This document shows, piece after piece, positions 1-64,000 of a stretch of 64,000 bases of DNA. A program made the translations under genes and the position numbers. Position 1 is the stretch's first letter. Each line of letters begins with the position of its first letter. The stretch is from contig OZ017795.1 in assembly GCA_963969395.1 (NCBI GenBank), forward strand, positions 13,640,001 through 13,704,000, given 5' to 3'. The notes under the pieces were generated by a model. That model was not told the origin of the DNA. It saw only the letters and a program-made list of their open reading frames with translations, and made no database searches. This stretch comes from Pseudoscleropodium purum (lineage: Eukaryota > Streptophyta > Bryopsida > Hypnales > Brachytheciaceae).

Positions 1-321
1 AAATTGAAATCAAATATTCAATTTTAGACATTTTTTCATAATCCAAATTGAAGTTAAACTTAAAGTTGATTACCTTCATTAGTTGGGCTCCAACTCCAAA
101 AATTATAATTTTCATGGAAATTTTTTAGCTCTAAAGCAACAAGCAATAGCTTCTCCAAATACCCTAAAATGTTTTGTGATTTTTTTTTAATTCTAGCTTC
201 CCATCCATACTTTAAGTTGGATTCTTCAATGAGAGGGTGTAAGAGCTTTGTTTTGTATGTTCTAACTTGTAGTATGAAAGTTGAGATATTTTCGAATCAT
301 GCAATCATACAATTATTTTAA

Positions 322-399
322 CTTTTCTTTTGATTGTGGCAATTGTCACATTAGTTTCCACTAGTGTGCTTCATGTTGTTGCCACAATCAAAAGAAAAG
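322..399. repeat. 21-bp perfect inverted repeat (hairpin)
   Basis: Bases 322-342 (starting CTTTTCTTTTGATTG) are the exact reverse complement of 379-399, with a 36-base spacer. Transcribed from either strand it would form a 21-bp stem. It could be a remnant of a fold-back element; no function can be assigned from sequence. Confidence 0.8.
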
Positions 400-969
400 A
401 AAATATTAATTTTTAATTTTTAATTCATAAAAAACTTCAAAATTCAATAACTTTTACATTGTATACCAAAACGCCACAAAACCAAGCCCGTGCACTCCTC
501 TTTGTTGATAGCTTTCCAACAATACCCACAACATGAACGAAAGACGCAAAACCCAGGAGATCTCAATGTAACAAACAAAACAAACATCCTATCTTAGGGT
601 ATTGATGAAGACAAACACTAGCAAAACTACAAATTACAAAGTGCATGCTCATCAACGGTATCTCACCATGAAGAGTCAACATAGAAAATTGGATGAAAAA
701 AACGCTTCCAATTTCCGTCGAACTCATTTTGATTGTCATCCAAATGCCACAAACGAATTGGCGCCCGCGGCTCTCTGGGAACATCTCTCGGAACCACTTT
801 AAAAGCACCCATAAGGGCCCCTAGCAAATGAGAATGGCTGCGCAGCAGCACATAACAAGCTCATATACTTGCAACAGCCCCTTGGAGTCGAGAAGACCCT
901 GCAAATGTGGCTTCCTTCCACCCTGGATGCCAGGGTCAATTATTGTCACGTTCCACCTCTCCCAAACAT

Positions 970-1074
970 CCACGTGTCAAGCTAGTCCCGCCACCTACTT
1001 TCCCCATCCTATCCACGCGTCGCTCTCTGCATCCGCTCGCACAAGCGGCGCTCAACGACAGATCTCCACGTGTC
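970..1074 (+). promoter_or_regulatory. ABRE/G-box pair upstream of RCI2
   Basis: The nonamer CCACGTGTC occurs twice, at 970-978 and 1066-1074, and CACGCGTC lies between them at 1014-1021. ACGTGTC cores are typical ABA-responsive elements bound by bZIP factors, and CACGCGT resembles coupling element CE3. They sit about 0.5-0.6 kb upstream of the RCI2 start codon. RCI2/PMP3 genes are commonly induced by cold, salt and ABA, so an ABA-responsive promoter fits. The transcription start site was not determined. Confidence 0.55.
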
Positions 1075-1582
1075 TCCCTAGTTATCTGTGCCAGCTGTTC
1101 TCTCTTGAGTCAAATTTCAACGACTTGGATAAAACTCATCCAACTGGATTCATCCATTTTGACCAGGCTCTGTACATCGGGATTCGTGAAAGTAACCCAA
1201 ACCGAAGAATTCTAGCTTGCTTGTAGATTCTCGGTTCCGAAAATAAGGTCGAATTGGAGCTGTGCATTATTAACCCCTGGAATGTGCCCTTGTTGCTGGA
1301 GCTCAATTCGTTGATTTCAGAGATCTATGTAACAGAGAGATATTCGTAGATAGCAATAATATGCCGGTTTATGCTCCTCTTTCGTCGGTGCTGCTGCCCT
1401 GTGGCCTATTATACCTGTTCGTGGCGGGTCATCTTTTGAGACAGAACTTGAACGCTCTCGATTGTGTTTTCGCTGCGGAATTTTGTTAGTCACAGCTGTC
1501 GGAGCTCTATCGTTTATTGTCGCAGTAGTGTTCGGCGAAGAGAGAGAGAGATTCGTGTGCTTTAAGGGTAAAGCCTGCAAAC

Positions 1583-2396
1583 ATGGGCAAGGGAGGCCTC
1601 GCTGCGACGTGCTGCGAGATTTTGCTCGCGATTCTCTTGCCGCCTCTGGGCGTCTTCTTCAAGTATGGATGCGCGGTAAGTGAAGAAAATAAACTCGGGA
1701 GTCTTGGTATAGAATAAAGAAAAATTTATTCTGTGTGAGAATTAGTTAGGCCATTTTGTTGCTGCATTAGTAGAGAGGTTGATCAAGAAATGTTTGGCTC
1801 TTGAGAGTTTTAAGCTGTAGGTCAAGGTGTTTAGAAATACATGTTTCCTTGTTGCAGAGACTGTTAGCCCGTTGAAGGCTCGGTGTGAGTGTCGGAAGAG
1901 CTTAATGTTTTTTTTGCTCTCTGTTTTTATGCTCTGTTGAATTAGTCAGGGCATTTTGTAGCTGTATGTTTGAAGGAGGCGATCTATACGAACACTAGTT
2001 TGTCTTGAATTTTCCTTGCGAGAAGTGCTTTGAGCTGTTTATCTCGAGTTTCCATGATGTGTTAGCCACGTTAATAATTCTGTGAGGTCTTGGTACTCCT
2101 TTACGCCCTTCCTCTGGCGGATTAGTTTGGCCATTTTGCAGTTGTAAGTGTAGAGAAGAAGATCGATACTTTTGTATTTATCTTGAGTATCACTTATGAG
2201 TAATATTATTTGAGTGTTCCGTAGTCTGTTAAGCCAGGTCAAGGATGCTGCAAGAGTCTAAAAGTTTGATGCTCCCTTTTTTCCATACTTATCTCAAAAG
2301 TTGTATTGTTCATAGATGGAGTTTTGGATCTGCGTACTTTTGACGATCCTTGGCTACATCCCGGGGATCATATACGCGCTCTGCATCATTGTTTAG
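1583..2396 (+). CDS. RCI2: RCI2/LTI6/PMP3-family small hydrophobic plasma-membrane protein
   Basis: Two exons, 1583-1675 and 2316-2396, joined by a GTAAGT...ATAG intron in phase 0, give a 57-residue protein, the family's usual size. Exon 1 carries the first membrane helix with the family signature ILLPPLGVFFKYGC. Exon 2 carries EFWICVLLTILGYIPGIIYA, the second helix and the conserved GYIPGIIYA block. Family members are two-helix proteins of plasma or internal membranes that affect membrane potential and ion homeostasis and are induced by cold, salt and ABA. The start is the only ATG fitting the family N-terminus. The residue before EFW is Met rather than the usual Val or Ile. The 640-base intron consists of diverged tandem repeats. 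Two ABRE-like sites lie upstream and an AATAAA lies at 2639. Confidence 0.96.
1741..2315 (+). repeat. Three diverged ~190-bp tandem repeats filling the RCI2 intron
   Basis: Each unit begins ATTAGT followed by a GGSCATTTTG block (1741, 1941 and 2121), has a GTTAGCC/GTTAAGCC block about 110-125 bases later and ends in a CT/T-rich tail. Unit lengths are about 200, 180 and 195 bases. The stretch from the splice donor to 1740 resembles a unit tail, so nearly the whole intron is repeat. The last T-rich tail forms the polypyrimidine tract before the real acceptor at 2314-2315. Confidence 0.75.
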
Positions 2397-2638
2397 TTCT
2401 CCACCTCGAAGAACAGGGGCTTGAATGTCTCGTGAGCCGTAGGCTCGAACCCAGGGATCTCAACGATGCATCACAAACCGGTCTTCGGCTTCTAAGGGCA
2501 GGCATCAAAATGGAAGAAGGATCTGAGTGGGTTTGCGACTCGGAAGTTGTACGCCACTGCAGATGACCAAAAAAGAAACACCGATTGCTGTGAATGTTGT
2601 AAATTAGATGTTCATAGTTTGTTACTTTCTTATGCCTC

Positions 2639-2644
2639 AATAAA
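2639..2644 (+). promoter_or_regulatory. Probable RCI2 polyadenylation signal
   Basis: AATAAA lies 243 bases after the RCI2 stop codon, in a stretch that turns AT-rich. Position and sequence fit a plant near-upstream poly(A) element. The cleavage site is not known. Confidence 0.45.
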
Positions 2645-3408
2645 CGCCATCCTATGAAGGATTACATGGATTTTCAAAGGTTTTGAGTTGATCTTTCAGT
2701 TTTTTCCCCTGCTCCTGTTGCTTTGTAGTGTGCTAGTGTTTCCTGAGGCAGGCTCGTAATGAGACGCAACATGCTGCATTTTTGGCAGTCGTAATTTGCA
2801 GTCTCTGTATGATTTATCACAAATCTATATTAATTACCTCCCTTCATCACTGTAATTGAGCTAAAGCACCGATGTTTACGAGCTAGCAAATTAACTCCAC
2901 TTGTAGACCGACATTCATCATGAGCCACCACCAGTAGATGCCCGCAAGGTCCTTATTCACCTAGGTACCGTAGAAAACAAATAATAAAACGCCAAAGAGG
3001 AAGTATTGGGTGGGCACTGGAGGAAGTATAGGTTCTGTACCTCCTTGAGTATATAATATTCTACTATTTCCTGTAGCTAAATACTCGAGTTTCGGTGTGC
3101 AGACTCACAAGGCATTACCTACAGGGATGCAATTTTCCTAGTGCTTGGGCCTGTAAAATTTAATCTACAGCTGGCATTTCGAGTGTACACTACAAGTAGA
3201 CAAGATAAAAGGGCTTTTTGGTGCCAATTCAGGAGCTTGCCAGTACAGAACATTACTTGCACCCTAACGATTCCTACCGAATATTCTTATGAAGGCAGAA
3301 GCTTGTTATGTGGTGTTTGTCTTAGACTTCGTCGTACATTTTTTCAGGCATGGAGCGATTAAAGTACAAGATACTGAATTCCAAAGTATCATCGATAGTA
3401 GAACTTTC

Positions 3409-3433
3409 TTTCCTTTCCTTTCCTTTCCTTTCC
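3409..3433. repeat. (TTTCC)5 microsatellite
   Basis: Five perfect TTTCC units, continued by imperfect T/C sequence on both sides. A simple-sequence repeat that is likely length-polymorphic. Confidence 0.9.
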
Positions 3434-3526
3434 TTTTCTACGAGACTACAACAAAGGTTTCATCTGGATCATAATAGTCGTGACAACAGCACAAGTCATA
3501 CTAGTAAGTAAAGAAAGTGATAAGTT

Positions 3527-3862
3527 AAAAGCTTCGTACAGAATTAGTCAATACCACACTTTTCCATAAGCGGTGGTAAGGCATGAAACTCAAATCTAAA
3601 AGATGTAAGTTGTATCAGTCTTGGGTTTTGGGGGAGTTTGAGCATTTCAATGTCACAATTTCGGCGGGACCCTGAATCACATCGAAGTGAGGAAACTGAC
3701 GTTTCCGATAGTTGACTGTATATGAGCATGCAGAACTAAGTTAATATCAGAGAGAGATCGTTCGATGTGAAAAAAAATCCAATGCTGACGCGGATGTTAT
3801 CACTCATGCCGTACTTTGTTAGAGGTCTCTGTTTGAAGGAAAAGCTTCGTACAGAATTAGTC
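3527..3862 (+). repeat. 23-bp exact direct repeat, 313 bp apart
   Basis: The sequence beginning AAAAGCTTCGTACAGAATTA occurs at 3527-3549 and, without mismatch, at 3840-3862. The sequence between the copies shows no recognised gene or terminal inverted repeats. It may mark a small insertion or a local duplication. Confidence 0.7.
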
Positions 3863-4203
3863 CCTGGACTGGATGCGCCCATTACGGGCGCAGTCAGATA
3901 AAGTTACGTGCAACAGTTGTGCACACTGTTCGTGCTCGGCGCTTGTTTCCTTCGAGAAGAATCAGGCAATGCATTGTTCACCACTCTCGCAGCACCCTGC
4001 TATAAGGCATTGTTAACCCCTCAGCGCTCGGACGTCCAAAATTCAAAATGGATGGAGAGAGAGAGAGAGAGGAGGGGTTCCAAGGTCTTTTTCTATCACT
4101 TAACTTCTTATTCATCCAAATGAAGGATTTGATGAAATTGAGGTAAATAATATCCCCTCTCTCTTACTAAAAACCTTAGAGGTCTAAATTCTCAGCTCTC
4201 CGG

Positions 4204-4336
4204 AGTGTTGCTCCAAAATGACCAAACCAATTTATTAATTGCCTAAGAATTAATAGGGGGTCTAGCTATAGTGTTCCCAAATGAACAAACCAATTTATTA
4301 ATCACCTAAGAATTAATAGGAGGATTTAGCCGTAGT
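4204..4336 (+). repeat. Two ~66-bp tandem repeat units
   Basis: Two adjacent copies share the blocks AAACCAATTTATTAAT and CCTAAGAATTAATAGG with a few substitutions between units. The first is centred near 4240 and the second near 4305. A simple local duplication without coding potential. Confidence 0.8.
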
Positions 4337-4745
4337 GCATTGTGTGTGGATTTCACAAAAAGACATTAGGACTCCAATAATGAAGGTATATCATAATTTT
4401 GTTTAATAATCAATTACATCAGCACATAGGGTGATTGATTTGCAAATTAATCACATTCAATGAAATGAAGTAAAATGAAGTGATTTTTCTAGCTAGTTAC
4501 CAAAAGATTTAAAGATCTCCAAGTTCGTCCAACTAGCTTTTAAAGCCACATGCTTTTGGGTATCACAATGTACTAAAAGAGGTGTACCACCCTGGTTTGC
4601 AATAGTTGCCCCCCCCCTCTCTCAAAAAATTTATAGGCCATTGATTTTTGTAAAAAAAAAGTGCTTACCCTCAAAATTGCCATTGATTTCTCAAAAAATC
4701 TCAAATGGTTGATCTTGTGAGATTTAATTTGAGCTGTCCAAATAT

Positions 4746-5020
4746 AAAATATTGGATATAGATATAATACTGCACATGAATATGTACTAAATACAGAATA
4801 TGGATACGGATACAATATCGCATACAAATATGTACTAAGTATGGAATACTAAATACGGATACGGATACAATATCGCATACAAATATGTACTAAGTATGGA
4901 ATACTAAATACGGATACGGATACAATATCGCATACAAATATGTACTAAGTATGGAATACTAAATACGGATATGGATATAGTATTGCACACTAATATGGAA
5001 TGCAGAATACAAAATATAGA
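4746..5020 (+). repeat. 55-bp minisatellite, about five copies
   Basis: Three nearly identical 55-bp units start at 4802, 4857 and 4912, each opening GGATACGGATACAATATCG. A degenerate unit flanks them on each side (from about 4746 and from 4967). Hexamer-like substructure (GGATAC, GCATAC, GAATAC) suggests growth from a shorter motif. The minus-strand open frames across it are by-products of the repeat. Confidence 0.92.
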
Positions 5021-5185
5021 TATGGATATGGAATAAATTGTCCCATATTGATTGTCAAACAAGTTGGTTTCTAAAATTACAAGAGGGGAGAAGAATGATT
5101 GGAATTCAAAATTTTGAAAACCGAAATTTTGAAATTTCAATGTATTGTGCTGCAAAGTGTCACAATGCACTAAAGAGAATATATT

Positions 5186-5800
5186 TATACGAGTGGGATA
5201 GAAATATGTAAAACAATGCATGTGAGATATGTAAATTAGGATTAATAAGATCACAACTACTCATAGTTAAGTCAAGAGCAAAAATTGTATTCAATGTCAA
5301 ATTTCAAAACCCATTTAGGCATAGTAGAACAATTTTTTTCAAAATTTTTTGAATTTAACAAAGTTATACAATCAAGCTAGTTTTCATCTCAAAAAATCCA
5401 TTTGAGGTTTACAATCTCCAATAAAAAGTTATGGACAAAATTCAAAGAGGATGTTTGAAAGTGTCAAAAAATACTTCCAAGAATCCAAGAGAAATTTTCT
5501 AGGAAATGAAAACTAGCTTCATTGTCTAACTTTGTTTAGTTCAAAGTTTTTTGAAAAAAATCATTCTACCATGCCTCAATGGAATCTAAAATTCGACTTT
5601 GAACACAATTCATGCATTTGGCAATGAATGATCTATCTTCTAAATATTCCATACCCTTTGAAGATTCACCATGGACAATTGATTTCTTTAAAAAACAACC
5701 TCTCCACTCTTCATTCTCACCAATTGTCAATGAATTAAGTCTACCATAATCCCACTAAAAAAAATTCTTGATGGTAGAACAATTTTCATAGCACCAAAGT
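5186..5800 (+). repeat. Dispersed AT-rich repeat R1, copy 1
   Basis: This segment aligns by eye, in the same orientation and with many substitutions, to 24795-25450. Shared landmarks are GTAAAACAA, a TAAATTAGGATT block, GTTAAGTCAA, a CCATTTGAGGTTT-like block and CCATACCCTTTGA. There is no coding capacity. It is probably part of an old non-autonomous transposon; ends are not defined. Confidence 0.65.
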
Positions 5801-6499
5801 AGCCACCAAATCCATTGTCAACACAATTGTTTGAAGAAGCAACAAGTACAAGGTACCTCATTCATATGGGCAGGGCCAAGCTTGCTAAGAGAAGAATGGT
5901 CTCTAATCGCTTGTAACTTGCCCCACAAGGTCATTCAACACTACCAACACTAATACAATGGTCAAAATAAAAAAACAGAATTTTTTTTTAGGGGACACTA
6001 ATTGTGCTTGATTTGGAGTTTTCTAGTGGGACAAAGGGAATATATATTTATATATTTATAAAGATATAAGCAAAAATATACAAAAGTCCAAGAAAGACTT
6101 CTTTACCAAAGGATTAACCCCTTTAGTTAGCACTCCAATGTTCAAAATTTGAATGATGAATGCAAAGTCTTCAAGGGTTTTTTTACCACAAAACTTTTCA
6201 TTCATCCAAACAAATACTTGACTTCATTGTAAAAGCACATTTTGTATGATGAATTTGATGAAATTGAGGTAAATAATATATATTGATAAAGATATAAGCT
6301 AAAATATGCAAAAATTTAGGAAAAGATTTAAGCAGAAAGAAATTAATCCTACAAAGACAAATCCATAACCATTAATTTCAAGCTTCAATGTCCATCATTT
6401 TTTTTGCTACCATTTTTTAACTGGATATGAATGAAAATAATTATATTTAATTTTTAGAAATGAAGTAATATGTCTATTACAAGTTGTACAATTTTCAAA
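5801..6499. other. AT-rich spacer without genes
   Basis: No gene was recognised. A 27-bp stretch ending GAAATTGAGGTAAATAATAT at 6253-6279 repeats 4127-4153 exactly. The flanking 70-100 bases are also similar between the two places, so they are copies of one old element separated by 2.1 kb. The block AAAGATATAAGC also recurs near 6060 and 6288. Confidence 0.55.
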
Positions 6500-6840
6500 T
6501 TTTGGGGGGAAACTTTGAAGTTACCATGAATTTTTTAAGAAAAAAATGAAGAAAATTCATATCAAATACAAAATATACTTGAATAACCTAAAATTTTCAC
6601 CATTAATGTATGCTATAGTGCATACTATTATGGCTTAAAGTAAAATTATTGAGTCACTTTAAAATTAGAAAATCAACAAACCATGGTTATAGGCCTAAAG
6701 TTTATATTGCTTAGAAAATTGAAATTTATGAATTTTAAAAAAATTTTAATTTTGAATAAAAACTCCATTTGATAATTTTCATTTCATTAGTAGGACTCAA
6801 ATTCAAATGATATCATTTTTATGGCTAAAATTCACATAAA
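6500..6840 (+). repeat. Dispersed AT-rich repeat R4, copy 1
   Basis: It resembles 12790-13120 in the same orientation (runs around AAAATTCATATCAAA, a GCATACTATTATGG-like block, CAACAAACCATGGTTA and TTTCATTTCATTAG). Its right end resembles bases 1-130. It is non-coding and probably transposon-derived. Confidence 0.55.
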
Positions 6841-7459
6841 AAATAAATAAAAAGAACAAAATACGCTACAAAGGTGATATGTGGATCAAGCATCTTCTTC
6901 TTTAGAAAAGTCAATATACCATCAAGAATAAAAGTTTGCAATACTATTATCTAAAAATGGTACTCAAACAAGTTTGAACCATCCCTCTAGGAAGAATGGA
7001 TTAATCCCTCCTTAAATTCCTTAGAGTGAATTTAGTTTAATCTACAAGGAGTCATTGGTGGGTTGGCAAGTTGCAATGTTGGGACTCCTACTTTGAAGGG
7101 GGGCAAAAAGGACCTCCAACGTTAATGAATAGTATTATGTGTAGTGATTGGTGATTGCAAGGTCTATAGGAATGAATTTAAAATAGGTGGTATGTTCATA
7201 AAGTGTCTTTGTAAGCATTGATCAAAATTTTTAGAAAGGTTTTATACCTCAAATCAATTTCTTTTAAAGATCAAAAGAAGATGCTTCTAATTCATTTTGT
7301 TTCAAATTTTGGTACCCTTATTGAATTAGGTATGAATTTTTAAAGTTGGAATTGAATGTATTCAAACATTGTCTCCTCCTTGAAATGTTCATTTGGATAC
7401 ATTGCAACTTTTGAAATGTAACCTTTTTTTGAAGAACACTTTTATTAGCAAACCCCGAT

Positions 7460-8250
7460 TTAATTTTCTTTTAAACCCTAAAATTTTGAAAGTTTTTTCT
7501 TATAAAAAAACACTCAAAACTACCATTTCTATTGCAAAGAGCAAAAGGCAATGTTTTTTTCCACATAGTAAAACTAGAGGATCTTGCATTAAAAATAGTA
7601 TAATAATGTGTTGAAGAAATTTCATATTTTTGGACCATATAGATTGCAAAATATTAGCAAATTGAGCTTTTTTCACCTTGCATGACTAGATTATAAGACT
7701 CTGAATTTACTTAGCTTAAAATTTGATTTTCATACTTAAAAGTTGTTAAGTAGATGTAGGTAAGAAATTGAAGGAAAAAACTAAATTATTAATAGTTCTA
7801 AGACAAAATTAAGACAAACTAATTCCAAGTTTCCAACAATGAGATTGTTCTAGCAATTATACTAAACCATATAGAACTATTTTTATTTTAAAAATTGTGA
7901 AAAATGAGTTAAAAAATTAATCCAATATTTTATTTTCTCAAAGATTTTCTGTAATTACAAACAAAATGAGAAGCCCCATAACTTTCAAATCACCAATGCA
8001 AATGGAATTAGTCAATGCTTTCCATGTAGGCAAAAATTCAATCTATGAAAAAGAAATTTTTTAATTTTATAAATTAAATTTTTGTAGATTTATTCTTCTA
8101 CCTAGCAACATCATATTTGGGCTTATTGTGGTATAATATTTGCTCTCATGCATCAATTTAACTAGAAATTATATTTCTAGAAAGCTAATGTATTTTTCTA
8201 TCTTAAAATAGAGTCTTGAAAAAGTAAACCAAAAAATGAGATAGCACATG
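7460..8250 (+). repeat. Dispersed repeat R3, copy 1
   Basis: About 0.8 kb aligns collinearly with 61790-62540 in the same orientation. Shared landmarks in order include GGATCTTGC, ATATAGATTGCAAAATA, TGACTAGATTATAAGACT, an AAAATRAGAAGC block, CTTATTGTGG and AGAAATTATATT. The short open frame at 7393-7614 falls at the left end and is not protein-like. Probably a fragment of an ancient element. Confidence 0.65.
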
Positions 8251-8909
8251 GAGTTGCCTGAACTTTTATTTGTTCTATGAAGAGACAACGAGAATATCAG
8301 AATTAAACTAAATTCACTTTCCTAACACCAATTGTAACATGCACTGAAGTTGAACCAACCTTCACTCATGGCCTCTTAGTGAAAATGTTAGAATTGATTA
8401 TTTGCCACACATGAAAATTTTGAATCCATATTAGAAATCAAAGATCCCTAATTAGCAAGGAAGAGCTACAAAAAATTTACAAATGTAACTAATAGTTGCA
8501 AAATAGAAGATAGCTAGGTCTCAAGGCCAAAGATATAAGCTAGTTTACTAAACCTCTTTTAGGAAGATCAAATATGAACAAGCTTCATTTGGATGGTTAC
8601 AACCATAGTTGCATACATCCTTACAATCAATTTGTATTCATCATCAAAGATTATCCTAGAGTCAATCTAACTTTTAGTGTCCAAATGATGACTATGTGAT
8701 CACTTGATGTTTGAAAATCGTACCTATTTTACTTTGTCACAAACAGTACTTCAATCTTCTCATGCTAACTTTTTGTTATGTTTTTGTTTTACTTCTTGCT
8801 TGACTACTCTTTCTGTGTGGGTCTGTGTCTTACAAAAACAAAGGAAACTAAAAGCCAAGGGCATCTTGACAAAGCTAATTGATTTGTATGTTGTCTTGGG
8901 AATGACTTG
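8251..8909. other. AT-rich spacer, no recognised gene
   Basis: No protein-like frame, RNA gene or clear repeat was recognised. It leads directly into the decayed hAT-type transposase fragments that begin near 8910, and its right part could hold unrecognisable upstream coding remnants of that element. Confidence 0.4.
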
Positions 8910-9687
8910 TTAGCTACCTTTGCTAGAGATCATTGACCACCTTGTTGTCTTTGCTCAAAAGCGTGATGTATTTATTTTGGATTTTGTGGCAACTCTCCAA
9001 GTATATTAGGGTCAATTGTTTAAGTTTTATGTGGATAGTGAGCAAGCATTTGCGACAGAGGAATTTTGGTCCTTCAAGCAACTTTTGCAATACTTTCATG
9101 AACAAATCCACTTGAAGTAGGTCACCCTAACAATGGACTTGAACGCTAATGGGCAAGCAATACACTTGGCATTTTCTACAAGTGACGAAACAATGTTTGC
9201 AATGCATGATGGTCACCTTGTAACTCAAGAATCCTTTGCTAAAATTGTAGTTGCTATCAAGTACAAGTGCAAAGGTATTTTCTTTTTGTTGCTTTCTAGT
9301 TACCTTGCAATTTTGTCTTTGTAGTGTTTGGTTGTTTGCATTCATTTTGTAGGTTCTAAATTCCGAATTTTGTATTCTTTGTTGTACCAATTGTTGTGGG
9401 GCTCTGATTATTGGCTTGGCTAACGATGCAGGTAGTTTGAAATTGAGGTATTTGATATTAAAAGAGGTATTGGTTATTGAGGTACGTTAGTGTAGGTACA
9501 AATTTTCCAGGTAAAGGTAAAAAATGAAGGTAAGGTATATTGATGTGTTTTGGTATAAGTTTTCCATTTCACAATTTTCAGAGGTGGCCACCTTGTTTTC
9601 CACCTTCAAGCATTAGGTACAGTGTCAAAGCCCCAAAGATTAAGGTAAGGAATTTTGATCCGTTGTGATATGTTTTCCATTTAATAT

Positions 9688-9905
9688 GTTTTTAGTGGGT
9701 GGCTAGTGCCACCCAATGATAGAGGTTTTAATAATCCATTTAATATTTTTTTGGTGGGTGGCCTGTGCCCCCTAGTGATGGAAGTTTTGGTAATCTATTT
9801 TATATTTTTTATAAATGGCCAATAGCCACCCAATGATGGAGGTTTTGGTAATCCATTTTATATTTTTTTGTGGATGGCCAACAGCCACCTAGTAATGGAG
9901 GTTTC
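9688..9905 (+). repeat. ~58-bp minisatellite, four units
   Basis: Units with a core near GTGGGTGGC/GTGGATGGCC start at 9695, 9754, 9811 and 9870. Each continues with a YCACC-type block, ATGGAGGTTTTGGTAATC and a T-rich tail. In the first unit GGGTGGC-TAGT-GCCACCC is a perfect hairpin, which decays in later units. It lies inside the spacer that splits hAT-type copy A. Confidence 0.88.
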
Positions 9906-10098
9906 GGTGAGGTAATGCAGGTGAGGTTTCTAAACCATTTCTATTGGTTTCCATTGCTATTTTTAATTTTTGGTATTTCATTTTTTGTACCTTTTACGTA
10001 AGTTGAGTAATAGGGGTATCTTGGTAAGGTATACATAAGGTATACTTGTATGTTTCCATTTTGAATATTGGATGTTTTTTTTTTCAATATAGTACAAA

Positions 10099-10373
10099 CA
10101 TTAGAGGATTTTTTCACTTTTGGGAGGGCTGTGGGTTCCTACATTGTGGAAACAATCCCATAGGGGGCCATAGCAACTTGTTGATGTGGCATGGCAATTG
10201 CTGCGTCTAAAAAAATGAAAATTTTTTTTCTATTTTTTTTTTTGCATTTCAAGGGTAAATTTTTAAAAAAAATTTTTTTGTTGGGAACAACTGTTCCTCA
10301 AAACTACAAGGGAAGGCAGTTCTCGATGCACCTACTTGAAGTGGCCTTCCTTGATCCCATAAATCCTCTAATG
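10099..10373. mobile_element. MITE family M1, copy 1 (275 bp)
   Basis: The element starts CATTAGAGGATT and ends in the inverted form AATCCTCTAATG. Its internal sequence (GGGAGGGCTGTGGGTTCC, GATGTGGCATGGCAATTG, GGGAACAACTGTTCC) matches the reverse complement of 16736-17009. No coding capacity and no convincing target-site duplication. It is nested inside the decayed hAT-type copy A. The ends resemble CACTA-type termini only loosely. Confidence 0.8.
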
Positions 10374-10701
10374 TAAGATATGTTTGCATGTTTTTCTTTT
10401 GAATGTGGTATCTACTTCAAGCAGTTGCGGCACTTCTCTTCCTTTTTTTCCTTCATGCATTTGTATTGATTCTAAGTCGTTTAGGTGTGATGCACTCATT
10501 GATGAGCTGAAATCATCATTTCTATTTAATGGACTTATGGATGCATTAGGTATGGTTTATCTATAGTATTGGTTACAAGGTGGCTGTGAAGTGACGTTCC
10601 ACAAGCATCTCATCATAATTAAAAAGAAACTTCAATGAACCTCGTTGGGTTCACAGAAAGGAAGGCAGTAAGCTCGTAGCCCCTCTCTTGGATTGCTTTC
10701 A

Positions 10702-10756
10702 ATTGGAGTGTTAACATGCTCTTTTTCGGTTGGAGTGTTAGCAAGCTCTTTAATAG
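10702..10756 (+). repeat. 27-bp tandem duplication
   Basis: Two adjacent units, both containing TTGGAGTGTTA followed by a GCTCTTT block, lie immediately upstream of the transposase fragment at 10757. A small local duplication. Confidence 0.6.
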
Positions 10757-11364
10757 TTGGCCATGTTGTCCAATGCCATACTAGCTATGGAACCACCATT
10801 CCTTATCAATCATTTTACAAAGCTTTGGAGAATTCTAAATGCTAACTTTGCTTTGGCCTCTAATTTCTCTAAGTATGTGAAGTTGGCTAAGGTGGCCATG
10901 ATTCATGTCTTAGGATTAGTTGAAGACAAACACTGCTTTTCTGCCTTGTCTTCTTTCAAAGACAAAGTCAAAAATCGCTTGGATTCCAACAGAAGTAGTA
11001 GTGGTCGGAACGAAGGCATAGCAAGTTTATACAATGAGTACTTTTCTTTATGAAAAATGTTTTTAGCAATGACTTTCTTTAGCTAAATGACAATGTTATG
11101 GAGTTTTAGGGTAGTATTCTTTCTAGTTAGCTTCCATGGGAGTACTTGTGGTGAGTATGATATTTACGTCATCCAAGATTAGTAATTCATTTCCTAGTGT
11201 GTTCTACCTTAGGGTTGTGTACATAGATGCCCTCTTGTTTCCATCATCTTTGCATGGTTGTGGAATTTTTCTTACACGCCATTTTTATTCAATGGAATAC
11301 TTTTATTCTTTTAGTTTTTGTGATTGGTTTTCAACTTGCTAAACAATGAGTGCTTCCATTTGAA

Positions 11365-11715
11365 TTTCAAGTTGTATAGCTTGCATAATGTGTACTTTGT
11401 TTTCACAAGAATCATTGGTAAGCTCTCTTGACTATCACTAATTTTGGCTTGTAAATTTTGCAATGTTCTACTTTCTAACTTGGGTGTCGGAATGTGTATG
11501 TGTTGCTTTGCACGTTCATGCCCAAACCGCAAATCTATATTTCAAGTTGTACAACTACAAACTTTGTTTTTGCAAAAATCATTGGTAAGCTCTCTTGACT
11601 ATTATTAATTCTAGCTTGTAAATTTTCCACTTTCTAACTTAGGGGTCAGAGTGTATGTGTGTGTGTGTTGTTTTGTAGGTTCATCCCCAAACTGCAAAAA
11701 TATGTTTCTTGTTTT
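11365..11715 (+). repeat. 175-bp tandem duplication
   Basis: Copy 1 (11365-11539) and copy 2 (11540-11715) share TTTCAAGTTGTA, CATTGGTAAGCTCTCTTGAC, a block ending GCTTGTAAATTTT and a GTGTATGTGTG run. A partial third start appears near 11700. Non-coding. Confidence 0.85.
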
Positions 11716-11960
11716 GCACGTCCACCTCTCTGACGACCACAATATTTTTTCAATGTATAGAATTGTAGGTTTTAGATGATTTGTCTTTAGTTGTCATTTG
11801 ATCAAGCATTATACTTGTCTACGTGTGTATTCTTCCATCAAAATACATACATACATATATATTCACTTGCATTTTTACTTGATAGAAAACTCTTGTTGCA
11901 ATGAGGTCAATGGCACTATCTTTTTCTTCAAAGTCATGCCTAATAGTTAATTTTGCAATT

Positions 11961-12150
11961 TCTAGCATTGCCTAAATTACCACCAAATTGCTTGTCTACT
12001 TGCCTAATCAATTGCATTCCAGTTAAGTTAATGCCAACGCTTACACTACCAATTTTCTAGCATTGCCTAAATGAGCCCTGAATTGCTTCCCTACATGCCA
12101 AATGAACTTCATTCCCAAATAAGTTAATGCCAATGTTTACACTACCTCCA
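11961..12150 (+). repeat. 95-bp tandem duplication
   Basis: TCTAGCATTGCCTAAAT begins both units (11961 and 12056), and both end with GTTAATGCCAAYGYTTACAC. The remaining sequence is diverged. Non-coding. Confidence 0.8.
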
Positions 12151-13733
12151 AAAAATAAAAGGCCCTCAAGCTTCAAAAATCAATTTGTTATTCCAAGGCC
12201 ACTAATAATTGCAAAAAAACTCTAGGAGGAGCAAAGCAAAGCATGACCTTTTCAAAATTGAGGCCACCTACTCAGCGGTTTGAAAAAACAAAAAAACAAC
12301 ACTATTGAGTAGTGACAAAAAAAACTCAAATTTAGACATTGAACAACCACTTCAAAAGCAAGGTAAAAGTCACAAACTATAAGTAGAGGTCTTGGCAAAT
12401 CACTACTACCAAAGCAAAATTTGGCCATTGACACTCTAAATTAGGCTACATTTAATAAAGTGTGTCCAAGTGTAGGTGGCAATTGACAATAAAATCTGTC
12501 AACCAATGAGACTAAAACCTGAAGCATGTGTCACTGCAGAGTTTACTTATTGTTTACACTTTACACAAAAATAAATGGGCTCATTCAATAGGCTACACTA
12601 AATAATGTATTACGACTTCCAAGTCAAAGAATGCAATAAAGTTGGAAATTTCTCTAACCCTAAAGGACGGGACCATGGAATTGAACAATACAAATTATTT
12701 TCTTTGAAATTTTGAAGCCTTCCATTTTTTGACTTATTTATGAATGAAATGTTTTATTTATTTATTTTGGAGAGCTGTATTCACATTCTTTCTTTGAGAT
12801 GTGAAGTTATTAGATTTTATTAAAAATTTGGGAAGACTGTGAATTTTTGAAGAAAAATTAATAAAAATTCACATTAAAAACACAATACAATAAAAAAAAA
12901 AATTGAAGTTTTTGCCATGGATGCACATTATAACATTGCAAAACATCATGGGATGAATAAAAAATTTGTGTCATTTTTGCTATAATTAAAAAATTAGTAG
13001 ACCATAGCTAAGGACCAATGGTTAAATTGCAATAAAATATGCAAGTTTGAAAAAAAAATTAATTTTTTTTAATTAGAGTGGACTTTAGACTTCATTTCAT
13101 TAGATGGATTCAAATAAAAAAGAAAATTTTTTAAGATTAAAATTCCATTGAAGAATAGAGAGCTAGAAGTTGCAAAATAATATTGTACGGTGATCCATTT
13201 TCAACCATTCTTTTAGAATTAGGCCTGCATGTAATACAAAATAAAGTGTCCAAATGAGTTGATTTAGTTATGATTTAATTTAAATTTCAAAGGAGGAACT
13301 TTGTTGGGCATATATATTTACTACGTACCCCTAAGGCCAATAGTGTAAAAGTTGTTTCTATTTTGTAGTTGAATAGGCAATAATGCAAGTATGTGAGCAT
13401 GAAAATGTTAGCATATGAGCTTATAGTATATATATAAGTAGCTATACTACAATCATTGAAGGCGATTATTTTATAAACACCTGTAATATAGGTACTTATA
13501 TTATAGTTAAATTATAATTATGGAAGGTTTTTAAATATAAACACCTATAACATAGGTGTATAGTCTTCTAGGCTCATGTGCTCACACTCCTAAGCTCACA
13601 TACTAGCAATCCTCGTCGAACAAGGCATACTTTTTCAATGCCATGTTTTACCTTCAATCTTGTTTGTAATTTTTTTTTAAATGGTCAAAAAAATTTAACA
13701 ACTTATATACAAAACCACATATAGATGAGTTGA
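12151..13733. other. AT-rich spacer containing R4 copy 2
   Basis: No gene was recognised. Bases 12790-13120 resemble R4 at 6500-6840 in the same orientation, sharing a CCATGGTTA/CCATAGCTA-like block and TTTCATTAGATGG/TTTCATTAGTAGG. Near 13430-13560 the block AACACCTRTAAYATAGGT is repeated twice. The segment ends at the 187-bp direct repeat that bounds the viral insert. Confidence 0.55.
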
Positions 13734-13920
13734 AATTTTGGATCAATAATAAGGTACCTACATCCAAAATGAACCTCTCCTCAACATCTACCTATATTTT
13801 TGGAGGGATAAGAAGTAGGGAGGATTCCTAAATCATTCACATGACAAAGACAAATGTTAAATGAATTTTGAGTAGTGTATAATTTTATTAATAGAATTGT
13901 GGAGGTAGAAACTCAACAAC
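13734..13920 (+). repeat. Left 187-bp direct repeat bounding the viral segment
   Basis: By eye this matches 16454-16640 with five substitutions and no gaps, starting AATTTTGGATCAATAAT and ending ACTCAACAAC. Its AT-rich composition is that of the host flank. It could be a long target duplication made at insertion, or two copies of a host repeat between which viral DNA was captured. Immediately inside it, 13921-13935 is an inverted copy of part of the repeat. Confidence 0.9.
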
Positions 13921-14007
13921 TTCCACCTCCACAATCCTTTTTCCACGCTTCTCTAAATTGTTCGATATGTACATTCTAAGCAGCTTTGATGCTGATGAAA
14001 GCGATGA

Positions 14008-14472
14008 CTAGTCATCCTTTACCTTGATGTCTGTTGTATCAATCCCTTGGCTCTTGAGGGAATTCAACAACTTAGTAAAGGAATGAGTAACATCTCTGGG
14101 AGTGTCAAAGGGGTTCAACCTCTCTTGTGGCTTCTTAATGACACGTCCATCAAGAAACTTGTCAAGAGGCTTTATAATAAGAGAGTCAAGGTCAGAGCTG
14201 CTAATGCTGGTGATGCTGTTGTTGATCTGTAATTCCTTAAGAAGGTCTACAACAATAAGCATGTTCCTATTAACAGTCTTAGATACAATATACTTTATCT
14301 TTTCTTTTGACAAACTCTTTTGTGGAATGTATGCGAATACATTAGAGCCTTCCACATCCTCAACTTTTTGCATAGAGTGTTTGTACAAGCTTTGTTGAGG
14401 CGAAGCTTGCACTCGTTTTGGTGATCGAGTGATCATAGGTGTAAGCACCAACGTTCTCTGTTTGGTGTCCAT
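14008..14472 (-). CDS. Uncharacterised NCLDV-associated protein, intact 154-residue ORF
   Basis: An uninterrupted frame of 154 codons starting MDTKQRTLVLTPM. It lies 109 bases downstream of, and on the same strand as, the viral capping-enzyme remnant, inside the repeat-bounded segment. The tight same-strand spacing suits a viral gene pair. It is hydrophilic, with no membrane segment or signal peptide, a charged middle (QKSLSKEKIKYIVSKTVNR) and a C-terminus rich in Lys and Asp. I recognise no domain. Base composition is like the capping gene and unlike the AT-rich flanks. It could be a late viral ORFan or a degraded C-terminal piece. Whether it is expressed in the plant is unknown. Confidence 0.55.
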   Translation of the reverse strand: MDTKQRTLVLTPMITRSPKRVQASPQQSLYKHSMQKVEDVEGSNVFAYIPQKSLSKEKIKYIVSKTVNRNMLIVVDLLKELQINNSITSISSSDLDSLIIKPLDKFLDGRVIKKPQERLNPFDTPRDVTHSFTKLLNSLKSQGIDTTDIKVKDD

Positions 14473-14581
14473 AGCAATAATTAACTGTAGAAATGGTAAA
14501 TCATCTCTTTATAGATGTAACAGAAAATCAGTGGTGCCAGGGGTAAAGAAGCACCTTGTATTGGTCAGTAGCAGGATATGC

Positions 14582-16453
14582 TCAAGACTTCTGCCTTGTC
14601 ATCACTACAAATTCATACATGGACAATAGCAAGTACTTGCTATGTGACATAAACTCATTCCCGTTGAGTCTGTTTCTTGTTTCTAGCTTGAATTCCATAC
14701 TTTCAAACAATGCAATGATATTGTCAACATCAACTAGGTTCTCATTTTGATCAGATACAATAGTGCCAGGAATGTGCACATATACACTACCCTCGTGTTC
14801 AAGTCTGATTGTATATGCTTCACATATGTACTTCCTATTCGCTCTTGTCTCAAGAAAGTCTACTACATATCTTTTTGACATTACTATACATAGGAACACA
14901 CAAGCTTGCTTATTAGAGAACATCCTTTGAGCAATCTTAGCAAACTTAGTAATGTCCATTAATGTTGCACAGAAGAAACAAGAGAGAGTTGTTATAGATC
15001 CGTCAAGTCCTTTTAAGTGCTCTATCTTTGTTTGTATCACTCTCACCTTCCTGTTACCTCTAAGCCTCCTTCTAAGCTCTGTTATATTCGTATGCGATGG
15101 TTCAATGCATGTAACACTTCTGTAATGAGCCCACTTTGCTACATCCCCTCCTGCTCCTGATCCAACATCCAATAAGTGGCCAGTCCCTTTCTTTAGTAGC
15201 TCTCTCTTTATGTCATTGTGGTATGATCTCATGATTGATATGCTTAGTCCTTTGAAGGCTTTTAGAACATCTCTCTCCTCTCTTGCTACCTTTCTTATTC
15301 TTTCTACTACTGTAATAGAGTTCGGGTGCGTCTTGTCTGTTCTCTCTCTGAACAAGCTTACAGTACCATCAAGGTTAACTTTGAATTCAAAGACAGTGTC
15401 TTCCTTTGGCTTCTTACTCTCTTGAGACATTTGAAGCTTCGAATTCACGTTTTTGTCTTTGTTATATGCCATCAGAGCTGTATCCTAGTACAGAAGATCC
15501 ACAATCTTTTGTGGCTTCCATCGCATTACAGGATCAAAGTACAATAGGGAATGAGTGTATATTATACCATCGTGTCTACTATCTTGAATCCTCTCTTCCA
15601 GTAATTGGAAAATGTATAAAAGCTGTTGAACATGAGGTGTCTCTTAGCAACAACTAGCTTCCTTTCAACAGATCTGTTGAGTGCTAGGTAGATCTATGGT
15701 ACTAGCTTTGCTCTCTCTTCAAGAGAGCGATAAGCAACTACTACATTCTCCAGTATGATAACATCAAATGCGTAATACATACTGTCTATTCGCTCGGTGT
15801 CTAGAATGGTTAGTAGAGCATGGTTTTGAATGTCTGATGCAACAATGGTCTCCTGACCTCTTGTTGATATATCGTACACGTTACCTTCATGACAAACTAG
15901 AAAGGATCGTACACCATCGAGCTTTAATGATACAGATCATCCTAACGAATAGTGCTTTGTAAGCTCTCGTATTGTTATATCGATTGGTTTTGGGAATCTG
16001 TAATTGCGAATATCAAGACCAGACACAAGCTTAGTAACTTGTTTACATATCTTTGATACTATTGGAGATTTGATGCTTTCTATTACACGCTCTAGTGACT
16101 CAAACTTACATGTGTTGTGCAATATCTCCAGTTCCATCTCATAGTGAGATTCTCCATTTGAGGTGACCTTAGTAGCATCGATTCTAAAGCCATCACAGTC
16201 CACTGTACTTCTTTCCTTGTACCTCTTAACCTTTAGTGCCATTCCTTCCTCTCTATGATACTTTCGCTCAAGAGACAATACAATTTCAACATCGATTGTA
16301 GTAATCATTGCTGAAGATATTCTCTCCTTGATAAAAAAGTCAGAGCCTATTTCTCTGATCGTGATATCGCTACTACCTTTCATAGAGTATAAGACTTCTT
16401 CTGTGATGACTGTACTACTGATCTTTGGAAGCCTCAGGAAATCCTCCTTTGTT
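14582..16453 (-). pseudogene. Endogenised NCLDV mRNA-capping enzyme (triphosphatase-guanylyltransferase-methyltransferase), truncated and broken
   Basis: Three capping domains lie in viral order. (1) RNA triphosphatase part, 16453-15940, with RIDATKV and YEMELEI, the second acidic strand of metal-dependent tunnel enzymes; the N-terminus is cut by the right-hand repeat. (2) Guanylyltransferase part, about 15939-15490: nucleotidyl-lysine motif KLDG (15913-15924), FDVII, DGIIY (15557-15571) and RWKP (15512-15523); it looks shorter than usual. (3) Cap N7-methyltransferase, 15472-14582, a 296-codon open stretch with SAM motif LDVGSGAGGD (its residues 101-110), IEPS and an FFCAT block. Breaks are a TGA at 15937-15939, a frame change near 15570-15700 and a TAG at 15485-15487. 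In the virus this enzyme would cap transcripts independently of the host nucleus. Here the full product cannot be made, although the methyltransferase part could still be translated alone. The three-domain fusion is typical of nucleocytoplasmic large DNA viruses, not of plants. Confidence 0.9.
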
Positions 16454-16640
16454 AATTTTGGATCAATAATGAGGTACCTACATCCAAAATGAACCTCTCC
16501 TCAACATCTACCTATATTTTTGGAGGGATAAAAAGTAGGGAGGATTCCCAAATCATTCACATGACAAAGAAAAATGTTAAATGAATTTTGAGTAGTGTAT
16601 AATTTTATTAATAGAATTGTGGAGGTGGAAACTCAACAAC
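16454..16640 (+). repeat. Right 187-bp direct repeat bounding the viral segment
   Basis: Second copy of the 13734-13920 repeat, with four transitions and one transversion between them. It abuts the truncated triphosphatase frame directly: coding-type sequence runs to 16453 and the repeat begins at 16454. Beyond 16640 the sequence is AT-rich host DNA that does not match the sequence beyond the left repeat. Confidence 0.9.
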
Positions 16641-16735
16641 TGGTCAATTTTATATTCACTTTGTATTTTTTTAACTTCTCTTTACTATCATTTCTTTGTG
16701 AGCATCAAATTCATTTTGGCATCACCTACATGATA

Positions 16736-17009
16736 CATTAGAGGACTTCTAGGCCTTCAGGAGGGCTGTTTCAAGTAGGTGCATCATGAACTTCCTCCCT
16801 TGCAGTTTTTAGAGAACAACTTTTTCTGACAAATAATTTTTTTAAATTAAAAAAAAATCTTAAAATGAAGAAAAAAATTTGAAAAAAATTATTTTTTTCA
16901 AGTATGGCAATTGTTGTGCCATGTCACCAAGCTACTACTGCCCTCTACAGGGATGTTCCCGCAATTTGGGAACTCATAGCCTTCCCGAGGGCCCCAAAAT
17001 CCTCTAGTG
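16736..17009. mobile_element. MITE family M1, copy 2 (274 bp)
   Basis: It starts CATTAGAGGACTTC and ends with the inverted form AAAATCCTCTAGTG. Internally it is the reverse complement of copy 1 at 10099-10373 (shared GTAGGTGCATC, CCATGTCACC and TTCCCGCAA-type blocks) and of equal length. No open frame. It begins 95 bases to the right of the viral segment's right-hand repeat. Confidence 0.85.
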
Positions 17010-19003
17010 CTTTTAGTACCCTACACCTTAAATCTTTGAAAATTTGTAACTAATTCACAATTCATCTAAAAAGTATAAAACCACTTGCAATTTGATCATA
17101 GTCCTTTAGCAATGTGCAAAAAATGTTATTCATTTTCTATAGCACATTGGTTATGCCCTAGAGCTTATTTGGTCCATTTTAGGTGTTAGGCAATTAGAGT
17201 GCAAACACAATTTGTTGTAATTGTTTGAAATTTCATTTTATGAAAAATATGAAAGACTCTAACATCAAATATACATTTCTATGACAAAAATGGATGTAGC
17301 TAAATAATTTTTTTTTATCTCTTTTTGTTTTGGTACAATGAAAAACACAAAGGCGAAGAACATTTTGTGAACAAATTTCATGACAATTTCTCCAACACTT
17401 GTTTCAAAATTATATTCAACATTTGCTTCAATAATAGAATTTTTTGACACAAAATATCACCAAAAAAAATTGACATTGTTTTTAACATTGTGTATTGAAA
17501 AAAGGCACCTTTTTTCAAGATAAGATGTGTTTTTTAGGCACCTCATTTGTTTACTATCGAGGGGTGACAAAATAGTGTCAAAAAAGTGTCAAAAACATCA
17601 AGGTTTGGTAGTGTGGGTTCAAAACATGTGAAACAATATATTGTTAATCATCACTAAACTTTTCTATTTTGAACATCAAAAGTATCATTTTAAGACCTAT
17701 GTTTTATCAACTCTGCGTAAGCTGTAAGCTCTCCATATCAACAATTATTCAATCTGAAATCTAAATCTTTCATGGTTATCAATTTTGTCAAGAAACCTAA
17801 TTGGTTATCAACATTTCTAATTCAATCAATGGTTATCAACACTTCCTTGTCAAAGAAGCGTATTAGGGATTTGATTGGACAGGCTCATAAAAAGATGCAA
17901 GAATCAAAATGAAATATAAAATCAGTATGGAAAATGCCCTAATTGACACTAATACATGTGAGACAAGATGAACGAACCATGAATAAAAAATTCGTGACCC
18001 ATATTGAGGCAAAAAACAACATTCGATTCATGCTCAGAGCGATTGAGACAATACATGATAAGCAGTGATCACATAGGCACTCATTGATCATGATAAGTAG
18101 GAAGGAAAGAATTAGAGTCACATCTGCAATTCCTACACCTACAATGTAAAACCATAGTTGGTGCTATCTCTTTACTTCATTACAAAATATGTTAATGAGC
18201 TAAAAGGCCATATCCTGCCGATCAATAAATGGACCCACTCGCTATTACATGGGCAAAGAGACACATGGATCCATCCAAAATTCAGTGTAAGTTACCTCTC
18301 CAAATAAGCTTGAAATAGAAACACCTCCAATGTTTCACCAGCGATGTGGCAACTATGATTACCAGGCTTTCTTACATTTCAATATTGGTTTAGCATACAA
18401 GACAACTTGAACTTGGTTAGGAAAATGCACAAGGAATTGTAAGGCTGCGGTGAGCAATTGGCTGACCCCATAAATCGACCTACAAATGCTTTGTAAACGA
18501 AGAAATAGCCAGCGACAGAAAGACGGATAAACCAAAGTCTGATAAAATAAGTTAATGTAAGTATCACACACTTTTCAAGATCCAACCAAAAAAACAGAGA
18601 AGCAACGACTGCAAACATATGTCGGATCTCAGACGCTAAAGGGTTGAGATAGACAAAACCACATCAGATATATTGAGAAAATGAGGGATCTAAAGATGTC
18701 TGAAATTATCTCTCGAAGAAGACCAAGACATTACCTGCATGTGCATTGGTTCGCTCCACTCTAAATTGGGGGTGGCCGAATAGTTTACACTAATCTGTCC
18801 ACGAAATCTGAAATTTGAACACGATGGACAAAGCCGACGGAGTGAACTGGCACAACCGAATCAGAAGCTAGCATTTAGGGATTTTTTGGTTGCTAAATAC
18901 TGCACATGACGAAAGAATGTACACATATAGATTCTTCAATGTCTATCAGATGTGGTACCCTTACACCGCCGCTAAGATTCTGCTCCGCTCTTATAAGTAT
19001 AGC
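17010..19003. other. AT-rich spacer, then probable ndhM 3'-flanking region
   Basis: Bases 17010 to about 17850 are AT-rich with nothing recognised. From about 17850 to 19003 the composition becomes more balanced and continues without a break into ndhM on the minus strand, so part of it is probably ndhM 3' UTR. A donor-like minus-strand sequence (CAG/GTAATG, near 18735) would allow a 3'-UTR intron, but this is a guess. Short minus frames at 18359-18618 resemble no known protein. Confidence 0.45.
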
Positions 19004-20495
19004 CTATTCCTCCACTTCCACGTCGTCCAATTCGGCTGGATCGATACGAGGCTTCCCCATACTGAAATTTAGTACTCTGCAATCCAAGTTATATTTCAAC
19101 TCTCCAGCTAGCAGCAGCTTGCGAATGTAGTGTTCTAAGTCAGAACCAATCAACCGCAATGTATACTCGGTCAAATCTGCTCCCTGCGACCATTCACATA
19201 ACTCGGTTAACACCATCATGATATTGCATTCCATGGAGCAACATTTATAAACCTCCATAACAAGAATAAATCTAGGTATCTGCGTCCATCCCTCACACGG
19301 GGCACCACATAATGGAAATCTTCAGAGCATGTCACAGAGGCTCCTAGCAAACCTCATAACCTCAATGTAGCCCATTTTTGTAAAGGTGACAACCGAGCAT
19401 GGGATATGGAGGATATATCCAATAAACTTGTTCTTCTTTGGCGGTATGGTGTCCTTCTCTTTAGAACCTTAATTGAGCATAATTGAACAAATCAACCATT
19501 GAGATTGTCTGGTTAAGGTTATTTACAGCCTGATTATGGACATAAATTCCTTCTCCACTCCTGTGTTTCGGCTTGTTATTTCCAATAACGAGAATATCCT
19601 TTGACTTTACGGCGTCCATTCCAGCGGAGGCAAAGATGCCTTAGGTTAAGAAGATAAAGTGGTCAAATTCTTCGCAACCGAGCAGGTCCCCTTACGAGCT
19701 GACTGATACACAGGGCATGAGAAAGGACATTTAATGCAGAGTGATCCATTGGTCGAGTCCTGTAAGATCCTCAAGAAAGGCCTCTGAATTCCTCGGTAGG
19801 TAAATCGTTCCTAGTTTCTAAACCTCAATTTAGAATCAAATTTGTCCCATTCGGTGGATATTCAGAAGGTGTCCAAGCCGAATTCTACTCACACAAAGAT
19901 AATACGCAAGCACATTCAGTGCGATTCCAAGATCCCTGGAAGTAGAAATTATGAAAGGGACGGACTAAAGGCAATCACAGCGATGTATAATTCGGAATTT
20001 AGAAAGAAGATGAGAATCAAGAAAGCTTACAGCATAAGTATCGACGAGTTCCCTATATTTATCAAAGACTTTCGCCACCATGTCTTCAGGCCACACGAAT
20101 TCATTGTCGGGGTCGAGCATGAGAGTAAGCTTGTCCAGCTGCGATTGGTCCATAACCTTCGTCTCCGGATCAACATACCCTGCATAAATTCGAATGTGGC
20201 GAGTCGTACAGCTGAACCACTGACCTCCGGTCTCCCTGGACAATCCTTTCGCCTGAGTCTTTTCCTTCACCTCCTCCGCTCGCACTCCCACGGGACCTGG
20301 TCCCTTGCGCCATCGTCTTTCCTGCAATTGCGTCTCCAATGCGTGTCCAAAAAAAGAAGCGCTAGTTCTGAAAAACGCGGAGCCTGTAGGACATGAAGAA
20401 GAAGAAGGAGAAGAAGGAGAAGAAGTACTAGCGCCGCTTGCAAACACTGTCGCGTGGACCTTGCAAGCACGGAGGCACAAGGCAGTGGACGCCAT
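19004..20495 (-). CDS. ndhM: Chloroplast NAD(P)H dehydrogenase-like complex subunit M (NdhM), nuclear gene
   Basis: Two exons on the minus strand, 20495-20031 and 19183-19004, joined in phase 0 by GTAAGC...GCAG, give 214 residues, close to known plant NdhM. Residues 1 to about 60 are rich in Ser, Ala and Arg and suit a chloroplast transit peptide. The conserved core follows: [20 protein letters not shown], then [12 protein letters not shown], and in exon 2 [19 protein letters not shown] and [10 protein letters not shown]. NdhM belongs to the stromal subcomplex A of the chloroplast NDH complex, which takes electrons from ferredoxin for cyclic electron flow around photosystem I. The ATG at 20495 begins the transit peptide; the frame stays open a few codons upstream without another ATG. 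Other frames over exon 1 are shadows. Confidence 0.96.
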
Positions 20496-20893
20496 CTTCT
20501 GTTGCTCTGGCGACAATACAGAGCTTCACAACAGAAGTGTGCTCGCAATGAGAGAGACGACTCCGGATGGATGATTTTTCTAATATCACTCCTTTAATGC
20601 TCATGTTTGGATGATAATTGTTTACCCCGACACTGTACATTCATCCCTATCTCTTCTCGATCGTTCATTGTATCCTGTGGCCCTGGAGCGCCACTTAACC
20701 GCCTAACTCAATGAGACCTTCAACCTTTGTCATCCGTCATCCGTTTTTTCATCCAGTTCCATCTGAGGTGTAAACATTCCTGTCATTGAAACACGTGCAC
20801 TCGTCCAAGTGGAATGCTTTGAGACCGTAGCCCGTGTGCATGTTTGTTTGCAGAATCCCAAGAGCCAAACCCGTTCCACGAAGTGGAACGTGC

Positions 20894-21036
20894 AGGGTGA
20901 AAATGCAGGAGTTTTATCCCAGGGGAAAATGCAAGAATTTTCATTTTTCACATACAATAAAATTTGAAAATTTTGAATTCGTATTTTCAATTAGAGGCCC
21001 CAAATTAGCTAGGAGTACTGTAATGTAGAATGTAGA
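20894..21036 (+). repeat. Dispersed repeat R5, copy A
   Basis: It contains GGGTGAAAATGCA, a CCAGGGGAAAATGC block and the core AGAGGCCCCAAATTAGCTAG. The reverse complements of 30810-30955 and 31190-31320 carry the same core with a few changes. A perfect palindrome CGTTCCAC-GAA-GTGGAACG lies just to its left (20872-20890). Non-coding, probably one end of a transposon. Confidence 0.7.
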
Positions 21037-21119
21037 ATTAACATAGCACAAACTAGGATTTTCTTACAATTACTTAGTATTCACCTTGTATGGCCTACTT
21101 TGTAGGATAGGTTTAGCGT

Positions 21120-21350
21120 CCCACTCCAAGAGTCAAGTAAAGTAGGTCCCCCCTAATTGCACTAGTGACCCAAAATTGTCATCATTACTCTAGGTACATC
21201 TCCAAAAGTAATATGTACTTGTGTGGAAGAAACAATTTTAGAATTCTATGTACCAAATTCTTTTTGACCCTTCATAACTTTTGCATGTAGTATCCAAATG
21301 TCATGTTCTTTGGTGCTCTGGAATGTCCTTTCATTTGCCAATAAGAAAGT
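21120..21350 (+). repeat. Dispersed repeat R2, copy 1
   Basis: It aligns in the same orientation to 30385-30600. Shared features are a C-run after AGGT, GTRYATCTCCAAAA/GTATGTCTCCAAAA, TGGAAGAAA, TTCATAACTTTTGCAT/TTCATAACATTTGCAT, ATCCAAATGT and TTTCATTTGCCAA/TTTCACTTGCCAA. Both copies lie next to R5 copies, so R2 and R5 may belong to one longer element. Confidence 0.7.
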
Positions 21351-24132
21351 ATAAAAATTTGACCAATTTAACAAAAGCGACTACGCACAAGATCCAAAAG
21401 TAGAGTTTGTGGGATACCCATTTTTATAATTAGTTAGAAATACCTAAAATATTTCACTTTTTCATTCTATTATACAAAGAATTTTTTTGAGGTGTTAGAG
21501 CTTTAAACGTTGTATGTCATAACCTCAAAGATCATTACATTTTGGATATAAGGTGCCCAACTAACACTTAGATTTGGATTTAGATCCTCTTTGTGATGAC
21601 AAATAAGCAATTTTTGTTTAGGTGGACAATTCTTATTTTATTTTTATTAGTAGTATTTTGACATAATAAATGGTGGAGATTTGTTTTATTTAACCCTCAA
21701 GAAACACCAAAGATGTTTTGTGCCCTTGGATGGTCAACCAAGATTTGTGCATATTAAATAATCAATGATTTTCATCCATTTTGTGTGCAACTTTATCCAC
21801 ATCACTTTGAATAATTTAATTTTGATTTTTAAATTTTCTTTAGGGTAGTTCATATATATATATATAATGGTACAAAAAATTTGTATTTCAATACTTCGAA
21901 CTTTTTTCCTTAACCCTTAATGACCCAATGGAAGTGTACTTTCTAAATGGGGTCAAAACTAGCAAGAACTTGAGCAATTTGTTTGCTCATTTAAAAAAAA
22001 AATTGGATAGAATATAGCCATAAGATCTTGAATTTCACATTGAAAGTGAGAACCTCAAAAAATTTCAGATTATTTGACTGTAAAATTTAGTAGATTTTAA
22101 AGTTTAAAGTTTAATTTGGATCAATGGAAAAATAGGGTAGTGCACTTTGAAGGAGCATATCTTAGTGAGAATATTTTGAAATGATGACTTTTTTGTGCTC
22201 AAAAGAAGAAAAGAGAGTTGAAAATGCTCACCTAAAATTTCACAACATTCTGAACATTTTTCAATTCACAGATGAGCTTGCAATGGAGGGTGGTCACTTA
22301 AATGAGAGCATTGTTTGTATGAAATACAAGAATGGGACCCTTGTCTTCTCCTTGAGCTCCTTGGGACAAAAATCTGCCCTTTTCGAGGTGGATTTAACCT
22401 TTTTGAGGTGGATTTAACCTTTTTGAGGTGGACAAAAATCTCATTGGTTGTTTGACTTTTCAGTCTATGTCCATTCCAAACCCCAAAGAATGAGTTGTAT
22501 ACTACACTACACCACTCAACTTTAATCTCTAAAGCCCAAGGGGTTTGGATAAAACACAAATGTGTTATAAATATAAGATCTATAACTTTTTTGATGTTTG
22601 CAAAGATTAAAAGTAAAAAGTATTTGTACAAATGAAATTATAAAATTGTTTTTAGATTTTCTTCAAATGAATTTTGAAGATATTTTAAAAATTCACCACA
22701 AATATAATTTTTCTCTTAAACATTTGAATTTTTTTTTGACTGGTCAAAATTGTGGCTTCTATTGATTTGTGAAAATTGTATAAGATTTAGTAATGATAAT
22801 ACCAACACTTTTCTGTAATAGTAAATTTTTCAGCATTAGGCAAATCTAAACTCTTTGTATTGTTTCTCTTATAATTTTTGTTTGAGTGTAGCAATTTTAG
22901 TTTGGAATGAAAATACTGAAAAACAACCCAATTTCTTACAAAAAATTCTGAAAAAAGTTTTTTTCCACCCAAAAAAGCTATTGAAGTTGGGTAGCAACCA
23001 AAAAATGGTCGCTTGAGCACCTAGAGGTTAAGGAATTCTATAAGGCGGAGTTTAACTTGGACTTTGATAAAATTACTACCATTGGATTTATAACACTATA
23101 TTTTTTGAAGTAAAAATTATTTTATTAAAACTCAAAATTTGAGGACAAGAAGCTCAAAAATGAGGGGCAACGACAAAAAATGGACACTTGGATCATTAGG
23201 GTTAAGACTTGATTTTGATATTCAAAAATGGATCTTTTGAGAAAAATTAACAAATGAGGCTTCTAAAGTGTAGTTTCTATTTTACTTGGAAATTTAGAAA
23301 AATTCTTTAAAGGAAGCATTTTAGTAAAGTTTGAAGTTGAAGATCTATAAATATGTTTCTAAATATAGAATGATATGGAAATTTTCTTTGTATCACAATT
23401 TTTTTAACTAAAATGTAACTCTATTCTAAGAAAAATTGAACATGATTTTTATTTGATATAAATTTTCTTTGTTTTTTTGTCAAAAATTCAAGGCAATTTG
23501 AAATTTACATAAAAAAGATTTGAAAATTTTAAGACAAATATCACACATATGATTTAATCTTTGAAAAATAAAAACAAAAAAATTCACTCATAAATAGTGA
23601 AGAAATGAAGGATATAAAATGAGGGGCTCTCAAGTTTGACTATACAATTATAAATCTCATCCTTTAAGAAATAACACGTTGGGAGACTTGATATTCATTG
23701 AAAGTTACTAATAATATAGAAATTTGCACATACACCATAAACAAGTTACTTGCCTTCTAAACTAATGACGAAACTTGGAACATAACGAAGTTTTGTTATT
23801 CTTGGGAAGGAGAGAAGAAGAAAAACCTATTATTAAAATGATAGATATATCACTTCAAAATCAAGAAAACATTTTGATGGGGTGACCAACATGACTTTCA
23901 ACTCTTACTATTGAAAATCATCAACTTTATATATGACAAAACATGGCCTTTACTAAATGGTTTAAAGCCTTTTTGTAGATGATTCAAAGAGATGTCTATA
24001 TGACATTGTTTATGATTCTTCAAGGCTTGCCTTTACAAAAATTTAAGTATTCTCTAATTTCATTTTATTTATTTCGTTGTTGTTATTGAACATGTCTCCA
24101 AATTGGTTTCCCAATAATTTGGAATAACAAAG
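21351..24132. other. AT-rich spacer without genes
   Basis: No protein-like frame was found. Noted contents are a TA run at about 21853-21867 and a 20-bp tandem unit GAGGTGGATTTAACCTTTTT at 22385-22424 with a partial third copy. Two related blocks each end in a GTTAAG motif (about 22990-23035 and 23160-23205), which suggests a further diverged repeat. Open frames at 22181-22631 are short and unlike any family I know. Confidence 0.55.
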
Positions 24133-24383
24133 CATTAAAAGAAATTTGAGGGCTCTGAAAACCCATTTTGAGCCTATTCCCCCATAGTTGTTCCCGCAAT
24201 GCAAGGAACGGCCTATTGTTAGAAAAAAAATTTAGTCTTCAAATACAAAAAAAGCTGAAAAAAATTTTGGACAATAATGTGGCAAGGTCTCGGCCATGTC
24301 ACTAGTCCAGTTCTTGTAGTTTCTAATGTTGTTCCCAGCTTGATAACTTACAGGCTTTTGGAGCCCCCAAATTTCTTTTAATG
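24133..24383. mobile_element. MITE family M1, copy 3 (251 bp)
   Basis: Terminal inverted repeats CATTAAAAGAAATTTG and CAAATTTCTTTTAATG match perfectly, followed inside by GGGCTC and its inverted partner GAGCCCCC. The internal GTTCCCGCAATG, GGCCATGTCAC and GTTGTTCCC blocks are shared with copies 1 and 2. No coding capacity. Flanking bases give no clear target-site duplication. Confidence 0.85.
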
Positions 24384-24794
24384 AGAATAGACAATTCAAT
24401 ATATACCTTGAAACAAACTAGGATATGAATTTGAAAAATCTACAAATTGAACTTTGTCTTCTTATGAAATTTGCATATGATATTCAAAGGACATTCTTAG
24501 ACTTCACCTAATGTTAGCTACAAATTGCTGATACGTTTCTAAAATTCATAACTTCTTGACAATGAAGAAGTTGCTTGCAAAATTTCAGCGGATTATAGTA
24601 ACCCTAGGATAAGGTTGCATCAATAATTAATTAAAGTTTGAAAAATAGATTTAGTAGTTTAAAATTTTAATTATAAAAATTCAGCATTAAATTCAAAATA
24701 AAATCAAAATACTTAGCATTCATCATATCTCTCACAACCTCAAAAGCCACTTTTTAGGTGCACATAAATTCAAAAATACAAAAATACAAGCTCT

Positions 24795-25450
24795 TCATAC
24801 AAGTGGGGTGGTAGGAGGTAAAACAACCTATGTGGGATATATAAATTAGGATTGGTAGGAGCCCAACCACTTGTAGTTAAGTCAAAAGCAAGAATTGTGT
24901 TTAAGTAAAATTCCAAACTTCATTTAAGCACTATAGAATAACTTCTTTTCCAAAAAAAAATATTAGATTAATGTAGAAAATCAAAATATTTTAATTCCAA
25001 AAATCTATTTGAGATTTTGAGCCTTTAATCAAAAGTTATGAATAAAGTTCATTGAGGGATTGAAAGGGACATTTTTTTTACATTCAATTCATATGCCCTC
25101 TCTAAATTTAGTCTATAATATTTTTTGGAGATTCAAAAATCACAAATGGATTTTGGAAGATGAAATTAAGATTGATTTTTTAACTTTTGTTATTTCAAAG
25201 TTTTTTGAAAAGAAGTATTTCTATGATGCTAAAATGAAGTATGAAATTCTACTTTGAACATAATTTTCACATTTTAACAATGAGTAGTCAAGCTCTCGTC
25301 TTCAAATTATTCCATACCCTTTGAGGTTTTATAACAATAGATTTCAATATAAAAATGATCTTTCCACCTTATATATTCAAAGAATTTCAATGAAATAATT
25401 CCTTTACTATGTCATCAAAAAATTTCATATTGGTAGAATGGTCAAATGTT
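24795..25450 (+). repeat. Dispersed AT-rich repeat R1, copy 2
   Basis: Collinear match to 5186-5800, moderately diverged, in the same orientation. Short frames at 25060-25257 and 25409-25594 are neither shared with copy 1 nor protein-like. Confidence 0.65.
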
Positions 25451-28400
25451 AGTTTGGTACAAGTAGTATTGAATATATGTGATTGCATTGGACTTTATTT
25501 TGGTTTTATTTTGGACTTTCTAGCTAACATTGGACCTGTTTTTTTTCAACAATTTGGTCATTTAATTCTTGTTGATTTCAACAATTTCTCTTAATCATTT
25601 TCTTTTAACTTCCCTTCCAATAATTATTTTCTAACAACCTTTCCCTACAGCTATGGTATAAGTGATCTCACTTTATATGCAAGTAGACTATACATTGTGC
25701 TACCTACAAATACAAAAAACCCACTAAAATTCATATTATGTTTTAAATCTTCAAATAACCTTTCATTTGTCACAAAAAAAATTCAATGTCTACAAGTCTA
25801 AATCATACTTAATTTTTTACTAATTTTTTCTATTCTTAAATAACAAAATTGTATAAAAAAAAAAGTAGTGCACTATGCTTGTAGTCAAATTTGGCACTAT
25901 CAACTTGTATGGAATTTACACCTTACAAGACCACCTTGCAAATTGTCTTCTTGTACTTATGAAACCAATTGTAGGTTGTAGGTGAGGCTTACAATTCCAT
26001 GATTGATTGATTTTATTTATAATTGTAAAAACTCCCAATCATGTTATTTTGAAGGCAATCAAACTTGATCATGAAAACAACGGATAATGTCATTCATATG
26101 CAAAAAAAATTATTTTTCATATCAAAGAACAATGTCAATATCAATAAATATTTTATAAATTGTATTACACATCACATTTGGTTCAAATTGTGATTGGCCT
26201 TATTTGAAATGTCCCATATGACATTTTTACATGTAGTGGGATGTTTTTATAATGTTGGAGGTGGATGGAAGATAAAAGTCTTTTCTTCTTGTAAAGCATG
26301 TATAATGTGTTGCTTACAATGCTTATAATTTTGAGTTAAAAATACTAATAAAATCGGCAACTTAGAAATGAATTAAGAGTGCAATCATTTATGGGTTTGT
26401 TTTTTAAACAAATGAAATCATTTGTGTGTTTTAAGATATAGCAAAAGCAATTAGAGTCAATGTAAAACCATAAATGTATAGTGGTACATCACATGGAAGA
26501 TGCATGGAGAGACTCCAAGGTGTTTGGGATGGAATTAAACCCTCTTGTCAAGTTAATGATGGGTTTTGAGACGACAAGAAGGAAGTATGGAAGCTCATGT
26601 TATTTAGGTTGCAATGATTTTACATATTAACCAAGAATGTCAAAATCAAGATTATAAGACATCATGGCAATAATAAATTTTTTCAAATCATGAATCACAA
26701 ATTCATAATTCTATCTATGTAAATTACACTAATAAATTAATGAATAGTCACATCTTGCACCATGAGCAAAAATGTATGAAGATTTTATCTAAACAATTTC
26801 ACATTTGGATTAAAAATCTTTCCTTTGGGAAATTTGTTCATTATTTAAGATTTGCACATTGACTCCTTTGAAGGTTCTTATAATGAGACAATAAATGTTT
26901 CTTCTTGATGACATCCTTGATGCATCTATTTTGGAACTAATGAAAGTTTTGGCATTTAAATTCTACACTTTTTGTTGAAGTAATATAAATGAATTTTTGA
27001 AGATTATATTGAGTTGATTTGATCACTTTTCTTCTATAAATTTTGTTTAGGACTTTAATTTCTAAAAGCTTGACCATTACACACTAAATAGATAGAGAAT
27101 TTTTTGAAATGACTTCATCAAATGGGAACTTTTTTAGAAAAGTTAAGAAGAATTGAGTAATTTAACAACAAAAAGAAGAAAAAATCCCCTATATTATTAA
27201 AAGGTATATTGTAGATGTTTAGAGAAGTTCCTATTAATTAATATAATTTTTCAAAAAATATTTTTTTGTAAGTTTGAATACTTGCTAACTTAAACCTTAA
27301 GTGCCAAAGTATACTCTGCCATTTGTATCTACAAAATAACCTTTGTGAAAATACCTATATAAATTTTTTCGATTGTCACGTATGTCAAAAAATTTAATAC
27401 CAATCCATATGGTTTTATCAAGATCAAATAATCTAAGTCTAAAATTATTATGATCAAATGGTCAATCAAATTTGTCTAAGTGGGCTATCCTAGAATGTAA
27501 TAGTGCTCTCCAAATCCAAAAAAATTATCTACAATTGCCAATAAAAAATTGCCTTTATTCTTTTGTATGAAGTCCAAGCCAAGCATACTTGAAAGAATTT
27601 AGACAAATGTATAAGAAATATTGTCTTATAATTGGGAGGAAGTTTAAGCAATTAATTATTTTTTTTGTTATAGACCAATGAAGTGCAACTCTTACAATTG
27701 AGTATACTATTGCACATTGTGCATGAAAACTTTAAAATTAATTATATTTGTTTGGTACATATAGAATTGAATAATTTTTTTCATATACAGGTATTAAAAG
27801 CACCCACATCAATGCATATAAAAACAAAAATAATCTAAATTTTGTTAGAAAAATGCATTATTAATGCATGGATTGACCTTGAAACTATCTTTGTTGTTCT
27901 AAAGAAGCAATTTTTGGAAAAAAAACTCTAATTAAACAATATTTTTTTAACAATTTACCAAGTCTCAATAGTAAGTGATGATTTTTTTTCTTTTTATTCA
28001 CTAAAAGATTTGCAATTGGTTGAAAGTTAGTAAAGGAAATAGTTGGATGAAAAAATTACTTGCATTCTAATTTTGATAATTTTTTGGATGTCGGTGAGAT
28101 TTTCTTGCATTGATATAGAATAGAAGCTTTAAAAATAGCAAACCTAATTTCAACCTTGTAACAAAAACTATCTCTCTTGCCCTAGCTTCTTGTCTAAAAT
28201 GCTTTGGACATGAGAATCATTTTTTTACACCTGTAATTAGTAATTTGAATATTCATAGTTTATACATATGAAGTCCAAAAAATATATGCCTTGAGAATCT
28301 AGACTTATTTTTCAATTTCAAATAAGATTCAACAAAAATTATTGTTAGTTTGACCAAGGAACTCAATATAAAACCATGCTTATTTGGACAATTTTAGGTG

Positions 28401-30384
28401 TAGTTATCTTAACAAGTCAAAACAATCTCTTCACAAATTTAACCGTCAAGGCCTAATGAGGTTTTCACAATGGAGGTTTCCAATGAATTGCCCTAGTTTG
28501 ATATTTTTTTGCACATGGATGTGCTTGAAATTTTTAATTTTAACTATATAAAAGTGAAGAATACTTTGTCTAGTATTCATGGAATTGATTGCAAAAAATA
28601 TTAACCATTGGATTTTTAGATTATAACAATTTTGGATGATCAACTCTTTAACCAAAAAATGCAACTTTTAGAGAAGAAAAATCATAAGAAGATGAATAAT
28701 GCTTTTTTGTCCTCCAAATTTTTTTTATTAGAATTTAAGGCAAATTTTTTATTTTTTTATTTAACATTTTGAGAAATAAAAAAATTTCCCAAATTTATAG
28801 ACATTTTCAAACAAAAAGAATAGAAAGCCAAAACTGACCAAATTGGATCCTATAAAATTTAAAAAAATTTATATATGCATTATTTTTTGAAATTTAACAA
28901 TGGATATCATTAGCATATTATTTGGAACATGTCCAAAAAAATAAGAATCATTCTAATTATTTTTGTATTCGGAATCATACTAGATTGAATTATGTATTTT
29001 TAAAATTGCTAAAAATTCAAATTCAAATTTTTTTTCTCCTAATATATATATATATTTTTTGCAATTTAAAGACTATAAATGTCCAAAAAAATGTTTTCTT
29101 CCACCCCTACTATTTCTTTCACTGTAAATAAATTATGCTTGCTCCCTTTTTCTACCAAACTACATCTCCTAAATAAATTTTAAAATACTTCCCACATTGA
29201 AATTTTGAGAATCGGAGAATGCAACAAGTATATTAACTTGTTACTCTACAAGTTCCTAATTTACAAAATATTGAGATTTGTTTCAGTTTACTAGGAATTT
29301 GCCATTAAAAATTTGAAGAGGACACTTTGTATTCCCTTGGTCCTTGAGGGGTTACAGGGTATTAATGCACTTGAACCCAAAAGTAATAAAATTTGAGTGA
29401 AAATTTTATCAAAAGCAATAAACTTTTCTTCTTGAAATTATTTGATGACAAAATTTCTTTTTAGTGGAATGAAATTGTTAAGTTGTTGCAAACTCTTAAG
29501 ACAACATTGATCATTTGGGGTGAATGTACATACTTTGGGATGAATAAATAAGTCTTCATTCACATGGGGTATGGTTACATCCATGCACATGGATGTACAA
29601 TACAATGGTTCTCATAAGTATTCATACATTTTAAAAATTGCCATGTAACTAGTTGAAAATTTTGATTTTTTCAACAAATTTTGAATGTATTGAAGTACAA
29701 GTAAGACACTTATATTAAATAAATTTTTAATAAAATTTATTAGTGAAAAAAACTTTCAAAAGAATTTTGGTAAGAATTTCATGAATTTTAAAATTTTATT
29801 GAGTGAAATATTACTTGCTAAAATATGACTTCAAATTCTTATAATTCATTGTAAAAAGCTCAAAAAAATTCCACAATTTTTGCACTAATGAATTTGATTA
29901 AATAATAAATAATAATGATTTAAAAAAAATTAACTTTTTTTATACAATTGCATTACTTGTATTTCAACATGTCCAAAATTTGTCGCAAAAATCAAATTTC
30001 TCAGTTGCTTATGGCAATTTTTGAAGTGTATGGATACTTATGAGATCTTCTATAAATAGCTTCATCACTAGAATGAATGTCACTTACTACATTTCTTAAT
30101 CAATAAATGAAATAAAAAAATCCTACTTGAACCTCCAATTGTTGGTTACTGCTACTCAACATCTAATGACCTAACCTTGTACTAAAGATAGTAAAGCCAA
30201 AGCTTAAAAATCATACAATGAACAAGTAATACTAGGTCCTCTAAAATATCCACATCATCAATTCATGTAGAGCATTTGTTTGTCTTTCTATTGATATATC
30301 ACATGGCCTTATGTACTAAAATAAAGCATCCTCAATGAACACTACTTGGATGAATTGCACATTCCAAAACATTCATCATTCATT
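25451..30384. other. Five kb of AT-rich DNA without recognised features
   Basis: Strongly AT-rich with many A and T runs. No open frame exceeds about 75 codons and none resembles a known protein. No tRNA-like cloverleaf or long inverted repeat was noticed. It is probably old transposon sequence beyond recognition by eye. Confidence 0.6.
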
Positions 30385-30600
30385 GGGGAAGATAAGGTGG
30401 GCCCCCCCAAATGCACCATTGCTCCTATGTATGTCTCCAAAATCATAAGTGTACCTATATGGAAGAAATTATTTTAGAACCAAATTTCATTCCTTCATAA
30501 CATTTGCATACAATATCCAAATGTTGTAATCTTTAGTGCATTGGAAGCTCCTTTCACTTGCCAACAAGAAGATCAATGAAAAATTGATAGGTCTAATAAT
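30385..30600 (+). repeat. Dispersed repeat R2, copy 2
   Basis: Same orientation as 21120-21350 and collinear with it over about 215 bases. It lies about 200 bases left of R5 copy B. Confidence 0.7.
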
Positions 30601-30809
30601 AATAAATAGGCACGGTAGCAAAAAGTGGTGGGTTAGGGGAAACCCACTTTAGTACAAGTAGAGCAAATTGAAGGCAACTAGACTTCTAGTCACTCGAGAT
30701 AAGACAAGGCACTAAGTTTTGACCACGAAGTACACTTAGCAAGGTAATTTTAGAGTTCGCTAGAAATAAAAGTAAAAAGAAAACACCTATTGTGAGTTGT
30801 GTCCAGGGT

Positions 30810-30955
30810 ACATTCTAGACCCCTCCTTGCTAATTTGGGGTCTTTGATTGCAAACATGAATTCTAAATTTGCAAAAAAAATAAAAATTTTGGCATTTCCC
30901 CTAGGTTAGAAAATCATGCGTTTTCACCCCTCATGGGACAAGTTAGCGACCCACA
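30810..30955 (-). repeat. Dispersed repeat R5, copy B (inverted)
   Basis: The reverse complement matches 20894-21036 along most of its length, including GGGTGAAAA, GGGGAAATGCC and AGACCCCAAATTAGC-type blocks. Non-coding. Confidence 0.65.
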
Positions 30956-31189
30956 GAGATATAAGTTAGTGTTCCCTAATATTCTCCTAATTATTTTCCT
31001 AAAACCCAATTCAACTTGGGTCCTCTAGCCCAGTATCTTATGTCAAGGTCAAATTTAGACATAAATTAAGTATTTTTGGGGATCTTTGAATGTTTGAAAT
31101 AGTATAAGTGAAATATTACCAACAAATAATACACGTCCACAAGAAGTTTTGACAGCCAAGGAAGATTGACCCTTCTATTGCCTTGCTAG

Positions 31190-31320
31190 AGGGTAAATGC
31201 CAACTTAGATTTTGTACTTCATCATATTCTCTAGCTAACTTGGGGTCTCTGATTGCAAATATGGATTCAGAATTTGCAAATTTTATCATATGTGACAAAT
31301 ATATTTTCAGTGTTTTCTAA
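31190..31320 (-). repeat. Dispersed repeat R5, copy C (inverted)
   Basis: The reverse complement carries AAAATTTGCAAATTCTGAAT and AGAGACCCCAAGTTAGCTAG, matching the R5 core at 20951-21014 closely. It lies just left of the Alba gene's upstream region. Confidence 0.65.
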
Positions 31321-31399
31321 AGGGTAAAACAAGGGGCAATAGAGAGAGGTCAATCCTCACTGGCCTAGTTTTGACTGACTGAAACCCCTTAGCATGAAA

Positions 31400-32010
31400 A
31401 AAAGAAACTATTTCGGCACTCACTGCCGAATCTGACCTTCACGTACAGTACACCAGTATACAGCCCCCTCCCTCAGCACTCGGCAGATATTAACTTCGAC
31501 CTCCGGGAGGCAGGCATTCAGGCAGGCAGGGCCAACAAAGGGACAAAGCAGCAGGAAGTTGCGAGCCAGGTTGGGCGGTTTGGCCCCCCAGTGAGAATGA
31601 GAAAAAGCCCAGACAGAGTAATTCCAAGACCGCACTAATTCGCAATCCTCCCAGCCCCGCCCGCCCAGGCGTCCAGGCGCCCACTCCAGCCACGGCAGGG
31701 AGGGCGCCATACCGATCGCAGTCGTCGTGCTCGCTTGCGAGGCGCCCTCAGCATTTGCTTTTAACTTAATTCCTTGGGCTCCTTGCATTCTCCAATTCGC
31801 ACGCCACACCTGTCCACGCCGCGTGGACAAGCGCCCCGGCCTTCCAGTCGGGGTCCCTTGCTCTACTTCCCCTCTTCTCTTGGCTCCTCTCGAGTTCTCG
31901 TCTCTCTCTCTCTTTCTCTCTTGCGGTTCCTCTCCTCCTCTCTCCCGAACCCTCGCGCCTTCCATTGCTTTGCGTTCAGTTTCGGACTCGCCACTATCCC
32001 GCAGGTGTGA
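31400..32010 (+). promoter_or_regulatory. Alba gene promoter and probable first untranslated exon
   Basis: A GC-rich island begins sharply near 31400 after AT-rich repeats. A CT-rich tract (about 31862-31950, with TCTCTCTCTC) is typical of plant 5' leaders. A donor-like CCGCAG/GTGTGA at about 32002-32010 and an acceptor-like T-rich tract ending GAAG near 33489 suggest a leader intron of about 1.5 kb. A 181-codon minus frame here (31420-31965) looks like a GC-rich chance ORF. The leader structure is inferred only. Confidence 0.5.
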
Positions 32011-33507
32011 AGACTGATCTTGTCCCCTCCCTTCCTCCAGGTTTTTCTAATTCCAGTTTTTTTCTTGGCATGTTTTTATTTATTTATTTGTTTGTTTATT
32101 TAGTATCGAGTTTCTTGCGATCTGGAGGTTCGAATGGATTGCGATTGGGATTGAAGAGGGATGCGGTGTTGAGAAACACAGTGGGGTGAGGTTTTTTGGA
32201 GGAGCAGGAGGTTTTCCTTATTGATGAGATGAGAGGTTTGGGTTGGATAAGAAGCAGAAGAAGTTTTTGAGTTTTTCGAGTTTTCGAGTTTTTGGCGTGT
32301 GGCGTGCGGTTTGGGTGTGAAGGTGAGGTTTGACGTGGTTTGGTATTTGGACGTTCTGGTGTTTAGGGCTCAAATAAGGAACTGGAACAATGTCGTGTCT
32401 ATGCAATGCGAGTGTTACTTGGTGTTGTGAGGGCGACGGGAGGCATTGGTTTCTTGGTCGCGATTTGTGTATCGAAGGGTTTTTTGACGTTTGTTATTAT
32501 TGTTGGAAATTTGGATGGTTAGGTTCGGGGCTTGGTGGAGGTGGTGCTGTTGTTAAGGGGATGTTTTTGTTTGTACTATGTGGTGTGGTGTGGTGTTCGG
32601 TTTCTTGCGGAAGACGAGGCGACTGGTATTATAGTTGTGCATGATATCTGAGGTCGTTGACTGGATGGGGCATGTGAGCAACCGTCACTTTGCCGACGGA
32701 ACGGCCTGATGCCGTAAATGTACGGAACATGTGTCGTTTTTTTGTTTTTTTTTGAGGTCATTGATCTATAGTGTGAAAGGATGGGGTTTAAAATTCGATG
32801 AGTCAGTTCGATGGAATTGATCGGGTGAGGACAGGAGTTCTTTTAAGTTTTCAGACCAGCACGCGAAATTTTGAGATTCCCTTGATCGAAGGACGTACTA
32901 TTTGAATTGCCTAGGGCAAGTTCGTTTGCATATTCGATGAAGAAGTGCTAGTAGTGTTCGATAGGCAAGAAGTGGAATCTTTGTGCTCACAAGAATACAG
33001 CCTGTTCTTTGCATGTGAGGCGATATTGTGAAGGGATTAATGCCAATCGTATTAACAATTTCGTTCGTACGCTGTTGGTCGTTGCTTTGTAAGAGTGAGG
33101 GTTTGATTTTGATTTTGATCGTTTCACGATCTGTGTGCGATTTGGCAGAGTTTGTCCTAAAATTGTTCACTATGGCTGTTCGATTTTCCTCCCCCTTCCC
33201 CCCCTTCTTCGAGGTTGTCGTGTAGTTTAATTGTTGAAACCTGATGATTCTTGGAGTGTAGGGTTAGTTTTAATATCTTGAGACTTTTGAGGGCTGAGAT
33301 GCATCTAAACCTGTATTTAATTTCCGACTTGCCAAGACTGTGCAGTATGTGTTTCTGAACCTCTTTATTGGGTTGCTGAATGTCACTTCGAAAATTTGAA
33401 GTCACTAATCTGAATTCTTTTGTCGGACGCAGCCAGCGTGTAATTACAGTTAGTTGGGGCCCTGAACAGTTTGGATTTTTTTTTGAAGGTTGTGCTTCCG
33501 CTGCAAG

Positions 33508-35443
33508 ATGGAAGAAGTAACAGAAGCAGTGGGCAATATGAGCGTGTATGATACGCACAAGAAGAACCGAATCCAAGTTTCGAATACGAAGAAACCTCTA
33601 TTCTTTTATGTCAACCTTGCCAAGGTAGTTTTACACTCTCCAACCGTGTATGGGCTTGCACTCTTGTTGTATTTGGGATCAATGTGGCGTTTCTTTTTTT
33701 GTGTTGATTTTGTCGGCCTCTCAGTGGCCTACAATGTTTCTTTTAGATATTGTACTTTTTTATATTTTCGATCGTAAACACACAGCGGATGGCATTGAGT
33801 GACTTCTAGATGTGAATATTGTAGTCACTTTCAATGTGATAGTTACTCGTCCTACACCTTGACACAGGAAGATGTGACCACTGAATGAGGAAAAGGGAAA
33901 CTTTCTACAGCAGTTCACAATGGTATGGTAGGGTAGACGCGTAGTTTTTCATTTTCCATTTTTTATTTTTTATTTAATAATTTTATTTTGATCTCGGTGC
34001 TGTCGGAGTTTTGAATTGACCGAGGCAGATCGGAATTTGAATATATTTAAGTAATATACATTGTGCACATTCTGGATCCAATCTTCTTTGGATATACCTT
34101 TTTATGTAGGTTTGCTTTAATTATAGAAATGGAGGTCGAAGGACGTTACTGTCCCGAAGTTTGTGGAGTATACTGTTGATGGTGTACTGCCAGCTTCTGC
34201 AATCCCTCCGTATTCCACCTTAGTCTTCACTAGTTTTCTTGCCAACGTTTAGGTCCTTCGTATCATTTACAACTGAAATCTTCCGCAAATTTATATTGGA
34301 CCAGGTTGTAGGCTAGGAGTTTGTGAACCATATGCGTCTGATAATGGCGTTTAAAATTGAATAATATCTGATTGATTTGCTATGATGCTCATTAGTGCCT
34401 AGTTGACTCACCTGTATTCTCGGGTTATTGCACCCATCGCTTGCAGTTTCTGCTAATGTTTTATGGTGGATTTCGTTTGCTATTTAAATATTTAAGTTCC
34501 GCATTCTTAGAAATGTTTTATTAGAGGATAACAGGTTTCTGACTTCAAGTTCTGGTCTGCAGAGATACATGCAACAACATGAAGAAGTGGAACTATCAGC
34601 CCTTGGAATGGGTAGGCTTTGAATCTGGCTAGCTAAGTGTTGCCTTCCAAATATTCTGGTATTCGTCAATTGGTAGGAAAGTCTGGCTGCTTGGAGTTTG
34701 TGAAGTTCCTGTTTTCAGGTTCCCTACTTATTGTTCAGCTATGATTTGGGGTTAGATTGGGAAATTGGTTGTGAGTTACTAAGAAGATTCTTATCAAGAT
34801 ACTCCTTTGTTCTGCCATGTTACAGCAATCGCTACAGTAGTTACAGTGGCGGAGATTTTGAAGAATAATGGTTTGGCAATCGAGAAAAGTAAGTTCTCTT
34901 CGCATTTCGCACTTTTATTTGTTGGCGTATTTATGGTGCAACTCTGGAACGAGTGTTGTGACATGGCTGATTCATAAGAGGAGTGGTTTTACGCTGTTTT
35001 TCATGTTTCGATTGGAAGTATGTGAAGTATAAGTTGGAATGATAGTATTGATATTGAAATGTGTGCAGGAATTCTAACCTCAACTGTGGACATGAAAGAT
35101 GAAACCAGAGGTCGACCTATTCAAAAAGCCAAGGTAAACTTGCTGAAATTTGCACCCTCTATTTGTATTAGATATTTTTGTTACATAATACGATCACCCA
35201 TATCTTGCATATAGAAATAAGCCTCTCCTACTTGGGAACAACGAACATGTTTCTTGAAATCCTGAGGTTTGGCAACTTCTGATAGCGTGCAGTGATAGAT
35301 TCTGGTCCTTGGTTCTCATCCTTTGAAATTGTCTTGGACAGGTCGAGATTATTCTGGGAAAGTCAGAACACTTCGATGAGTTGATGGCTGCTGCAGCAGA
35401 AGAGCGAGAGATAGCACCTGAGGACGACCAGGTTGGCCCCTGA
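33508..35443 (+). CDS. ALBA: Alba-domain DNA/RNA-binding protein
   Basis: Five exons (33508-33624, 34563-34611, 34826-34888, 35069-35133, 35342-35443) with consistent GT-AG sites and phases give 131 residues. The product opens MEEVTEAVGNMSVY, followed by KKNRIQVSNTKKPLFFYVNL, YMQQHEEVELSALGMAIATV, VAEILKNNGLAIEK, DETRGRPIQKAKVEIILGKS and FDELMAAAAEERE. This is a near-complete match to the short plant Alba proteins of the ALBA1/ALBA2 (At1g29250/At2g34160) type as I remember them. Family members bind RNA, DNA and R-loops in nucleus and cytoplasm. The single Alba fold spans about residues 20-110, with a short acidic tail ending DDQVGP. The ATG is the family's usual start. Intron 1 is the longest (938 bases). 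Confidence 0.96.
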
Positions 35444-37243
35444 GGCAGCCTTCCTTGTAGTTAGGTGTAGGGTAGACGCCGGTTCACACCTCACAGGTTC
35501 CTTTGTACATGTCAATTTTGACAGTTTCTGAGTTCAATGAAATGTTAATACCCTTGAGCACATCAGACAATCTTTGCCGGGGTCATTACAGAAGCGATCG
35601 TCTGCCACAAGATGGTTTTTGTCCTCATTAGTTGACTTATTAAACCCAGAGCCCGTGACGGAGTTCACTAGGCCTTATTACTCTCTTTTTAAAACCTACA
35701 CAAGTGGCAGTGCGTCGGCTTCTAATGCTTGTTTCATCATTACTTCTATTGCACTATATGGAATTTAGTAAGCTTACTGAGTTTAGGTGTCATTTTCGAA
35801 CTCCGGTGCCTTTCTCCGGCATAAATGAAAAGATGATATTTGGAGTTTTAGTTCTTTAGTACCTAGTGCCAAATAGACAATATCTGAGAAGTTATTTATT
35901 GCACACACCTTGGGATATGTGTAGCAGTGGACGTTTCCTCTCACTCAGGGTGTCAATTAGGAGACGAGAATAGGTCCACTTCGTAAATGAAACTGAGAAG
36001 TTGTACGGATGCATGACTGGTTTAGATGAATGCGTGGTTTTTCCTGCTTCTCACAAAATTCACACTTCAATAATATGAACCATTCTCAATATGAGTGCGG
36101 ACAATGTTCAAATGCTATCACAAACAATATTACAAACAATGTTAGGTGTCAATTGTTTCAAAGTTTCAAAATTATCTTAATTGTATTTTGGTGACTACTT
36201 TGGTTTACAAAGAATGTACCTATTGGTCCAATAATTGGAATATTTTGGTGACTACTTTGGTCATGGGGGTTATGTCCATCCAAGGTTAACCAAGAACTAA
36301 AGATATTTGATGAATGATTTTTATGGAAATTTTTAAATCAAAGAAATATACCTATCTATTGAAGAACATTTCTTGATTTTCAAATCCAAAAATTTGGGTG
36401 ATATCTTGGTGGTTGGGTTGTGTTCTTTTAGGGTAAATGAATCCTCCTTGTGATGTTATTAAGTGAAATATTTTATTCAAGTGGTTCTTTAGAAAATAAA
36501 GGTTGAAATTATAGCAAAATTCTTTGAAAACTATAGCCACATTACTATGCACCTAAAACAAATCCTAACATCACCTAAGTATCATCCTTATATCACCCAT
36601 GTAACACACAAGTATAAAATATTTTTTAATATGAAATTAGCCTTCATGCTATCAATGATTTGACTGCCTTTGCACTTTGGCTTATTTCCAAAAACTAAAA
36701 TAACTTCACTGAATTCCTGACTGTGTGAGGCGTTGTGGGCCTGAAGACCACCTTATATTCCTGTTCCCTTCAGAACCGTGGTCGACGCATTCATTCATCC
36801 ATGAGCTACTTTCATCGCTTGGAACGCATCCCTTCTCTGTCTTGCCAGGAAGCCATGCCGCTACTCGCGGCTAAAGCCTGCTTCAGTTCACCAACTCTTG
36901 AAAATTCAATGTCCCAGACTGAAATTTTCGGACACTCCAGAACCATTTAGAAGGTTCAGTTCTGGAATTTCCAGTGTCAATTGAGCATCAGTCGGTTACC
37001 TACAAAGTTCTCCTGCATTTCCCAGTACATTGCTCTCGTTTTCCTGCTTCAGACTAATTTTCTCGTCAGATAAATTCTTCTTTCCTTCAAAATCTGAACA
37101 ATTCCTCAACTTCTCGTGGTCCAATTTCTTTTTATTTCCGTTTTCTTGTCGATTCTGCTACACTTTGCTCCAATTCAGCTTCATTGTTGGTGGAATTGGT
37201 GGAATTGCTACTGTGGCGTAAGGTTTGGGTTGCGGCGGGGGCC
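35444..37243. other. Alba 3' flank and FIB6 upstream region
   Basis: The first part is probably Alba 3' UTR. The middle (about 36080-36680) is AT-rich and contains a 21-bp exact direct repeat TATTTTGGTGACTACTTTGG(T) at 36184-36204 and 36241-36261. From about 36700 composition rises, and a CT-rich leader-like stretch runs to the FIB6 start. A GAA/TTC array at about 36950-36972 weakly resembles a heat-shock element. The small frame at 36735-36950 resembles nothing known. Confidence 0.5.
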
Positions 37244-39131
37244 ATGGCGTCTCTTACTGCGCTGGCGCCGTTAAGCGTCACTTCAGCGGTTCAGCGGTAC
37301 AATGGACGTGAAAACGCAGGTACAGTGGCCAGGCCTGCGTCGGGATTTTTCGTAGGCGAGTCCAGATTTTTGCATGAGCTCCGGTCGGGTAGCCGGACGG
37401 GTCCAGTTGCCTTGCCTAAGGTTTCGGCGACAACCGCGCCTCTTACTGCCAACCCGCCGTTCTCCAGGAGCGGAGGAGATAATTCGGGTGTTAAGACGGA
37501 GCTTCTTGTAAGTTTTTGCTACGTCCACGTCATTATTTGTTCTGTATTTTGTAGAGATTTATGAAAATGTCAGGAGTCTTGTGAACGTCATGGAGCTTGG
37601 CTGATGATTTGAATTTGTGTTCTTCAAATATAAAACTCTTCAATCCGCTATCAAATACTTCTTTACCTGATTGGAGTCCTATGTGTGTTGGATAATCTTG
37701 AATGAACATACTTCCCCTTTGTTTGTAGATGGCTGCAATTCTTGTGACAAAAGGTGTAGGTTTTTATCCATTGAGTTAAGGTTGGAGAGTAAAGGAGGTC
37801 AAGTGAGTCCAGGACACCGAGAGTTGAATGTTTTTCTTTCGACTTCCACTTTCTGGAGTAGTCCGAGGTGATGTAGTCGGTGTTAGAAGAAGTGAATGAT
37901 ATGTGGAGAGATTGTGGCTATGCAGAGTATTATTGCAGGATTGGACAGGGGCTTGTTGGCAACTGCAAACGATGAAACAGTGACCGACATGGTAGCCCGC
38001 AAATTGGAAGCAGCAGGAAATCCAATTGAGCTACCGCAGGACTTAGACTTGCTACAAGGTCGATGGCGTTTAGTCTTCACCAGCGGGTTTGCTACTGGTA
38101 GCCTTGGAGGGCAAAGACCAGGTCCTCCCTTGGGTCGTCTTCCCTTAACCCTAGGCCAGGTCTGTGCAGCTTCTCCTTTATCGTAAGGCTTCTCTGTGAA
38201 TGTCTGTGCAGCTTCGTATTATAGTCGTAAATCACCTCTCTTGAGTGTGTCCTATGAGGTTTATTTTTTTGTACGCATGTAAACAGAAGCTTTGACGGTT
38301 GTCACCACTTTTAAGCTCTCTTTGTCGTGAAATCAGAGTGGCCAATTTTTTGGAAATCTCAAGGGCCAGAATAGTGCCTCTCTTTAGACCGTGCACAGTG
38401 TTAAGTTAGAGGATACTGTATGCGTCACTGTACCATATGTAAGAGTGTGACTTTTGGGAGATTTATAGAGCTGTCGTGAGATCGGTGGGTACAAAAACCA
38501 ATCTGTTCAGATCAAAGTTTTATCACTGTATAAATTTTTCATGAAATTTTAAATTGGGAGTTTGTAGACCAGTATAAGTGATAGCAGTTCCATTCAAAGA
38601 TTAGTGGCTGTAGACATGTAGTCAAGTCATGCTGCTCAACTTACTAATAAACAAGATAAGTTGATATTGGTAGCTGGGGTCAGTATAGGAGACAGGATTA
38701 GCTCTCTAACGGTAATAGAATGCTCTACCATTTTTCACGTGTTGTTCCAAATTCCAGTTATCTGAATCAGGGATGCGTTGTCACAGGTTTATCAAAGGAT
38801 AGATATTGCAAGCAAAGAGCTGGACAACATTGTAGACTTGCGCATTGGCACTCCTTGGCCTCTTCCTTCCTTGGAAGTAACGGCAACTTTGGCTCACACT
38901 TTCGAGGTGACGAGTAGCAACGGGATCCGTATAGTATTCAAGAAGACAACCGTGAAACCAACTGGAGAACTCTCCCAGCTGCCCTCCTTCGATACACCGC
39001 CACTTCCTGAGTTTTTGAGGCAACCATCAAGTGACCGAGGCGTCGGTAATTTCGACACCACGTACTTGGACGAGGATTTCCGGATCAGCCGAGGGGACCG
39101 TGGGGAGCTCCGAATTTTTGTCAGAGCTTAG
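37244..39131 (+). CDS. FIB6: Plastid-lipid-associated protein, fibrillin 6 type
   Basis: Three exons, 37244-37507, 37926-38159 and 38787-39131, all phase 0, give 280 residues, near the length of Arabidopsis FIB6/PAP6. Residues 1 to about 60 are Ser/Ala/Arg-rich (MASLTALAPLSV) and suit a chloroplast transit peptide. The PAP/fibrillin domain follows: IIAGLDRGLLAT, LQGRWRLVFTSGF, GPPLGRLPLTLGQVYQRIDI (across the exon 2/3 joint), TPWPLPSLEVTATLAHTFEV, KKTTVKPTGELSQLP and the C-terminal TTYLDEDFRISRGDRGELRI. Fibrillins are lipocalin-like proteins of plastoglobules, thylakoids and stroma that bind lipophilic molecules and aid photoprotection. An in-frame ATG at 37184 would add 20 residues, but 37244 gives the better transit peptide. 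The exon 2 acceptor could also be at 37911, adding five residues. Confidence 0.94.
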
Positions 39132-41596
39132 ACTGATCTGGTTGTGGTTAGGGTTTGTAAAGTTTTGTATCTATCATTGTGAGATAGAATCAAGAGCTTT
39201 GGCTTCTTGTGCAGCTGAGGTAGCATTATTTTCTCTTGTATCAACATTTGTTCTCGGATTTGCGTGTGCTTTGGTTCAGAATTGCTGGCAACCAGACAAT
39301 GAGCTTGTGCAGTTGCACGTGAACCCGAGTTTTTTGTGTTCTTAACAATCTGGGTTTCAGTTGATATCATTTCATGGTGCTGGCAGCAATAATCTGAAGA
39401 ATTGTTATAGTCTGAGACTAGTGCAGCATCGTGTGACTCATGTAATAGCTCTCCTCCCTTGAGTTCAGAGTTGCAGATCCTGCAATTTGGTAATCTTTTC
39501 ATCCGAATACTCTGAAAGTGTCTTCAATTTTCCTCACTATAGTAGACGTTTGGCATAAAATAAGTAGGCGCTTGACAATTTGTTTGGAAAATTTCCAAGT
39601 GTCATCACTGAATTGGTGGGAAACCTGTTAGCATCCCACATTCCAGCACAGATAATACTGACCTCTTGAGTATTACCTCTCTAATATCGCATCCTTTGTT
39701 TCTCTCACCAAGGATTAGAGAACGGAATTATCCAGGAAATTCAAATTCTATTTGTAACATCTTTTACTACTGTAGTTCAAATTCACTCTGCTTTTGAACT
39801 GCTCGTCTCTTTTGTATATTGGTATAGATGTCATGATAAGGACTTTAATAGGTAAAAGAAAAAATTTATCTCGACCTTTATAACTCTTATAATCCGTAGT
39901 ACTTTTTTAATGTCACATTCACATGCAATGTTGAAAAATTCTTTAACAACATGTTCATTTTGAATGTATAGATTTTGATGAAGTAAGGTAGAGGCACCTA
40001 TTCCCCACAAGTGATCCATATCCAACCTTTAGGGTGGAGTTATTTCCAACCAAGGTTGGAACAAGTTTCCAATTGAAGTTTCGAATGTGTTCTTTCCCCT
40101 TTTTTTCAAGATTTGGACTAATAAGTTCAAGACACGTGTCCCAAAATAGTGAGCAAGAAAGTAGGAAGTAAAGTGTAGGAAAGTAATTCTTGAATGACTA
40201 GAATTGGAAGAGTCTAGACACAAGCTATGGGATTGGAGCACTTTTTGTCTTTCAAAATTCATAATATTTCTAGTTCAAGTGATAAAATTACCAAAGTTTT
40301 TTTAATCCTTGTCATTTCTATCATTGCATGTTGGAAAATATTTGCTTTACCTTGCACTACTTTTGGTCATGTTTAGAATTGTTTATTTGATTAGCTATGG
40401 GTGCCTTTATTATAATGAAGAGGGTGATTGCAAGAAACACTTGTCCTTTTTGTGTAACCCCTTGATCTCTATGGAGATGTTTTTTCTTCATAACTTTTTG
40501 TGTTTTAAGTCTATTTTAGCTTAAATTTGGAGGACACATGCGTGCTGTTGATCTAAACATTCATTAATTTTTTCAATTTTTTTAAAATGATTTAATATTT
40601 TTAAAGTGCCCGTGATTGGATGTCTACCTTGGTTGTTTTCGAGGTTCTCAGTCCTATTTGGGGACCAAAAATATGATTCTGAAGCTAAGGTTTTGACTTG
40701 TTGTAGGTGGACTAACATTCTAAAGATGTTTGATGAGATTTTTGGCAAAGAAACCGGTGTAAGGGTTGTACATGGGTTGAAAGTAGACATTGTTTGCACA
40801 AATACTATGAAGAGGGGAAAATTTTTATGATGAATTTTTTGTTCATATGGAACCAGAGAGAAGATTAAAAAGATGAACCTTTTTCTTTTAATTATTTCAG
40901 TTTTTTTACTATTTTCAAAATATCAAATTCAAAAGTATCTATTTTCTTGCATTCTTCTAGGCTTCTTTTGTTGGGCATAACTTTTAAAGATAAATTCTTT
41001 TAGGCTTGAATTTTCACATATACACTATTTTTAATGCTTTATAAATTATCCACATTTCATTTTTATTTTAAAATTTTTATTCCAAAAGTCATGAAACTCT
41101 AGTAGTAAGGCCGTTTTGAGCCAAAAATGATAGGTGTTTTTTACAACTACCTAAGAACAAATTATTTGTATGAAATAGTTGCTATAATTAGACTTATATA
41201 TTTTTATGAGCCTATATTTTTATTTTAATAATATTTATAAATCTAAAGTTTGCCAAGCATGTGAAGTTTATAAATCCAAAATAGATTTTATATTGTATTA
41301 ATTATAAAGAGAGATTATAGTATAAAACTTCTTTCAACAATTTTTTTTGCTAGATTTGAGCAAGAAGTGACCTTATATTCAAGCTAAATTACTATGAATT
41401 GATGGTTGCAATGAGTCCAAAACTCTTTTTCTCATTTTTCATTTTTCATGATAGTATTCATAAATATTTTTCAATAGCATTATTAGTAAGAAAAATCCAT
41501 CTTACTATTTTTTCAATTATTCTTGGCCTCGAAAAAAATGAAGAAATGAATGAATTCTTGAAAAATTAGATCTTTATAAATCAAAGTTGACAATCT
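39132..41596. other. FIB6 3' flank and AT-rich spacer
   Basis: Bases 39132 to about 39550 have gene-like composition and are probably FIB6 3' UTR and flank. After 39800 the DNA is AT-rich. Frames at 40309-40524 (hydrophobic) and 40606-40830 are short, in different frames and unlike any family I know. They could be pieces of a decayed gene, but I cannot support one. Confidence 0.45.
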
Positions 41597-41879
41597 CATT
41601 AGATGAAATTCAAGGGGTAAAGAAGATTACAAGTTATCATGTAGTGTGAACAAGTAAATTACATTGTTTAAATGACATTGCAATAGTCCTACATGGCTAA
41701 GACCCTACCATGTCATTTCTCAAATAAAAATTATTATCATTATTTTTTAACCTTTTTTGCATTTTAAAATTTTCATTTTTGTTTTCATTTTGTAATTTTT
41801 TTCTAATAGCACCGCATTCTGAAACTACTGGATGAATAGGCTTGAAACAACCCTCTTTTGCCCTCTAAAATCTCTAATG
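41597..41879. mobile_element. MITE family M1, copy 4 (283 bp), diverged
   Basis: The left end CATTAGATGAAATTCAAGGG and right end CCCTCTAAAATCTCTAATG form imperfect inverted repeats with the M1 CATTAGA start. Internally it has CTACATGGCTAAG and CCATGTCATTTC-type blocks as in copies 2 and 3. It is more diverged than the other three copies. Confidence 0.6.
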
Positions 41880-42929
41880 TTGGTCATTTATAAATCTTGT
41901 TGATAAAATATTCCACAAAATTCTTTCTATGATAACCAAGGTGATATTCAATTTTGACACTTAGAAACAATACTATTTGTAGTCAATTGGGTCATTATGC
42001 TTTAAAAACACTTGAATAACATACTCATGTTTTGTACAAGTCTACTCAAAGAGTATTGAATTATACAAAACTTTACCAATGATTGTTTATAAATACTATA
42101 AAAAAATCATCAATCACCAACAAGCAACAATTTCTTCAAATTCAATTTATTTGAAATAACATCTTTCTATAATAATTATTTTTTGTAAAGAAATAGTTTG
42201 TTTAATGTATGTCTAAATACCTATAATATACTCAAGACATCCCTCTGCCTAACAACTTAGATTTGAGTACTTGAGTCAATTGCAATGTCCAAATATGTAC
42301 ATTGGAGTGTATTTCCAATTATTAGACAATCAAGTTAAGAGTCACAAGGGAATTCTAGATTTTCTTTGCATGCATGTTTTGAATATTATATCAATCAAAC
42401 TATAGATTTTAAAGTTTAAAAAAAAATGTATTTCAACTTTGACCCTACATTTTCATATTTAGGAAACTTATGTTTTAGGAAAAAAGTAAATGAAATTACT
42501 TTGTACACACGTTACAATTATGTGCAATTAAGACAAGTACAACAAATTAAGCAATTTATCATGGTTTTATTATTATATTATTTTTTTAATGAGATCTTGT
42601 TGGTAGTCATAAGAAAATTCTCTTAGAATGTATTTTTTTTTGACATTGTATGAATAAACTAAAATTTATTCAAATGATGAAAATAGATGTTTTTGAAACT
42701 GACACTAAATTCTCATGAATAGTAGTAGTACATTTTAAACAAGAATATATAGATATCAATTTTAGGTGTAGTTATCAGTGATCGTAGAATTGGCTAATTT
42801 GTGTTGCCATTCTACCAATTAGAAACATGTGCGAAATGTACATTGAGAATATTTTTTGAAATGAAGATTTGAGCCAAGGTACATGCAGGAATCTCCATTT
42901 GTTCACAAAAGTAAACATTCATTTGTTAC
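41880..42929. other. AT-rich spacer without genes
   Basis: No recognisable gene or clear repeat. A 66-codon frame at 42426-42626 is AT-rich and not protein-like. The spacer ends at a hAT-like terminus candidate at 42930. Confidence 0.5.
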
Positions 42930-45768
42930 TAGTGTTGCAAACGCGTGCCACATTTTGGTTGGTTGATAGTTGGGGCGTGATCTAGGCCCTTGATGTGGAG
43001 CTAGACAATGCAATCCTGAGCATCCATTTAGAAGCAAGGTTTTATTGGGGTTTCCTCTTCCCCTAAACCTACATTAGTGTGCTTTGCTCTAGAAATCTTT
43101 TGGTAATTGCGCTTAGTCTCAAAGTTTGTGCTTTGTGTACATTGGGCGGAAGGAGTGTTTGACGAAAATGACAACCTTTTCAACGTTATCTGCTAGAGTT
43201 GCACTTTGATGACCGGGAAGAGGAAAATAATGGTCCCCAAGTTGGACAACTTGCAGAAGCTTGAAGGCAAACATACCTGCATGGAAGACGGTTTGCCATT
43301 GGTGTATTTAAAGAAAAGCGACATGTTTGTGATGACAAATTGCAAGCACGTCAAGTTGTGCAAACTATAGACAGGTACTAAACAAGGTGGCACTATTGTT
43401 GAGCAACTCACTATAGGTTTGGAGGGCAAACTGAAATGAAAAGGGGTACAATTTTCTTATCTCTTTCAAATTCTCAGCCATGGTTGACCAATGTGTGAGT
43501 ATGAGAGGTCTCAATTTTTGCTTAAGCATTTGAAGGTTAAGAATTGTCTCTGAAAGCACTAGTTTGAAAGTACGAGTTGGAAAATGGCTGAGCATTTGCA
43601 TGATTTTGTTCTAACTTCTTTCAGAATGTTGTGCAGTCTACAAGCATAATTTTGATAAGTGCGGGCGAGGTCAACGCTATAGATAACACGTTGGGGGTTG
43701 GCGTCTATGTGTACACGATGGATGATTGACAAAAAAGGTCACATTTGTTTCATTTGTCATGTGTCAATGAGGATGGTACTGTGGATCATCTAACTAATGT
43801 TATCATGTGTTCATTGTGAGATGAGAGAAGGCTTACTCATGAACAAATTACTTCTAAGTTGGTATGTTTTAGAGTTGATGGGGTGAATACTTTCCAGGGT
43901 CCAAAAATAGGTGTTACAACCTAGATCATGGAAAAATTATAGGCTCTTTTTTCTTTGGGAGCATCTTGCGTGAATCATAGGTTGAATTTGGTGGTAGAGA
44001 CGTTGTCAAAATACCCGATTGCGTTGTGGCTTGAAGGCCTTTTCTAGTCCGTTTACTCATACTTTTGTCGCTCCAACAAGTAGCATTTTGAGTTGCAAAC
44101 GTTGGCAAATCTCATGGAAACTAATGGAGATCGCATATTGAGGAATATAGAGACTCGTTGGATCTCCATGAAGAATCCAACAACTCGGATTATGGAGGAA
44201 TTCACCACGTTATTAGTGAAAATGGGGCTCAATAGAACTGAAGGGCCTACGTAGAAAGGTAATGTGGGTGTTGTTGACAATTTTGACATGCTTTGTGACA
44301 TTGAGTTGCTATTGTCCTTGGCTTGTTTTTTGTTGCTAGTTAATGTTATCTATTCTCTCATGAAGTTGTCACGGGGTCGTGACATTTTCATCTATGACTT
44401 AATGAATGCCATTAAGGTTTGCTAGTAGGAGCTAGCACAATTGTTTCTAGATGGAGAAACTGACTTCAATAAAATTGACTTCCCGAAATACAACTAGCTC
44501 ATTTCTCTCTCCAACAATGAAATCTTGCTAAAGTGGAAAGAGTTGCCTAGAGCTTCAAGTGTCTCACATCTTTATTTTGATTTGTCTATTACCACTATTT
44601 ATGTGCGATGCCCTGACAAAGACATTGGGTTGCATATCTTCGTTACATATCAAGATTTTTATCAGGTGCAAGATTGTGTAGAACGGCAATTTGTAGGTAT
44701 GGGCATTTCGATCTTTTTGGTGGGCTTTGCATTTTTTTATTTTGCTTTTGCTTCTATGTCAATGTTTGTATTTGTGTACTTCCATGTCAATGTTTGTATT
44801 TGTGTGCTTCCATGTCAATGTTTTGTGTGTTTATGTGTTTCAATTTCTTTGTAAATTTGAACCTAATTCTTGGCTTTTCTTAAACTATGTAGGTATGGCT
44901 TAGTGCCTTTGCGATGAACTAGACCGTTTGTTTGCTTTCATATTCATGTCATTCCTGTGCTTCCATGTCAGTGTTGTGTGTGCTTACTTATTTCAATTTC
45001 TTTGTGAACTTGAATCTAATACTTGCCTTTTTCTAAACTATGTAGATTTGGCTCAGTCCCTTTGCAATGAACTTGACTGTTGATGTGCTTCCATGTCAAT
45101 GTTCTATATTTACTTGTTTCAATGTTGTGCGTATTTATTTGTTTCAATTTTTTTTTTAACCTCAACCTCATACTTCGTTTCTTTTGATCTATATAGATTT
45201 GGCTCAATTCCTTTTGCAATGAACAAGACCGTAGATTCCCGCAACAAGAACTACACTTAATGCTTTGGGGATCATTTATCTCCAATATTGGAAGAAAGAG
45301 GGGGTTGATGCTAGTTTTCCCCAACACTTGGCAATTCTCAAGAGCTTTTACAATTACTACCGACTTGTAAACAAGGGCCAACCTTTGTATGAAGGAGGCA
45401 AATCTTTTATAGCCCTTGAACTTCTTTCTACTTTGAATTTGGACTTACAACAAGGATTATTTAAGGTTACCATGAAGGTGAATTGTGAGGCTGCTTGTAC
45501 ACAACCTTTGGATATAAATTCAATCATCAAACTGTGGTGGAGACTTTCCTAATCACATCACCTTTGTAAGCTAATTTTTGAATATTTCAAAGTTGCTGGA
45601 ATAGGTTGTTGTCTAGTCCTTAAATCCATTGAGGATGAAAGGTGCTTTTCGACTTTGAAGTTTTTAAAATCTTGTCCCAAAAAGAGATTGGAGAAACACC
45701 TAGCCCTTGTGGTGCATATGTTTGGCCAGAGCTATTTTACCGTAGAAGATTTTCATATAAAGAAGTAA
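42930..45768 (+). pseudogene. Decayed hAT-type (KIAA1586-like) transposase, copy B
   Basis: Fragments of one transposase appear in order on the plus strand, broken by many stops and frame changes: KRKIMVPKLDNLQKLEGKHT with CKHVKLCKL (about 43209-43370), LVCFRVDGVNTFQGPKIGV (about 43860-43920), NHRLNLVVETLSKYP (about 43975-44020), LANLMETNGDRILRN with TRWISMKNP (about 44103-44180), NFDMLCDIELLLSLACFLLL (about 44280-44340) and the C-terminal dimerisation region CLVLKSIEDERCFSTLKFL (about 45615-45670), ending VEDFHIKK at the stop codon 45766-45768. TAGTGTTGCAAACGCG at 42930-42945 resembles a hAT left terminus, but no matching right end was found. Tandem repeats at 44740-45240 interrupt the coding remnants. 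Dead element. Confidence 0.78.
44740..45240 (+). repeat. ~151-bp tandem triplication carrying an intron-exon junction, plus 28-bp subrepeats
   Basis: Three units each end in an acceptor-like block (TAAACTATGTAG or CTATATAG; G at about 44892, 45045 and 45196). Each block is followed by a TGGCTYARTBCCTTT/GGCTCA-type block and CAATGAAC or GATGAAC. Spacing is about 151 bases. Upstream, TTCCATGTCAATGTTTGTAT-type subrepeats of about 28 bases occur near 44757-44820. The repeated block looks like an intron 3' end plus the first bases of the next transposase exon. Confidence 0.75.
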
Positions 45769-57100: not shown

Positions 57101-60100
57101 TTTTCAAGCATGTAAATAACTTGTCTAGGAAAAATAATCCAAAGGAGAAACATCATTTTGGTCATTTTTTCATAGAAAAGTGAGCTTGTAAAGTGCAGCT
57201 GCCCGGCTTTTTGCAGGGCAAGAAAAATGATTTTAGTGAATTTGAGTGCTTATATCTTGCAATCCACGTGTTGGAAATGTTTGAAATTATTACCACATGT
57301 TATTGATACTACATAGTACAAGATCCTACGGTTACATGTGTCAATTTTTTTTTTTTTTTTTTAATTTTCTACTTATACTAAAGATGGCAATTTTTGAGCT
57401 TTTTAAGTGAAAATGTAATCATGGAACTTTAGGGGTTAATCCAAGTGTCTTTGAATGTTTAGAAGCAATTAGAAGTTCAAATTCCCAACATTTTGGATTA
57501 CAATGAACTTTGGCGGTTGTTTCTTCTCCATACAATGTCCATTTTCAATCATTTTTTTGGAAAAGTTGCACATCCTACTCTAGTTTATATGGATAAAAGT
57601 TCATATCAATTAAAAAAGTTATGAGTAAGTGAAAAGCATTTTAGTAGAAGGAGGTTCAAGCCTTATATGAGGTTTTTTTCAACTTTTCTTGCTATTTTCT
57701 GACATTTCAAAGCCATTTTACGAACACGTCGAGTCAATTGAACAATATTTTTTTTACTAATGTATTTGTATGTTGGTTTTAAATCATTTTATAGTTTCAA
57801 TTTTTTTTTCATTTGAGTAGGTTTAGAAATCGAATTAAATCGAATCACCTCCAAATGTGTTGCTAGGAAAATGTCAGTATCTTTTTTCAACACTAAAACA
57901 TTATAATCTTTCAATCTATGCAATCAAATGACTCCAAATTTGATTCACTACAAGATTGTACGGTTGAGATTTCTATACCTTAGTGATATTTAAATTTATA
58001 ACACTTCAAAAGCAATAATGTTTTTGAACCCAAAAGACCTTGGACAACAAAGGGTTAAATAACTAAGTTTTTTAATCTCATTCAATAGACATCCATCATC
58101 CAATGCAATAAACAACAAATTCACCCAAATTCATTCATCCCCATTCATCCTCTTTAGACTCATTTATAGCCATAAGTGTTTTTTCTAAACCACAGATATA
58201 GACATCTTATAGTGAAAACTTTTACATTTTTATCAAAATTTTCAAAAAATGGTCATTCTTCATTGCTCATTACTTGTTGCTCCATGTTTATACTTTAGCA
58301 ACCATGCCCTTCAATGTGAGGTTATATAGAAAATATATAGAAATACAAAATCGAAGAAAAATTGAAAATTGTATCTTTTTACCTATTCATGAAAAGGATC
58401 TTGTAGCTCGAGCAATTGAACTTTTCATTACACATATTTTACAAGTAAGCACAAGTTTTACATACACCATCTCATTTTATCTCCTAAAAGAAGCAAGAGA
58501 TCCAACATTTATCTAATTTATCTTTTGATTTTTAAGGATACTTTTAAGTTCATCTTATAATGTACTAGATTTTAAATTGCAATTATAAATTAGTAGATTT
58601 TTAATTTTGATTCTCTAAAAGTACATTTCAAACTTTATAAATTATTCAATGTTGTTGTCTTTAAATTTTAAATGTAATTTCATCATAATTTTTTGTATTT
58701 TTTTAAATTTATTAATTTACAAATGAATCACAATTATGCAAGGCGATTATGATGATGTAAGGTGTATAAGTAATTCTCAAAGAAGATTCAAATTCTATTT
58801 TTTTTTTATATACTAGTTATCAACCTAAGCATATATTTTGCATTAATATTTCAAACTAAATTCTATATTTTCTAAGTTTCATTGAAATTTGAAATTGAGA
58901 TGCCCCCATGAGTACGTAGTGAGATAAAGAAATGTTATGAACTTGAACCACTTAGATCTCACAAATGTTAAAGATTCTGGATCAAACTTTTTCAACATAT
59001 TTTGGATAAATACAAGATTTTTCAATTACAATTTTCATCTTTTGCAATTCTTTCCATCTAAAAATTTTGATCCAAAAATGTCTAAACTTCAAGCTTAGAA
59101 TCTAAAAGAATTATTTACCAAAATGTGTCTAAACTTCCTTGAGCACATAGAATCTACTCTTCTAATTTCAATTCAAATTGCATACTAAAAAGTAAATTTT
59201 GCCTACTAATTTCTAATTGTATGTTGGAAACATGATTGGCGGTAATTGGTTTTGACAAATTGCAATGCATGATTGATTTCTATCATTTCATAGTATAAAA
59301 TTAAACAGTGTAAGCGTAAAATCTAATTAAATTTAACAAAAAAATAGATAATTTCAAAATATTTTGCAATAAAAAGTGATTAATATTGTGATTAGACATG
59401 GAGTGAGAATTTTCATGTTGGATTATCAAAAAGTGGCAACCACATAGGGGTCATATTAGTGCTCTCTCATTAGAAAATACTGTAGAGGATTGTTTCTTAT
59501 AAGCATTGAGAATTCAATTATAAATACTTCCTTGTGTGTACTAGAAAAAAATTAAATCTTATACTACATTTCCAAATCCACATTTGCATGTCAAGGAATT
59601 TTTTCCAATCAAGATATAATTAATGTCAGTCAACAACTTTCATAATACTTTTGAAAGTTTATTTCATCAAGAGCCAAAAAAAATTCACATTTCTAAAATT
59701 AAACCTAAATCTTAAACCCTAAACCCTAAATAAGAAGATGTACACAAGCATTTTCATTTTCATTTTTACACTCACAAGTCTAATATGCAACTCAAATAAA
59801 TTAAAAACTTCCTATTCTCCTTGTCACATGAATTCACACCCTTCATAGATCACAAAGCAAGAATAGACAATGATGGAGAGACTTTAAAGTACAAGAGCTT
59901 GTTGTGAAGCATGCAATATGAACAAGCTTTTCATTTGGACATTTTCATCCTAAAATACAAGACCCAAGGAACCACAACAATTTTGAAAATAACAATTCTA
60001 ATAGTTTTGAAACACTTTTAGTAATTGAGAAATCAAAAGAATCACAAATAAAAATTTCAAAGGAAACTCTATAGCAATCCATACACAAAGTAACCCTTGT

Positions 60101-61789
60101 TGTTGAAATGTTGGAGAGGTCAATTCTATTAATATAAAACAACATCCCAATCCCCACAATTTAATTCAAGGTCATTGCAAGAAATATTGGTCCTATTCTT
60201 TGTCACAATGAGAATGATTTTCTTGTCATCTACCATAACTTTTGAAGCACAAGTCCAATAAACATGAAAATTTTACTGAAAATTTTTAACTTGATGTTAA
60301 TAATATCCTTTAATTTTTAGAAATTACAAAAATCAATTTATATTTTAAAATTATTTTTTGTTTATTTGTCACACCATAAGATTTAGGATTTTTTACTACA
60401 TTAGGAGCCCCCTAATTTAATGATTTAGAGCTGAAATTTTCATGGTCTATTTGCATAGTAGAAAAGCATAGTCATATCAAAGGAAATTTGAAAATATATT
60501 ATTTTATGTCTTCTACATGAGTGCAAACAACACTCCCATTGCGCTCTGTTTTTTAACATTGAAGATGGTTCTAAGATCATTCTTTTGTTGAAATCTCATC
60601 ACCATCAACTCATCCAAAATTAACAATTTTGATTTTTAAAAAATATTGTTTTTCCTATATTTTACAAATTAAAATGTCAAAAATACCTATTTTCATAAGT
60701 TTTTGCATTTTTCTAGTTTTCTCTACTTAGAGAATTTTTCTATGCTTTTCCTTCCTAGGGTAACTTCTTCTTGAAGGTGTGTACCTGAAACATTTTTTTC
60801 ACATTTAAAAAAATTACTTTTCTAATTATAAAGTGCTTTAAAAAAAAATCATGAATACCAGATGCAAAAACACTACCAAACAAGGCATTTTTTCTAGCAA
60901 TGATCCTTCACTACTATCATTTGAAGGTCCAAAATATTGTTCATAAGTGAAAAATTTACAAACTAGTAGTTCAATAGCATTTGTCCTAAGTATTTTAGGA
61001 AGATGATAAATACTATCAATGTTCTACTCTAACACAAAAGATGGTCAACATAGACACTACTAAAACTTTCATAGATTGACTACATTGGTAGCATCCACTT
61101 CTATAGCCATTGTCAAGTTGGGGTTGTGGAGGTCGCAATTCAATTCAGGATTAGCTAAGTCCCAACACAATGTGCAAATTTGGCGTGCTTCTCCAAGAAT
61201 GGTTAGCATAAGCGTATGAAACACAATTGTTGCCAAGAAGTCCTTCATCTTAAACATGATGACAATTTGTGACTAAATCTTTGCCAAGTATATTTATTGA
61301 TTAGTATAAATTCAAATCCCTTCTCCATGCTTTGTGTATTCTATGAAGCGTGTTGATAGCACACAACAAAAGCAATTGTACTACTACTTAGGTGTAATTC
61401 AAAAGATAGTCCTAAAGCAAACTTCTAAGGAACGCCAAACTACAAAAACCAAGGAGGTTGTGAACAATGGTTGCTACATGTATACATAGAAGACAAATGT
61501 CACATATACAAAAACTTGTGGACAAGATGCAACAAAAATATGAAAATACTATGCATGAACAAATTAGAAAATAGAAAATCCATACAATCTAATTACAACC
61601 AAGGCATGACAAAATTGAAGACAATTCAAAAGTAGGTTGTCAAAATGAAATAAAGAAAGATAATCAATATAAACAACTATATGGCTTACTTCTTGTGTTG
61701 TAGATTGCTAGAGGGAGGAAGAACTTGCAATTGCTAGTATCCGGCTAGGGAGCAAAGAGCGGAATGAAGATGTGAGAGGGCACTCTCCA
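54170..61789. other. 7.6 kb of AT-rich DNA without genes
   Basis: Composition drops sharply at about 54170, just upstream of RPS3A. No protein-like frame, tRNA or rRNA was recognised. Contents are a three-fold TCATCCATG run (about 55202-55228), a 219-bp tandem duplication (55312-55640), a poly-A tract near 55484-55503, a T run near 57346-57362 and a short telomere-like AAACCCTAAACCCTAAA (59714-59730). It is probably decayed transposon sequence. Confidence 0.6.
55312..55640 (+). repeat. Diverged 219-bp tandem duplication
   Basis: Units start at 55312 and 55531. Each has ATGGCTC, GATCCAA, TTTCTTGYT and CTTCTATTAATTTGG followed by TTTGAATTG/TTTGAAGTG. Further related ATGACTCC/AGGGGAC-type blocks occur to about 55790, so the array may extend in degenerate form. 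Confidence 0.65.
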
Positions 61790-62540
61790 ATTTAACCCCT
61801 AAAGTTCTAAGGCCTGGTTTAAAAAAAAAAAAACTCATTCAAAACTCCAATTCCTATTGTAAAGTATTGGAAACTCTTAAAAATTATTCTTTTTGCAAAT
61901 CTAATTGTAGGATCTTGCTCTAGACTAGTATAAAAATGTGTAAAAGAAATTTCAAAAACTTATACTAACTATATAGATTGCAAAATAATGGCATTTAAAA
62001 GTGATGAAAACAAAAAGAAATTTGCATTTTTCTTGACTAGATTATAAGACTTTTGAGTCTTCTTTACTTCAATTTTTTTATTAAATTTTTTTGTTAAAGA
62101 ATTGAGTTGACAAACTCAGAAAAAAATCAAAAAGGAAGACTTGATTTTCATTCTTTAAAAATTTATCAAGTAGAATTAGATTGGAGACTGAAGGGAAATC
62201 TAAATTCAATTAATATTTCTAAGAAAGAATTGAAACATACTAAAAATAATTATTTTATTTTTTCAAGATATTCTATAATTGCCTGCAAAATAAGAAGCTC
62301 CATGATGTTCACATCATGAATCCAATCAGGATGAGTCAAGTATAGCCTATGGAAATTATTTTTATTTCAATTTTTTGTGGTTTTAATTTATTGCCCAACA
62401 AATTAAAAAAACACTTATTGTGGCATTATTTTTTTGTCCCCAATGCTCATTGAAATAGAAATTATATTCGTATAAAGCTAAAGTGTTTCTCTATCTTTAA
62501 AAAAAATTCAAAATAATCTTGTCAAAAATTAGGGTTTCAT
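61790..62540 (+). repeat. Dispersed repeat R3, copy 2
   Basis: Collinear with 7460-8250 in the same orientation over most of its length, with many substitutions and small gaps. A 70-codon frame inside (62107-62319) is not conserved in copy 1, so it is not taken as a gene. Confidence 0.65.
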
Positions 62541-62703
62541 AAGCCCATCCAAAATCCTGAGTGTTCGTCAAGGGGGCTTAGGACTTTAGAGGCTAAATAG
62601 TCACAAAGACCCCTACCAATGAGATTTGGACTTTGTGGCCAACACCTTGCTACCACCATTCAATGGGCACTAGGCATATGTCCACTACCACTAAAAAATA
62701 TAC

Positions 62704-62864
62704 ACTAGAAGGAAACTATGTTAGCTTCAACAAAAAATGTCATTTAGATTTTGTTAAAAACCTTGTTTTCAACACGTTCCAACACATTCCACGCATTTGA
62801 AACAGGGTTTTCAACAAAATCTAGATGACATTTTTTGTTGAAGCCAATGTAGTTTTCTTCTAGT
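62704..62864. repeat. 161-bp fold-back: ~66-bp imperfect inverted repeat
   Basis: Left arm 62704-62770 and right arm 62799-62864 pair along their full length with about eight mismatches by eye, around a 28-base loop. The centre of the arms, GCTTCAACAAAAAATGTCAT, pairs perfectly. The ends read ACTAGAAG...CTTCTAGT. It could be a small MITE or a hairpin RNA precursor. No target-site duplication is evident. Confidence 0.88.
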
Positions 62865-64000
62865 AATAGATTGTAGTTTGTTGAAAGGTTTTCAAGTCAC
62901 TTTAAATTATTCCATGATAATAAATTATGATAAAAGTTCTTTCGAAAATGTCCATTTTTAATTAAAGTGTCATTAAAACAAAAATCCAAAATAGTGGTGA
63001 AGCTTTGTGGCAATGAAAATTTTATTGAAATTGTTTATGAGAATGGAATTTTTTCATACTCTAGGTAGAACTTCATCTTATGTGCAAACACTGGGATTAT
63101 TATTTTTCCACTTTTCAATTACAATTAATTATATAGCCAATTTGCCAAGGTATACTTTCAACAACTTCAAGATTGGTGTTCAATAGGGATGATAGTAGAT
63201 CTATACTACTAAGAGAGGAATTTTTTGTTTTGCTCTATATGTGGTGGCATCTTGGATGTCAAACCAATTCAATGCAACTATTGAGCATTGTCAATTTCTA
63301 TTTATAAATGATTTTTTTTTGGCATAATAAAATATGATACTATGTAAACATGGTTAGTTTCAAATTGAAAAAAATCCACACTCAAGATAATATGATATTA
63401 AAGAATTGATGGTGTAATCTGAGGTTGTTAAGGATTCAATATTTGTCAGCAAATGCATTTGTTCATTTGTATTCAATTCAATATGTTTATTTTCCACATG
63501 AATAGGTGTTGTTATACATAAAGTATGTGCACTGGTAATCATCATTGTCTAAAATGTAACACCTACATTTTGGCTCAAAAAACAACACCAAGATATTGAT
63601 GGTCCATGATAAATACTACCAAAACATGAGAGCCTTGAATGGGCACCTGTCAATTTTGGTACACTTGCAAACACTAGTACTTAAAAATTTCATGATTTAT
63701 TCATATAATGTTAAAATAATGTATATTAAAGTGCATTGGAATCTTCATGTACTTGCCAATGAAATCCAAAATTAGTAACTTTTGTATTGTCATAGTAAGT
63801 ATGATGAGTTGCTATAATTGTATCAATTGTGGGTGCACTTACTTTGTGAGGATATCACAATGAAAGTGAATATTCTTGTATGGATGTACCAGGCCTTAGC
63901 TATGCATACACACCATTTGCCTCAATGCTATACATCCACCTTGAAATGCAAAGGCAAATTGTTTGTATAGTGGTCAGTAGTAAGTCTTTGTACTTCCTAT
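62865..64000. other. AT-rich window end without genes
   Basis: No gene was recognised. Near 63720-63780 a stretch with GTGCATTGGAATC and TACTTGCCAATG recalls part of R2 (GTGCATTGGAAGC and ACTTGCCAA near 30540-30565), so a further diverged R2 fragment may be present. Confidence 0.45.

Follow-up and report, generated by a model that had tools for sequence, protein, structure and literature searches.

The viral insert and its chromosomal setting

The window, meaning the whole stretch of DNA analysed here, comprises 64,000 nucleotides of the moss Pseudoscleropodium purum and corresponds to 13.64-13.70 Mb of a 42.9-Mb contig in a genome assembly of 313 Mb and 52 contigs. At 13922..16453 lies a 2532-bp insert that carries, on the minus strand, parts of a viral-type mRNA-capping gene and of a second viral gene. 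The initial annotation had placed a giant-virus (NCLDV) segment at 13921..16453, which was right almost to the base. Homology to viral proteins spans 16449 to 13930, and similarity at the DNA level to a locus on contig C41, the longest of the related loci in this genome, extends from 16452 to 13934; since homology nearly reaches both edges, the insert is almost wholly viral. Over 2529 aligned columns the insert is 91.5% identical to the C41 copy.

The insert is bracketed by a 188-bp direct repeat on the plus strand, with the left copy at 13734..13921 and the right copy at 16454..16641. Both copies abut the insert exactly and 183 of their 188 positions are identical (97.3%); no third copy was found within the 64-kb window. 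The repeated unit consists of 16 nt of unique host DNA followed by the initial ~172 nt of a host repeat that is dispersed, with at least 39 other genomic matches (40 scored among 164 candidates). The dispersed repeat runs on unbroken to the right, where the right copy and its flank are collinear with all six aligned members of the repeat family, while the left copy is interrupted by the insert. Because the right copy continues like the family and the left is truncated by the insert, a single host site appears to have been duplicated upon insertion. This flanking duplication, the second viral gene at 13930-14499, and the loss of ~34 N-terminal codons from the capping gene all go beyond what had been described before.

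Genes of the host lie in the flanks. Two exons of NdhM, a gene for a plastid protein, were seen at 19007..20495 (minus strand), with an exon of a PAP/fibrillin gene at 38766..39131 (plus strand; E = 1.1e-21) and an exon of ribosomal protein S3Ae at 52165..52512 (minus strand; E = 2.9e-18). Among the 50 matches to NdhM the best has 85% identity; the moss Ceratodon purpureus, the best of the named matches with 58% identity over 70% of the piece and 91% in the second exon, outranks named liverworts, a charophyte, and seed plants, and none of the matches shown is named Physcomitrium patens (P. patens). These matches most likely indicate a moss host different from P. patens. The host genes in the flanks and the duplicated target place the integration in a plant chromosome. 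Open frames rich in FG at 48619-49851 (plus strand) resemble, by eye, pieces of a nucleoporin gene, and a local cluster of direct repeats with units of 32-80 nt that are 81-88% identical occupies 11394-12146.

The base composition of the insert, which had been called balanced, differs only mildly from that of its surroundings: the GC fraction is 0.387 in the insert and 0.302 and 0.333 in the 2-kb flanks. The ratio of observed to expected CpG is 0.41 for the insert, against 0.24 and 0.38 for the flanks and 0.81 and 0.74 for two host genes. The low ratio in the insert is only suggestive of cytosine methylation or silencing; P. patens genes of viral ancestry have been described as enriched for methylation (PMC12344493). 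Scans of the window for Rfam families and tRNAs gave no matches, ten further window frames had no Pfam match, and the NCBIfam scan returned nothing useful.

The capping gene and the second viral gene

The capping gene begins at about codon 35, with ~34 N-terminal codons missing. Its RNA-triphosphatase part, at 15940..16449 (minus strand), has 170 open codons and matches Pfam mRNA_triPase at E = 8e-4, which is below the curated cut-off; identity is 51% to the P. patens protein P0003 and 60% to P0006 and P0008. The guanylyltransferase part with the KLDG motif follows at 15601..15939 (minus strand) and contains two in-frame stops and then a frame break. The end of the guanylyltransferase (DGIIY, RWKP), an OB fold, and the methyltransferase occupy 14588..15607 (minus strand), where one in-frame stop is followed by 299 open codons (15484-14588). 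This part is 61% identical to P. patens P0001, with Methyltransf_25 matched at E = 1.3e-7 (over the cut-off) and mRNA_cap_C at E = 2.6e-5 (just under the cut-off). The five motifs that had been reported on one strand in viral order are all located on the minus strand: YEMELEI at 16123-16143, KLDG at 15913-15924, DGIIY at 15557-15571, RWKP at 15512-15523, and LDVGSGAGGD at 15143-15172. Of the open stretches given earlier as about 170, 80, and 296 codons, the first two hold and the third is 299 codons long.

In total, the capping gene has been damaged by three in-frame stops and one frame break. As the fragment lacks the start of the gene and is interrupted, it is predicted to encode no complete capping enzyme. 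The second viral gene, at 13930..14499 (minus strand), is 66% identical to P. patens P0010, P0011, and P0013 over 191 amino acids and has no Pfam match; it contains one in-frame stop and is cut off by the end of the insert. Predicted structures of P0006 and of the window piece had mean pLDDT values of 39.6 and 40.6, too poor for a fold search.

Relatives in databases and elsewhere in the genome

A fused capping architecture of this kind is known from viruses and is not known from plants. A 300-amino acid piece of the insert, searched against a database of 5.8 billion proteins, had a P. patens protein as its best match (E = 3.2e-120), and three of its four matches at E <= 0.001 were from P. patens (1158 candidates, chosen with length limits). 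A profile was built from P. patens proteins, one further database protein, and the window pieces; its search, which scored only the 7991 candidates sharing most words and was likewise limited by length, found 15 proteins at E <= 0.001, nine from P. patens and six from jgi, ena, or lgn sequence sources. Four of these six are intact at 656-660 amino acids, and some of the intact proteins may derive from moss DNA. Known plant or fungal cellular capping proteins were absent from the matches at E <= 0.001 in both searches. The translated search that had been proposed thus bears out the central claim of the initial annotation, as do the host genes in the flanks and the 42.9-Mb contig: the chromosome of a plant contains a fused capping gene of viral type.

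The domain content of this lineage is clearest in its long members. In five of them, at E <= 0.1 and mostly with weak scores, Pfam recognized the triphosphatase in four, the guanylyltransferase in four, cap_C in all five, and the G-N7 methyltransferase in three. The long relatives appear to unite all four parts (triphosphatase, guanylyltransferase, OB fold, methyltransferase) in a single polypeptide, as in NCLDV-type fusions, and the window pieces keep the same domain order. Single sequences found no match among solved structures, and the profile had a capping enzyme, 1p16, as its best match (E = 0.0099). The P. patens gene models extend from the capping gene into the second gene, so the gene order is common to P. 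patens and the window. Taken together, the gene order and the sequence similarity show that the insert is related to the viral genes of P. patens. No relative was found in viral_contigs in any of five scans, and hence no free virus was identified.

When the genome was searched with P0006, 15 matches reached E <= 0.001; they correspond to the window and ten further loci (the weakest at E = 4.2e-4) on contigs C1, C40, C41, C44, and C47. The C41 locus, at 15.25 Mb, has a helicase, the capping gene, the second gene, RPB1, and RPB2; to the left of these is a frame with weak similarity to an F-box. A near-palindrome of ~640 bp lies inside this viral region (L024 7355-7997) and has a related sequence at L027 8921-9208; it is perhaps a later host mobile element. 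The C40 locus, at 39.82 Mb (L027), combines RPB2 with the beginning of the capping gene and with a helicase whose best match among solved structures is NTPase-I (E = 5.9e-9). The C40 RPB2 reaches 232 bits against cellular RNA polymerase II and 133 bits against the viral-type entry 6rfl, so that it is no proof alone and its viral origin is inferred from its neighbours. RPB1, RPB2, and the NTPase-I-like helicase at the related loci are candidates for further NCLDV core genes in this genome. A capsid family search of the genome found no match, but all 14 control genomes were equally silent.

Two loci on C47, at 0.72 and 20.48 Mb (L025 and L026), have ~64% DNA identity and the same gene order up to an RPB1 stretch. 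The remaining loci are shards of viral DNA. At C47:6.19 Mb (L029, C47:6189000-6198900; positions 4554-4848 and 5496-5622) there are three shards from separate parts of the viral DNA, 96.6-99.2% identical to the C41 copy, of which two are directly abutted and the third lies 0.65 kb further. On C1 (L032, C1:26297000-26306900; positions 4542-4616) a 75-nt shard is identical to the C41 copy at 75 of 75 nt, and was perhaps copied from C41 during repair.

The per-domain trees that had been suggested contain only this capping lineage, and within that scope they set the window copy outside the P. patens clade. In the methyltransferase tree, the window and C41 copies are apart from the two C47 loci (each pair at least 100/99), and the P. 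patens sequences group by themselves (99/96). For the triphosphatase, a single clade (100/100) unites the window, C41, C40, and C44 copies and stands apart from that of P. patens (98/97); in a smaller triphosphatase tree the support for the P. patens clade was only 88/91. The ten further loci appear, by sequence, to derive from at least two virus lineages, with L025 and L026 representing a second, much more diverged one. The P. patens viral DNA has been placed with the Pithoviridae/Pimascovirales in two papers (PMC5294986, PMC12142844).

Age, decay, and route of insertion

The two flanking copies differ at 5 of 188 positions, a distance of 0.027 (0.009-0.064). At assumed mutation rates of 0.5-1.5e-8, the insertion would be 0.9-2.7 million years old, with an interval of 0.3-6.4 million years; gene conversion between the copies would make it appear younger. 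The capture had been called relatively recent, and the 97.3% identity of the flanking copies agrees. This identity and the position of the window copy in the trees also exclude an insertion shared with P. patens by descent. The insert as a whole has four in-frame stops and one frame break. The number of stops expected at the repeat-based age is 1.2 (P = 0.034 for the number observed), and at the upper age bound P = 0.33; the four stops would agree better with a decay of 2-3% than of 1.4%. In 348 columns shared by four copies of the gene, eight changes (2.3%) are unique to the window, of which six are C>T or G>A. They are spread evenly over the codon positions (3, 2, 3), which looks neutral, although the comparison with C41 plus C44 is not significant at this number (Fisher P = 0.22, n = 8).

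The differences between the window and C41 have another pattern. At codon positions 1, 2, and 3, respectively, 53, 33, and 106 of 806 sites differ (p = 2e-10), while in the intergenic part 13 of 103 sites differ. As the differences are mainly at third positions, the two copies would have separated mostly while coding, presumably in viruses, and entered the genome separately.

The junctions carry marks of alternative end joining, with minimal overlap on one side and a templated filler on the other. On the left, 8-12 nt within 13922..13933 are neither viral nor left-flank host sequence, and this filler lies inside a 15-nt stretch (13921-13935) that matches the host DNA of 16616-16630 perfectly in inverted orientation. 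For comparison, inverted matches of at least 12 nt were found for none of 828 30-mers from the insert and for 6 of 6098 other 30-mers from the window, none of them longer than 14 nt. The right junction has an overlap of ~1 nt.

We hold with considerable confidence that the insert is a decayed NCLDV-like fragment of 2.5 kb in a moss chromosome, probably captured when a staggered break was repaired by end joining, no more than a few million years ago. The chromosome would have broken within the dispersed host repeat, with the cuts on the two strands ~188 nt apart. A free linear piece of viral DNA may then have been joined in, at one end through the ~1 nt overlap and at the other through a short inverted copy of host sequence, in a manner like alternative end joining by polymerase theta, and fill-in of the staggered ends would have produced the 188-bp duplication. 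The insert would afterwards have decayed by neutral mutation and encoded no complete enzyme, and the donor would belong to a virus lineage of which several loci in the genome retain pieces. The staggered break, the fill-in, and the polymerase theta-like joining are inferred from the duplication and the junction marks. Long direct repeats flanking the viral matches were not found in the ten other fetched stretches, where short duplications would escape detection; the C41 and C40 inserts extend beyond the ends of their stretches, and a single site underlies the repair model.

The source of the joined DNA could instead have been another endogenous viral copy, such as the C41 locus, from which the insert was copied during break repair. 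Near-identical shards are what within-genome copying is expected to leave, and those at C47:6.19 Mb and C1:26.3 Mb are of this kind; the window and C41, however, are more diverged (91.5% identity) than the 2.7% (interval 0.9-6.4%) that separates the flanking copies, and the bias to third codon positions indicates that they separated mostly as working viral genes. An unsampled endogenous donor other than C41 is possible, and overall we regard an endogenous source as unlikely. It is far less probable that the insert is viral DNA carried by a small retrotransposon with the 188-bp copies as its LTRs. Near-identical direct repeats do bracket the segment, and their sequence does come from a dispersed family, but the 188 bp include the 16 nt of host DNA outside the left end of the family and the family continues into the right flank, so the borders of the duplicated unit differ from those of the dispersed repeat. 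In addition, no short target duplication is visible by eye just outside the two copies, and no second copy lies within 1.5 kb of any of the six family members that were fetched. Retrotransposon capture was rejected on these grounds.

Another alternative is that a part of the segment, for example the 299-codon methyltransferase frame, is retained as a working gene of the moss. The frame is open and its SAM-binding motif is in place; it comes, however, after an in-frame stop, and the window-only changes in the four-copy part of the gene do not favour any codon position. Since few stops are expected in the time since insertion, the open frame is uninformative: 299 open codons can survive neutral decay of such brief duration, and the earlier suggestion that part of the segment is under constraint is unsupported. 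A retained working gene is thus very improbable. Hardly any weight can be given to an assembly artefact in which contaminant or viral DNA was misjoined to a plant contig. Relatives of the gene do occur in jgi, ena, or lgn sequence sources, but the insert is decayed, lies inside a 42.9-Mb contig, and is bracketed by an exact host duplication, and its relatives are present at ten further loci on five contigs.

Comparison with known systems

Poxviruses, ASFV, and other NCLDVs carry fused mRNA-capping enzymes with the same domain order and motifs as those found here, but the present lineage is distinct in its length of ~660 amino acids and its weak Pfam scores. Alternative end joining by polymerase theta leaves templated insertions, and the inverted, locally templated filler and minimal junction overlap of the window insert are of this type; a foreign insert of 2.5 kb and a duplication of 188 bp set the present case apart. 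Several insertions of giant-virus DNA in one genome are likewise reported for Amoebidium (PMC11244446) and Acanthamoeba (PMC12210455), whereas the host here is a plant and the pieces at the loci seen are mostly short.

To our knowledge, there is no isolate of a giant virus that infects land plants. Giant-virus MAGs from Sphagnum metagenomes are similar to the present case in their association with moss, but they are free and transcribed, and their authors suggest that some may be living relatives of a lineage long associated with mosses (PMC12142844). Among 110 land-plant genomes surveyed in 2017, NCLDV core proteins were found in a single land plant, P. patens (PMC5294986), and a paper from 2020 still gave P. 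patens as the only plant that shares such traces with fungi (PMC7466625). In the literature searched, which took in few subscription papers, giant-virus DNA was not described from any moss genome apart from that of P. patens.

On balance we lean towards the view that mosses are, or were until very recently, infected by a lineage of giant viruses not yet in culture, that this moss was entered by two or more branches of the lineage and P. patens by a further one, leaving fragments stitched in by repair, and that the 188-bp duplication dates one of these encounters. If the capture is indeed recent, giant viruses would have reached moss genomes repeatedly and not only long ago. With a second moss host, lineages outside that of P. 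patens, several loci, and a dated insertion, what had been an isolated case would become a recurrent process. The finding also points to mosses as a place to seek living giant viruses, and the unusually clear filled site shows how giant-virus DNA can enter a plant chromosome.

The closest known system is that of the endogenous NCLDV regions of P. patens (Maumus et al. 2014; Lang et al. 2018). These regions, which are also described in PMC12344493, PMC12142844, and PMC5294986, share with the window a homologous capping gene (best identities 51-61%), the same second gene following it, and the presence of several gene copies. They differ in their host, and in the trees the window copy does not fall within the P. 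patens clade. That mosses can harbour endogenous giant viruses is already known, and the window insert is a new, dated case; it is small and has a clean 188-bp duplication, so that it can be dated.
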